Below are positions 1 through 64,000 of a stretch of DNA of 64,000 nt, piece by piece. Source of the stretch: Podaxis mareebaensis (Eukaryota; Basidiomycota; Agaricomycetes; Agaricales; Agaricaceae); NCBI GenBank assembly GCA_018524725.1, contig JAEUWP010000418.1, positions 16,341-80,340 on the forward strand. The letters run 5' to 3'. The notes beneath the pieces are model-generated. The model was given only the letters and a program-made list of their open reading frames with translations, was not told where the DNA came from and did no database searches. Position numbers and translations under genes: made by a program. Position 1 is the stretch's first letter. Each line of letters starts with the position of its first letter.

Positions 1-3000
1 GAGTTGATTGTGTGGGTTGGGTAGTATGGATTGGAAGGAGGCGAATCGATGCTCCCTGCGTTGGATACTTTGTTCTCTTCTGCTGCTCAAGGTACATCGC
101 CTATAATTCTCACTCCGGACCTGGCTCACGGTATATTGATGTTCTTAGGGGGTATTCAACATATCGTCCTAGGTACGGTCACATTTGATTTCCCGTAATC
201 GCACACTGATCGTCTCGTGGTCTAGCTATGCCCCACCGAGGTCGCTTGAACCTTCTCACGGACTTGTTGCAATACTCTCCGACAGCACTATTCCACAAGA
301 TTAAGGGCGGCTCGGAGTGGCCCGAGGAACTTGGCGCTGAAGGCGACGTACTAAGCCACCTTGGTGCGTTCGATATCTTAGGATACCATGTGTTCTTATT
401 TGACCGGGGGTCTTTTAGTGTCCTCGCCAACACTGCAGTACGAGGGTGCAGAGAATCCGCTGAAGGTTTCACTACTCCCAAATCCTTCTCATCTCGGTCA
501 GCAATCACGAGTTTCATTCATTCCACGACTGTGTCCACTAACTTAAACATTTGTTCTCTTACTTTTACTCAGAGGCCGTAAATCCCATCGCCATGGGTAA
601 AACTCGCGCCAAACAGTTTTCGCTGCTCAAGACATCACCCAAAGATTGTCAACTTGGTGACAAGGTTATGTGTGTGCAATTGCATGGCGATGCAAGTTTC
701 ACGGGTCAAGGCGTCGTCATGGAGAGTCTTGGTTTGAGTAAGTACACATCTAGTCTTATTATTGAGGGCTTCCGAGGTTGACTAAATATGCACAGGTAAC
801 TTGCCACACTTTACGAGTGGTGGAAGTGTCCACTTGGTTGTTGAGTAGGTCTTTTGTTTTCCTTTGTTAGCGGTCAGACCGACTAACTGTTGTCGTGCCC
901 TTCAGTAACAAGTATGTCTCCCCCTCTTGAACATCACGGACATGGCTCTCTCATCTTGATTATACAGCATCGGATACACAACTCCCGCTTCGGGTGCAAG
1001 GTCTTCAGCCTACTGTTCGGACATTGGAAAGGCTATCAATGCCCCGGTTTTGCACGTCAACGGTGACTATCCCGAAGGTATGCCGTTTTGCCTATTCCGG
1101 AATCTGGTGATGTTCACGAGGGACAGATGTGGCTCGCGCTATGGATATTGCGTTCCGATACCGTAACTACTTTAGAAAGGTGAGTATATGCGTTGTCGTC
1201 GAACGCCTTGAAGCTAAGCCATGCGTCCAGGATATCATTGTGGATTTGTTGGTGTACAGGCGATGGTACGTCCCTCCTTACCCTGTCCTGCGTGCATGCA
1301 CTGACTGGGATCGGGTTTAGGGGGCACAACGAATTAGACTTGCCTGGGATCACCAGTCCACTCATGTACGAGAAGATAGCGGCGAGAAAATCGGTACCAG
1401 AACTATACGAACATAAGCTCCTAGTCCGCTCCCCCGGTCCTATCTCCTTATCTCCCTCGCTGACATGACTTCCTAGTCCGAGAACGTCTTAACGCAAGAA
1501 GACATCACTACCGTCCGATCAACATATAAATCTCATCTCGAATCTCAACTCTCAAAGGTATCCACCTACGCGCCCGCACTCTCCTCTGCACCTATGCTCC
1601 AACAACAATGGGCCGGGATCGTCTGGCCCGCGAGTGCCGAAGCTAAACGAACTGTAGAGGTTGATACGGGTGTAGAAAAGAACGTGCTGAAGCGTGTCGG
1701 AGAGGCGTCGGTATGGGTTCCGGAGGGCTTCGAGATTCACACAAAGTTGGGCAGGCATGTGAAGAATCGTTTGGGAAGTTTGGAGAAAGGGAAGGGGTTG
1801 GATTGGGCTACTGCTGAGGTCCGCTCTACTTTCTCCGCTGTTTTCACGCTGGCATACAAATTGTGTTTCCTGTGTAGGCTTTGGCGTTTGGTTCGTTGAT
1901 GCTTGAAGGTTTTGATGTCAGGATCTCGGGGCAGGACGTCGGGAGAGGCACGTTCAGCCATCGACATGCGATGTTGGTTAATCAGAAGACGGAAGGTGTG
2001 ATTGTACCGTTGAATGAGGCTTTGGGTGCAGAGGGGAAGTTAGAGTTGGCCAATAGTGAGTCTCTTGAATGCTTCATTGGTTGTGTGAAGTCACGAGAGG
2101 CTAATGGTGTTCGTGTTGTTTGTTAGGCTCTTTGAGCGAGTTTGCCGTCCTTGGGGTGGGTAATTGCTTTGCCGACCGCACACTTAGACTGATTGATTGA
2201 CTGAACAGTTTGAGTATGGCGCTAGCTGGGAGAGACCGACGTTACTCCCAATTTGGGAGGCTCAATTCGGTGACTTCTTCAACGGTGCACAGGTTGTTAT
2301 CGATACCTACATCTCCTCATCCGAGAGTGAGTCGCCTCTTCAAACGCTACTTCACCCGGAGACTGACCCCGCTCAAATAGCTAAATGGCTTAAACAAAGC
2401 GGCATCGTCCTACAACTTCCGCACGGCCTCGATGGAGCCGGTCCTGAACATTCATCATCCCGCGTCGAACGTATGCTTCAGCTCACCAATGACAGGTACA
2501 CTGAACAGGAGGCCGATCCAACCAGTATCAACATGCATGTCGTGTTCCCTACAACACCTGCACAATACTTCCACTTGTTAAGGAGGCAGATGAAACGAGG
2601 GTACAGGAAGCCTTTGGTTATCGTTGGTCCGAAGGGGCTTTTGCGACTTGCGGTATGTCACTTACCTTGTATTATCTTTTCTGGAAATATTTGGACTAAG
2701 TATGCGGACGTATGACGCAGGCATCTTCTTCGGCGTTGGCGGACTTTGAACCTGGAACGAAGTTCCAACCTGTGCTCCAAGACCCACTCGCGAACCTGTC
2801 CAAGACGAAGCGCATAGTCCTGCTCACAGGAAAACTCTACTATGAACTCATTAAGGAGCGCGAGGCGCGCAACCTCGTTGACGAGGTCTCCTTCATCCGT
2901 GTTGAGGAACCCGCGCCGTTCCCGTTCACACAACTCCGTGAAACGTTAGAGAGTTACGGTGACACCTTGAGTGACGTAGAGGTGTGCTGGGTACAAGAGG

Positions 3001-3197
3001 AACCGAGGAATCAAGGTGCCTGGAGTCATGTGAAAGAAAGGATTGAGAGCGTACTGGAGGATGCCGGAGTGGATGTGAGGAGGAACTGGCTGGGATATAA
3101 GGGAAGGAGGGAGAGTGCGATCCCGGCGCCTGGTATTGGGAAGATATATGCGAAGCAGCAACGGGATGTTATCGAAAGTGTGTTTGAGGGGTTGTGA
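1..3197 (+). CDS. 2-oxoadipate/2-oxoglutarate dehydrogenase E1 component, DHTKD1-like (5' truncated by window)
   Basis: Thiamine-diphosphate E1 subunit that decarboxylates a 2-oxo acid, probably 2-oxoadipate in mitochondrial lysine catabolism. The visible exons join in frame to give [37 protein letters not shown], the TPP-binding [47 protein letters not shown]-like [15 protein letters not shown] and the C-terminal [12 protein letters not shown] and [19 protein letters not shown] after the SEWPE segment is typical of DHTKD1 and differs from the OGDH version, so I prefer DHTKD1. Early exons are about 1-91, 149-172, 225-363, 419-496, 573-737 and 796-844, then a 6-nt microexon at 906-911 and an exon from 968. 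The start and transit peptide lie upstream of the window. Stop TGA is at 3195-3197. The family is certain; OGDH versus DHTKD1 is likely but not proven. Confidence 0.93.
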
Positions 3198-4105
3198 GCA
3201 TTTAGTGGCTCGCCCAAGGAGGTCTTTTCTATTTTGGTCCGGACGTAGGACCCTTTGGGTTTGTGTATCTATTTTGTATGGTATCCGTCAGAGTGTAGAG
3301 TCTCGTTTGATTATCTACCTCAAATTTTTCGGCTTTTTGTTAACTACGACCGTCGGCAAGCTAATTCGAGGCTTTGCAGACACATACGTGTGAATATCGA
3401 TTCAATGAGGCTAAAGATGGTGGTTGGTGGAGCTGGGCAATGAATAACCTATAGTAGTTCATTGTGGGAGGGCAAGGCGAGCGTGGAGGGATTGGGATTG
3501 AAAGGCGATAGAGTGAGAATGGGGTAGCTTCTTGTGCCATCGCTCACCGGGACCTATCTACATCTTCAGTGGAAACGAATAACAAGGAGGTTCCAAGACA
3601 GTGTTATAATGGACGTTTCTATTCTACGAAACGAGCGCCAAAAAATAAATATCTGATAAGGCTATAATTAACCTATTCGGCTCCTTTGGTGTCGGCCATC
3701 TCGACCATGTCACACCCACTAAGCATGCGCACTAAGCTCAAGTCAAAAGATAAGTGGCTGTCTGCGGTTCCTTCCTACGATCGTACGTTTATCGAATGTC
3801 ACAGTACGCTTTCCTCAGATTAAGTATAACCTTGTGTCAGAAAGCATCCAGTGTGGCGGTTCGAGCCCGCGAAGTCAAAAACAGTACTTGGATGTCAAAA
3901 GCTCTGAAAATAGAGATGATAAGTCCGACGTAGGAATTGAAGCATCCTTAATCGAGACTGAAGATAATTTTTGGTACTACGGAAAGGGTCGGTGTAGTTG
4001 CTAAACCGGTCTCGGAAGAACGGATGCAGTGAGAACTTTGGGGCCAACAGCAGTGATACTTAAACCCCTCACAGAAGCTGGACACTTCACACTGTGCTGT
4101 CAGCC
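3198..4105. other. Intergenic region
   Basis: About 0.9 kb between the dehydrogenase stop and the lectin start. It holds the 3' UTR of the first gene and the promoter of the second. I see no coding exon. A T-arm-like string near 3855 is not accompanied by the rest of a tRNA. Confidence 0.5.
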
Positions 4106-4733
4106 ATGTTGCCCGAATACGACCTTCCCAACAAGTACTTTTTCATTCGGCACGTGTCATCGAACCTTGTCCTTGATGTAGGGAGTAATACTCCTTGGTC
4201 GGTGAGTATTCAATGATTTATTCCGATAATAACCGCCACCGACGACGCACAATCAGCCCGCAAGAGGTGCCGTTTTTCTCCATCCTCGCGAGCCGGGAAT
4301 ATATGGGCACGATCATCAGTTGTGGAGCTTCGAATTGGTTCCGGGGCCAGAGACCCTAGCAAGAGGATGGTATCGGATCGTCAACAAGCAGACTAGAATG
4401 GCTTTAGAGGTCGAGGCTCAAGGTAAGTCAGGTATGCTAGCAGGTAGTAAGCGAAACTAAAGAACAATTCTGGCTATAGAGAGTGGTGAAGAACAAGGTG
4501 CACTTGGAGGTTCAATAATACAGGCTGAAAAAAAAGGTCCAGAGCAAAATCAGAACCAGTTATGGAAGTACGATTCGAAGCTGAGAACGTTGATACCGTG
4601 GGGCGACAAGATTAAGCTACGTGTCACTGGAAGGAAAGGGATGGCGTATCCATTGAATGATGTAGTCGCTCGACTAGCGGATGACGATGAAGACTGCGAG
4701 ATGCAGTGGGAGTGGGCACTCGATAGATCATGA
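4106..4733 (+). CDS. Small ricin-B-type (beta-trefoil) lectin-like protein
   Basis: Three exons, about 4106-4201, 4257-4422 and 4480-4733, join in frame to a 171-residue protein with no signal peptide. It opens with NKYFFIRHVSSNLVLDVG, the usual start of a ricin-B/R-type beta-trefoil unit. QxW-type motifs recur as HQLWSF, NQLWKY and the closing MQWEWALD, one per trefoil lobe, and the length fits a single trefoil. Cytosolic, signal-less lectins of this fold occur in mushrooms, where some bind glycans in defence against predators; that role here is inference. The flanking myo-inositol oxygenase is convergent with a gap of about 90 bp. Fold assignment is good; sugar specificity cannot be read from the sequence. 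Confidence 0.78.
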
Positions 4734-4824
4734 AGTCACAATTGGGTTTATTTGCATAATTTATTACGAAGAAAGCAAAATAAACAAGATCGTACGGTAG
4801 GAAGGCCGGCGCTGAGAATACCTT

Positions 4825-6154
4825 TCACCATCTGATTTTTTCTGGGAAGAATTTTGCAATGAGACTCATGTAATACGGTTTAAGCTTCTCCGGGTCCACG
4901 GGATCATCACTCTTGCTGTACAAATCATACGGGTTAAACGCTCGAACAGCAGCGAGCGCTTCTTCGTCTGTGTCATTGCATAGATGTTTATAGGCGCCCT
5001 CGCGATGCCATCTAAAAGCTTATTTATCAGTCCTCCGAGCTCCCCGAAGATCCCGAAGTGAATTGGACGAACGGGTAAAAAGAGTGATAACGGATCATCC
5101 AAAGGCCCTCCTTCGGGAGAGTGCATTGGTCTTTGAGAACAAGATACAAGTACTGAGAGAGGCAATCAGGGACCATATACTTGAAGCCAATGGGTCCAGG
5201 GCTTACCTCGTCATGGCCCCACGAAAGAAGGACGTTATCAAGTCCACAGTGAGGTTTATAGATTCCACACTCGGACATTAACTCCTCATTTGCAGAGTCC
5301 GGGTTCAGTGAGAAGGTTTCAGGGTAGATGATCTTGCCTGAGAACCGACATCCGACAGGGAAAGTGTCCTGTAGATCGCCAGTCAGGCGTTGAACATAAA
5401 CGAAGCTTACTACATACCCCGACAATAGCCCATTGACCCCTGTAGAAATGTATCTTAGTTTCGGGAACCTCCATGGCGAAAAGATCACCTACTCGGGTTG
5501 GAAGGTAACCAGAAGCTTTCCAAGGTCATGCACAAGACCAACGACTTGCATCCATTCAGGTTTTCCATCACGTCGAATTGCTTCGGCCGTCTGCAGAAGG
5601 TGTTCAATCTGGGTCACGCTTGTCTACTCGACATGGCTTATCAGCTTCTGAACGCATGTAGGTGCAAACGGCTTCTCACGTCTGGATCGGAATTGTCCTT
5701 CACTGTATTGAGAAGCTCCATCGCTTCCCAGATACCTGTGAACGCAAAAAAAATGAGCATGATTATAGGTTTGAAATGCTCCGAGAAAGGACATCACTTA
5801 CCCATCTCTGCGTTACGTAGTTGAGCGAAACGCTTCCGGACCTCGATATTGAAATCGAGTGTCTGTTTGGCTGAGAGCGGTTGAGCGAGGACGGATCGAG
5901 CGATAGACTGAGACGAACCGTGCTGTTCTTGATAGAATACTTTAACGCGATCACATGCGTCCGCGTACTGTCTAAACTTGGTGAAGTCCTTATCCTCAGC
6001 GAATTTGGCTTGAGAATCCCAGCAGCCTTTCAACTGATTAACTGCTCAGGGGCCAGGCTACATTAGGTTTTGTGAAACGAGGCAAGTGCGGCTCCCGACC
6101 TTCATCAACGGCATCAGATATTTGCTCAAGCTGTTCAAGGGTAGATGGTTTCAT
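4825..6154 (-). CDS. Inositol oxygenase (myo-inositol to D-glucuronate)
   Basis: Non-haem di-iron oxygenase that opens myo-inositol to glucuronate. Read on the minus strand from ATG 6152-6154, it runs through [91 protein letters not shown] [15 protein letters not shown] and [20 protein letters not shown] to the stop at 4825-4827. The HD in VHDLGK, the H in SWGHDE and the H in RYHSFYP are expected iron ligands. About eight short introns are needed, including 6042-6099 after VDE, a 47-nt intron inside EQH/AKQT, and one whose donor splits YP/WH. The upstream sequence on the minus strand has a TATATATAC-like box near 6400. Full family length, with no broken motif seen. Confidence 0.93.
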
Positions 6155-8765
6155 GGCGAGAGGAGGAGAGATGTGAGAGGAAGGGATGGGTTCGAGTCGT
6201 AGTCACAAGTCCTCCTTATATAACACTCCGGGCGTTACTGGATCCGGGGTGTCCAAGCACTGGTGATTTCGGAGTTGAGGAAGCAAATATGTGGGTGAAT
6301 AGGGCACACAAAGGGTCAGAAGGGGTGTCCGATGATTCGAGTCGAGTAATCTGGCGAGGGAGATCTGTACGTCAGACTCACCAGGACAATGCCAATGCGT
6401 ATATATACCAATCGGAGCCCATCTCCATCTGCATCGTCTTCTCTCTTCCAAATGATTTGATCTAGGACAGGATGTTCCACCCGAGGGCTCCACAATGGTC
6501 ATTGATATCCGTCTCCGTTCATACAAGTGCTGCTTACTGGTTCGGTGAGGCACGCGGGTTATCGTAGGCTTCCGGAGGACGGCGGAACTTCTTAGCCTAA
6601 GGGATTGTAACGCATCAAATGGGCTTGCGCTCCAGAAAGGAATGTCCAGTGTCGCAGCGTCACTACGGCGAAGGCAAAAAGGGTTTTAGACTTGTAACTT
6701 GCTAGGCGACCACCGGAGTCAGAGATTGCAGTCACTAACCAGTGCATCAAGCACGCGCCGTCAGGGGTCCCTCGAGGACTTCACAAATCCGCAGTTAGAA
6801 TATGGGCGGCAACACCAATTCCTTTCCACGGAACACAACGTTGACCGAGCTAGTTGCAACTGTCCCCCAGTGAGGCCGAGTTCGCATTCCAGAAATCGCC
6901 ACCCTGTGTTTAGCTGAGAAAGTATTCGACAATAATTATGGATCCATTTACCGCACGACACGGCGTTCGGAAATCAACTGAACCCAAGAACCCGGAATTT
7001 AATTAAGTCAATCAAGGAGAACACAGCATCTCGACCGTTGAGTCCATGTTACCGACGAAAGAACACCCTACGCTGTGGTACAAGTCTCGAACATCCCACA
7101 TTGAACATGTGGGAGTTGATGGGAAAGGGTAATGTTGATCTATTTCTTGGCCAAGGAGACAGAGGTGGTTTTTCTATGCTCTTATGTAATAGTGATACCC
7201 TCTGATCTTTTGAATCTGTTCCTCCTTTCTCCCATTTGTGAATTGAACCCCCTCATTATATTACGATCGCAACGAATCCATGGCGCACATCAAGTGCTGT
7301 ATAAGGTCACACGGAGCGGGGAACTCGTTAGCCACGAAGCGCATTATTCGTAATTTGCCATTTTCTTGCAACTTCCATTCAATGTCGAGATCTTCAGGCA
7401 AGAATGTTATTCACCTTCATCCAAGAGGCCCGCGTCTCAACTTTTTGCACGATCGGAGCTTAATCGAGCCGCGACTCAGTGTCAACTCCTCAGGGCAATG
7501 CGTCCTGGATTGATAAGGGCTATCGCCGGTGTTCTCTGTCAGGCGCAGAGTTGTGGTGGTTTGAAACCCACGAATTCATCAGAATCATCTAAGGTTGGCG
7601 GCCTGACCTGCGAAGCGGGTTGAGTTGCCTCCGATGGTAGACACCGCATGTAAGTCCCCGGAGGACCGCTCCTGAGGTCTGAAACCTGGCCTTGCTAGGT
7701 CCCCGAGCTGGACACTGACACGCGTAAGGTCACAAAAGGAATCGATTGTGTTCAAGTTGACACGAAGCTTTTGGTGGCAGATAGAACCCCAACACATGGG
7801 GTCTGAGTTCCGTAAACTGAGCGAGCTCTTTTCAAGATTTATTCAATATAATTTCTAGCTTGATTGGATCAGGAAGTACAGATCAGCGCATGCGGCCACG
7901 CCGGCGGTAACAAAGGTTTTCCGAGGACACATACGTGTATACGATCGGGTCTAATTGTGGAATGGAGAAATCGCGTTGACATGGCGGAAACGAGCTATTG
8001 TAGGTCATAATAAGTAACATGTCCCTTGTATTTCGCTCCAGACGCCAGTGGATTTAGGCCGAGGGCGAACACGGTTTGATGGATTCGATGAACAGAACAC
8101 CTTGATGATTACCCCAAAATTATGATCTCGGAACAAAAATGCTGGACGAAGGAGAGGCGGTCTAATCGAGAACTCCGTGAATCACCAAGAAATGAACCAA
8201 TTCCCAGTAATTAGACCGCTTTAACCCGGATGGGGCAGAAGCAGTGGTGAGTCATAAAAAGATTGCATGGGATTAATTGTCCCGTTTCCACCTAACTCTA
8301 AGCGTTCGTCTTTCGTTAAATTGTCGCGCCCATTTTAAACATCCAGCGTGATATGATATTGCATAGTTGACTACCTGCGATCCTCTCGCTGTGCAACCCG
8401 GCCCCTCCTCGAGCATAACGCAAAAGCCAATCATCACAGCCTTCTTGGACTATGTCACCTTCCACATCTGATAGAAAGGAATTTGCGGACGGAGGCAAGG
8501 CAAAAGTTTCGGGTTGCGTTACGGAATTTGCGCGATGTTTAGCTTTCAATATACATCCAAGCGCCAGGGAAAGCGGATCACAGTGCCCGTGATACCATCT
8601 AAAGAGTGGGAGCGGTTTTGGGGGAACAAGGGAAACGCTACTGGAATTCAACTTCAATTAATACGTGGTATTCGATCTGCTGATGGTTCTCGGGTGCTGG
8701 AAGTACTGTTATCAGTATTCTTGTCAAATATTAATAGCACCGGGAGATGACCTACGGGGCTGGTG
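6155..8765. other. Gene-poor region, 2.6 kb
   Basis: Contains the promoter side of the inositol oxygenase gene and downstream sequence of the folate synthase gene. Several open stretches of 60-115 codons exist on both strands, but none shows a recognisable domain, coding-like splice chain or conserved motif. I see no tRNA, tandem array or transposon end. Confidence 0.4.
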
Positions 8766-10193
8766 TTACTGGGTCAAACACTTCCGTCCATAGAGCCGGT
8801 AAAAGTCGGCGACGAGATATAGACTACCAGCGATGATGATTAGGCCTGCATCTCTCGTGCGATCCGCTGCCCAGTCAATTGCCGCAGACAACGATCTCCC
8901 CGGCTCTGCATCCCCGTTAGTGACCCATATATCAGCATCGGAAATCAGGCTCCTAGCGACGTCAGCGAGATCCAACGGGGAAACTGGTTTGACCCATGGC
9001 ATTCCCGCTGGTGGAGAGAAGTCCAACAACGCAACGTGCGTTCTGACACGATCTTTCAATTGGTCGGAAGAATACGGCAATAGAATTGGGGATAGTGTTT
9101 GGACAGGTGTTTTAGGAGGTGAGTGGGATAGCGCAAGAATGTAGGTGAGGTCGATAACCGTGTCCGTAGAGAGCGAAATGATCCGATTAATATAATTTGC
9201 TAAGGTCTTGGCAGATGCAGGATTATGGGCGCCATCAACTAGAACGGGAAGGGATTTTGGCGACGAGATTGTATGGAATGAGAGACGGCCGGGCCATTTC
9301 ACTTTACTAATCCCACGAGCGATGACAGATGATGTAAGCAGATTAGCAATATTTGCTCTGAGTGGGCTTCTGGAAGTGAGAAGAACAGAGATAACGGTGA
9401 GGGCAGTCGTTAGATTTTCGAGCTGGTGTTCGCCATGAAGAGGAAAGTCCACCGTGATTTCTTCCGAGGAAGGGGTAAACGAGAACGAGACCCGGTTCCC
9501 TGCAGGTGGATGGAAAGATGATGGACGGAAAGATAGAGGCGGTTGCGTTGCGTTGTCCACCTTGCGAACGGTAAGGAGGGGGACCAATTTACTCTTCTTC
9601 TCCAAAAGGGCAGCCTTGACGGTGTCAACTACCTCCGGGTACTTCTGCGGGCCCAAGATGAACGGCCTTTCGGACCGAGCAATTCCAGCCTTTTCTGTTG
9701 CAATCGCAGAAACCGTGTTACCCAGGAAGGCTTGATGGTCAAGATCGACATTGGTAAGAGCAGAAACGAGGATAGCTTCATCTGGAATGATGTTCGTCGC
9801 GTCCAGTCTTCCTCCCATGCCCACCTCAACTACAGCGATATCAACTCCGACGCGTTCGAAGATTTGTAGAGCCGTCAGCGTGAGAAGCTCGAAATTGCTG
9901 AGGTTGGTGCCCTGCTCCGCGTCAACTCGTTCAACTTCGGCTCTTACTGAGTTCAGAAGCCCAGTCTCAACAGGATCACCGTTGACGACGATGCAATCAT
10001 TGATGCTGACAAGATGGGGACTGTTGTATCTGCCGACGTTCAGGGGGGGTGAAGTTGCACGAAGGATTGATGAGATAATTGCGGTGACGCTGCCCTTCCC
10101 ATTGGTGCCTGCTACATGACATGTTGGCCGTGTGTATCTTGGAAGGTGGTGTATCGCGTTCCGGAGTCGGTCCAAACTGAGGTCGATTGACAT
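8766..10193 (-). CDS. Dihydrofolate synthase / folylpolyglutamate synthase (Mur-ligase family)
   Basis: ATP-dependent ligase adding glutamate to dihydropteroate or folate. A single open frame of 475 residues starts at ATG 10191-10193. The start MSIDLSLDRLRNAI followed by the P-loop HVAGTNGKGSVTA matches yeast Fol3-type proteins. Further family blocks are GRYNSPHLVSINDCI, NFELLTLTAL, VEVGMGGRLDATNII, NVDLDHQAFLG, EKAGIAR and the C-terminal domain VLVDGAHNPASAKTL. An in-frame ATG at 10293-10295 would add 34 residues, possibly an organelle-targeting extension, but the internal start matches the family better. The absence of introns is unusual among its neighbours here. Dihydrofolate synthase is preferred because of the Fol3-like N-terminus. 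Confidence 0.92.
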   Translation of the reverse strand: MSIDLSLDRLRNAIHHLPRYTRPTCHVAGTNGKGSVTAIISSILRATSPPLNVGRYNSPHLVSINDCIVVNGDPVETGLLNSVRAEVERVDAEQGTNLSNFELLTLTALQIFERVGVDIAVVEVGMGGRLDATNIIPDEAILVSALTNVDLDHQAFLGNTVSAIATEKAGIARSERPFILGPQKYPEVVDTVKAALLEKKSKLVPLLTVRKVDNATQPPLSFRPSSFHPPAGNRVSFSFTPSSEEITVDFPLHGEHQLENLTTALTVISVLLTSRSPLRANIANLLTSSVIARGISKVKWPGRLSFHTISSPKSLPVLVDGAHNPASAKTLANYINRIISLSTDTVIDLTYILALSHSPPKTPVQTLSPILLPYSSDQLKDRVRTHVALLDFSPPAGMPWVKPVSPLDLADVARSLISDADIWVTNGDAEPGRSLSAAIDWAADRTRDAGLIIIAGSLYLVADFYRLYGRKCLTQ

Positions 10194-10601
10194 AACGACG
10201 AGAGGGCAGAACGTGATAAATGTCAAATTAATATGGCGATATGCCTGATTTAGGGCACGTGCTGTACAAATATTTGAATGTCTTCCCAATCCCATCTAAA
10301 AATTGACGAGTTGACAAAGCTTGAGGCCTAATAGCTTGTAGAACCGGATACGCCTCATTTCTGCTAGGAGTCTTCTAGCGAGTGGTAAGACCAGAGCTGG
10401 CGTACATCTGCCCCTTGGAGCGCCAGGACTCCTCCAACGGTGGTAGATGCACAGATTCGAGGCCCAGCAACTGTATGGTACGATGACGCATGTGACTACT
10501 CGGTTTTGATGCTTATAACGCCACTCCTTATGTTATAGCCGAAACGAGTAGTGAGATGTCTTGGCGCGAGAATTCTCCCCTCAACACCCTAAATCATCAT
10601 A

Positions 10602-10750
10602 CACTGGGCCGGTGAGTCAACAAACCAGCTGTTTTATCGAGACTTTATCATAATTTATATTCCAAATATGGTAATTGATACCATATATGGTAAGTAGTTC
10701 ACAATAATGCCTTGATAAAACACTAGGCTTATTGACTCACCGGCCCAGTG
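10602..10750. mobile_element. MITE-like non-autonomous DNA transposon with terminal inverted repeats
   Basis: Both ends carry the same 18-19 nt sequence in opposite orientation (CACTGGGCCGGTGAGTCA). Similarity then continues imperfectly inward through a TGTTTTATC block. The 4-bp sequence CATA stands directly outside each end (10598-10601 and 10751-10754) and is a plausible target-site duplication. The 149-bp element is AT-rich in its centre and has no coding capacity. The CACTG terminus resembles ends of CACTA-like superfamilies, but I cannot assign one. Confidence 0.85.
10662..10690. promoter_or_regulatory. Two CArG-box (MADS-box) consensus sequences inside the MITE
   Basis: CCAAATATGG at 10662-10671 and CCATATATGG at 10681-10690 both fit CC(A/T)6GG exactly. 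The segment between them is an inverted repeat (TATGGTA with TACCATA), so the centre could also form a hairpin. Binding is inference only. Confidence 0.4.
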
Positions 10751-11318
10751 CATAACTATCTTAGAAAAGCTGACATTCTACACTTCGCCAAGTGACTTCT
10801 CAACTCTGAACGGTTCAACTCCAGGGCGACCACAAAGAACCGTGAAGCACACCACACGATAAATGGCCGAATGCGCCATTGGCGCCCCGTATTACTATCA
10901 TCAAACGCTATCACAGCTGTTGAGAACAAATCTCAATGCAAGTTCAGGGCAAAGCGACCGTGACTGAGCATGAGTTTAACTTTAGTTCAGCACCCACGAG
11001 TTCTTGTCGACTATTACTCAAATCCAGGACGAGAACAACGGGGAGGTGTGTCCGTATCCAATTTTCACCGTGAAGTAGGAATAAGAACTAATGGGCCATG
11101 GTATCAAAGACAATTCGGAAAAGAAACAAACCAACAAATAATGAATCTTATTACCCACATCCCCGTAACCCTATACATAATATGTCCGTACAAAGGGCAT
11201 AGATTTTATCAAGCTCGAGGCCGTTACCAGCTTTCCGGCCTTACACCCTATTCAAGCCACGCTTTCTCCATGGTCATACGCAACTAATCGTTCTCTAACT
11301 TAGTACAGGTGAACTTGT
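10751..11318. other. Intergenic region
   Basis: Between the MITE and the 3' end of the repeat-peptide precursor. No gene or structured element recognised. Confidence 0.4.
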
Positions 11319-12136
11319 TCAATCAACGGTCTCCGTTCCGAGGTCCCGCTTCCAGGGTGGTGCGGCAGTACCATCTTCGGTGCGTTTCCAAGTTGGCGTC
11401 GTGGCATCCTTCCAGGGCGGCGGGGAAGCAGTCTCATCCGACTCACGCTTCCAACCAGGTGCACCGCTTTCCTCACGCCTCCAACCAGGCGCGCCGTTTT
11501 CCACTCGTCTCCATCCAGGCGCACCATTTTCCACTCGTCTCCATCCAGGCGCACCATTTTCTCCTCGCCTCCATCCAGGTGCACCGTTTTCTCCTCGCCT
11601 CCATCCGGGTGCACTGTTCTCTCCTCGCCTCCATCCGGGTGCACTGTTCTCTCCTCGCCTCCATCCAGGCGCACCGCTCTCTCCTCGTCTCCAACCTGGT
11701 GCACCGCTCTCTTCTCGCCTCCATCCAGGTGCACTGTTCTCTTCTCGCCTCCACCCAGGTGCACCACTCTCTCCTCGTCTCCAACCTGGTGCGCCGTCGG
11801 TGTCTCTCCTCCAACCCGGTGCACCATCAACACCTCGTTTCCAACCTGGCGCGCCGTCAGTGTCTCGCCTCCAGCCAGGTGCAGGACCGCTACTCTGTTT
11901 CTGCGTGGAGATGTAAATCAGACGTGTGGCAAAGCAGATATCCATGTAGGATAACTAACACTTTCAGCTACTACATTCTCGAGTCCGGGGCCTCGACTCA
12001 GGAGATTTTGGTTCCCCTGCAAAGACGGTTAACAATATACAGAGCGAGTTGCTCCAGGAGGGCATACCACGGGTACAGCACTGGCAGTGACAGCAAGAGT
12101 TGAAGCAAGGAGGGCGAAAAAGGCTACGGAACGCAT
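11319..12136 (-). CDS. Secreted Kex2-processed repeat precursor (candidate RiPP / peptide-signal precursor)
   Basis: Minus-strand gene, exons 12068-12136, 11960-12016 and 11319-11900, with both introns phase 0 (51 and 59 nt), giving 235 residues. Residues 1-21 form a textbook signal peptide (MRSVAFFALLASTLAVTASA). A short spacer follows, then 15 tandem ten-residue units of the form x(E/D)x(G/S)APGW(R/K)R, except that the first unit is SSGPAPGWRR. Three degenerate tail units follow, ending PPPWKD, TPTWKR and APPWKR, and then an acidic tail. The invariant dibasic pair after each Trp is the classical Kex2 cleavage signal. Cleavage plus Kex1 trimming would release octapeptides such as GENGAPGW. 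This is the architecture of fungal Kex2-processed repeat proteins, which include dikaritin (ustiloxin-type) RiPP precursors and alpha-type pheromones. A TATA-like box lies about 55 nt upstream. No UstYa-type modifying enzyme is recognised nearby. The processing model is inference. Confidence 0.85.
11445..11894 (-). repeat. Tandem array of fifteen 30-bp coding repeats
   Basis: Each 30-nt unit encodes one ten-residue APGW-dibasic unit. Neighbouring units are almost identical at the DNA level, suggesting recent unequal exchange or replication slippage. The multiple-of-three period keeps several other frames open on both strands, producing long spurious reading frames opposite the gene. Confidence 0.95.
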
Positions 12137-12189
12137 CTATGTTTAGGTGCGATGAATTCTAAGTAGCCACCTCTACGCGAGAGTGCTCA

Positions 12190-12201
12190 TGTTATATACT
12201 C
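12190..12201 (-). promoter_or_regulatory. TATA-like box of the repeat-precursor gene
   Basis: On the minus strand the sequence reads GTATATAAC, roughly 55-65 nt before the start codon, a position compatible with a fungal TATA box. Confidence 0.45.
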
Positions 12202-15200
12202 ATCCAAGTTCGTTTGCTGAGTTAGGAGCACCCTCAGAGGATCAGGGTGCCTGGGATCAAGAACCATGCGTCACAGTTGCCTGGCAGAAGTCTGAAGTGG
12301 TGCAATATCCCCATGCGGGTCAAGCGATTCTTCTCCGTCCGAACTCAATCAAGTAGCGTGATCTCCACAATTGTACATCCGATACTTGCCGATCAGGCTC
12401 GTTGGCTCGTAGCGACTCACAGGTTAGATGCGGACATCATACCCAAAGCCCTGGTGTGGGGGCATTTCAGAAAGTTGGTTTGCCCTTCACCTACAAAGCT
12501 GCGTCGCTATCTGCTCGTGATTTTTGTAGGCCCCTCGACCCATGATCATAGTTCTTTGTCAATTTGGCAACACTAGGGGGCATGTGTATCCGATAACGGA
12601 CGGGTCAGCACATGGGCATATATACGTGGATCCCACCGATAAGAATATCAGGCCAACTCCGTCTAAGGTTGTGTGACTGGGGAGACTTGAGTTTGGATAT
12701 GACCTCGGGGAGATGTCGTAGGATGTCATAAACTGGATCCACTTCGCTCAGGTTTCTCCGTGCTCTGAAAGGTAGGAAGTAGCATGACCGATTGTCGGAT
12801 GATCTGCCGTTGCCTTTCGGTCCTAGCCCGGTCCTGTGGTTGCCTGGCGGTTTATTTCAAGCAATGCCGAGTGGTCTCAGGTGGTCTCATGCCTACGGGT
12901 CTCTGACAAAGGAGTCTGGCTTATGTTAGTTCCTTGGCACGTGGCTCTGGCGGATAATTTCAGCGGAAAACAATGCTTAGCTTTGATTCCATAAGTATGT
13001 TAATCTCCTCATTGCGAAATGGAGATTAGAAAGTACACAATCAGGGACAACTAATCAATCCTGCCAAGGCAGGCTCTGTTTCTAGCTCTGTTTGCCACAT
13101 AGAATGATAACCCAAAGATGAACTGTCTAGGAGGTCAGTAAATGCTCGCCAAGAATATCTGAACTCTACGGTAAGCCTCGCCTACAGTGAAGAGTGTTCC
13201 ATCAGGAGAATAGTTATGATACGCCACTCCCTTGCCTTCCTAATCATCTCCAGTAGGATTGGAGAACCCACCATAGACGGCTGTCTGGTACATTTGGTAT
13301 GTGCTCACAAATCATCGTACCCCGGTAACCTGTCCTCGGCGTTGTGGCTATCGATTAAAAGAAGCTCCATGACATCGTTGTTCAATCAACCGTTGGTCCA
13401 CAAATTAGCCGTCAGGGAAGGAGGACAAATTTGACAACCATGAAGCACTCCCGACGTGTAGAATGAGGCTTTTTGTTGCGACAGGCGCTGATTGCCATAG
13501 ATGAATGTCTCGGTTGGAGAAGGTGGGATGCGTGCTGCTCAAGCAGAACTTATGCATCCCAGCGATGTCATCGTCCTTGATCCCGGCAAGATTGGAGAGA
13601 AAACCAGAAGGAACGGGCTGCCGGCCCTGGCATCCTTCATCCAGAGAGTGTGTGGTATCTTACACGATCTGGACGCATATCTCAGTCACCCCTGACCCAA
13701 GAAACGACTCGCGTATTTGAGGGACCTGGGGATTAACCAATCCAGTGCTCGTACCAGGACCTATAGGTAGCCCGTGGTCAATGACTTATAAACGTCTATG
13801 ACTGCCTTTGATTCCATGACAGCTCCGGGTCGGTCTTGATGGGAGGGCACGGGTGGGGCTTAATGAAAAGCTCATTCCGTGGACCAGCCCGTTTTGGGAC
13901 GTGCTTGATTCACAATTCTGGTGTTAGATTAGATATACACTCGGACCCTCATCGACGGTCGTGAAGCCTAAAGCCACCGCCCCGTGATGAGTCCAATCTT
14001 CCAATAAGCGACTATTCGACAGCTCTTCTCGAAGAATAAACGTACTAGGTTCCTGATTAATTAATATTAAGGACCTGACACCGCCGTAGTAAAGTAGAGT
14101 CTTTCCGATGCCAACTCTGATCGCTGATCTGAGAAAACTTCCGGGCGCCTCAGGAAAGCGCAGAGCATGCGGGAGTCTCTGTCCTAGCCCTGAGTGAGCT
14201 CACGCGGGCCTGAGAGCCCTTCCGGAAGGAGCACATAATCCTGAGCAGGTCCAGATACCCCAGAAAGTAGTCCCTCTCCGGCGAGAAAGGTCTGATGGGA
14301 ATTGCGACGAAGTCAAAGCCAGTCAATCGGGTCTTGGGTCATTTTACGTATGTCATGGAGCCTTCCTAGAGGTTGTTTGCAACGAATTCTTGCCTTCTTG
14401 GCCCAATAAAAAGACAGCGAGATGCAAGAGGCGGTGAGCGTGGCCAGGCTGAGACAGCGCATAGACACCGAATTGTCGTGAAGGATCAGGATCACCAACT
14501 CCGTCACAGCGAAGTCGGGGGATTCACTTGTTTCTGCAGATTTAAAACCTACCTTTTCACAGCATTAAATATCCCATCAAAATAGAATGAGCTTGCGAGG
14601 TGGGTGTTATGTCTTTGAGAGCATTCACTCATGTGGGGACCCGATTTTTTTTCTGGAACAAAGTCGAAGTTTAGCTTTACAGAAACTGATAATCCTGTTG
14701 TCGCTGCCTCGACTTGGAAATGAAGTGTGCTCAACGCTGGGAGCAGGAAAAGGGCAGCCAAGTTCAAGTAATCAGGCGAGTGGAACAAATCCGAAGCGGC
14801 GGGGGCATGCATGTGTGATATGGCTGGCAACCTTTTGGTTGGGGTTAACGTTTCATTTGGGACAAAGTTACTTCTCTGCACACGGGCAAGGTGCTGAAGG
14901 CAATATTCACAGCGGGAGAATTGCTCATCTAATAGCTCCCTCGCCTTACTCTGGTAATTGCTAACGTGACCCCTTCGAAATGAAGGCCTTGCAGGGTCAC
15001 GGAGCAGGCTCTTCACCAGGCCCTCCACAATCCAGTAATCACACACGTATGCTTTAGCGTGTCTCCTTCCTAACAGCCACATTAAGCATAGATTACTGCG
15101 GTACTTCCTTTACCTCCCAATCTAATAGGTGTGCGTAGAAACACATATCCATCAGGAGTGGATTACAATTCTCTCCATTCTCTGTTTCACCCAAAGACAT

Positions 15201-16039
15201 TTGTTCCCGTTCCCGACAACAATCATCGATCACTATTCCAATCCATCATTAACATTTTTAACCAACGTATTCCTTGGACACATCTCAAAAGATATGAAAT
15301 GGATACGGGTATGACTCTAATTGCACAGAAATAGGCGGGAACGAATTAATAGAGTTGTGCTAAGCGAGATGAGCGTTACAGCAAGGGGGGGAGGGTAAGA
15401 GCAAGGGGTAGCTCAAGGCCAGCAGCGAGCAGGTACTCTAGTCGAGGTCCGGAGGAGAGAAAGGCAGTGAGAGGAACCGTTACCGCGCCGGCGACTTCTG
15501 TCGTAAGCTGTTTCCTCAGTTCACCAGTTGAGCGTCCAACTCGATTGGCGATATCATTGTTCAGCGCCAGAGGTCATCCATCAGCGCTTCATCAACGAAG
15601 ATCTAGTGGTAATTTCAAACCGGAGATTCTCAATTGTAAGGCCGATGTCAGTTGAGAAATGAGGTCACATTCGACGGTCTACAAAAATACAGTGGTGGTA
15701 TCAATAGCGATAGATAGGTAAAAGTCGATGTATCAAGCATCGAGAAGAACGAGGTGAAACATAGGCTACATCAAAGGGGAATCAAATCAAGACGAACACG
15801 TATAATATGGCTACAGTGGGATGGTTGGTGTACCAAGGTGTAATTGTGCGATGGATGAACACAGCAGGAGAGACGAGATCAAGGAACGTAAAGATAGACG
15901 GAAACTGAAAGTGATTAAAGGGCGAGCGATTTCGCAACAGCGGCAAAGTATCAATATATGAGAAGAGAGGTGGGATCGAAGATAAACAAGATGAGTTTTG
16001 GATACAGGCAATATCAAGAAAGTGATCATCAGAGAGGAA
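12202..16039. other. Gene-poor region, 3.8 kb
   Basis: No gene I can support. The longest open stretch is 177 codons on the minus strand at 14549-15082, with an ATG but no recognisable domain, signal peptide or repeat. A minus-strand segment near 13200 reads YSPDGTLFTVG-like, but I cannot extend it to a repeat domain. The right part includes the 3' UTR of the HMG-box gene. Confidence 0.4.
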
Positions 16040-17698
16040 TCACGCTTCGTTCTTGACGAAATCACTCAAGTCGAACGCATTGTTGACGAATGAGAATTCC
16101 ATCCCATTCGCGCAACCGACATTCTCGGGGGCATATCCAAGGTCGTCGTTCCCGAAACCAAGGTCGCCACCCCAACCCTCGGAAGCTCCAAGATCTTCGA
16201 CGCCAGTGAACATTCCATTGGTAGGAGTTTGACCAGGGTGCATCGGTTGGGGAGCGAAGACTGGTAGAGGGAGAGTTGCATCAGAAGGCTGGGGAGAGCC
16301 GGAATACGTCGATGACGTGTGGGAGGATGGGAGTGATGGGCTCTGTTGGAGAGAAGAGGACAGCCAATGTCCCATATCAAGCTCCGGCATTTCGGCGGGG
16401 TTATTATTAGACTCGGTAGACGTGGGATCGTGTGGTGCGGTATTGTTGTACATACGCGAGAGAATGTCCTGTGGTGCCAGGGGTTCTAGTGGTCCAAGCC
16501 CAAGCTGGGTGTCATGTGGTTGCTCGTGGGGAGGTAGAGAAGTCATCAGCTCGTTGACGTTGAAGGGTGCGTTTTGTTGTTCAGGTTGAGATGACTGGAA
16601 GTTGAAGCTACTAAAGGTATTGAAGAGTGTGGGGTCTGGCTCCGGGAGCGGAGAGGTATCATGTTGGAACATGTGCGGCTGGGTCTGCTGTGGGTTAGGC
16701 ATAGTCCAGGAGCGGAAAAAGGCCGGCCCAGCGCTCGACGGACGGCGCTGTTGTCCTAACATCATCCGTTGTTGGCGTGAAATGGGAGATGCAGGCCGCG
16801 ATGGCATGAAAAACGGTGCTGATGGAAGAGAAATATTGCCGTAAGGACTGTAGTAATCGTTTGGAAGAGGAACAGAGGAAGAGCGACGGTGAGTGTACAG
16901 AGGCGCGGGTTGCGTCACAGGCGTCTGAGAGCGTAGCCTGTCAAGGTTGCGAACTGCCTCTGCCAGTTCATCCCCTTTCTTTCCTTCCAGAAGGAGCTGA
17001 GCGACCTCTTCGCACCGGCGCTCGTCTTCGGGAGTTGGCAAAACTTTCTCCTTTTTCTTCTCCTTATTCTTGTTGTGAACAGGGCGGAAGCGATAATTGG
17101 GATACTTTGCCTTGTGCTCGGCCTTCGCGTGCTTGGCCTTGACCTCCCACAGACGTTTCTCCTCGAGTGGCAATGCCCTCCAGCAGTTGCCTGGATCCAG
17201 CGTTAGATATCCAACCATATTTTCGATAAATACTGAATCGCTTACCAATGATCTTCGATAGTGATCCATGATTGGTTTCGATGGAACCAGGAACATGCTT
17301 TTGACGGACAAAGTCGGCACGGAAGAGCATGAAGGCGTTGGGCGGGCGGGGGATGTAGCCAAGTGACCGACGCTTACCGGGCGGTGCACGTCGGCGGGCA
17401 GGTGAAGCCGTGGGAGCTTCTGAAGGAGGAAAGAGGGCGGAGGATGGCGAAGGCGGCAGAGCGGATTCTGGGCTATCCTCTGGCTCAACGTAGGTAACGG
17501 GAGTGACGTTCGGCGCAAACATGACCGGTTTCGGAGGAGGTGGGAGGCCAATACCATAGACCCCAGGTTTGGCGGGGTTCAACCCGACTGTAAGGAATTA
17601 GTATAAGCCAAATAATCAAACAGTGATGAGTTGGCAGGCGTACCAAGCATGACGGACGAGCGTCTTCTACGGTTAGCAGCGATGCGGAAGGCGGGCAT
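16040..17698 (-). CDS. HMG-box (MATA_HMG-type) transcription factor
   Basis: Three exons (17644-17698, 17246-17587, 16040-17190) give a 515-residue protein from ATG 17696-17698. The HMG box occupies about residues 88-160: IPRPPNAFMLFRADF, then NHGSLSKIIGNCWRALP with the intron splitting the Gly codon, then EKRLWEVKAKHAKAEHKAKYPNYRF. A basic NKNKEKKKEK patch follows and can act as a nuclear signal. The rest is low-complexity, rich in Pro, Ser, Gln and Asn, ending in an acidic/aromatic tail that may be an activation domain. Basidiomycete proteins of this kind regulate mating and fruiting, but nothing here fixes the target genes. A TATAAATC element lies about 48 nt upstream of the ATG. Confidence 0.9.
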
Positions 17699-17745
17699 GT
17701 TGATCGGTCCAAGGAGGAGATGCAGAAAGTCGTAGGAGGGGAGAG

Positions 17746-17753
17746 ATTTATAT
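17746..17753 (-). promoter_or_regulatory. TATA box of the HMG-box gene
   Basis: TATAAATC on the minus strand, about 48 nt before the start codon. Confidence 0.5.
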
Positions 17754-20700
17754 GTAGTCGACAACTTGATTCCAGGGTTAGTTCCAATAGGGTGCTTCCA
17801 CTCAAGACCCCGTGCACTGCTTTCGTTACGGAGCTATCAACGCTCCTACAGCCTCCCTATCAATTCCTCATCAACACCAATGATATGGGTACACGCACCT
17901 CTACTTACGATGGCTGGCTGCCGATTATTAGGGATGGGGAGTCTTACGAGGGACTGCTTAAACCATGCCTTTATCGCTTTTATGGGATGGGGTCTCATCA
18001 ACGGGGATGGAGACTACCTGCCATATTCAGCGACTAGCTTATGTTCGGATTTGGCAAGTTGTTTATCTGGTCTGCCTTGTTCTCTTTCGAATCTTCCGCT
18101 CACCCTACCATCTTCTCCGAGGATCCTTCCTTTCTGATATGTGGCTCTGTCGACACTCTGCCCCATGACCGTTCATCGAACTGATGGATCTATCAAACGG
18201 ACATATGATCACCTGGGAGGCGATATTTTTGCTCAACTCACTGCCATGGCTCTTGACACAGCTCAAGTCATTCCAGGACTGCAGGCGACATAGGATCGCG
18301 AACACTCGCGAATGACATGGGAAATGCAACTGTAACAGCTTTTTCTCCGTCCATTACCCTGATTTTCATATGTCTCATTCTGGAGATATTCATGATACTC
18401 CTGCGACCCTGCTCCAACTAGAATCTTCGTCCGGGTCTCGAGAACACTGATTTCGGCATCAGCAGCGCCCACGCTCAAGACGCCCGCATGCTCTATGTCT
18501 TATCCTAACTGGTCCTTGTTCTCAACTTGACCGGTGCCTCTATCAAATCTCTCAGGAACCAATCTTCTATTCCTCACGTCCCACAGCGCCCTCTGCGCCA
18601 TGCTCTTGGTCACATAGTGTAGATCCGTAGCGGTCCCAACATAACGAACTACGGCATTGTAGATCTGCCTGACAACCACCTTTTCGGTCCATCATTGCCG
18701 GGTGTTAACGCTCCTCGCAGGCCAGTAGCAACAATCATAATCATTGATGAACAAGATTGCCTCCATTCCTCTCTGTAAGCTAACTGCAGCGGATATTTGA
18801 CTCTCGGTTTCGACCTGCAAAATCGTCTTTCTCGCTATTCTGAACCCCGTCATTCCAGCAAACCTTTCACACCCGTTCCCACAACGGCACATCCCGTAGT
18901 AAGAATATCTGTGGCTTCTCCGCATCTTCGGCCGCGACTAAGTATCTACGTCTGCGCTATACCCCTTCTCGCCATGCCACATATCAGCATTTCATAATCC
19001 CCAATGATCCATATTTCTGGTGCATCTCCCACCTCCTGCACAGCCCTTCCCAAACCACACGGGGACGTAAGGCATGACCACTGCATGACCTCTAAGCGGT
19101 GAAAACAAACGTCAACTTTCCGACAATGCCCTCATGGTGACGCTTCAGTCGCGCCTAGTTGTGCTTCTCAAGCGCACTGCAAATACAACTAACTCGATAG
19201 ACACCGATGTATTACTCGCGTCGGCACTTTGATGTCTTGAGAATTGAGTAGTGCTACACGTGGCCATAATTAGCTTCTGGCCCCCAGAGACTCCTTTAGC
19301 AAGACCAAAGTTAGAATAATACGCGCTGAGCACGGAGACGGTTATGAGCCTCCTCTTTCATCACACTATTCAATATTTGTAGGTAGTGTATAGAGATAGG
19401 ACCTCGTGGCTAATCTTATATAGCCACAATCGAGTTGCCACCAGTCTCTGCACCTCATCCGCTTCGACTCGTGCCATTTTCTCTAGTGCGTTCAAAGCGG
19501 TGATTTCATTTCTCCCAGAATGAAGCCTTGCGTTAGTCGAAATAGGATCGCGTGTCGTATACAGTATACCTTCCGTCCCTGCTCGGCTCCCCAATGACAC
19601 AGCAACATGTCAATGATGACAGATAAAGGGAACTACCTTTCGGACATAGTTTATCTTTGGAGCTTGGAGGTCTAACGGCAGTGCATGTCCATGCACCATG
19701 ACGGCCGACTGTGTGCTTTGTGGTGACTAGATCCAGTCAATAGCAAAGCTGATCAAGAGAGAGGTTACATTGTCATCATATAGTAGTAAGTATATCCAAG
19801 TAACGCCCATCGATCGGTCAAGCACGCCTTGAACTACAGGTCGTAGCACCCACACTCTGATGCACTGATGATCGAGGGGGAAGCATGGCAATGGCAGAAT
19901 CTGTCAACCTCACGATCGTACCGCGTTAATGTCCCCAGTGTGGTGCTAACGGTAATATGAATGTGATAGGGCTCTGATTCTCGGCGATTCCGTATTATAG
20001 ATAATTTGGGGGTTGGTCTTTATTACCCCCAAGCGAAGCATGCTGAGAGATCAGGGAGACGTCTTTCTGTGCTATTTGAGGGCAACGGCGATGTAGTAAA
20101 CGCAGCAGAACTCCCTTGTCGATATTGCTCTTCTTGAGATAGATAGTTTATCTGGTAACTAACCGGCCCCGTTGGTATATACTAGTATATACTACCCTGC
20201 GTAATCGACTGCACAGCAAGCGGGATAGAATGAATAGTAGCCATAGCAACCTCCGGAGTCAGACTTACACTCAACCTCGAACTCCAGACAGCACCTTCGG
20301 AAGCCTTGGCAACCAGTTCTCACACCATGCCCTTGTTCAGCTCTTGTCATTGTTTTTCTAATTAACCTGAGTTCTCAAGCAGCGCGATGTCGTACTGTTC
20401 CGAGATACATCTTGCGCACTCTATAAACATTCTTGAAGGAGGGAAATGGAGTTCCGGAAATGGAACAACACCGTTAAGCTTGGGAACGATTGAGTGCTAA
20501 GCGCTAAGCGCACAGATTGGGTCGGTAAGTCGACCAGCCAGCTGGCACATTAGCGTGAAGGAATGACGATAACGTCTTACTGTAGTGAGTCCCACTTGTC
20601 AATCATTTGATGGTTTTTGATAACCTTCTTGTTATTCACCGGTTCCCAGTGGAGGACTATTAAGATTATTGTTGTGGGTCCATGGCTGCGCTTGCTGATG

Positions 20701-21177
20701 GGCGCCTAGTACTTCATAAATATACGGCTAGGCGTATCTGTCCCCTTGTCCATTTAGCCAAATGCTTGACCTCCTACAAGGTCGATCATGGTAGTTACGA
20801 GTATGTACCCTTGTCAACTTGTTCGGGTTCCCCTGTGTTAATCTTTGGCTTGCCCACTCTGAGCGTCTTCCTTGTTTGAGTACCCGATCAGGAATTATCG
20901 GCACGCATTCCATTCAGGGAAGACAAGAACAGGGCAAGAAATTGAATTACGAAAAAAAATAATAAATTATGACTTGTGTAAAATACGAAGTGCAGATCTG
21001 ACTATGATGAATGTGATTGACATCACTATGACTGGTGAACGAAAAAGAAAAAGAAACACAAAGGCAAGGGAGGACTGATAAAAGTACAGTGCTCACACGC
21101 TAGTCTAGCAAGATCAGAGTCATGAGAGAGATGAAGAGGAAAGAGTACCAAAAGGTTCTGCCTTCTCCGGGTTACAC
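17754..21177. other. Gene-poor region, 3.4 kb
   Basis: No supported gene. Four separate minus-strand open stretches between 18263 and 19600 could be remains of one gene, but I recognise no family and cannot connect them by splicing. An 18-bp perfect palindrome lies at 20175-20192. Confidence 0.35.
20175..20192. repeat. 18-bp perfect palindrome
   Basis: GTATATACTAGTATATAC reads the same on both strands. It is AT-rich and could be chance; no flanking structure was seen. Confidence 0.6.
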
Positions 21178-22232
21178 CTAGTAAACCTTCAGCAGAATCC
21201 AGAGCGTCCAGACCAACCAACACAAAGAGAGATACGAGGGTGTCCATAGGCCCGTTCCACCATCAATCAAAGGTGCTGCGGCACCAATGGTTTCGTTCAA
21301 ACAGGTTAGGAGGGTCATATCCACGGTTGAAGGCAGAGGACTATCAGGCGTCCCTTCAGCAGCATATGTAGCGGTATTGTTGTACTGGTCCAAAGTGAGA
21401 GCTATTGAGCTTGCGCGGTAGTACTGCACAACCTGTTCGGGTCTTGGAATTGACGCATTGGGGTCAAGAGGTGTTAATGTCGGTGCCGGATTCGTGGTAA
21501 ACTTGGACGAACAGTTTGCTGAGAGGTCTGAGATTAGTGAGGCAACTGTGGCATTGTCGGCTACTAGGCAGAACGTGTTGTTGATAGATGGTGATTGGAA
21601 TATCGCAGTTGATAGGGGTCCACCTGGGCGTGTGCTGTTGTTGACACCTCCGTACTGCATGGAAGATTCAATAACGAGTTGTTTGGATCGAAGAATGACC
21701 TTGTGCCGGCGCTCACCTCCTCTCTAGCATCAAGATACGCGTCTGCTAAGATAATCGCGCTTCCGCCCCACACCAATGGCCAAAAGAAAAACGGGAAAGG
21801 ACGTCCACTGACACCTCGTGTTGTGTAAGTGCTCCCATAACCACTTCCATATGTTCTAATCCGCGAGGCGCATTGATATGGATCTGTTAATAGGGCGATC
21901 ACTGTCGGAGAACAACCTGAAACTCACCGTGTTCCAAATATCTGGCTGCGTGTCCCACCGCCTTGGAACCTTCCTGCAAAGGGCATTCCTGCAGGGATGA
22001 TTGAAGAAGGTCCTCCACCTGAACCATACGCAGAGGCGGATTTCGACTTTCCACCGAGGTTGAAACCTGAAGACGACTTGATTGTTCGGGGTTTAGTGTT
22101 GGAGCCTCCTTTACCTGAACTCTTGCCATGACCGCCTCTTCCTCCCCCACCTCTACCACCACCGCCCCCACCTTTCCGTCGTGCAAGCGTTTTTGTTGAT
22201 GAAGAGCGTTTACTGATACCTGGTATAAACAT
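21178..22232 (-). CDS. Gly/Ser-rich basidiomycete membrane protein, unknown function
   Basis: Exons 21928-22232, 21717-21855 and 21178-21654 join in frame to 306 residues. The N-terminal part is basic and very Gly/Ser-rich (runs such as KGGGGGGRGGGGRGG). It is followed by the hydrophobic block RPFPFFFWPLVWGGSAIILA, one membrane segment. A luminal or extracellular stretch follows with several N-x-S/T sites (NNST, NNT, NCSS, NET) and the conserved-looking DNATVASLISDLSANCSS, YYRASSIALTLDQYNNT and LLTCLNETIGAA. The C-terminus is a second hydrophobic helix (SLCWLVWTLWILLKVY). Two membrane segments or a GPI-like tail are possible. I recall similar unnamed proteins in Agaricomycetes but know no function. 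Confidence 0.8.
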
Positions 22233-23327
22233 GGTTAAGCGCGGTAGGGTGTTGAAGAAGTCGTGAAAAGCGATCGTGAGGTGTGCAGTGAAAGGTGCGT
22301 CGGAGGCAAGAGGAGTCGCGTGTTACGAATTATTGATCTGAACGTATAGGGGTGGCTTTGAAACCAAATTCATCGCCCAGTTGCTTTGCCTCCTTTTATC
22401 CCCTCGGAAGGGCTCTTCGCGGTGCCTGGATGCCGATGGTGTGGCTTTGGTGTGTAGCTGTTTCTCCCGTTCCGCCACCGGATCTGGAATGCTCTGCACC
22501 TTGCCTCGAAATTCGATAGCCTAGCAGCTGGCTTATTACTAGCTATTTGAAGTCCATAAATGGCACCGCAACGCAATGTGCTGCAGCGCTTCGAGACTGC
22601 GTGGATGACTGTGAAAGGAAGCCTATTTGAGGAGTACTGGTGGCGGCGTGGCAATCGCTGAACAGTGCATTCTGGATTTGGGTTGGGCTCTAGGCTCGAG
22701 AGTCAAGACTCATGCACCTTCCACTATTGATGAGATGTCAACGGATGCTTACCCAGGAATCGAGGAGTTAAATGGCTCAGAGGCAGTGAGTCCTCGAGGT
22801 GCAGAGAAGGAGCTAATGAGACGTTCTGGAGTAGACTAGAGTTCTATATTTGTCGACATTTATCCGGTCTTGATGGTGGTTGACTTCGTAATATTGGCCG
22901 CAACATGACCACAACGTCATATGACGACCAGACTGATGCGACGCGAGACGCTTCGCGGCGTGCTCAACTTCACAACCTTAAACAACAGGGTACGTCGTAT
23001 AGCCTTGCGACTCGCACTCTTCAGTTGGCACTGGGATGAAGAGCGCGAACATAGGAGCTCCGAGCAGCGCCTTGGGACTCCAGATCTAACCCAAGAACGG
23101 AACCCACATACGCCGAGGTTACGAAGACACCCCCTCATCGCAAAGACGGCGGAGCGTGAATGAGTTCCTGGCGGGCCGCTTGCTCATCACACGACACAAC
23201 CCAATGTACAATGTCACTGCTTCCTAACCCTCCGCCATTTCTCCTTTGTTGCATATAAACGACATGTTTTCCGCTCAAAGAATAGAGGCCACTTCTCCTG
23301 AACTTCACAATACTTGCAAGACCAACG
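22233..23327. other. Divergent intergenic region
   Basis: About 1.1 kb between the membrane protein and GH43-like genes, holding both promoters. No coding region recognised. Confidence 0.4.
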
Positions 23328-24676
23328 ATGATCAGCTTCATCCGACTTGGGTTCCTGACTGCGTTATTGAGTGCATTGTGCACCCTGAGCCTCGCTGCGC
23401 CCGCGCCTGCAAATATCACATCCACGGCACCGGCGTTGTCCCTCGAGATGTTCAAACGGGCTGTGTCTGCCCCATATGTTTTCACTGCGTTCACTTCTGC
23501 ATCAGAGTCGAACCTTTATGTGTACACTTCGAATGATGGGACGACCTTCAAGCTGTTAAAGGGACCGACCTATACACCCCCTTCCGGGCTTATCCGGGAT
23601 CCGAGTGTCATTTTACATACCGAGTACGTGGATATATCTATGTCTCGTCTATATGTCAGGACGTTACTGATCAGCGATCTCCGTTTATAGTGGGAAATAT
23701 TACATCGCCTGTGCGTCGACTGCTATTATAGCTGTGGAGTAAAATTGAGAACCTGCCTTTCAGACACCACCAACTGGACTGGAACCAACTTTGCGATTGC
23801 GGTTAGTGTATTTGTCGGCCATAACACCTTTTTCATGGGCTGACTATTGTACAGAGCAGCTCTGATCTCATCAACTGGTCATTAGTGGCGACTATCTCAA
23901 CGGCCTCCTCCGTAATCACACCCGTCAACACTTGGGCACCCGTACGTCTACATGGATATGATCGGAACACCAGTAGCTATTAACCAGGTTGTGATATCAG
24001 GAATTTTTTAAGGACCCCAAGACAGGTAAACTTAACATCATTGTCTCGCTGTCAACCGGGAGCTATGGTCCATTCCTTCCTTATGTCTTTACCGCCAACG
24101 ATTCTACGTTGAGATCTTGGTCCGGTCCCGTCGTCATGTCAGGCATCTCTAACGCCGGGCTTGGATACATCGATACTTTCCCCATATTCTTCAAGTAAGG
24201 CACTGTCGAACATTTGCGACGAGCTTTGCCTCCGGATGCTTACTCTTTTATGCCTCCTAGCAACCAGTATCATATCTTCACCAAGGCAGAGTCCAATGGC
24301 CAAAAGCACGTCGAGCATGCTGTAGCTTCCTCACTCACCGGTCCATATTCGTTTGTCCAGCAAGGCGATTTTGCTGGCTGGGGACAGGCTGAAGGACCTT
24401 GTGTCACTGTCCTGCCAAATGGGAAATTCCGACTGTGCGTTTTTTTTTCTGATTCAAATATATCTTGCTAACCATTGGTGGCGATATAGGTATGCAGACG
24501 GTTTTAACTCCGGTAAACATTTCTAATTATCGAAGCCGTTAATAGCGTCCTAACACCAAACCGTAACAGGAAAGTACATTTACTCCGACTCAAGTGATTT
24601 GTACAACTGGTCGCCCTACCAGACGCTTCCGAGTCTCAGTGGCGTGGTGAGGCACGGTACGGTCCTGAAACAATGA
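23328..24676 (+). CDS. Secreted glycoside hydrolase, GH43-like five-bladed propeller
   Basis: Probable extracellular arabinan- or xylan-side-chain hydrolase. The signal peptide MISFIRLGFLTALLSALCTL ends near APAPA, and an FKR dibasic site about 40 residues in may mark a propeptide. The exons join to GLIRDPSVILHTDGKYYIAY, SSDLINWSLVATI, TWAPEFFKDPKTGKLNIIVS, GYIDTFPIFFN, YHIFTKAE, WGQAEGPCVTVLPNGKFRLYADGFNSG and VVRHGTVLKQ, then stop at 24674-24676. IRDPS supplies the candidate catalytic base Asp, AEGP the acid Glu and DTFP the modulating Asp expected of clan GH-F. About seven short introns are needed. Family level is fairly sure; the substrate is not. GH62 or another clan member is the main alternative. 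Confidence 0.83.
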
Positions 24677-25421
24677 AGGATAGATGGTCGTCATGATATG
24701 GGTCTGACTGTAGATGTTGAGTGCCACGTTCGAACAGAGTACAGCGCTGAAAGGAGTGTTAATGATCCATCAGAAGGTCTCTACATGAGATAGATTCTTG
24801 TGCTACCGGATGGCCCACGGAGCTTCCATCAGAGATTCCCACCACATATGAAGTTTCCATTACGGCCCTCTCAGTTGACTATCTCGTACTCGCTCGCCCT
24901 ATGTCCTCCTTTATGAGCATCAACTCCTATTTAGCCCAATCTCAGCTTCTCGGCTGGGGTGGGCGCTCAGCGCGGTTAACGATAATCAAGTATTGATGTG
25001 AGATCAAGTCGCTTCATGTTGTATTCTTCGCTTCAAAGGGTCCTTCCTCACACTTCTAGGCCAATATTAGGAAGGTTCTGTCACCACATATGACCGCAAT
25101 GTAATGTGGAAGGATTGACCTGGTGGACACTGTTCCGTTCCACCAATGAAAGGTTTCCATGTAGTGCCATAGGACACGGCCTCCTATTCACCCTAGCAAT
25201 CACTGCTTTTGACATCGACCATCAACAAGGTATCTTACTTATTGGGATGGACCTTTTGGTAATAATGAAATGTTAGCAGCATTTTCCTGTTCTCGCTAAG
25301 TCCTTGCTAGTGCTGCTCAGCGCTCATCGTGTTCTGCTCTTTGCTCTTAATACCACCACCGCCACCATCTCTTGCGACCTCTTCTTCTACCCCACAAACT
25401 CCAATCGAGCGCACTTAACAG
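24677..25421. other. Intergenic region
   Basis: About 0.75 kb between tandem plus-strand genes. It holds a 3' UTR and a promoter; nothing else is recognised. Confidence 0.4.
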
Positions 25422-26378
25422 ATGCCACTCTTTTGGTCCCGCGACCCCGATCCCGTCTCACCTGCACGGATCGAAATCGAAGTTCAAGTTGAAACCCAGG
25501 TGGAAGTTGATTACACTCGGAGCCCTGTAGCTGGAGAGGAGCCAGGTTCGGGGTACGAAGAGAGGCCGTCTTTGGATTACGATTCCCACGGTTCCGTACA
25601 GCCACACACACCATTCCTCCCCCGTCGTGCGGTTACCGCAGCACCGTCAGACCTATACCATCCTTCACCGTACCTACGACCTTTGGATTGGAAGAAGTGC
25701 ATCATGTCTCTCCCAAGAGCTGATTACGACCCCAGGAGGGTGTGTTTGAATCCTTGTCCCAATTTCACGCTGGGGAAACATAGGAGGACGATTGGGGTGT
25801 ATCTTGCGGGAGCTTTGGTATGCTTTCCACGTTTCCGTGCTGCCGTGGCTCTGAGGTGCTCAATGAATGTACTTTTGTATATTTTGTTTAGTTTGCGCTG
25901 GCGAATTGGACGTTCTTGGATGCTGCTGTGCTGTCAGCCCACGCAAAGCCCAAATGGGAAGATGAACCGCCTGTTCATGTTACTTTCGTCGATTGGGTGC
26001 CGGGGATTTGCTCCCTGCTAGGGTATTTTGTGATCAATATGATTGATAAGGATAGGGTTAAGGGTGAGGAAGGGTTTGGTGACTCAAGAGCTGTGTGGAG
26101 GGCGAGGTTGTTCTTGTTCATCGGTTTTGCGCTTATGGCTGGCGGTCTTGCTGGCAGTGTGGTGCGTCGTTATCTGTCTCTTGTTTTAAACCTCCTCATT
26201 GGTTGTTCGGTGACAGACTATCCTGATCCTGAAATACCTGTTGCATAACTACGCGCCCCAGTACACGTATTATGGATATGCGAATGTCTCTCAAAGCGTA
26301 GCGCTCATGCTTTCGGCGGTGGTTCTCTGGATCGCACAGAATACTAGTAACGAATATGAATACAACCTCACGTTGTAG
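25422..26378 (+). CDS. Vps68/TMEM50-like (UPF0220 family) membrane protein
   Basis: Three exons from ATG 25422 to TAG 26376-26378. A long acidic, Pro-rich cytosolic N-terminus (about 115 residues) precedes the UPF0220 core. The core contains RTIGVYLAGALFALANWTFLD (helix 1, spanning the first intron), VTFVDWVPGICSLLGYFVINMID (helix 2), WRARLFLFIGFALMAGGLAGSV (helix 3) and a fourth helix QSVALMLSAVVLWIAQNT. VDWVPG..LG..VIN is the family signature. In yeast, Vps68 works with Vps55 in endosome-to-vacuole traffic, and that role is inferred here. The extended N-terminus is longer than in the yeast protein. Both introns are phase 0. Confidence 0.88.
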
Positions 26379-26888
26379 CCTTCTTCTTCCCTCTCCCTCT
26401 GTTTTTCTACTTCGCTACGAACTCTTGTAACCAATAATACCGTTCTTGTTTCAGATATATGGAATTTCTTCCATTATTGACAAGTCCTGGCGGTCACACC
26501 GTTTCAGTCGACAAATGCTCCAGTGATTACAACTGATGAAGCATACGTACTTCGGTATGGTGGTCATATGTACATTCTTTTTTCGGTCCGATGAAAGGAA
26601 AAGGCGCTTCTCCTATCCGATTCCATGGCCATTTCCTTGGAAGCAGGTCTCATGACAGGACTCCTTTTCTTACTGGCGTGAGGTTGACAGGTTTTTTTCA
26701 GAGGCCTGTCATATTCGACATGGCAAAGGCGCCACCAGATCAGGTTCTTGTCTCTTACGATATGAGAAAAGTGCCCCGGAAAACTCACGAGGTTGAGATT
26801 ATATGGAAACTAGTATCTCGCCGAGGGGTACGTATAAAGTCTCTAAGTACAAATCACTTTTCTAGTTTTCCCTGTCTTAGCAAACGGC
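26379..26888. other. Intergenic region
   Basis: About 0.5 kb. TATAAA at 26833-26838 is about 50 nt before the first GFA gene. No exon seen. Confidence 0.4.
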
Positions 26889-27504
26889 ATGCCCTGTCAA
26901 GGATCCTGCCTTTGTGGTCAAATTATCATCGGGCTCGATGTGACACCTGAAGATCAGGTCTGTTATTCCACGTCTCTCCACCAGCCGGCTGAAATTAATC
27001 ATCGAGCCTAGTATGTCTGTCATTGTGTGGATTGTCGACAAACTAGCGGAAGTGCTATGGCCGCCAATTTTCTCGCTCCCAAGAGCAAAATTAAGATCAC
27101 TGGACCTGTGAAGGAGTATAACTCGCCAGCGGCTAGCGGAAACATTGGTTCGTTTATCCGAGAACCTTTGATTAACGCTTAATGCTGAGAAGTGGGTTAA
27201 TGGTGGTTCCAGTGACGCGCATCTTCTGTGGCAACTGTGGCAGTGCCATTGCACATACTTCTACAATGTTCCCGGAACTCAAAGCCATTCAGACTGGGAA
27301 CCTCCCTGATTTCGCGAAAATTCCTATCACGAATGAACGTGAGCGGTTGTTCCCGTATTAGTTTTTAGTTGTCGCTGATGAGTGAGCTGTTGGTTAGTTT
27401 ATGTGAAGGATCGTTGGGTGGGTCTGTCTGAGATTCCTGGTGCGAAACAAGTGGAAGCGATGCCTGGGCTCGACTTCCTACAGAAAGCTCTGGATATGGC
27501 TTGA
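26889..27504 (+). CDS. GFA (CENP-V/GFA domain) zinc protein, copy 1 of 3
   Basis: Small cytosolic zinc-binding protein of the glutathione-dependent formaldehyde-activating family. It starts MPCQGSCLCGQ, followed by CHCVDCRQTSGSA, LAPKSKIKITGPVKEY, TRIFCGNCGSAIAH, LPDFAKIPIT and VKDRWVGL, ending LDMA. The cysteines of CxCG, CxCxxC and CGNCG are the expected zinc ligands, and all are present. Four exons with introns after DQ, after GNI and inside the NE/YVKD junction are shared in position with the next two genes, showing tandem duplication. Many fungal members are of unknown substrate; formaldehyde/glutathione activity should not be assumed. Confidence 0.88.
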
Positions 27505-27879
27505 GGCGGATGGTGCGTTGGATTGGTAGGGCAGAAATGTCGCGCATGCTTCCCGTACAAAAATGTCAGATCGCGTGCTGAGGGTCGAGTCTGGATAGCT
27601 GCTAGGGACTAGCCTCGGTTCTTCTCAAATGCCACGATCACGAAAGAATGCCCTGGCTTGTCCTGCCGCTCAGACATCCCCAGCTCACTCGTGATCACTG
27701 AAGACCATGATCAAATTTCCTGGACCTGGCTTACGCAAGTGAGTGAAAAGATGGCTATGAATAAGTGTGTTGTGAAAGTATGAGCATGACCACCCGGTCT
27801 GGGAATAATAGCGAGCCTGCATAAATATGGAGGATCTCAAGCCAACTAATTCTGCTTGTGTGATTGAACTGAGCTCAAA

Positions 27880-28507
27880 ATGCCCCACATTGGATATTGC
27901 CTCTGTGGTCAGACCAAGATCGAACTTGCTAGTACTCACAAAGATCAGGTTTGTCGAGGCCACCCATCCTTCATTCTGATCGCTGAATTTGTTCGTGAAA
28001 TTTAGTACACATGTTATTGTACAGACTGTAGGCAAACCAGTGGGTCTGCACTGAGTACCAACATCCTCGCCCCACAGAAGGACATTAAGATCACTGGTCC
28101 TGTCAAAGAGTATCAAGCCTTAGCGGCCAGTGGGAATGTCGGTGCGTGCATGGGTCTCTGTCATGACTACCAGGCGCCCGCTCCGGCAGCAATATGTGCT
28201 CTGTTGGTGTCAAATTACTGACATTTGTGGATAGTTACCAGAATCTTCTGTGGAAATTGTGGGAGTGCGATTTCGCACAAGTCGCCTATGTTTAAGGAGC
28301 TTCAAGCACTTCAGACGGGTAATTTCGCGGATTTTGTGAATATTCCTATTACAATGGAAGGTGGGTATTCGTATCCACCTTGGGGCGCGACGGTTGCTGA
28401 TGGCTTGTGCGGATGTAGTCTTCGTGAAGGATCGCTGGCCTGTTCTTGAAGCGATTGCTGGGGCAGAGCAGGTGGAGGCGATGCCTGCTTTCTTGACCCA
28501 GGGCTAG
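27880..28507 (+). CDS. GFA (CENP-V/GFA domain) zinc protein, copy 2 of 3
   Basis: Second tandem paralogue with the same exon plan. It starts MPHIGYCLCGQTKIELA, followed by CYCTDCRQTSGSALSTNILAP, KDIKITGPVKEY, TRIFCGNCGSAISHKS, FADFVNIPIT and FVKDRWPVLEAI, ending FLTQG at TAG 28505-28507. All zinc-ligand cysteines are retained. It is closer to copy 3 (shared STNILAPQKD, HKS and NFADF) than to copy 1. The last intron (after TME) begins GTGGGT, a slightly unusual but acceptable donor. Confidence 0.88.
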
Positions 28508-28875
28508 TTGTTATCTGGATTGCGAATGCGAATTGCAGAGCGTATGTGAATATCGAGATGACCATGTCATGTGAAGCTGCAGGTCGTGCTTTATGCTATG
28601 TTACCCGAGTAGATTATCAAGCAGTTCACAAGTTGGAATGATGCCGATGGTCTATAGGTCGTCTTCTCTCCACCTCGGTCTTGGGAGTGATCTATATCTT
28701 ACCGTGAAACACCTGTTAAGGGATTCTCAACGGAAGGGGTAGTGGGTTATGACATGTTAGATTCACATGGGGAAGACAGATTCGGAGTGATGTGATCACG
28801 TTCTAAGTCCATGATAGGGAAATATGTCTGATTATACTCATTGGTGTGAATGGGTCGCTCCCTCCGGGCTGGAGG

Positions 28876-28881
28876 TATAAA
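28876..28881 (+). promoter_or_regulatory. TATA box of GFA copy 3
   Basis: TATAAA about 76 nt upstream of the ATG at 28957. Confidence 0.45.
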
Positions 28882-28956
28882 GGAAGCTCACCGCCTCTGG
28901 AGAATACCCAAATCCTCCCAGTCACACGACACTAGCATCCCACTCACTCCCTCACA

Positions 28957-29541
28957 ATGCCTCACACAGGATCCTGCCTCTGTGGTCAGACGAAAGTTGA
29001 GATCGGCGGCGAGTCTTACAAAGAACAAGTATGCAGAGCGGGCTTCCGCATTATCGCACAAGGGCTGATCTTACTGTGCTCGACATAATAGATCGTGTGC
29101 CACTGCACGGATTGCAGACAGACTAGTGGAAGTGCTTTCAGTACCAATATCCTAGCACCTCAAAAGGACGTGAAGATCACTGGTCCTTTCAAGGAATATA
29201 CCATCAAAGCAGCAAGCGGAAATCCCGGTATGTCTTCTCGACATCTTAACAGGAGAGCGGAGTATCGACGGTTAGCTATGTAGTCACTCGCGTCTTCTGT
29301 GGTAACTGCGGTAGCGCAATTTCCCACAAGTCAGTTGTCTTCGGAGACGCACAGGCAATCCAAACCGGAAACTTTGCGGACTTTGCGAATATCCCCATTA
29401 CCACCGAGCGTAAGTACTTCTGCGGTCATGCATCGGGATTTTTCTAATGAGATCATTTTAGTCTTTGTAAAGGATCGTTGGACCGGTTTAGCTCCTATCG
29501 CTGGTGCTGCGCAGGTGCAGGCTATGCCCCCTAAGGCCTAA
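28957..29541 (+). CDS. GFA (CENP-V/GFA domain) zinc protein, copy 3 of 3
   Basis: Third tandem paralogue. It starts MPHTGSCLCGQTKVEIGG, followed by IVCHCTDCRQTSGSAFSTNILAP, KDVKITGPFKEY, TRVFCGNCGSAISHKS, NFADFANIPIT and FVKDRWTGLAPI, ending PPKA with TAA at 29539-29541. Intron positions match copies 1 and 2, and zinc ligands are intact. This is the shortest of the three at the C-terminus. Spacing between the three genes is about 0.4 kb each, so each appears to have its own promoter. Confidence 0.88.
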
Positions 29542-29932
29542 GTAATCGCTAGAAGAACTTATGTATGATATACATAAATATGTATGAATACGTGGAAGTT
29601 TGTCGTTCCTCAGCCTTGAGAGTGGCTGAATATCACTAAGTCGTCCGACTGAATACATGGAGAACGAAGACAGCTGGCTGTGTGTGCATCATGGTTGCGG
29701 ATGGGAAACCATAGCCGAGGATGGCATGCGGATGGCACGGGTGTGGGGGACGCGGTCATGTGATCGACGTGACTTTCGAACCAGCACGTGATGGATCAAA
29801 ACGCGATTGCCTCGTGTTGGATTTTGATCTGTTCAGTGCTAGTTCAACTTCCTCGAACATTCTTAACTACTACTATCAGGTCAACAGTGACCAGGCGTTA
29901 GGCCATAGTCCCAGCAACACATCCTCGACATC
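29542..29932. other. Intergenic region / PLK promoter
   Basis: About 390 bp separating the GFA cluster from the polo-kinase gene. A short open frame here has no recognisable content. Confidence 0.4.
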
Positions 29933-32900
29933 ATGAATACCGACTACAGGCGCAGAGTAGCTGTCATGCAGTCTCAGCAGGTCCAACCGCAACTTCAGCC
30001 ACAACGCCGGAATCCCCTCACCGCAAACAACGTGCAGCAACCCCCACATGCACCGCAGCAAACACCTCCGAAACCACCCCCAAAGGGTGCCTCGCCACCC
30101 CTTCCTCGCCAGAACAGCAAAACAACCCCTCCGACACCTCCAAAGGTCATCGTTGACAGGCACAACAGGTTCGAGTTCACTCGCGTGGGCTTCCTTGGAG
30201 AGGGAGGTTTCGCCCGAGTCTTTGAAGTCAAAGACCCGCGAGACACTCGACTTGCATGCAAAGTCATCACCAAGACCTCCCTCAAAACCAAGAAGGCCAA
30301 GACAAAGGCAAGTATTGTCAGCCGTCCCTCCTGTAATGGTCGTTTGACTCTTCCGAACAGCTATGGGCAGAGATTAAAATACACCGCTCCCTCGAACACC
30401 CCAATATTGTTCGCTTCCATGACTGTTTTGAGGATGGGGAGAACGTGTACATGACCCTAGAGTTGTGTCCCTCGGGTTCCCTCATGGATATGCTCCGTCG
30501 ACGCCGCCGTTTCACAGAACCCGAGGCTCGGTTCTTCATGGTTCAATTAATTGGTGCATGCCACTACATGCATACGCACCAAGTCATCCACCGAGATTTG
30601 AAGCTTGGTAATCTGCTCCTCGACGGGAATATGAATATCAAGGTTGCGGATTTTGGCCTAGCTGCGCTGATCGAGAACCCTGGAGAAAGAAAGAAGACTA
30701 TCTGCGGAACACCCAATTACATTGCACCCGAAGTCTTGTTCGATACCGTTAATGGTCATAGTTTCGAAGTCGATACCTGGTCCGTTGGCGTTATTCTTTA
30801 TACCTTAATTATTGGCCGGCCACCATTTCAAACAAAAGATGTCAAGGAGATCTACAAGTAAGCTCCTTTAACCGATGGCAATGTTGACTACTGACCTATC
30901 CTGTAGACGCATCCGTGACAATGAATACGAATTCCCCGCTGATCGCAAGATCGGCACTGCAGCGAAAACCCTCATTCAACAAATCCTCACTCCCGACCCT
31001 TCACAGCGACCCACCCTTCACGAGATTCTAGACCATCTCTTCTTCACCCAAGGGCCCGTCCCCTCGTGTATCCCCTCCACTGCACATGACTTCCCGCCCG
31101 ACTTCTCTAGCATCACACCACCCATGTCTGATAGCAATCTCAGACGGCTACGACGGTTCGCTCTCCTCGACCAGGGTGCAAATGTTGTGTCAAGCAACAG
31201 TGGCACGATATCCCAGAACTCGAATAGCAAGACTATGACGAGTACAATTCAACAGCAGGAGAAGGAATTCCAGAAGGCCATTCAACCTGGATCTCCTATT
31301 TCCGCCTTGCTCAGTTCAGCAAGGCAGCCTTTAGTCATGGGCGTCTCGCAGAGTCCTCCGGACAATGTTGGGGCCGTTCCTAACCCCAAGGAGAGTGCAT
31401 TGTTGAGGAAGCTGCAGGCTGCCAAGGAGAGCCCGCTACGTCGAAACTATATCAATGCGGACGAGGAACCGAATGCAGAAGATGATAAGAAGGCGAGGAA
31501 GGAACTTGAGGCCCAGAAAGCTCGTATCGTCGCTCAGATGGCTCCTGTGCGAGAAGAGCCAGAGGAGGAAGAGGAAGATGTAGAGGACGAGCCTAACCCC
31601 GTGGCGCCGAAGGAGAAGTATGCTCATCTCACCGAAAAACTCGCAACAGTGCCGGTGGCAGCGCCGGCACCAGCCCCGCGGCCATTACCGCAGATACCAG
31701 TCCAAAAGGAACGACCAGCGTTGGCTCCTGCTAGGACGACGAGAGAGAATCTGCTCGCGTCGTCAGGACTCCCTGCTTCCACGACAGCGCCACCCAAGAA
31801 CGAGGATGCCGCGAATAACTTCAAGGGTAAAGGCAAGGAGAGAGTTGTGAGCGGACGCGGAGACAAAGAGAACGTGCCCACGGCTTCAGGTTCGTGATTG
31901 TCCGTTTTTGTGCAACAGTCCCAATCTTACATGAGCGCCTCCTTTAGCAAATCCGACACCTGCAGGGACGATCAAGTTGGATAAACGCCCTGATTTCGGC
32001 ATCGAGGGCACATTGAAGCTCAATGGGTTTGATGCCGCTGCACAGGTCCTGACGTCGGCCTTCGAAGCGAAGGCTGCTGGACGTGTTTTCCGTGATTACT
32101 CGAACACACCCCTACCAGAGGAGAAGGTGTTTATTGTGAGCTGGGTTGATTACTGCAACAAGTATGGAATGGGATACGCGCTCACCGATGGGAGTGTCGG
32201 CGTGTACTTCAATGATAGTACGAGCTGCGTACTGAGCCCTGATAAAGTGTTCGTCTGGTTTTCTCTTTTATCCTAGCCTTGTTGGGAATGCTGATCGGTG
32301 GATTGGTGGAATAGGCATTTTGATTATATCACATCGCGTCATCACGGAAATGCGTTTGTACGGAAATCATATACCGTGAACGCATATCCCGAGGACCTGA
32401 AGAGTAAGGTGTATCTCCTGAAGAGTTTCGAGGGGTATATCATGGACCGGCTGTTCAACCACCACGATTACGTCTATCGGGATATGGAGAGGACGAAGGG
32501 CATGGAGTGGGTGCACAAGTATTTGCGGATGAAACATGTGATTGTGTTCAAGCTGTCGCATGATGTCCTCCAGGTATGTTACGTCTTACCCCTGTGGTTT
32601 ACACAACACAGTTCATCATGACATGCCCCTAGTTCAACTTCTACGACCACTCGAAGCTCATCCTCTCCTCACATGGCCTACTCATCACGCATATCGACAA
32701 GAGCTACAAATTGACAAGACATACGCTCTCAGACGTCATGGCCCAGTCCCTAAATCCTGGTGTGAACCCTGATCCGGAGCAAGTGCGGTTCAACCAGAAG
32801 TTGGTGGACAAGCTGAAGTACTGCAAGGAGGTACTTGTGAGCATTAAGGAGGCCAGCGCTGGAGTGGCAGCGAAGCAGAACCAGGAACAAGCTCCACAGC

Positions 32901-33064
32901 AACAGGAGCGAGTACCGCTACAAGCGCAGCCACAGGAGCGGGTCGAGCGTGCCCAGGTCGCCATGCAGAAGAGGGCTGAGGTGCCTCTGGGCTCTAATCA
33001 GGGGTATATGAATGCGCAGCAGCAGGGACTGGCGGCTAGGGCTTCGAGAATGACCCTTCGGTAG
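29933..33064 (+). CDS. Polo-like serine/threonine kinase (PLK1/Cdc5 type)
   Basis: Mitotic kinase of about 950 residues in six exons. After a Pro/Gln-rich N-terminus the kinase domain has [11 protein letters not shown] (glycine loop with the Ala typical of Polo kinases), ACKVITK, the catalytic loop [17 protein letters not shown] and the activation-segment [16 protein letters not shown], closing near [14 protein letters not shown] long charged, Ala/Pro-rich linker follows. Two polo boxes come next: the first begins [19 protein letters not shown] and continues [25 protein letters not shown], and the second contains [29 protein letters not shown]. The C-terminal tail is Gln-rich. A junction near 32250 uses a GTTCGT donor splitting a Val codon. 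PLK rather than another Ser/Thr kinase is certain from the polo boxes. Confidence 0.95.
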
Positions 33065-35336
33065 GGGAGTTGGCTTTCCCGGGATCGTTTTTCATCATGG
33101 GCTTCCCAGTCTCCTTCTCTTCATCACGTTTCTTCCTTGTGCAAGTTCCTGTCATGCATATCATTCTCGACCCTCCACGACGTCAACTTTCCCGTGTCTT
33201 GTGTAAATATTTATGTGTTTCATCTTATGGTCGGCCCAGAGCGACGTTTATTGGTTCATTGATTCCGTTCAACTCTTCAACTTTACTTTGAATACCTCTT
33301 ACTCCCGTGTCGCACTCTGTGGGCAGTCCACCAATATCCTTCCTTTAGAGTCTATCTGTTGTTATGATCGACGATGGTGACTGAGGGCGTAGGTCCTGTA
33401 GTCTACGAATACCAACGAATGACTGAATATATTAATGAGTACATCATTCCTTTCAGTTTCCGGGATGCCAGGATATCAGATAACACGTTGATCGAATGCC
33501 GGACGTGGTGATACACGTATTGTTACGGGGGGAGCGGCAGGTCCAGTTCCCGATGTTGACGGTCGCTCTGGTTGGGAGGTCATCACAGTAGCCTGTCCCC
33601 TTGCGGCGTGAGAGGATACCATCTCTTATCAAAATTGAGATAGTACATATCGCCTGGCCGACATATGGGTGTCGTTGCATACAGCTGCCACGTTGTCCTA
33701 TATTGGTCGTGAACTAGGGATCTTGAAATACCTGAGACACTCGGCGGCACTAGGAGACACCAGGGGACGCTTTTGGACGGTTATCGCACGAGATGAATAT
33801 ATATACGAGCACGAAGCTTGGAGGTAACTTTGAGGCTTCAAATACCGAATATAAGTTCATGTGCCTGTTTAGGTATAAGCATTTTTATGGCATACTGTAG
33901 ACTAAGAGGAACAAACAGTCTCGAAGGTCTGTTGCCACGAGTCAAGTATCATATGATTTTTGCCGCCCCGATCACTCCATGATGACGAAGTCATACGAGG
34001 CCAACAGTTTCATCTTGCTCTCTGATGAAGGCGGTTTGATCTCGGTACAAATACACTTGCCACAGGGGTAAGGTGTCCTGTGAGTTGTATCGGCCTGGTT
34101 AGTTGCCTCTCTCCATGGGTGTACCACCGGTGTCTATGGGGAGCACGTTTTTCACGTACCGTGACTCGGACGACAAATGATTCACTAGGAAGGTGTCAAA
34201 TTTGCTTCACTGGGTGTTCAGGCTGCGGTTGCGCAACTGTTATGAAGGGGAAGATGACACTGCCATATTATGCGAGTCTCGGAGCGCGGTTAGCTGGTTC
34301 CGAGCTGTTTATCTTCTATCTGCTTCTTTTTGTTATCGTGAATTAACCGACAAGTATGCAAGGTGACGGAGGAATAGGTGAGGTGTTTCGTTGATTTATA
34401 GCTGTGTGAACCAAAATCGTCGTGGATGCCGCCTCGACGGGTATCGGAAGACGAATTAGTCCGGCATGACTAGACTCACGAAGACCGTGACGAGTCATTG
34501 AATTCTATTTTTACCGACGGCTCATCACATATTGTGGTTTACGCATCGGCGTCAAATGTTTGAACGGGTCCCCGCGGTATACCTCGGTCCCTGGCCGCAA
34601 CAGAAGACGCATCATTTCTAGGTATGACTACAGCAGATTGGAGTGGTCTTATGCATTGACCGTAATGTTGTGATTCCGGGGGGAATATTACGAGGGCCTT
34701 TAAGAAGTTTAGCATCTATGGCGTGACCGAGTCGGGTTTGCATGGTGATCGATAATATCAGATTTGGGTAACCGTATGACGAGGAAGAATTAGTCAATCG
34801 GTCCGTCCCATCAAATGCATGGCCACTGTAGTCATCAACAATTGTCTTTCTCCGGAAGCAACATCCACCATACTTGCTTGACACAGGCATTCTTACACCC
34901 TCTGGAACTGTACTAACGGAATAAAGTCTCTTTCCATGCACGACTTTGTCTCTCCCATGGCTTTACACGCAAGAACGATAAGAAAAAAAACCTGCTGTTT
35001 GCTATGTCGCTGACTAATTTACGGACAAAGATCTTGAGGAACAGATCGGAAACATAGCCTTGGCATCCTGACTGTGCGGGTGCCGTACTTGCGTCAGGTT
35101 TGGGCAGGCAAATCTACCCACAAATCCGATCTTCGCTTACTACTTTCTAGTACCTTCTTGGGCAACTTGAATGTACGGTTGCCGTCGCGCTTGCGTCAGG
35201 TTTAGGCATGTAAACCTCCGCAGCGAATCCTATCTCCGCTTACTACGTACCTTGTTGGGGTTATCCTGAAATACATATACCCAGTGGCTCCTTTTTTCCT
35301 CTTTGTGCAACAAGCTTCCTCGTGCCAACGCCCATA
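33065..35336. other. Gene-poor region, 2.3 kb, including ABC-transporter promoter
   Basis: No supported gene. Its right end carries the diverged direct repeat reported separately and presumably the promoter of the PDR transporter. Confidence 0.45.
35074..35259. repeat. Diverged tandem direct repeat in the PDR transporter promoter
   Basis: Two units offset by about 102 bp share CTTGCGTCAGGTTT, GCCGT upstream of it and CTTACTAC / GTACCTT..TTGGG downstream. The first spans about 35074-35163, the second about 35173-35259. They end roughly 80 bp before the ATG at 35337, so they probably sit in the promoter or 5' UTR. Confidence 0.75.
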
Positions 35337-38300
35337 ATGTCGGAGCACCACCAGCTCAACGACATTCAAGAGGAACCCTCATCGAATGTTGTCTCAAGAG
35401 CTCCTTCCCAACCAACACTTCTGAACGCAGACATTCACCAATCCGAGGAATACCTCCACAAGCACAGTGAATACCCATCATCTCCTTCGTCCCGTCCACG
35501 GCGCGGATCCTCCGTCTCTCACGTCGATGTCGCATTTTTTGATCCTCAAGGTGTCCAAGAATTAAGAAGAACCTTGACACAACAGTCTATCCAGGAGAAT
35601 AAGAACCGGCCTCCTGGATCGCGTGGCTCTTTGAGTACAGATCTGACTCTTACACCGAAGGATGGCGAACCTTTCGATCTTGCAAAAACCCTCCGCAAGA
35701 TTGTGCAGAAGTGAGCAAATGCTTACCTTTTTTTTTTACTATGTATTCACACTTTGCTAGACGAGAAGAACATGAGATCAAGCCCAGAGAGCTTGGAGTC
35801 GTGTTCCAGAATCTCCGTGTCGTCGGTCTGGGGGCAACCGCGTCATATGCACCTACGATGGGTTCTATCTTCAACCCCTTGACCATCGTCGAGGCCGTCC
35901 AAAAGGCACGACACCCGCCTATCCGTGATATTTTAAATGGTTTTGAGGGAGTCGTAAGACCGGGAGAAATGCTTCGTGAGTTTCTGAAATATAATCTCGG
36001 GGACTACTACTTATCACTTTCTCCATCTCAGTCGTTCTCGGAAGACCCGGGTCAGGTTGCACCACATTTCTGAAGACTCTCGCCAATCGCAGAAAGGAAT
36101 ACTATGCTGTCGAAGGCGAGGTCCACTACGACTCGATATCACCGACAGAACTACACAAACACTATCGTGGCGATGTACAGTACTGTCCGGAGGATGACAT
36201 CCACTTCCCTACTCTCACCGTTGAGCAAACTCTCGGGTTCGCTGCTACCACTCGCACACCTCGCAACCGTGCTGCCGAGTCCCGCGATGAATATGCTTCT
36301 CGAGTGACCGACTTATTGACCACAGTCTTCGGTTTGCGGCATGCGCGGAAGACTCCTGTTGGTGACCATATGATACGAGGCGTTAGTGGCGGCGAGAAGA
36401 AGCGCGTTTCTATCGCAGAAGCCCTCGCCGCTCGAAGCTGTATTGGTGCCTGGGACAAGTGGGTCGTCTCTGATTAATACTCGGCTTTAAGTTTCCGTCC
36501 TAACCGGCACGTTCCCTGAATAGCTCAACTCGTGGCCTTGATGCTTCCACTGCATTGGAATTCGTCCAAGCTCTTCGCATCGCAACAGATACTTTCCATT
36601 TGACCACCATAGTCTCGATTTACCAGGCTGGAGAGTCCCTCTACAAGCATTTTGATAAGGTCTGCGTGATCAATGAAGGCAAAATGGCCTACTTCGGTCC
36701 TGCCGATAAGGCGAGGCAATACTTTATTGATATGGGGTAGGCATCTCGGTTTTTTTTGGCCCATCTCCTAATCTGATAATGACTCCACAGTTATGAGCCT
36801 GCCAATAGGCAGACTACTGCGGACTTCCTGGTTGCCGTAACCGATCCAAACGGTCGTATTCCAAGACCTGGTGCCATGCGCCCTCCCCAGACCGCTACCG
36901 AATTTGCCGACTATTTCAAGAACTCTAAGCTCGCCGAGCTGAATCGTAGAGAGATTGAAGAATATAAATCGGAGTTCGTTGGTAAGCCAGATCGTGCGCT
37001 TGCATTCAAGCAGAGTGCTCGTGCGGAAATTGCGAAGGGGTCAAGGAAGGGGAGGTGTGTACACTATTTTCGTTGGTTGTCATATGTTGGACGCTCAAAT
37101 ACCTGATTTTTACAGTGCATACCTGTTGAGCATCCCTCAACAAATCCGAGCGGTTATGATCCGCAGGGCTCAGATTTTGCGTGGAAATATGCTCTTTACT
37201 GGCCTTAACCTCTTGTACGCCAAGTACTAAGACTATTCAGTCTTAGAATTCTGACTTCTTTGATCTAGCTCTTTTGTCTTCCAAGCACTGATAATGGGAA
37301 GTGTCTTCCTGAAGATGGAGGAAAATACCGCGGCATTTTTCTCTCGCGGGGGTGTCCTTTTCTTGTCAGTCATTTCAGAACTTTCTGCTACGGTCCGAAC
37401 TAAATATTCGCCATTCGATAGTGCCCTCCTCTTCTCTGCTTTGACTGCTATGGCAGAAATCCCCGCCCTCTATGCTCAACGCCCCATCGTTCTTCGCCAC
37501 GAACATGCAGCTCTTTACCATCCCTTTATTGAAGCTCTTGCACTTACGTTAGTAGATGCACCAATCACACTTGGTATTATGATTGTTTTCGCTATTATTC
37601 TTTACTTCATGGTTGGACTCCAACGGAGCGCGGTAAGTACCAATGACCTGCCACTATATTCATGACGTTGACTGACATACGTGATTCCAGGATCAATTCT
37701 TGTAAGTAGAGGTCGATTTTAGACGGCGCCTGCGATCCTAACAGGCTTATCAGCATTTTTCTTCTTTTCTTATTCACTATGTCGATGACGATGAAAGGAT
37801 GGTTCCGATCCATTGCTGCGCTATTCTCAACAGATGCACTTGCACAATCAGTTGCTGGGATCTCCGTCCTCGCCGTTGCTATTTATACCGGTAGGTTATT
37901 GACACCGATGGTTTTCCTTGTGCTCATCTAATGAATTAAAGGGTATACGATCCCTAAACCCACGATGATCGGGGCCTTGCGCTGGATTACTTATATCAAC
38001 GTAAGCCGATCCCTGGTTTTGTATGACTATCTCAGTTTAACTTCAGTCTTTCTCCTATCATTAGCCTCTTCGTTATGGGTATGTTTTCCCCGAGGATCGT
38101 CGCCAAGATTTGCTGTTGACTTAAGAATATTTAGATTCGAAGCTGTCATGTCCAACGAGTTCCGCACGCTTCAAGGCGCATGTTCAACTCTTGTACCCCA
38201 AGGCCCAGGTTACGAAAACGTAACAATCGCTAACCAAGTTTGCACAACCGTCGGATCACTGCCGCAGCAAGCATTTGTTGATGGTAACCGCTTCCTCAGT

Positions 38301-41164
38301 CTTTCTTATGGATTTGCCTGGTCCAATACTTGGAGGGTGAGTAAGCAGGCTTATGCATGTTTGCTATCCGAGTCTAAAGTGGTCAATTCCTTGCATAATA
38401 GAACTTTGGCATTATTATCGCTTTCGGTGTCGGTTTCTTCGTCGCTCTCCTCGCCTTCACCGAGTTCAATACCTCCAGCACTCACGAGGCTGCCGTCGTC
38501 CTCTTCCGCCGTGGATACAAGAAACTTACAAATTCTAGGGATGAGGAAACAGGTGCCGTCAACGAGAAAGACCCTCTCCCCGAGTCAGACAAAAAAATAG
38601 AGGCGGAGGCTCTTGCCTCAAACAACCCGATGACGGACGTTTTCTCCTGGCAGAATTTACAGTACACCGTACCTGTCTCCGGAGAGGACGACAGGAAGCT
38701 GTTGGATAACGTATCTGGCTATGTCGCTCCCGGAAAGTTGACAGCTCTAATGGGAGAGTCTGGCGCGGGCAAGACAACACTCTTGAACGTCCTGGCTCAG
38801 AGGACTTCGATCGGGGTTGTGACTGGCGATCGTTTCGTCAATGGACACGCTTTGCCACATGATTTCCAAGCTCAGACGTGCGTTTTAGAACTTAACACTG
38901 CAGGATGCCCGAATGTTAATCTTGTTTTAATAGCGGTTACTGTCAACAGATGGATACCCACACTCCGGAATGCACCGTTCGAGAGGCGCTGTTGTTCTCC
39001 GCGAAGCTCCGCCAGCCTGCCTCTGTGCCTCTTGCAGAGAAGGAAGCTTAGTGAGTGTTGTTGCTTGTCTCTCTTCATCCACTGACTGCGCTCCTATTTC
39101 AGCGTTGAAAAATGTTTAAAGATGTGCGGCCTTGAGGAATATGCGGAGGCGACTATCGGGTCTCTCGGCGTTGAGCATCGTAAGCGTACTACAATCGGCG
39201 TCGAGCTCGCAGCCAAGGTAATGAAAATATGATGTAATTGTTGATGGTTCAGCGCGCTCATGCAGTACTCGTAGCCCAAACTTCTCCTCTTCCTTGACGA
39301 ACCTACCTCCGGTCTTGACTCCCAGAGCGCTTGGGCTATTGTGTCTTTCCTTCGTTCCCTCGCAGATCATGGACAAGCTATCCTTTGCACGTAAGTCTCC
39401 CTCTTCACTCTCTCATGATCTTCGTTCTGACGTTCTTCTTTAGGATCCACCAGGTATGATTTACAATATGCTACCAGTCCACCACTGGACTTATTTGCGT
39501 CTCATTTACGACAGCCCTCTGCTGAATTGTTCCAAGTCTTCGATCGCATGCTCTTGCTCAGAAAGGGTGGTCAGACTGTCTACTTTGGTGATCTTGGACG
39601 CAACGCTACAACTCTCATCAACTACTTTGAAGAGAACGGAGCCCGCAAGTGTCTGCCTGAGGAGAACCCGTGAGTTGGCTGGCTTGTTTCGTGGAATTTT
39701 TCTGAAGGAAACACCAGGGCCGAATACATGCTGGAGATTATCGGTGCTGGAGCAACTGCCACGAGCGAACAAGACTGGCACACCATCTGGAAAAACTCTC
39801 CACAAGCGATCCGGCTCGAAAAGGAGATTGAAGAGATTCATCGCGAAGGTCGCAAGAGGCCTCCTGTTCGGGCTACCTTCACTTCTGAGTTCGCTACTTC
39901 ATGGTTCTATCAGACTTGGGAATTATTCAAGAGGGGTCATGTCGCTTATTGGAGGAACCCAACGTACCTGATGGCTAAACTCTCTTTGAACATCATCGGT
40001 GGTCTCTTCATTGGTTTTACCTTCTTCAAGGCTTCGAATTCGCAGCAGGGAACTCAGAACAAGCTTTTCGTGAGTCTAAGCCGTGTTTTTCTTAATTACC
40101 GCCATTGACCCAATCTCCCTTCTTAGTCGATCTTCATGGTCACGATTTTGAGGTGAGTACTATCGAACGCATCAGCCGAGCTTTTGATCCGAGCAATTGT
40201 CTCTAGTGTACCACTTTCCGGTCAACTTCAGGTTCCGTATATCGATAAGCGTACCATCTACGAGGTCCGTGAACGACCCAGCCGCATCTACAGTTGGACC
40301 GCATTCACAACCGCCCACCTTTTGGTCGAGCTCCCTTGGAACATCCTCGGGTCTCTATTCCTCTTCTTTTGCTGGTACTGGACAGTCGGATACCCTACCG
40401 ATAGGGCCGGATACACCTACCTCATGCTCGGCATCGTTTACCCGTTCTATTATACCACGATTTCTCTCGCTATCGCTGCTCTTGCACCCAGTGCTGAAAT
40501 TGCAGGAATTTTATTCTCGACTTTGTTCTCCTTCGTCATCACATTGTGCGTCACCTATGGCCTTCTTTATACCCTGTCATAGTGACTGATTAACCATCTT
40601 CTAGCAATGGCGTCCTCCAACCTTTCAGGCAGCTCCACTGGTGGAAGTGGATGTATCGTCTTTCACCGTACACCTACCTGGTTGAAGGTCTTTTGGGGCA
40701 AGGTAATTGCATTTAACATCGTTATTCTCTACCTCAAAACTAAGGATTGCGTTTCAGCCCTTGGCCATCAATCGATTGAATGCTCTGCCATTGAGTATGT
40801 TCAGCTGAACCCACCTGCTGGCATGACTTGCGCCCAATACCTCAACCCTTACATTTCCTCTGCTGGCGGATATCTTACGAACCCTGACGCTACTTCAAGT
40901 TGCAACTTCTGCAGCATGTCTTCGGTCGATACATTCCTCGCCTCAGGTTTTAACATCTTCTATCACCATCATTGGCGCAACTTTGGCTTCATGATTGCAT
41001 ACATTGTTTTCAATGTGAGTTTGCCTCGATGCGCTTCTATTCTCACTAAGTCTCACACTGTCCCGTAGACCATCGTTCTTTTCGCCTTCACTTATATCTT
41101 CCGCATCCACACTGGAAGCTTCCTCCCTAAATTTGGCAAGAAGACGAGGAAAAGCAACGCCTAA
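35337..41164 (+). CDS. PDR-type (ABCG full-length) ABC transporter
   Basis: Plasma-membrane efflux pump of the pleiotropic drug resistance type, about 1,450 residues in many exons, order NBD1-TMD1-NBD2-TMD2. NBD1 has the degenerate Walker [10 protein letters not shown] (Cys for Lys), the canonical signature [13 protein letters not shown] and NSTRGLD after Walker B. NBD2 has a canonical Walker [10 protein letters not shown] and [10 protein letters not shown] but a degenerate signature ([15 protein letters not shown]). This reciprocal asymmetry is the hallmark of fungal PDR proteins. TMD1 (around 37140-38450) and TMD2 (around 39890-41160) contain multiple hydrophobic helices, with TMD2 including [13 protein letters not shown] and LVELPWN. 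A 10-nt microexon lies at 39444-39453. I see no frameshift. The substrate is unknown. Confidence 0.95.
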
Positions 41165-41337
41165 TGGTTTTCTTTCCACATAGAAGTTATATTTATTGCA
41201 ATTCAATCTAGTAGAATGCATTATCATGAACCAGTAGCATAGTGACGTCTCAAGTAATCCTCTTCGGAAGAATATATGATACCAATGAATAGACAGTTCG
41301 TCGCAGATCTTGTGACACATAGCAAGGGAGTAAATGA

Positions 41338-42205
41338 TCAATATGCACGACCTCCAGGGAGCATGCTCCGAATTCTGCCACCGTTCCCAGGACTGCGAGG
41401 GTTCCTATCGCATATCATCACTTCATACGGCTTCAGGACCTCGATTGCGTTGGCTCTGGTGGTACTGTCCAAGACAGACCGCCGAGCTTGAGAAGTTCGC
41501 AAAACCGGCGAGCCGTTGGTACCGTCAGAGACAAATTGGACGTCTGAGGGTCGTTGTGGGAGACTATATAATTCCCCTTTGGAGTATATGCTAGATTCTG
41601 CAGGAGTCCTAACAAAGGAAGAAGGCTCGGAAGCTTGGCGGACCGGCGGGGTGCTTGGGCGGGACGCATATGCGGGCGGCGGAGGGGTTGGTAATTCGAT
41701 TAGGGTCATGGAAGTGTTTGAGGAACATCGTTGGTACAAACTCCTCTTGTCAACTTTATCCTCGGTTTTGCGTTTGGGTCTCAAGCTGAGAGGTAGTCTA
41801 TGCGAGACTTTGCACACCCAATCCCACAACCTTCTCTCCTTCGGAATATCGGTGCCACTAATAGAATCGGGGCCTGGGGTCTCGAGGTTAATTTCTACCT
41901 TTCCCAGTTCTGCGTCCACAATTTGGAGTCGGGTTGATCGGTGCGGAGCCACGCAGTCCTTGTCCTTGATGATGGGCGAGATATAAAAGTACAGGTATAT
42001 GCAGAATATGGACGTGAATCCGAGGATCATCAAGACTTGGACTGGAATTAGTGGGCGGCAGACAGATATTCAGGTTAACAGGCGTACCAAGGGAAGTAAG
42101 GCTACGTTCACCAGTGGGGTTGATGGGGTTACCGTCTATTCCAATTCTGAGGTTGACTGCCGGGTTATATGGTTCCTGCGAGAAAGACTGGCCAATATAG
42201 GACAT
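41338..42205 (-). CDS. Single-pass membrane protein of unknown function
   Basis: Exons joined by one 46-nt intron (GTACGC..TTCCAG) give 273 residues starting MSYIGQSFSQEPYNPAVNL. One hydrophobic segment, MILGFTSIFCIYLYFYISPII, lies about residues 45-65. The remainder is a long, probably cytosolic, Ser/Thr/Pro-rich and basic tail with PTPPPPAY and RPKRKTEDK. No domain is recognised. It lies head-to-tail after another membrane-protein gene on the same strand and converges with the ABC transporter (174 bp gap). The first exon carries Asn-rich sequence that could face outward. Confidence 0.65.
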
Positions 42206-42610
42206 GTGCTTTGAAGGGAATGATCGTATAGCAAATGGTTGTGCGAGAAAGGATAGGGGGTATTAGGGGCGGATTGCCTTGCTAGTGCGGAATAGATCTG
42301 AGTGGGACGGGAGGGTCAATCTAGCGGCTGGAAAACCGATTGTGGCTGGATGATACAATTGTCAATTCCGAATACATATAATTTGGGTTATTTATAGAAG
42401 TCTATCTGAAAGATTTGCAGTGATGAACTATGTCCATTTCCATCAATATAGAAGAAATGACTGGCGGAAAATGAGAGTGCACCGAAAACTAAAAACGACA
42501 TCCTCGGTCAAGGATTATGCAGCCTGGCGCCTGGCGAAAGCAATGGCGACACACTCGTCCTACAAAGGTTCAGGCCCAGAATACATCAATATAACTGAAA
42601 TCAGGACGAC

Positions 42611-44557
42611 TTACACAGTCAAAGGCGACATCATATACGATTCACCATATTTCGATGGGCTTAGTGGAGAGGTGTCATCCGCCTGGGGTGACACGCCGGC
42701 TGTTAGAATCTCTGTCCCGGTATCCTCATGCTGATACTTGAGTGGTTCCCGGCTGCCCATTACATATGTCCCATCCTCCATCCCGATCCTAACATGCTCC
42801 GTCGATTTCTGAAGTATGAGGTTCGGCGGATGTCTGAAGTAACCAACGGTTTCGCAAGGTCTATCCTTCTCGTCCAGATGCGTCGTCGTGGCAAGCGAAG
42901 CGAACAAGGAGCTCTTGTAGTACCCCGGTTTGTCTTTAAGCATCAACGTAAACGCTGTGAGGGCGAAAACAAAAGGAAGAAGGATAAGGAGGATCTGGAG
43001 GTAAGAGAGAGCGGCTTCGTTGTGGTGGACGAGGACGTCGACTGTGCTTGCATCTCCACCGAGGAGGAAAGCCCGAGACAGGAGGAGCTGTTCAATCCAA
43101 GTGCGGTTAAAGATATACCAGTTCTCTCCAGTCTTATTGAACGCAACGACGTTGGTATCGTTCTTCCCATCACCCAGAACGTCTACGATGATTGCAACGG
43201 CGGAGGTATCAATTTGTCCAAGAAACCCGGCATCCGTCTGGTTCACTACAAGGGATTTGTAGCAGTCGTTCCACCTAACCCGTCCACCCGTAGCTTGATT
43301 AACGTTCCACAAGTCACAGGGAACTGCAGGTTTAACCGGTTCCGGGATCGTCTCCGATCGAACGAGCTCGATGGTGACGTCAAGAATGCGTAGTAGACCG
43401 AACAACTTCTCCGTCTGAAAATTATCGTTGACGAGGTTCACGAACTCCGTGCTGCTCCATCCAATATAAGCCCTCTCCTGATCCTGAATCATAAACCCCA
43501 TCGTCGTACTATTGATCCCATTCTCCTGCGCCAGCAAGCACATTTCCGCATAAATATCGGGTAGCCGCGTATCATTACCCCCAGGAGAATAAATCCTTCG
43601 CAACATCGTTCTAATTTCGTCCTCCGGGAACTTCTTCATCGACACCATCGACACCTTCAACACCGTCTGCAAGAACGTATGTCTCCTGTTCCCCTTGGTC
43701 AAAGTGAACACCTGCTTCATCACACCCGTATCTCCACCAGTTGCATACGAAGCCCAAGGATTATCCGATCGCATAGGCGCGAGATACGTGGTCTTGCCCC
43801 AGTCATTATCCCACCACACCAGAGGTTCTCCAGCCGGCTGCCTCAAGAGACTGTTGCTCTCTGTGTTCGGAACGTTACAGTGCCACGAGAGGAGTGTCCC
43901 ATTGGCCGTCTCGGTCGTAGGACAATATCTCTCATCGTTCATCCAACTCAGCAGCTGTTGACCAAAGCTGACACCAAAGCCTTCATCATCAAGAAAGATG
44001 CGAGGACCAATGTTATCTGATGCGTTCATGCGTTTCGGTGGCATGATAGCGGCAGGTTTTCGAACGTATGAGGAGGGAGGAAAGGAAAAGTTGAAACCGG
44101 GCTTGAAGAGGTTGGAAGTGAGTGTTTCGTTCACATCGATGCGATCTATGTCGTGATTTGGGTCATTGATGATGTGGACGTAGGAAGGATTTTGTACGAG
44201 GTAAGGAGAGATGGTGGCTCCGTTGACGAGCTGTGAGCGTGTGACGTATCCAGGGGAATCGAGAGCCCAGAGAAGAGTATCGTACATGTTCGCTAGGGTA
44301 TACGAGACGGTGAATATGAGGACGAGAATGGCACTTCGGTTCATGCCTCGCGATGTGATGAAGAGGGCTCGTTGGATGTAGTCCTCGGCGAACATGAGGA
44401 AAGATGTGTATTCCATTGTGAGATATGCGGCATATGCACAGAAGTTGAAGATGGCGTATTGAAGAGCGATAGCGGATGCACGGAAGAGGATGTTCTTGAC
44501 CACGTTCTCCCTCACTGATACAACGGAATCGATAAAGAAGGAGTGTGTGAGGTGCAT
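42611..44557 (-). CDS. Large membrane glycoprotein of unknown function
   Basis: One uninterrupted frame of 648 residues from ATG 44555-44557. Two or three hydrophobic helices lie in the first 110 residues (ASAIALQYAIFNFCAYAAYL and SAILVLIFTVSYTLANMY). A central domain of about 400 residues is rich in N-x-S/T sites and Cys (for example NETL, NASD, NGTL, NDT, NRTW). One further helix (YLQILLILLPFVFALTAFTL) near residue 530 precedes a cytosolic tail. The predicted topology is an extracellular or luminal domain between membrane anchors. No enzyme motif recognised. It is intronless, unlike most neighbours. Its partner at 41338-42205 lies on the same strand. Confidence 0.8.
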   Translation of the reverse strand: MHLTHSFFIDSVVSVRENVVKNILFRASAIALQYAIFNFCAYAAYLTMEYTSFLMFAEDYIQRALFITSRGMNRSAILVLIFTVSYTLANMYDTLLWALDSPGYVTRSQLVNGATISPYLVQNPSYVHIINDPNHDIDRIDVNETLTSNLFKPGFNFSFPPSSYVRKPAAIMPPKRMNASDNIGPRIFLDDEGFGVSFGQQLLSWMNDERYCPTTETANGTLLSWHCNVPNTESNSLLRQPAGEPLVWWDNDWGKTTYLAPMRSDNPWASYATGGDTGVMKQVFTLTKGNRRHTFLQTVLKVSMVSMKKFPEDEIRTMLRRIYSPGGNDTRLPDIYAEMCLLAQENGINSTTMGFMIQDQERAYIGWSSTEFVNLVNDNFQTEKLFGLLRILDVTIELVRSETIPEPVKPAVPCDLWNVNQATGGRVRWNDCYKSLVVNQTDAGFLGQIDTSAVAIIVDVLGDGKNDTNVVAFNKTGENWYIFNRTWIEQLLLSRAFLLGGDASTVDVLVHHNEAALSYLQILLILLPFVFALTAFTLMLKDKPGYYKSSLFASLATTTHLDEKDRPCETVGYFRHPPNLILQKSTEHVRIGMEDGTYVMGSREPLKYQHEDTGTEILTAGVSPQADDTSPLSPSKYGESYMMSPLTV

Positions 44558-45703
44558 ATTGGCCGAAGGAACGCGAAAGACCCGGGGGAGGGGGGGGGGA
44601 ACATCCGGCGAAAATTATAGGGATTGAGAGTGCGAGCCCCGTTGGTTTGAGACGACCTAATTCCGCCTCGGAGCAGCATTTCCGAGGCAGAAATTGAATC
44701 GAGTGTACCTGACTAGTGATTGACACGTTGAAGGAATCCCACATGCAAATGATGCAATGCAAAATGGTGAGCGCTAGACGTTGACGGGTTGATTGAACTC
44801 TATCGCTTTCATCGATGAAGACAAAATCGGCAACGAAGACTCAAAAGCGATGCGCTTCTGGCAACCAACAAGTCATGAATGACTGCCTCGAATTCAGAAT
44901 GGGAAAATACGTACAGCAAAAAGGTACATATTTCTGTAGTGCAGGGCCGGACATCTCTCATCCAAACCGACATGTTCGGAGGCAGGGTTAGCGAGAAACG
45001 ATAATGCTCACAGCTGATGATGTTCACGATACTTAGTGAAGGCCCGAACCTTTGCGGGAGAGTTTGTCAAGTCCCTTCACGCGAGAGCGAATTGAGGGAA
45101 GCATTCGTTATGGTGCTGGAAGGTCAGCTCGAAAGATAATGCGGTGCATCCCAGGAGGACGGCTGAACGGGACCTTGGTTTCCGCCTTGTTCCTGGATCA
45201 CATCTTCTCAACACCGCGTACACCTGATCGGTGTCCAGGCTTTAGATCATTTCCGTTGGACATGTTGTCAATGATAAATTGTTAATACCAAATTTAGGTT
45301 CCATTGGTGATGGCTCTACAATGCGAGCGTTAAGGGTTTCGTCAGCTTTCAGCGGGTGGTGGAGTGTTCATCAACAACTAACGTTTAACTCTGAGCTCCA
45401 GTCTTCTGAACTCTTGTTTTCACACAAATTCAAGAACATAGATCTTGCTTAGCTTGGCTTAGCTTAAGGCATATGGATGGGACATGGGATCATGAGCGTG
45501 AAGAAGTGTAAGAAAACGTAGGAGGGAGCGGACAGATGAGCAGCAACCGGTGTGGGGGGAGATCGAAGGGCAAGGAAAATTATGAAGGGAAGGACAACAA
45601 CAGACAGGTACGCGACAGGCCTCCGACCACCCAATCCCAGAACCAGGTGTAATTCGAGTAGATGATTCCAAACGTACTCCTATCCACCGCACGAGGTCGT
45701 GTT
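44558..45703. other. Intergenic region
   Basis: About 1.1 kb between a membrane-protein start and the eS6 stop. It contains a C-run of about a dozen bases near 44585 on the complementary strand (GGGGGAGGGGGGGGGG-like) just upstream of the membrane-protein ATG. No gene recognised. Confidence 0.4.
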
Positions 45704-46620
45704 TTACGCGGTCTTGTGCGATGCCTTGATGGCGGCAGCCTTGGCCTTTTTCTCTGCGATACGCTTGGCAAGGATAGCGCTGCGAAGGATGAGGAAAGAA
45801 CGTCGTGGATGACTGAGATGGTACGCACTCGTATTCGGCCTTCTGCTCCTTCTGGTGCTCCAGCCTGCGGCGCTTGAGGGAGCGGAGGTGACGGCGACGT
45901 TGGAGACGGAGGGGGGTAACCAATCGTTGAATTTTGGGTCTAGAGAACAAGGTAAGCAAATGCGAGGAGGCAACGACACGGATAGACGTACGCCTTGGTG
46001 TAAGGCTTAGCATCAGGGTTCTTCTGGCTCTTAACCTCCCGGCGAACAACGTATTTCCTGACATCGTCCTCCTTGCTCAGGTTGAAGAACTTCCTGATCT
46101 TGGTTGCCCTCTTGGGACCGAGACGCTTGGGAAGGACGTTATCGGTGAGTCCTGGGATTTCACCCTCACCCTGCTTGACGATAACGAGGGAGAGGACGGC
46201 AATATCGGGGCCAACGATGCAGCCACGGACGGACTTGCGCCTGCGTTCACCGGTGCGGCGGATGCGATAGCAGGAGTGGCCGTCGGAGAGCAAGAGGCGG
46301 ACACGGTGGGGGAGGAGAACACCCTGCTTCATAGGGAAACCCTGCTTGTCGTTTCCACCAGTGATACGGAAGATGTAGCCTTTCCATTCGTCACCGAGAG
46401 AGTCGCCGGGAACTTCTTGGGAGATCTTCTTGTCGTAGAAGACGCGGCTAGAAAATTCAACAACTCAGACGACATCTTTCTAGAGCTTGAAGGGACATAC
46501 AATCGTCTCTCATCATCGACTTCGATGAGCTTTTGGGCCCCGGTTGCGGGGTCTACACTCCAGGTCAATATCGAGTTCAAAGATATGGTGTTGTTGCTTA
46601 CTAGCAATGTTGAACTTCAT
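45704..46620 (-). CDS. RPS6: 40S ribosomal protein eS6
   Basis: Small-subunit ribosomal protein. It starts [23 protein letters not shown] across a 3'-shifted first intron, then [83 protein letters not shown] and [16 protein letters not shown], ending in a Lys/Ala tail and TAA at 45704-45706. At least four introns sit after the first seven codons, after RRLR, inside KAP and before the last exon. The C-terminal tail lacks an extended Arg/Ser stretch like that of animal eS6. A leader intron (GTACGC..TTTCAG) probably ends right before the ATG. It shares a divergent promoter with uS15. Confidence 0.96.
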
Positions 46621-47007
46621 TCTGAAACAATATATCAGGGGATAGTTTCTTTCGGCAGCGCGACGGACAGCGTACCTTGAGGAGGGATTGTTGAGCTCGC
46701 CGTTAGCGTTGGCGGGAACGGACCACTTGACGAGAGATGGAGAGGGCGAGGGCGGCCTGCTGGGTGTCGGAACAAACACTCGCAAACTCGGAGAGTGTGG
46801 CAGAATCAAAGTTTGCATCTGTACAGTCATTTCAGCCACCGCTCGGCATCTTCCGGCCACTGCAGAATCTCTCTCCCTGTCCGACCCTCTGATAGCGAAG
46901 TCGACAACTCAAGACCCTCCTTCCCACCTCAAGAAAACCCCCACAAATCGTCAGTTTTGTCGTCTAGATTGAGGTTATGACATACTGAACCTCTTCGCAG
47001 AGTCGTC
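46621..47007. promoter_or_regulatory. Divergent promoter between eS6 and uS15 genes
   Basis: 387 bp separate the two start codons of oppositely oriented ribosomal protein genes. The interval includes a likely 5'-UTR intron on the eS6 side and must hold both promoters. Confidence 0.65.
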
Positions 47008-47635
47008 ATGGGTCGTATGCATGCTCCCGGAAAGGGCATTTGTATGTTCAGGCAATATTCTACAGGCACGCGTTCTGATCAAGACCTCTAGCGTCCTCTG
47101 CCCTCCCCTACCGTAGGACTCCCCCTTCCTGGCTCAAGACTACCCCCGAGGAGGTGGTTGACCAGATCGTCAAGCTTGCCCGCAAGGGTCTTACTCCCTC
47201 TCAAATCGGTGTCACCCTCCGTGATTCGCATGGTATTCCCCAAGTCCGCTTTGTGACTGGAAACAAAATCCTCCGTATCCTCAAGTCCCAAGGTACGCCC
47301 GCTATTCGCAAGTCTAACATATGCTCACGCACGATTCCTTTGTTTCTTCTCCCTATCTTGCTTCTACTTGAACGTACTCTACGTGCTTTTATAATGCCTT
47401 TTGTTTGGGGATAGGACTTGGCCCATCCATCCCTGAGGACCTTTGGCACCTCATCAAAAAGGCGGTCGCCGTCCGCAAACACTTGGAGACCAACCGCAAG
47501 GACAAGGACTCCAAGTTCCGTCTCATCTTGATCGAGTCGAGGATTCACAGGCTTGCTAGGTACTACAAGACCAAGCAACAGATTCCTCCTACCTTCAAGT
47601 ACGATTCGGCCACTGCTTCCACCCTCATTGCCTAA
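47008..47635 (+). CDS. RPS13: 40S ribosomal protein uS15 (S13)
   Basis: Small-subunit protein of 151-residue class. The exons join [115 protein letters not shown] and the end ASTLIA with TAA 47633-47635. Introns split the Ser codon after GKGI (about 50 nt) and a Gly codon after LKSQ (about 120 nt). The longer second intron does not show clear C/D-box snoRNA motifs by eye. Confidence 0.96.
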
Positions 47636-47923
47636 ACATTTTCACCTCGGCGGGATTTATGGGAGTTATGTTGTATGCCATACCACGCTTGTGACATATG
47701 CTTTGCGTGTAATACATATGCTCATCGTCATCTATTCCCATATTCGCATGCCTCCTTGAGGTTTGTGTCTTCGCTGTATGTCTCTATGCGCGCCCACAAA
47801 GTTTGTACGTCCTGAAGGATGTCATAGTCGCTGTTTCCCACGATCAATAAATAGACCCAACACTATGCCGCACGTAACTGGTGTTCTCCAAGCTTCAACT
47901 GCGCCACGACTCTGCCACGCGAG

Positions 47924-48709
47924 ATGAATATCCGACTAGCGAGGGTGCGCTTGATCAAGTTTTCCACATGCTTCTGGTATCTCAGGCCTTATCAGCACGT
48001 AGGTTGAGGATCTCATTGGCATGCAAGCCAGCAACCTCCAAAACCTACCGGAAAATTATTCCATGCGATTTTGTCCGTATCACCCACGCCAGGTCCTCGG
48101 GAAAACCACTCAAATTCAATATAGGGATGTATCATCTGATGTCATGGCCGCAATTATCCTACGTAGCCGAGGACCATAAAGGCCGAATCGTGGGATATGT
48201 TTTGTCGCGGATGTGAGCAAGTTGCTCCCTCACACTCACTTCTCTTTCCTGTTTGTAAATTCATAGAGATGAACCGGACGAGGATAATCCCGAGCGAGAC
48301 ATTCACGGCCACGTCAACTCCATCTCTGTCTTGAGGCAGTATCGTCGGTTAGGCATCGCTAAGAAGCTGATGCTGTTATCCCGTGCGTGTATGCTTTTCT
48401 ACATCACCCTGATTCATGCATATGTTATTTGGTCGTGGTCACTGTAACGATCCAGAGGAGGCCATGGAAAAGATATACGGTGCTGCATACGTATCATTGC
48501 ACGTCCGGAAATCGAACAAGGCTGCTCTGGGGTTGTACAAAGATAGCCTGGGATTTGAGGTCTCAAAGGTGGAAAAGAAATATTGTACGCATTTAGTTTG
48601 CTGCTTATTGAGCTGCTACTCAGACGCATACATGGTAGATGCGGATGGGGAGGATGCTCTTTCCATGAGGTTATATTTTGACCCTGAAGAGCATCATTCG
48701 CAGGAGTAA
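47924..48709 (+). CDS. ARD1: N-terminal acetyltransferase A catalytic subunit (Naa10/Ard1)
   Basis: GNAT-fold acetyltransferase, catalytic subunit of NatA, which acetylates nascent chains at the ribosome. The exons join [64 protein letters not shown], the acetyl-CoA-binding [13 protein letters not shown] (R-x-x-G-x-A), [24 protein letters not shown] and [17 protein letters not shown]. At least five short introns are needed, the first after MNIRLAR. The motif order and LSWPQLSY-type block separate Naa10 from Naa20 and Naa50. Length is near the usual for the fungal enzyme, without a long C-terminal extension. Confidence 0.92.
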
Positions 48710-49533
48710 TTGCCCATGGCGAGTTGACTTAGTGATCTGAACATGAAATGCTCTATGATCTACACGATTACTTGAGCAACCGACCTCGATTGACACTCAA
48801 CCATGAACACTTGCCAATTCTTCGTCGTATTGGGAAGATGAGTCTTCATGATCGACTCATAATTACACTTGGTCAGGCTTTGCAGGGCTTAAAGTGCCTA
48901 GTTTCCGACTGATGGCGAGGCCTGCGCCCCTTGATCCGCCCTGTTCATAATTCGGCCACTTACCAATCCCGGACTGACAGTTTCCAAGGGCCGTGATTCT
49001 CATAGGCGCCTGTCATATGGGCGCTGGCGTCTATATCTTGGCTTATCAAGAGATCGCGGCCGTCTCTCATCCTCTTCACCGCCACTCTCCGCTGATATCC
49101 TTTCTTCGCGCAGCACTGCACAGGCGTCTCATCGCCCGATTTGTTGGGTCGGAGCATCAGTGAGTCTTGATCCGCGAGTCAGGCAATGACATACTTCTCA
49201 TCGAACTGATTGCAACAAATCGCTACTTCCGATTGCATAGGCTGGATAGGTTTTCCATAATTATCGTTCCGTAGCGCAGTCTTCTCTGTGCCCTCACGGA
49301 AAGCCTTCTACCCACGAATCCACCCGATTTCCTCTCGTTTCCAGCGTCTCCGACAACTGACGTTGCGGTCCTGGGCTGTGCAGTGAGAACCTAATTTATC
49401 AGCTAATCAAGCACTTGGCTCACGGCTTCCAGATATATTCAGTTCTGTCAATTGTCCGTAGCAGGGATCTGAAAGTGTATAAAGCCCTCCCAGCATTCGT
49501 GGCTTTGCCTACCTAGCAGTTACCACCGCAACT
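48710..49533. other. Intergenic region
   Basis: About 0.8 kb between tandem plus-strand genes; no gene seen. Confidence 0.4.
49478..49483 (+). promoter_or_regulatory. TATA box of the DUF6699-like gene
   Basis: TATAAA 51 nt upstream of the ATG at 49534. Confidence 0.55.
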
Positions 49534-50502
49534 ATGGCTTCGCCCTACTTATACGTCGCCGGAGGACACAGTCCTTACCAGCAGTCATCACCTTTCATCC
49601 CTCCCGCAAACCTGTTGTCAAGCACCTCACCCTACACCTCACCGTATAGTTCGCCTTATACCGGGTCGAACCCCCTTCCTGGAGGTTCGCCACATTCACC
49701 CAACGTAACACTCCCAGGCGTTCCCAATACTCCTCTACATACTTACGACCCGTACCCACCTCACTCCCCTTGGGAGCGCCCACGTCGGCCTTCGTATCAT
49801 GGCCCCAACCCCTACGAACCAGGGCCAAACTGGCTCTCTGCGCCGCCCATGGGACACCATCGTTCACACTCCTTCGGTGAAAACACTTACCCCGCCCCAG
49901 TCGGCTACGGAGGATACTGGCCCCCACCCTCCACTCCCTTTGTCGGTTACCCACCCCAAGGGTATCACATCCATCCATTGCTTAACGGTGAAAACCCCCG
50001 TGGCGATTTCCTCTTTGACCTCTCCGCTCCCAAATTCTCGCCTTTGAAGTATATGGGCCCAGGACATGTAGTGCCTCTTTCACCTGATGAGCTTCAGCAA
50101 GCCGCGACATGGCCTACGATTACCCGACTCCGCATCATCTGCGACTTGATCCCGCAATGGCCGATCGATATTCAATTCGACCCTGGCTACGTTGGTCCGC
50201 ACGGTACGCCTCCTGGATACCAGCCTCCACCGATTACGTTAGGTGATATCCTAGTACGGATATACGAACATTTGGGACAGAGGATTACGCATATGGATTG
50301 GGCGGGATTATCTCCGCAGGACGAGACGGCTATTGCGAGAGCGTATACGACGAGGTGCAAGTCGCTTGGAAGCCTGGAGGCGGTGGAGAGGAGTCATGGT
50401 GTGAAGAGGATTGATTATTGTTCGGGTAAGGTTTGGTTTAGGGGGTTGACGAGGGTGGGGGATGGGATGGATGTGTTAAAGTTGCATTTGTTTAAGAAGT
50501 AA
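49534..50502 (+). CDS. DUF6699-like protein with Pro/Tyr-rich N-terminus
   Basis: Intronless, 322 residues. About 150 N-terminal residues are low-complexity, rich in Pro, Ser, Tyr and Gly (repeated SPY, PYTS and PP). The folded C-terminal part starts near HPLLNGENPRGDFLFDLS and continues ATWPTITRLRIICDLIPQWPIDIQ, PPPITLGDILVRIYEHLGQRITHMDW and GMDVLKLHLFKK. This PLLNG..FDLS..ITLGDIL..I..L plan is what I recall for DUF6699, a domain common in mushroom-forming fungi and without known function. A second, shorter relative lies at 56548-57096. Confidence 0.75.
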   Translation: MASPYLYVAGGHSPYQQSSPFIPPANLLSSTSPYTSPYSSPYTGSNPLPGGSPHSPNVTLPGVPNTPLHTYDPYPPHSPWERPRRPSYHGPNPYEPGPNWLSAPPMGHHRSHSFGENTYPAPVGYGGYWPPPSTPFVGYPPQGYHIHPLLNGENPRGDFLFDLSAPKFSPLKYMGPGHVVPLSPDELQQAATWPTITRLRIICDLIPQWPIDIQFDPGYVGPHGTPPGYQPPPITLGDILVRIYEHLGQRITHMDWAGLSPQDETAIARAYTTRCKSLGSLEAVERSHGVKRIDYCSGKVWFRGLTRVGDGMDVLKLHLFKK

Positions 50503-51681
50503 GGGAGTCGGTTTGTGTCTGGTGTATGTTTTTTCGGGGTGGAGCTTTGTGACCTTGGCATTGGCGGCTTATCTGTTGTATATCCTTGTATATCCGCCTC
50601 TATGAAATAACAAATAAGCGACAATTGCGCAGATCACCTGGTATGGTCCACTGGCATATTCCGGACTATGTCGATAAGGAATCGCAGTAACATTACTGAT
50701 GACATGCTGCAAGGGACCTCCGACCAAGTCTGGCCGATGGCTGGGTGCGATAATATTGAATGGATGTTATATTCTACTGTAGGCAGAGAGAATAAAGACC
50801 ATATGGGTTATCTGTTATGTATCTGTGTCTATGCCATAACGTGACGATGAATGGCGCGACAGGCATATGGTTTGGCAGATCACTATCGATCTGCTTTCCG
50901 TTTCAGTCGCAAGCATTATGGTCTATGAGAGCCCGATATACTAAAGTGTACCTATTGTGTACGCAGATCCTTCAACAGGGGACGTAACGTTTAGTGGAGG
51001 GGTTTTCGCTCTTGTGTATAGGACCAGATCAGTGGTCGGGATGTTGGTTGAATCGTTTGCTGCTGACTGGGAATCCTTTCGGCATCTTCATGCAAGCTTG
51101 GAGAAACCGTGGTGTCGAGTGGGTAACAATTCCGCGGCTCCGGAGTTAAAAGGGGCTAAGATTTTTACGAAATCTGGTGAATGGAGTCTCGGAGAAGAGG
51201 TTCGGGCGCCGGGGCGTAATAAGATATGCATAATTCCAAGGAAGTTCTCATCCTAGGTGGAAGAAGCTCAGTTTTGCTCCTTCCATCAACAGGGCTGAGA
51301 TTGATATGAAGAGTGAACGGGGATGGGTACTTAAGTATGGTAGCTGGATTTGAATTCTGCGGCGACAGTTTTCATGTCGAGAATCACACCATAATTGGTT
51401 AGAGTTGAATGTTGAACGTTGAGTGAGCATCATGTTGCTTTCATTGTCTACGAACTGACATTTCGACAGAAGAACTTGTTGGAGAACGTGATTTTTTGGG
51501 GATCTAATGATGACGGCATCCCTGCTTTACATGTATGGCGCCATGGGCATACTTATTTTCCAGTCTTTAGCGACCCTTGTAGTTTGACATCGGGGTGTTG
51601 AGAATATATATAGGAGCAACAACGTTGCATATGTCGAGGTCAGTCCAACTCTAATCCTTCTTTCGATCCGATTCCGAGCAG
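50503..51681. other. Intergenic region
   Basis: About 1.2 kb. An open stretch of about 99 codons (50957-51256) lacks an ATG start and any recognisable motif. TATATATA at 51605-51612 lies about 70 nt upstream of the FAD oxidase ATG. Confidence 0.4.
51605..51612 (+). promoter_or_regulatory. TATA box of the FAD oxidase gene
   Basis: TATATATA about 70 nt before the start codon at 51682. Confidence 0.5.
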
Positions 51682-53711
51682 ATGCGACTGACTGCGCTCG
51701 TACTTTTGGCCCTGCTCGGGATTTCCGCTGGACAGAACGTTCACAGTGAAGCAAAGCGTGCCAAGGCTCGTGATATATCTGCAGATTCAACATGCAAAGC
51801 CATCTCCGATAATATCACGACCGCTAGTGCCGTTTATTATCCAAGTATATTTTATTGCTCCGTCGTCCTCAGCGGGGACTTATGTTCATCCTTGGTCGTC
51901 AGTTACAAACCCACTACTTTATGCGAAAGGAATTTCCCACTGGGCTAAGTCAAGTACCCAAAAAGCCGCGTGTGTTGTTGAGCCTGGCACGGCCGCTGAT
52001 GTAGCGACGATTGTCAGTGTTTCCCTGACTCGATTGGAATCCAATGCTGATGTGTCTCACAGCTCCGAATTTTGGGATCGACACGTACCCCTTTCGCAGT
52101 AAGCAGCAGCAGTCTTAACCTTCTTTTAACACGGCCAAACTTTTGTTAGGTCAAAGGTAGTGGTCATACGCACAATCCCGGGTTCTCATCGACCACTGGC
52201 ATACAAATTGCCATGTATCGATTTTCGGAGATCACATACAGCGAAGCGGAACAGACTGTAACGATCGGTGCGGGCCTAATATGGGACGATGTATACGCTG
52301 CTCTTGCTCCCCATGGGGTTAACGTTGTTGGAGGACGCGTTACAGGAGTTGGCGTGGCTGGGTTCATCCTTGGCGGAGGTACGAATCTTTGTTCCCATTG
52401 TAGGAGTCTTCATTTCGCTTATCATCGTTTGAAGGGTATTCATGGAAGACCAACCAATATGGCCTAACTATCGATACGGTCGTCGCGTTTGAACTGGTGA
52501 AGCCCGATGGAACCATTCTCCGGGTCGCGGAGGAGACACAACCTGATTTATTCTTTGGATTGAAGGTGCGTTCATCGTCATATCTCTCGCGCTCTACTAA
52601 AGACACGTGTGCTTTAGGGAGGCTTCAATAACTTCGTACGTTTTTGGTCATTGGAGGGATCTTCTGAAGGCAAACACGATTTCTAGGGTATTGTCACGAA
52701 GTTTACCCTCAGGACCTTCCCCCAAACGCGAGTCTGGGTACGTCTAGACTTCTAATCATCGTTGTATGTTATGCTGAGTGGAAGCATAGGGCGGACTGAT
52801 CACTGTTACCGCGCCTTTCATTGACCAAATTTCAGCTGCCACGGCGGATTTCTCTGCTAATGTCACAGATCCTAAAGCAAGCATTATTACTACGTACAAC
52901 TTCCTCCTAGGCCAAGTGCGTGAATAGGCTCTATCCCTCGAGACCCAGTTACCGACATAGAGTTAAATCAGCCTGGTGTCTCTCAAATGCTCTTTTATGA
53001 CGGCCCAACTCCCCCTCCCGGGATTTTCGACAAGTTCATGGATATCCCCTACTTCACAAGAGATGTAAAAACTCGAGACTTCCTTTCTCTGGTGAAGGCG
53101 TCCCCTGCCAACGCAACTGCAAACCAACGGTGAGTCGAATAAAACATCAACAATGCGGCGTTAATATTTTTCAAATCATAGCGGCATTTTCCATACTGTT
53201 TCGGTCCTGAATTATACACCCAATTTACTCAAGGCAGTAATGAATGAGTCTACCGTGAGTAAATGTGCCTCATCGTGGAATCTCTATTCATAGGGCTGCT
53301 CAGTTTTGGGGATCGCGACTTAGCAACCCCTTGAGGGGTAATACCGGAACCTTCATCTCCTATGACGCGGAACCTTTCCTTCCAGATATTCTCGCACACA
53401 ATAACAGCCCTTCTGCTTATCCCCCCTCTCGCACCACGGGATACTCTCCTTTCAACCTCTATTACGCATGGCTCCTCGAGGCGGACGACGACGACTTCCA
53501 TGCTGCTATCCGCCAAAGCGCCGCTCGACTCCATGATGTAGCCGTCGCTGAAGGACAACTTATTGATGATGCTCCATTATATCCTAATTACGCCATTTTT
53601 GACACCCCTCTCGAGAAGATGTATGCGAACAACATTCCGACATTGCGAGCGCTCAAGAAGCTACACGATCCTGATGATGTGATGGGACTCGCAGGGGGAA
53701 TCAAATTCTGA
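51682..53711 (+). CDS. Secreted FAD-linked oxidase (berberine-bridge/PCMH type)
   Basis: Flavoenzyme with a signal peptide (MRLTALVLLALLGISAGQN) and a PCMH FAD-binding domain: ISHWAKSSTQKAACVVEPGTAADVATI, then LGSTRTPFAVKGSGHTHNPGFSST, RVTGVGVAGFILGGG, YSWKTNQYGLTID and LFFGLKGGFNNFGIVTKFTL. The His of GSGH is the expected covalent FAD attachment site. No Cys is seen at the second (6-S-cysteinyl) site, so it is probably mono-covalent. The C-terminus ends NYAIFDTPLEKMYANN..DPDDVMGLAGGIKF, the usual berberine-type end. About ten short introns are needed, including one of about 58 nt just after AVYYP. The substrate (sugar or alcohol oxidation, or secondary metabolism) is unknown. No pathway partners adjoin it. 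Confidence 0.88.
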
Positions 53712-54542
53712 CGAATCGGATTGTCTTCCTCAACTAACTTTTATCATTATTCTCCCACACAATATACTAACCTGGGTCACTCTTATTTTTTATCAACTTC
53801 TTTTGGGTAACGTTTCACTCACTCGCTGTGGTCTTCGCCAGATTCCCACACGGTATGTTTTCATAATCTTGCTCTCCAAATCACTGTTCATCGGCCCAGT
53901 TGCATGTGCAGCTACAGGAGCTCAAACACAACATTGGAATATGGCTCCTCCTATTTGTCCGAACAGTGCTCTCTTTTAGAAGCAGAGTGGTAGACTTACC
54001 GCTGGCGGCATTAAGTGTGATGGTCGATAACCTGATGACAACCTGCCCCTCCTGGGACAATACTACCCCGGCATCACGACGACTCGGGATGTGTCTTACA
54101 TGCTAACACTTCAGTGACACATCCCATCATGACTTCCCACTAATAAATGATCAAAGTCGCGGGTTGACCCAAGTAACTCTCGCCGATCATTGTGGGTCTG
54201 CACGAATGTACTGCTATATAATGTGGTCTAGTTGCCCCCAGATTAAGTATCCAAGGTTAGTTATGGCTCGTCGAATGGTATGATGGGATCCGCAACCGGA
54301 TTGGGCCAAAGATAGTTCCCACCTTATGAACAAGGTTGAATCATTGATGCGTTGGCCATCTGTCAGGGCTATCCATAGATGGTTCGCAGGGACTGGCGAC
54401 AACGAGAAATATATAAACCACCGATACTAGTGCTTCTTCAAATCTGCCATTCCCTCGTTACAACGCCATCTCCTGCTTACTCTGGCTCACTAAACATCGT
54501 TACTACTCGATCGCTGAAGCCGTTGGGAGGGCTATAACAGCC
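53712..54542. other. Intergenic region
   Basis: About 0.8 kb; TATATAAA near 54409-54416. No gene seen. Confidence 0.4.
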
Positions 54543-55807
54543 ATGGACTCAGATTCGGAAAAGGTCGATCCAAGGGTCGAGAGAGCAGTGTTTGATGGTG
54601 TTCTCATTGCGACTCTCAGCTATGGTGCGTGCCTTCATGGGAAGAAGAATTTCAAGGTTTTGAACTCAGGAACAGGCGCATTATTGATGCTGTACATTCA
54701 GTTGTTACGGGTTTTGCTGACTCGACCGAAGCGTGGCAAGGTGTTTTGGGGGATTACGGTGTACTCGGGCCTTCTTTTCGCGTTTGCATCCATCGCAGCG
54801 GGTGGAAAACTCAAGTATGCCGAGTACGTATATGTTGGCTCTCGATTCGATGGCGGCTCTGCCGCCGACAGTTGGGCGCCAAGTCGAATATTCAAGGAGC
54901 ATGCCTCTATGACAATAAATGTAATGAGTAGGGTATGGTAAGGCTTGCTATACCTGTGAGCCTCCGATCGTTGTTCACTCGGATTTAGTACAACCCTCAC
55001 TCCCTGGCTCGGCGATGTTTTTATGGTGAGGCCCGACTTCTTCCTATATAGAGAGTGGCACCCATACTTAGGGCAGATATACCGCGTTATGGTCGTATGG
55101 GGATACCGGTGGTGGCTGCTCATCCTCCCTATTCCTCTTTATCTTGCTCATGTCGGTAAGCTGACATAGAACTTTACACTACCAAAAACTAAGAGTTGAT
55201 CAAACTTATGACCAGGAATGTCGATTCCTTTCCTGATTGCTGATACCAAACCCAGCGACCCTCGCTGGGAATCCAAGTCCGAGCTCTATGGAACTGTTTT
55301 TCACATCCTCTGTGTTGCGTTGAACATCGTAGTGTCGACGTTTATCACAGTACGACTGCTGACGATGCGCAAGAAGTTGGAAATCGCATTCGGAAGGTTG
55401 CACGCATCCTTCTATACTTCACACTTCACCATTCTTGTCGAAAGTGGAGCATTTGCTACACTCTGGGGCATCGTCTATCTAGCGACGCGTGCTCAGCATC
55501 ATTGGAGTCAAGCTGTTTTCCTACAGCCGTACTACTACGTTATCGTGAGTCCTTTCTTTCCCTGCTATCTCTTCTAATGCTCAGATAACCCTAGGCAATC
55601 ACCCGTATGCTGATCGTATTAAGGATGGCTCAGAATCGTGCATGGACCAGAGATACCGTGACAGCGGCGAATACAGGTGTCATGGACTGGGAAGTATCAT
55701 CTACGCGTAGCATCCCACTCCACGATGCCCCCTCTCAAGGGGTAAATAACCTGAAACCATTGAAATCACCCAATTCGTCATCAGCCTCTACACATACACT
55801 GGGTTGA
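54543..55807 (+). CDS. Multi-pass (seven-helix type) membrane protein, basidiomycete family of unknown function
   Basis: From ATG 54543 the exons join a short acidic N-terminus, then helices VFDGVLIATLSYGACL, ALLMLYIQLLRVLL, FWGITVYSGLLFAFASIAAG, a loop with DSWAPSRIF and WLGDVFMIYRVMVVWGYRWWLLILPIPL, ELYGTVFHILCVALNIVVST, HFTILVESGAFATLWGIVYLA and QAVFLQPYYYVIAITRMLIVLRMAQ. A Ser-rich cytosolic tail follows (WEVSSTRSIPLHD..SSASTHTLG). GDxxxIYRxxVVWGxxW and the ESGAxxTLW block are typical of a large family of unnamed Agaricomycete membrane proteins. Topology suggests a receptor-like fold, but no signalling role is shown. One junction (DVFM/IYR) removes a segment that would otherwise be open. 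Confidence 0.8.
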
Positions 55808-56547
55808 CCACTTCTTTTGATTTATTACCACGCAGTGCCTATCATATGTAGACTATTAAAGTACAATTCGTGATGGTCTGATCGCTTTTGAATATCGTTG
55901 ACTGATGCATTGAGCTCGTGAAACTTCAGGTGACATTGTAAATATGTATCATTTCAGGACTATATTAGTCAAATCATTGATGAATTTACGTCCAGTCATT
56001 TTGCGCAAAGCTGGCTCGGGGAACGCAAGGTCCACCTGGAAAGATTCACTCATCGAACTCTCAACCTCGAAAATAAATCTCATTCCGATAGATATAAAAT
56101 TCGTATTCTTTCGACTACGTGTGTATTCTGTTTCACAGTTCAGTGAGTCGATAGATATTACATGGCAGGGTAACCGGGTTCAAACGTTCAAGTTGAAATG
56201 TTTGACAGTGTTTGTCAAAATCAAACGGTAGTATCGGCTGAAGCCGTAATTCCCTGCCCAAAGTCCACGACATCCTTTTCAGGTCCTCTTGCTCCTGCTT
56301 TCGATGACAGGAATGCGCAAAAGGGTAGAAGGTGTGGAATAAATATGCAAGACCTGGATCCATCGCGAGTCGGTTCTAAGTCGATGCGCTCCTAACATAT
56401 ATCCGTCCGGTCAGTCCGGTCCAGGTTAAAACGCTCTCGAGGGCGAGACGAGCGAGCAGCGAACCTGCGCAATTTAAGCAGGCGTCCAGAGCACTCAACG
56501 CGGGTGGGATGGTGTACGACAAAAAGGAACAATTCGAAACGCCCGCC
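55808..56547. other. Intergenic region (convergent genes)
   Basis: About 0.7 kb with 3' ends on both sides. No gene seen. Confidence 0.4.
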
Positions 56548-57096
56548 TCAGCGGCGTATGTGGAGGTCCCAGGCATCGGGCTCGTTTGCCTTCAATGAGA
56601 GGCCCATCCAACTGCGATGCCCATTCAAATAGTTCAACACCCACTGATGAACCTGTTGTTCGTTGGGAGGGGGGTATGAAACAGGCTGAGGATATGCGTG
56701 TGGAGAGGGAATTAAGAGGGGTTGGTATGTAGGCTGGAAGTGTTCCTGTGCTGCACTTCTAATCGCATGATAGACTGCAAGGAGCACGTCCGCGACCGTC
56801 ACGTAAGGATCTTTCAGAGCCACAATGGGCCGATCCTGTGTTGGGCCTGACCAAATAGTCAGAGCCGTCGTAGGAGGATAGGTCGCTGGTCGATTTTGCC
56901 AGACTTCGCCATAGGGAAGCAGCATATTCGCGATGGCGGTGGAGGGATGTTCAGAAACTGACCATGTAATTGGAACTCCCTTCCGTGTGCATTGCAGCAG
57001 AGGGTCTAATGTCAAAGGCTGTGCGCACTGTTGGGGTAGGGGGATGCGGCCGTATGGAGGTTGGGTGTAATTGAATGGCGGGGGCTGGTAGGACAT
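56548..57096 (-). CDS. Short DUF6699-like protein
   Basis: Single exon of 182 residues from ATG 57094-57096. After a Pro/Tyr/Gln-rich start (MSYQPPPFNYTQPPYGR), the domain reads LTLDPLLQC, ITWSVSEHPSTAIANM, YPPTTALTIWSGP, VALKDPYVTVADVLLAVYHAIRSAAQ and WMGLSLKANEPDAWDLHI. DPLL..ITWSV and the DPYVTVADVL..VY helix match the DUF6699 plan. It is shorter than the relative at 49534-50502. TATA-like sequence (TATAAGTATATA) lies about 45-57 nt upstream. Confidence 0.72.
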   Translation of the reverse strand: MSYQPPPFNYTQPPYGRIPLPQQCAQPLTLDPLLQCTRKGVPITWSVSEHPSTAIANMLLPYGEVWQNRPATYPPTTALTIWSGPTQDRPIVALKDPYVTVADVLLAVYHAIRSAAQEHFQPTYQPLLIPSPHAYPQPVSYPPPNEQQVHQWVLNYLNGHRSWMGLSLKANEPDAWDLHIRR

Positions 57097-57141
57097 TGCG
57101 GATGCAATATGACTGAGATGAGATATTGTGCGCGTCGGTGC

Positions 57142-57152
57142 TATATACTTAT
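57142..57152 (-). promoter_or_regulatory. TATA-like region of the short DUF6699-like gene
   Basis: Minus-strand TATAAGTATATA, about 45-57 nt upstream of the start codon. Confidence 0.4.
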
Positions 57153-58903
57153 ACACAGTACAATTAACCGGTTTTCGGGGTCTGCCGAGTATGCATTATG
57201 AGTCACTTTTCCTAGTCACTGCGGATCCGTAGTTGAATGACATACTGTCGGTATGACTACCACTCCAACTTCCGAAGTCTTCAGTCAACTATTGTGAGGC
57301 GAGTGGGGTTCTCCGTAGAATAGAGCTGCGATTGGAACCGCGCAGTGGATAGAGTAATCCAGCCAAAGGAATCTTTGGGGGGGTCTGAGTCGTTCCTCTC
57401 AGCGGCCTTTTATGATAACTCTGTATGCGCCTCTACAAACACGTATATGGTGTTTTTGTAAACGTTCGGGCGAGCATCATCCGCATGATAGCATTCTGGT
57501 TCTAGTTGAAACAATCGCTATTAGAACCCTTCCTCCATAGGATTGTCAGATACAGTAGTAGATTGTGTTCTATTTGTTTGACGATTCTCGGAAGACGCAG
57601 CTCCTTACTATCCATAGGGGGACAAATGAGCCTGTCTTCTCCGCTTCCCCGCGTAACATGGAGATACGGAGAGAATCAATAACCTCTGACGTGCTGCGCA
57701 CCATAGGCCTTATCCTGGACACCCGGCGGCAGTAAAACTAAACAATCTGGCATGTCGTTGGGGATCATAGACTAGTTTAGACTCTGGCGGCTACATGGCC
57801 CATGTGAATACTTTTGATCGTTGACATTTGAATAGTTACATCCGAACAGATTGGAGCGGCGAAGGCTCGACGTTAGACACTTCGGGATAGAGAGTTCGGG
57901 AGAATATGATACGGATGCCAACTTTATGTCTTTCCTTCCTTGACCGGACTAATTTAACTATTTGAGGCCATCCCAAGCAGAAAATGAATGTCACCAACGG
58001 GGTCCGTTATCTCCATTAGTATGAGACTTCACATATGTATTCCTGCATACCGAAGAGAACTCGCACAGCTTTCTTGCCACGTGTGATAAGCGCTAAGTGC
58101 TAACTGCAATATTGCTTTGTGCCATTTGGCATATGATTGGTTGACAACGGGAACAAAATGCGACTTTTGAGGAGATCTCGCGAAGACTCCTCTTTCGGAG
58201 TCGCCAAATGGTTTTATGGGCCGAGGCTGTTATGGCTCGGGACCCCAATGTATTCTGAGAGTAAGAAAGACCTGTACATGCGGCGGTCTCGCTCACATGT
58301 GTTGTGTTGCAGCTTCCACTGGTTCTTGATCAAAGATTGCTCGTCATTTCCTGGGAAGTTGTGAGCAGGAGAAAAGCTTTTTGGGTTGGAAGGTGAACTC
58401 TGGATCTCCCTCCATAGCCCCACGCGTTGGGCTCTTATATCCAATGGAGTTGGGTGTTATACGTCACAAGAGGCTATAGTCACTGTTCAGTCCCATACCC
58501 TTGTCAAGGCAGTAGATGATAAAAAAAGAAGAATAGAGAAGACATAAGAGTATTAATGTAAGTATTCTGAAATGGAAGGAAGCTGATTTAGTGATGATCA
58601 AGATGTCGAAGAGGAAGCTCCGTAGTTGCCATTCAATGCTGGTTTTTGTCAGCATAGATCTGTTTGCTACTGAGAGATGCAAACCGAACAGCACAGATTT
58701 CTTAGGAAGATGCATCCACTAATCCCACTCTGACGGGCAGTGACATGCATCAAGGAAGATACAGAATGCAGAAATAAATAGCAAGGAGGCCTGGAGGGCT
58801 TTGAACACGAGATATGAGACAAAGCATAATAGGAAAACCTTATATCCTGTGTGATGGCAACTACAGGGTGTTTTGGTCATTTGATCATGTCATGAATTGC
58901 TCC
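57153..58903. other. Intergenic region leading into the CpG-free block
   Basis: No gene recognised. CpG frequency is normal up to about 58460 and then falls, with only a few CpGs (near 58461, 58732, 58806 and 58902) before they vanish. Confidence 0.4.
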
Positions 58904-59339
58904 CGGAGATGGCCATTGAGATTCTGTGGTTCAAGCACAGCATTAGTGTCAGCACTTTAGTTTTCTTGTGAGTGTGACCTTCAATTAGCCTGGGCCTCTG
59001 ACACTCACAGATTGAGGAAAGAGCAACAGTTACAGCTCTCACCAGCTGGGCTAGTGTGTCCATGATGAAGGATACAAATGGGGGATGGTTGGCTGGCATA
59101 GCTGCTGGTTGATAGCCTCAAGGTGATGGTAATGATGGTATTGATACTTGCTACAAGCTTTCTCCATTGACAGGATTGGCTTGTCTGGATGGTGATCTGC
59201 CTTACACAGGTGATGTCAATGTGCATGAATCCAAAAGGATAGATGGCTTTGGAATGTCCATTGACCACAGCCAAGAGTAAAAACCAATTCTATCTTAGTC
59301 AACCAAGCTGTAAGCATTGAATTTCTCCTGTATTGACAT

Positions 59340-59655
59340 TGTTACTTAGGCATGGTATGGATGTCACACCAATGCAGAGAGATACTGTCATAAGACAACC
59401 CAACACTATTAAGTTCTGAATCAAAACATCTGTCCATTCACAAATGAACTAGAGGCTGGTCAGAGATCTCACAGGGACTGCCACTGGGAGGGATATGGCT
59501 TATAAGGTTGCAGGCCTCTCCAGAGGTTTAGCTGTTATGCCAGTCATCCTGTCAAGGCAGGTAGAGCTCTTATGCAGTAAGAAGATACAGCAGAGAAAAG
59601 ACTGCTATTCTTACACTATGTACAAGTAATTGTAAAGCTAAGTTCTACTTACTTT
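59340..59655 (+). repeat. LTR-like copy A
   Basis: Begins TGTTACTTAGGCATGG and is colinear with copies B and C through TTTAGCTGTTATGCCAGT, GGCAGGTAGAGCTCT and TTGTAAAGCTAAG to CTACTTACTTTA. Similarity to the region following copy B continues to about 59890, so A is probably a 5' LTR plus leader of a plus-oriented element. Confidence 0.8.
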
Positions 59656-60239
59656 ACAAGCTACTTTAATAGAGGGGAAAGTGCTATACTACATATCTAT
59701 ATCAAGAAGCTCATAACTACTTTGGTTTTCTAATAATATTAGACCAAGCCTGAGGTAAGATAGTAGATCTCCTCAAATGAGGGATTATCCATAATTGGTA
59801 ACACTGAGTCCAAATGCTAAGTATAGTACAACTTGGAATAGATGAGATATAGCCAATGACCAAGGTATAAATCAAGGCAATGAATGAGAGAAGATAATGA
59901 ACTAGCAGAAAGGAATAATGAAGGACAATGGCAACAGGCATGAGGGAAAATGATGATTGTAACATCATCCCCTTTGTATAATTGAACTCCAGATTGATCT
60001 ACCTATAACAAGTATTGACCTCAATGAGACAGCATTTGGGTTGATTCAGGATAGGGACATTGTTGGCAGTGACATGGTGCCTTTTGGTTTGTTTTGTAAT
60101 GGGGTTAAAGGTGTACTCAGTAGTGGTGTCCTCTGGTAGACTCTTGTCATGAAGGATAGGTCTAGGAATGAGGGTAAAGGCATCTTCATATAAAATATTC
60201 TGTTGTCCTCATTGTCCTAGAGTCAGAGCATTGGTGAGA

Positions 60240-61516
60240 AACTCAACATGCTTCTTGGCTTCTTTGTATGTAGGACCATTGACAAGGGATTGATAGTAAG
60301 AGGGAATAACAGGAGTCTGTGGTTGTTGAGTACATTACTATGAGTGGTGATTGCATCCTTGACAAAATCAGCATTGATGGTTAGGACAATTGGAAGCAAT
60401 ATGTCCTACTTCAAGACAGAGCTAACAACCTTGAGCCTACACCCTAAGGAGATTGGGAGGTAGGAGTTTTGCAATAGTAAGAGGTAAGGTGTGTCATCAA
60501 ATGTGGTGCTCCCAATTGGGATATTGAGTAATATGGTTCATGTCACCTTATAGAGTAAGGATGTTTATGAGGGTTGGTAGGTTCAGGTAGGTTGAGATAT
60601 CTGGCTTCTGTTCAACTGTAACCTTAGCTTGAGACTAAAGGGTCTCTGGAATGAAGGGGTCAGTGTGTGATTTGTAGGAGTAGGCTCTTCCCTCAGCAAC
60701 AAGGATTCCTTAGTCTTGTTGATATTGTCAGGGATAGGTCTCTGGCATAATTCATATTCAGCTTCCAGTATCTGTTGTATTGGACTCTTGAGACTAAGAT
60801 ACTCAATTCATCTCTGTGCATTGGGTGTGAGTAGAGGAGGAGGATTTTGAGGAGGGGGTGTTCATTGAGGTGTGCTTATTTCCATAACATTGCTGGAGTG
60901 AGGCAATAAAGGAGGGGACCTCTGCAGTTGAGGTGGCAGTGAGGAAGGTACAGGCCCACCAGATAAGGTTCTTTGCATAGCTAATCTGGTGTTGAGTTCT
61001 ATACTGTGATGTGACATTGTAGATAGGTTGGGATGCTCTGATAGTGGCATCTCAGAAATTGAACCATAACTTGTCTCCTAGTTTGGGAGTAGGAGGGTTC
61101 CAATCTCTCTGAATGGCCATGATGAGTATGTTTGGGATGCTGGGATATCTAGCTGCCTGGGTGAGTGCAGTAGCAGTGGGGTAGACATGACTAGAGAGGT
61201 TATATGAATTGGGGAGATAGGGAGGATCTCCAGATGATTATGAGTCCAACACTTGATCATGTTGTCTCAATGGATCACTATCTGGGTTCTTTCAGTGAAC
61301 AGTGGTAAGGGCTTGCTAAAGGAAACTCTGATAGTTTTCATCTTCTGGAATGCTTATTGTACAGTCTAGAAGATCAGCATGTAGTGGATTGCTGGTAGGT
61401 GTCATAGATGACTGAACAGGGATTGGATGTTGGTTGTGATAGAAGGGGTTCATATTAGTGATAGGGGATAGTTCATTCTGGATGATAGTGAACTTGAGAT
61501 GGTCTAAGAGAGACAT
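60240..61516 (-). pseudogene. Degenerate retrotransposon gag with two CCHC zinc knuckles
   Basis: Minus-strand frame beginning MSLLDHLKFTIIQNELSP near 61516, interrupted by many stops. Around 60345-60430 it reads C-x-L-C-LEVG-H-IASN-C followed by C-x-F-C-QGCN-H-HSxx-C: two C-x2-C-x4-H-x4-C knuckles typical of retroviral-type nucleocapsid. In-frame stops sit where Trp, Arg or Gln would be expected, in line with C-to-T decay. It lies downstream of LTR copy B in the same orientation, as a gag should. Confidence 0.8.
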
Positions 61517-61860
61517 TGCAACATAGTCACTGTTACACTCCTCTTGTTTCTGTTGTCATCCATGCTACTTCTCACTTTTTCCACATCATCACTAGCCAGC
61601 TCTCCTATCTTCTCTGTTATTCTATGTCCTCTCCCATCTTGTCTTGATTCATGCCTTGGTCATTGGCCACATCTCAGATCTTCAGAGTCATACTATATTT
61701 AGTACTCAGACTCAGTGATACTCTGTATAGTAATAGTCCTCTTTCAGTAGATCTCATCTTACCTCAGGCTCAGTCTAGTATAATTAGAACACTGAAGTAA
61801 CTACAAATGTCTTGATTAGGACATGTAGAATAGCAGTTGCTCTAGTATTTAGATAGCTCA

Positions 61861-62179
61861 TAAAGTAAGTAGAACTTAGCTTTATAATTATTTGTACATA
61901 GCATGAGAATAGCAGGTCTGTCTTCTGCTTTATCTTCTTGCCATGTGAGAGCTCTGCCTGCCTTGACAGGATAACTGGTATAACAGCTAAACCAACAGAG
62001 TAGCCTGTGACCTTACAAGTTATATCTCTCCCTTGGCAGTCCCTGCAAGATTTCCAGCCAGCCTCTAGTTCTCTCAGGAAAATAGATGGGTGTTCTGCTT
62101 AGGAACTTAATAGTGTCAGGTTGTCTTAGGACAGTATCTCTCTGCACTGGTGCAATGTCCATACTATGCCTAAGTAACA
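61861..62179 (-). repeat. LTR-like copy B (inverted relative to A and C)
   Basis: On the minus strand it starts TGTTACTTAGGCATAG at 62179 and runs through GCAGAGCTCTCACATGG and CTGCTATTCTCATGC to CTACTTACTTTA. It sits between the integrase remnant and the gag remnant on the same strand, so it may serve as the 3' LTR of one element and the 5' LTR of the next. Confidence 0.8.
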
Positions 62180-62279
62180 GTCACTGTTAGTTCTTCTAAT
62201 TGGAAAGTCTGTTGAGGAACTCTGTGAAGCTCTTGGTTTGCAATGATGTTGGCTCAATGGCTGCATAGTTGTTGACAGA

Positions 62280-63030
62280 GAAAGAACTAACATTTGACAT
62301 GAGAGGAAGTATGAGTGGTGGGTTTTTGGAATGGAGGAATGAAATGTCTCTTTTTATATTCTACTAGGACTCTTGAAAGTTTTTTCATCTTCTCAAGTGT
62401 TGTCTGAATTTGGATAATCTTTCCAGTGGATGAGATAGGAAGTTTAGCTTCAGTGAATTCTGTGGTTAATAATAGATTCAATTTTATATTCTTCTTTGCT
62501 ATCTATTAATTCAGGTTGAGAAGGTTCAGGTTTAGTTATGTTTTGGTTAGTCTTCTTGTATTGTTTCAGGAGAGAGATGTAGAAGGCATTCTATGGGCAA
62601 CTATTCCTTTAGCATTAAGTTTCATCACTTTAGCTGCATTGCACCTGGATTGATCTATGTTGAATATCTTTTATTTGAGGCAGGGACATTAGTTCAAGTG
62701 ATGAGTTCAGGAATGGATGGGGGGTTATAGCCATAGAGGAGTTCAAATGGAGTCTTCTCATTTTCAGCATGTGTTGAGTTATACTTGTATTTGAAGTGTG
62801 ATAGTTTGTCAGCCCAGGATTTGGGATCTTTGTGGCAATACTTCCAAAGGTATACTTCCAGTTCTTGATGTGAGCATTCTGTAGCTCCATTAGATTGAGT
62901 ATAGTATATAGTGGATAGTCATAAATCAATTCCTAGGGTAGAATAAAATGCTTTAGCAGCTTTTTCTGCCCATCATAGATTTTGATCTGCTGTGATTGAG
63001 GCAGGAATTCCATAGTGTAGATAAAAGTGC
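62280..63030 (-). pseudogene. Degenerate retrotransposon integrase with C-terminal chromodomain
   Basis: The minus-strand sequence reads YGIPASITADQN (catalytic Asp region), QSNGATECSHQELEVYL (the usual HPQTDGQTER-like block), SWADKLSHFKYKYNSTHAE and KTPFELLYGYNP, a clear Ty3/Gypsy integrase core. Downstream, EYKIESIINHRI..SYLIHWKDYPNSDNT..EDEKTFKS is a chromodomain (conserved WK-x-Y-P and NT-x-E). Stop codons interrupt both parts. A chromodomain places the parent element among chromoviruses, which target heterochromatin. The upstream RT/RNase H part is absent. Confidence 0.85.
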
Positions 63031-63034
63031 TTTA

Positions 63035-63356
63035 TATGTTACTTAGGCACAGTATGGATATTGTGCCAGTGTGGAAAGATACTGTCCTAAGACAACCTGA
63101 CACTATTAAGTTCCTGAAGCAGAATATCCATCTGTTCTCCTGAGAGAACTAGAGGCTGGTTGGAAATCTTGCAGGGACTACCTAGGGAGAGATATGACTT
63201 GTAAGGTCACAGGCTACTCTGTAGGTTTAGCTGTTATGCCAGTTATCCTGTTGAGGCAGGTAGAGCTCTCATGTGGCAAGAAGATAAAGCAGAAGGCAGA
63301 CCTGCTATTCTCATGCTATGTATAAATGATTGTAAAGCTAAGCTCTACTTACTTTA
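63035..63356 (+). repeat. LTR-like copy C
   Basis: Starts TGTTACTTAGGCACAG, colinear with copy A to CTACTTACTTTA at 63356, where it abuts the next TG..CA-bounded segment. Its opposite orientation to the adjacent integrase remnant means it belongs to a different insertion. Confidence 0.8.
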
Positions 63357-63807
63357 TGTTAGGTTGGTCCTTATCACTAGTCACCTAAGCTTTGCTAGGG
63401 GGTGGCTATCTCACTAGATGGTTCACAGAGGCACTAGGATCTAGCAAGAAGGATCATGATAAGAAGGTGGCAAGGCAAGTGTCCAGTTAAGCACACTCAA
63501 GAGGTTGAACTTCTATCACTCAAGGATATGACCAATAGAGAGTTTACTACCACACTGATCATGAACTAACATCAATCCAGAGATAAAGCAAAGCAATATT
63601 CTGAATTTGAGAATATAGGAAGCTTGCACTTCCAGTACATGAGCAGCTATTTAAGCTTTACTTCTAAAGTCCTAAAGAGGTAACTATAACAAAGTAATGC
63701 TATGAGTCCAAGGGTCAATAGAAGCATAACTACAGAGCAGAGTGAGACAAGAGTAGAAACTAAGACAAGAATAGGAATAGGGACCCACACAGATGCTACT
63801 GTCACAA
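63357..63807 (+). repeat. Candidate second LTR (TG..CA bounded, about 451 bp)
   Basis: Bounded by TGTTAGGTTGG and CTGTCACA, directly abutting LTR copy C and ending exactly where CpGs reappear. It has no coding content. No clear target-site duplication is visible, so the call rests on termini, length and position. Confidence 0.45.
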
Positions 63808-63810
63808 ATC

Positions 63811-64000
63811 CGTGACCCAATCCATGGGTGTGACGTGTTATGGATAGTCAACAGATGGATATGCTCAGATAGTGGGTGCATCCGACTATACCATTGCTCC
63901 CATTCAGTAGAAGTACATACCTGTGTTATAGTATAGCCAAATGCGAGCATATTTGAGTCAAAAAAGTGTGAAAATATCTAAGAGTGACTTCTGTATACAG
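63811..64000. other. Window edge, partly CpG-bearing sequence
   Basis: A few CpGs return. No gene can be called in the remaining 190 bp. Confidence 0.4.

Follow-up and report, generated by a model that had tools for sequence, protein, structure and literature searches.

A Podaxis mareebaensis gene encoding a probable Kex2-processed repeat precursor of Trp-terminal APGW octapeptides

Background

Kex2-repeat precursors are common in fungi and few of them have a known function. KEX2-processed repeat proteins (KEPs) have been surveyed by Le Marquer 2019 (PMC6339444) and Umemura 2020 (PMC7329392), and a study of mushroom KEPs was reported by Vogt 2022 (PMC9769878); each of these papers is cited here for parts of its text. 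According to the cited sections of PMC9769878, many basidiomycete KEPs combine Ste13 motifs with cores that terminate in tryptophan, and linear W-terminal peptides from such precursors were detected. The KEPs most comparable to the gene described here are Coprinopsis cinerea 490115 and 447393, Pleurotus 1091723 and Lentinula 2599, all of which share with it a signal peptide and Kex2-cut, Trp-ending products. Agaricomycete KEP products given in the same sections include QYKAPSW (from 490115, expressed in Pichia), GPPAPSW, SGVAADW and SGTGEASAADW, the Trp often being preceded by Pro or Ala (PMC9769878). Six Coprinopsis kep knockouts are described there as having no phenotype (PMC9769878), and therefore a function has not been established for the class.

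Two further systems resemble the gene in part. The dikaritins (ustiloxin, phomopsin and asperipin types) likewise derive from a secreted Kex2-repeat precursor. In the molluscan APGWamide precursors, APGW is repeated before basic sites and the Gly that follows the Trp serves as the amide donor. Here we describe a gene of Podaxis mareebaensis whose product is very probably a KEP of the agaricomycete C-terminal-Trp kind that would yield linear secreted octapeptides. Its class is already known; what is particular to this precursor is most likely its exact regularity, its long array, its APGW core and its missing Ste13 handle. The invariant four-residue core, the freer N-terminus and the exact predicted masses make it a convenient subject for peptidomic and knockout studies.

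Results and discussion

Gene model and repeat array

The gene occupies positions 12136-11319 on the minus strand of the window (the whole 64,000-nucleotide stretch of DNA that was analysed) and is predicted to contain three exons separated by two phase 0 introns (Table 1). The precursor is either 235 or 230 aa in length, depending on the choice of intron 2 donor, and is ordered as a signal peptide, a short spacer, 15 APGW units and a degenerate tail. A TAG stands in frame directly upstream of the ATG. KEPs are recognized by an N-terminal signal peptide and by a run of similar units, three or four at the least, between KR or RR sites. In the APGW precursor the former is called by rule of thumb, from a hydropathy maximum of 2.28 (11-residue) and the Ala-Ser-Ala that precedes the likely cut, and the latter is represented by 15 units. 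A Pfam scan of the repeat ORF returned no family.

Table 1 Features of the APGW precursor gene and of other loci (window positions unless a contig is named)
Feature	Position	Strand	Basis or remark
Possible TATA box, TATATA	12193..12198	-	lies some 57-62 nt before the ATG; spotted by eye
Exon 1: signal peptide MRSVAFFALLASTLAVTASA followed by VPV	12068..12136	-	ATG at 12136
Intron 1, 51 nt, phase 0, GTATGC...TTTGCAG	12017..12067	-	predicted from sequence
Exon 2: spacer GNQNLLSRGPGLEN(VVAES)	11960..12016	-	low end 11960 or 11975, by donor
Intron 2, 59 nt, GTTAGT donor, phase 0, CACGCAG end	11901..11959	-	predicted from sequence
Intron 2, alternative, 74 nt, GTAGTA donor, phase 0	11901..11974	-	predicted from sequence
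Exon 3: 15 APGW units, degenerate tail and stop	11319..11900	-	sequence
First unit, KQSSGPAPGWRR, no dibasic site upstream	11865..11900	-	sequence
14 units, 30 nt each and exactly in register, xxx[GS]APGW[RK]R	11445..11864	-	sequence
Tail, ESDETASPPPWK DATTPTWKR TEDGTAAPPWKR DLGTETVD and stop	11319..11444	-	sequence
DUF6699 ORF	49483-50499	+	Pfam
DUF6699 ORF	56551-57195	-	Pfam
Second Trp-terminal KEP gene	C190:63060-62546 (L028 2561-2047)	-	pattern search, sequence
Third Trp-terminal KEP gene, GNSDW units before RR/KR	C150 (L029 about 2310-1758)	-	pattern search, sequence

Every unit of the array ends in RR or KR, and 14 of the 15 maintain an exact ten-residue register. These 14 are flanked by dibasic sites at both ends; the remaining one, SSGPAPGW, has no dibasic site before it, so this first unit keeps the whole spacer at its N-terminus. 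Eight distinct octapeptides occur among the flanked units, six of them twice (DTDGAPGW, GESGAPGW, EESGAPGW, VENGAPGW, GENSAPGW and GENGAPGW) and two once (GVDGAPGW and EENSAPGW). GAPGW closes 11 of the 14 and SAPGW the other 3, and the predicted linear masses range from [M+H]+ 758.35 to 889.37, the eight values being 758.347, 760.326, 787.337, 817.348, 818.332, 829.384, 832.347 and 889.369. The tail consists of degenerate pieces containing PPPW, TPTW and APPW. Trp directly precedes the dibasic site in all 15 units as well as in both KR-ending pieces of the tail. The 15 W[KR]R sites of the array follow one another at an exact 10-residue period, and the run cannot be attributed to chance, since a run of even 3 was reached in 0/100 mononucleotide shuffles of the window. 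A repeat-ORF detector found nothing of the kind in 5 mononucleotide-shuffled windows; when applied to real loci, it additionally picked up alternative frames of the APGW array and arrays on contig C53 (3 fragments). The signal peptide, spacer and 15 periodic units of the original prediction were all recovered, with the correction that only 14 of the units are flanked octapeptides. Likewise, the seven kinds of octapeptide that it listed are all present, while EENSAPGW had been omitted, as had the degenerate tail.

Proposed processing

Judging from its signal peptide, the precursor would enter the secretory pathway, where Kex2 would cut after each RR or KR and Kex1 would subsequently remove the basic residues. 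This route would release 14 linear octapeptides of the form xxx[GS]APGW together with longer end pieces. The sequence supports the earlier proposal of a secreted precursor of the Kex2/Kex1 type that gives GExGAPGW-like octapeptides. Profile searches of the genome (37 Mb, 429 contigs) returned at least one P_proprotein match of the Kex2 type, DPPIV_N (the Ste13 type) at one place, and 35 matches to peptidase S10, a family count that is not resolved to Kex1. For comparison, Coprinopsis is described in the cited part of PMC9769878 as having three kex2 genes. The Ste13-type KEPs are marked by an XA/XP signature, and Ala or Pro occupies position 2 in 0/14 of the units; Ste13 trimming is thus not expected here. 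The first three residues, of which mostly one is acidic, differ from Ste13-type dipeptides and probably stay on the peptide. As the relatives described below carry EA/EP repeats at this place, the N-terminal triad looks like a former or converted handle.

Trp-terminal KEP genes elsewhere in the genome

Two genome-wide pattern searches were performed, both asking for three W-[KR]R sites spaced by gaps of set size, a design that misses KEPs with other endings. The first returned 45 matches, 13 of them in the APGW array (backward control, 14), and the second returned 13 (backward control, 9). Three KEP-like loci emerged: the APGW array itself on contig C59 and one gene each on C190 and C150. Pattern matches outside these three contigs were rejected as not KEP-like by eye. 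The W-[KR]R pattern also picked up a very similar sequence, TGGAGGAGGCATT..., on contigs C53, C178, C220, C364, C403 and C415; on four of the six, consecutive matches are spaced by 39 bases.

The C190 gene has a signal-peptide exon (MRIQLLFFVSVIGAALAAPVP), two phase-0 introns and then a repeat exon of six units that end in SPGWKR, PPGWRR/KR or TPSWKR. It resembles the APGW gene in its exon plan, in its SPGW and PPGW cores, and in a short acidic stretch that follows its last KR. It differs from the APGW gene in that its six units are irregular, carry EAEA/EAEP-like (Ste13-type) handles and include TPSW cores. The C150 gene also has a phase-0 intron after its signal-peptide exon. The precursor of Laccaria MiSSP8 has a DWRR motif similar to that of the C150 gene; a literature search that paired MiSSP8 with the DWRR motif returned nothing.

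Relatives in other fungi

A direct protein search with the spliced APGW precursor gave no match at E <= 10 among 193 candidates. This null result is not proof of uniqueness, because a search with the C190 product did find relatives. Among 819 candidates the latter search produced six matches at E <= 10, of which two fell below 1e-7. Both the Termitomyces sp. Mi166 protein C0995_002980 (P0121), with units EPEAGTPGWRR and EPEAGPPGWKR, and the Lyophyllum shimeji protein LshimejAT787_0904770 (P0125), with units REAPGWKR, AEAEAGAPGWKR and GESSPPGWKR, bear comparison with the APGW precursor. The relatives from these two genera are annotated as hypothetical proteins and display GAPGW, APGW, GTPGW, GPPGW and GSPGW before KR/RR; GAPGWKR itself is contained in P0125. 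The likeness of P0121 and P0125 to the APGW precursor lies in units that end in APGW, GAPGW, PPGW, TPGW or SPGW before KR/RR, and the difference lies in their fewer, irregular units with EA/EP handles. After Ste13 trimming these two proteins would yield short cores such as GAPGW and GTPGW.

Eight proteins were compared with the APGW precursor against strict shuffles (n=300) in which W and the dibasic sites were kept. The observed score was reached in 0/300 shuffles for P0121, P0122 and P0125, in 3/300 for P0124, 4/300 for the C190 product, 37/300 for P0123, 86/300 for the Pleurotus eryngii protein P0126 and 199/300 for the C150 product. When the dibasic sites alone were kept, no shuffle of 300 reached the score for any of the eight. 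Similarity beyond W and the dibasic sites was accordingly found with 3 of the 8 proteins (P0121, P0122 and P0125), and we do not claim a common origin of the C150 and APGW genes, since 199/300 strict shuffles reach their score. P0125 is a weak match to the C190 product (E 0.41); its alignment with the APGW precursor scores 181, compared with a shuffle maximum of 156, and BLASTP of this pair gives 2e-12, a value that comes from a single comparison of repeat-rich sequences. A search of the whole genome with P0121 gave 4 matches at E <= 1 (3 candidates scored), one in the C190 gene (6.4e-10) and the others in the APGW array (2.4e-6, 3.3e-6 and 0.009). A match on contig C152 (E 0.014), which came from another search, was rejected, as it consists of acidic repeats and has no W-[KR]R units in the listed frames. 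The series APGW, PPGW, TPGW and SPGW across the relatives suggests that the C-terminal end may be the part under selection.

The agaricomycete KEPs of PMC9769878 were compared by description, the full sequence being used for Pleurotus eryngii P0126 only. Unlike 490115 and the Pleurotus precursors, which have a Ste13 XA/XP handle, the APGW precursor has none. It is further distinguished from the agaricomycete Trp KEPs by its APGW core and its 14 exactly regular units; the peptides of Coprinopsis 447393, in the cited description, come from a non-repetitive C-terminus (PMC9769878). A fungal precursor with APGW, GAPGW, PGWKR or PGWRR was not encountered in literature titles and the beginnings of abstracts, and the strings APGW and PGW are absent from the main text, supplements aside, of PMC6339444 and PMC7329392. 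The gene or an orthologue may be present in the supplementary tables of the KEP surveys. The suggestion in the original prediction that this core belongs to no named family is not supported: relatives occur in Lyophyllum shimeji, in Termitomyces and in the same genome, and the class is described in PMC9769878. As for the molluscan APGWamide precursor, Gly follows Trp in 0/15 of the APGW units and the organism is unrelated, and the shared tetrapeptide is most likely a coincidence.

Alternative interpretations

The array might be a non-coding minisatellite that is open by accident, or part of a gene that is read in another frame. Of the six frames, five stay open across the 14 units, as such a minisatellite would allow, so that openness alone proves little. 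Among the units, pN/pS is 0.22 in the APGW frame, 0.37 in the plus-strand frame with which it has wobble positions in common, and 1.25 to 2.06 in the remaining four frames. Comparison of the 14 units gives pN 0.000 and pS 0.582 for the APGW codons, and pN 0.330 for unit codons 1-3. With no nonsynonymous change at such a pS, selection acts on this frame at the protein level. It falls on the C-terminal APGW core and leaves the N-terminal triad freer, in line with the constrained core that had been anticipated. This codon pattern weighs strongly against the minisatellite, as do the signal-peptide exon that joins in phase in the predicted model and the core residues common to relatives in other genera. 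We therefore consider a minisatellite or another frame extremely improbable, and the locus is most likely a real gene. A gene of this plan could still deliver a dikaritin-like RiPP, its octapeptides being cyclised or Trp-cross-linked by a UstYa (DUF3328) protein encoded elsewhere. The genome does contain nine UstYa (PF11807) matches, 8 of them over the cut-off, on four contigs (C58, C61, C291 and C325). No Kex2-repeat precursor was recognised near these genes (C61:1-19799, C58:20000-31897, C291:12000-31799 and C325:1-10000), and since their substrates were not recognised beside them they could act from a distance. One Arg/Ser-rich ORF near the UstYa matches drew attention but was dismissed because it does not resemble a KEP. 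The cited part of PMC7329392 reports a DUF3328 gene near 17/76 (22%) of the KEPs homologous to putative basidiomycete pheromones, which are Ste13-type kin; among basidiomycete KEPs as a whole, DUF3328 neighbours are given there for just 103/1680. Dikaritins are marked by a UstYa gene near the precursor, and 0/9 of the matches fall on the 80 kb contig of the APGW gene (C59), where 27.7 kb and 51.9 kb flank the gene, which makes UstYa modification unlikely. The core is also devoid of Tyr and Cys, and the measured W-terminal peptides of relatives are linear in the cited sections of PMC9769878. A cyclised or otherwise modified RiPP, one of two products first envisaged, is thus unsupported, and we judge it quite improbable.

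The preferred assignment is that of a KEP with linear products, and our best reading is that these would be secreted peptides with an extracellular function, most likely as signals or in interactions with other organisms, as the class suggests. If the precursor is a KEP, its peptides might be directed not at the producer but at other organisms such as bacteria, competitors, animals or plants. Such a biotic role was favoured by the authors of the Coprinopsis work after their knockouts gave no axenic phenotype; synthetic KEP peptides had no antibacterial activity in the portion of that paper cited here (PMC9769878). The repetitive Kex2 precursor MiSSP8, which matters in Laccaria ectomycorrhiza (as cited in PMC7329392), points in the same direction, but the APGW locus itself offers no pointer to a target, and we hold this role as a tentative possibility, somewhat short of an even chance. 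Within the same KEP reading, the products could instead be alpha-pheromone-like mating or self-signalling peptides sensed by a GPCR. In its plan the gene is similar to alpha-pheromone precursors, as are its Ste13-type relatives, and hormone or pheromone functions have been put forward for those basidiomycete KEPs that bear Ste13 signatures (PMC6339444, in the part cited). That signature, however, is missing from all 14 units. A search for STE2-type receptors gave no match in the genome, nor any in the control genomes, and so carries no weight either way. STE3-type receptors are abundant, with 23 genome matches, and basidiomycete sexual pheromones are a-type only according to the cited text of PMC6339444, which also counts against an alpha-type pheromone. 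A pheromone is on balance unlikely. We also put forward, as a speculation that is rather doubtful in its entirety, that an old [GS]xPGW peptide family exists across agaricomycetes and is normally trimmed by Kex2, Kex1 and Ste13 to a pentapeptide, and that in the present gene the Ste13 handles were lost and a uniform array was amplified, so that the core, a conserved mushroom signal, would be released as an acidic octapeptide.

Contig C188 carries many exons of STE3-type receptors and is perhaps a pheromone-receptor mating locus.

Genomic surroundings

The APGW gene is neighboured by a folate-ligase ORF at 8769-10295 (query 8769-10193). Its best named matches are from Macrolepiota fuliginosa (73%), Leucocoprinus leucothites (67%) and Agaricus bisporus (65%), and two further proteins at 72% rank alongside them. 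Macrolepiota, Leucocoprinus and Agaricus belong to the Agaricaceae, which places the genome in that family or near it. A Pfam scan covered 30 of the 148 stop-to-stop ORFs of at least 90 aa in the window. Domains over the cut-off in these 30 were those of 2-oxoglutarate dehydrogenase and transketolase, myo-inositol oxygenase (MIOX, like the folate ligase a gene that flanks the APGW gene), Mur-ligase (the folate ligase), an ABC transporter and DUF6699; an HMG box (25.3 bits vs 25.4) and a kinase domain did not reach it. A promoter and terminator scan found nothing with its bacterial models, which are inapplicable to a fungus. A MITE-like inverted repeat is located at 10599-10753, with 75 nt arms that are 76% complementary and separated by 5 nt, and two further copies of it are present in the genome, on contigs C37 (98%) and C360 (96%).
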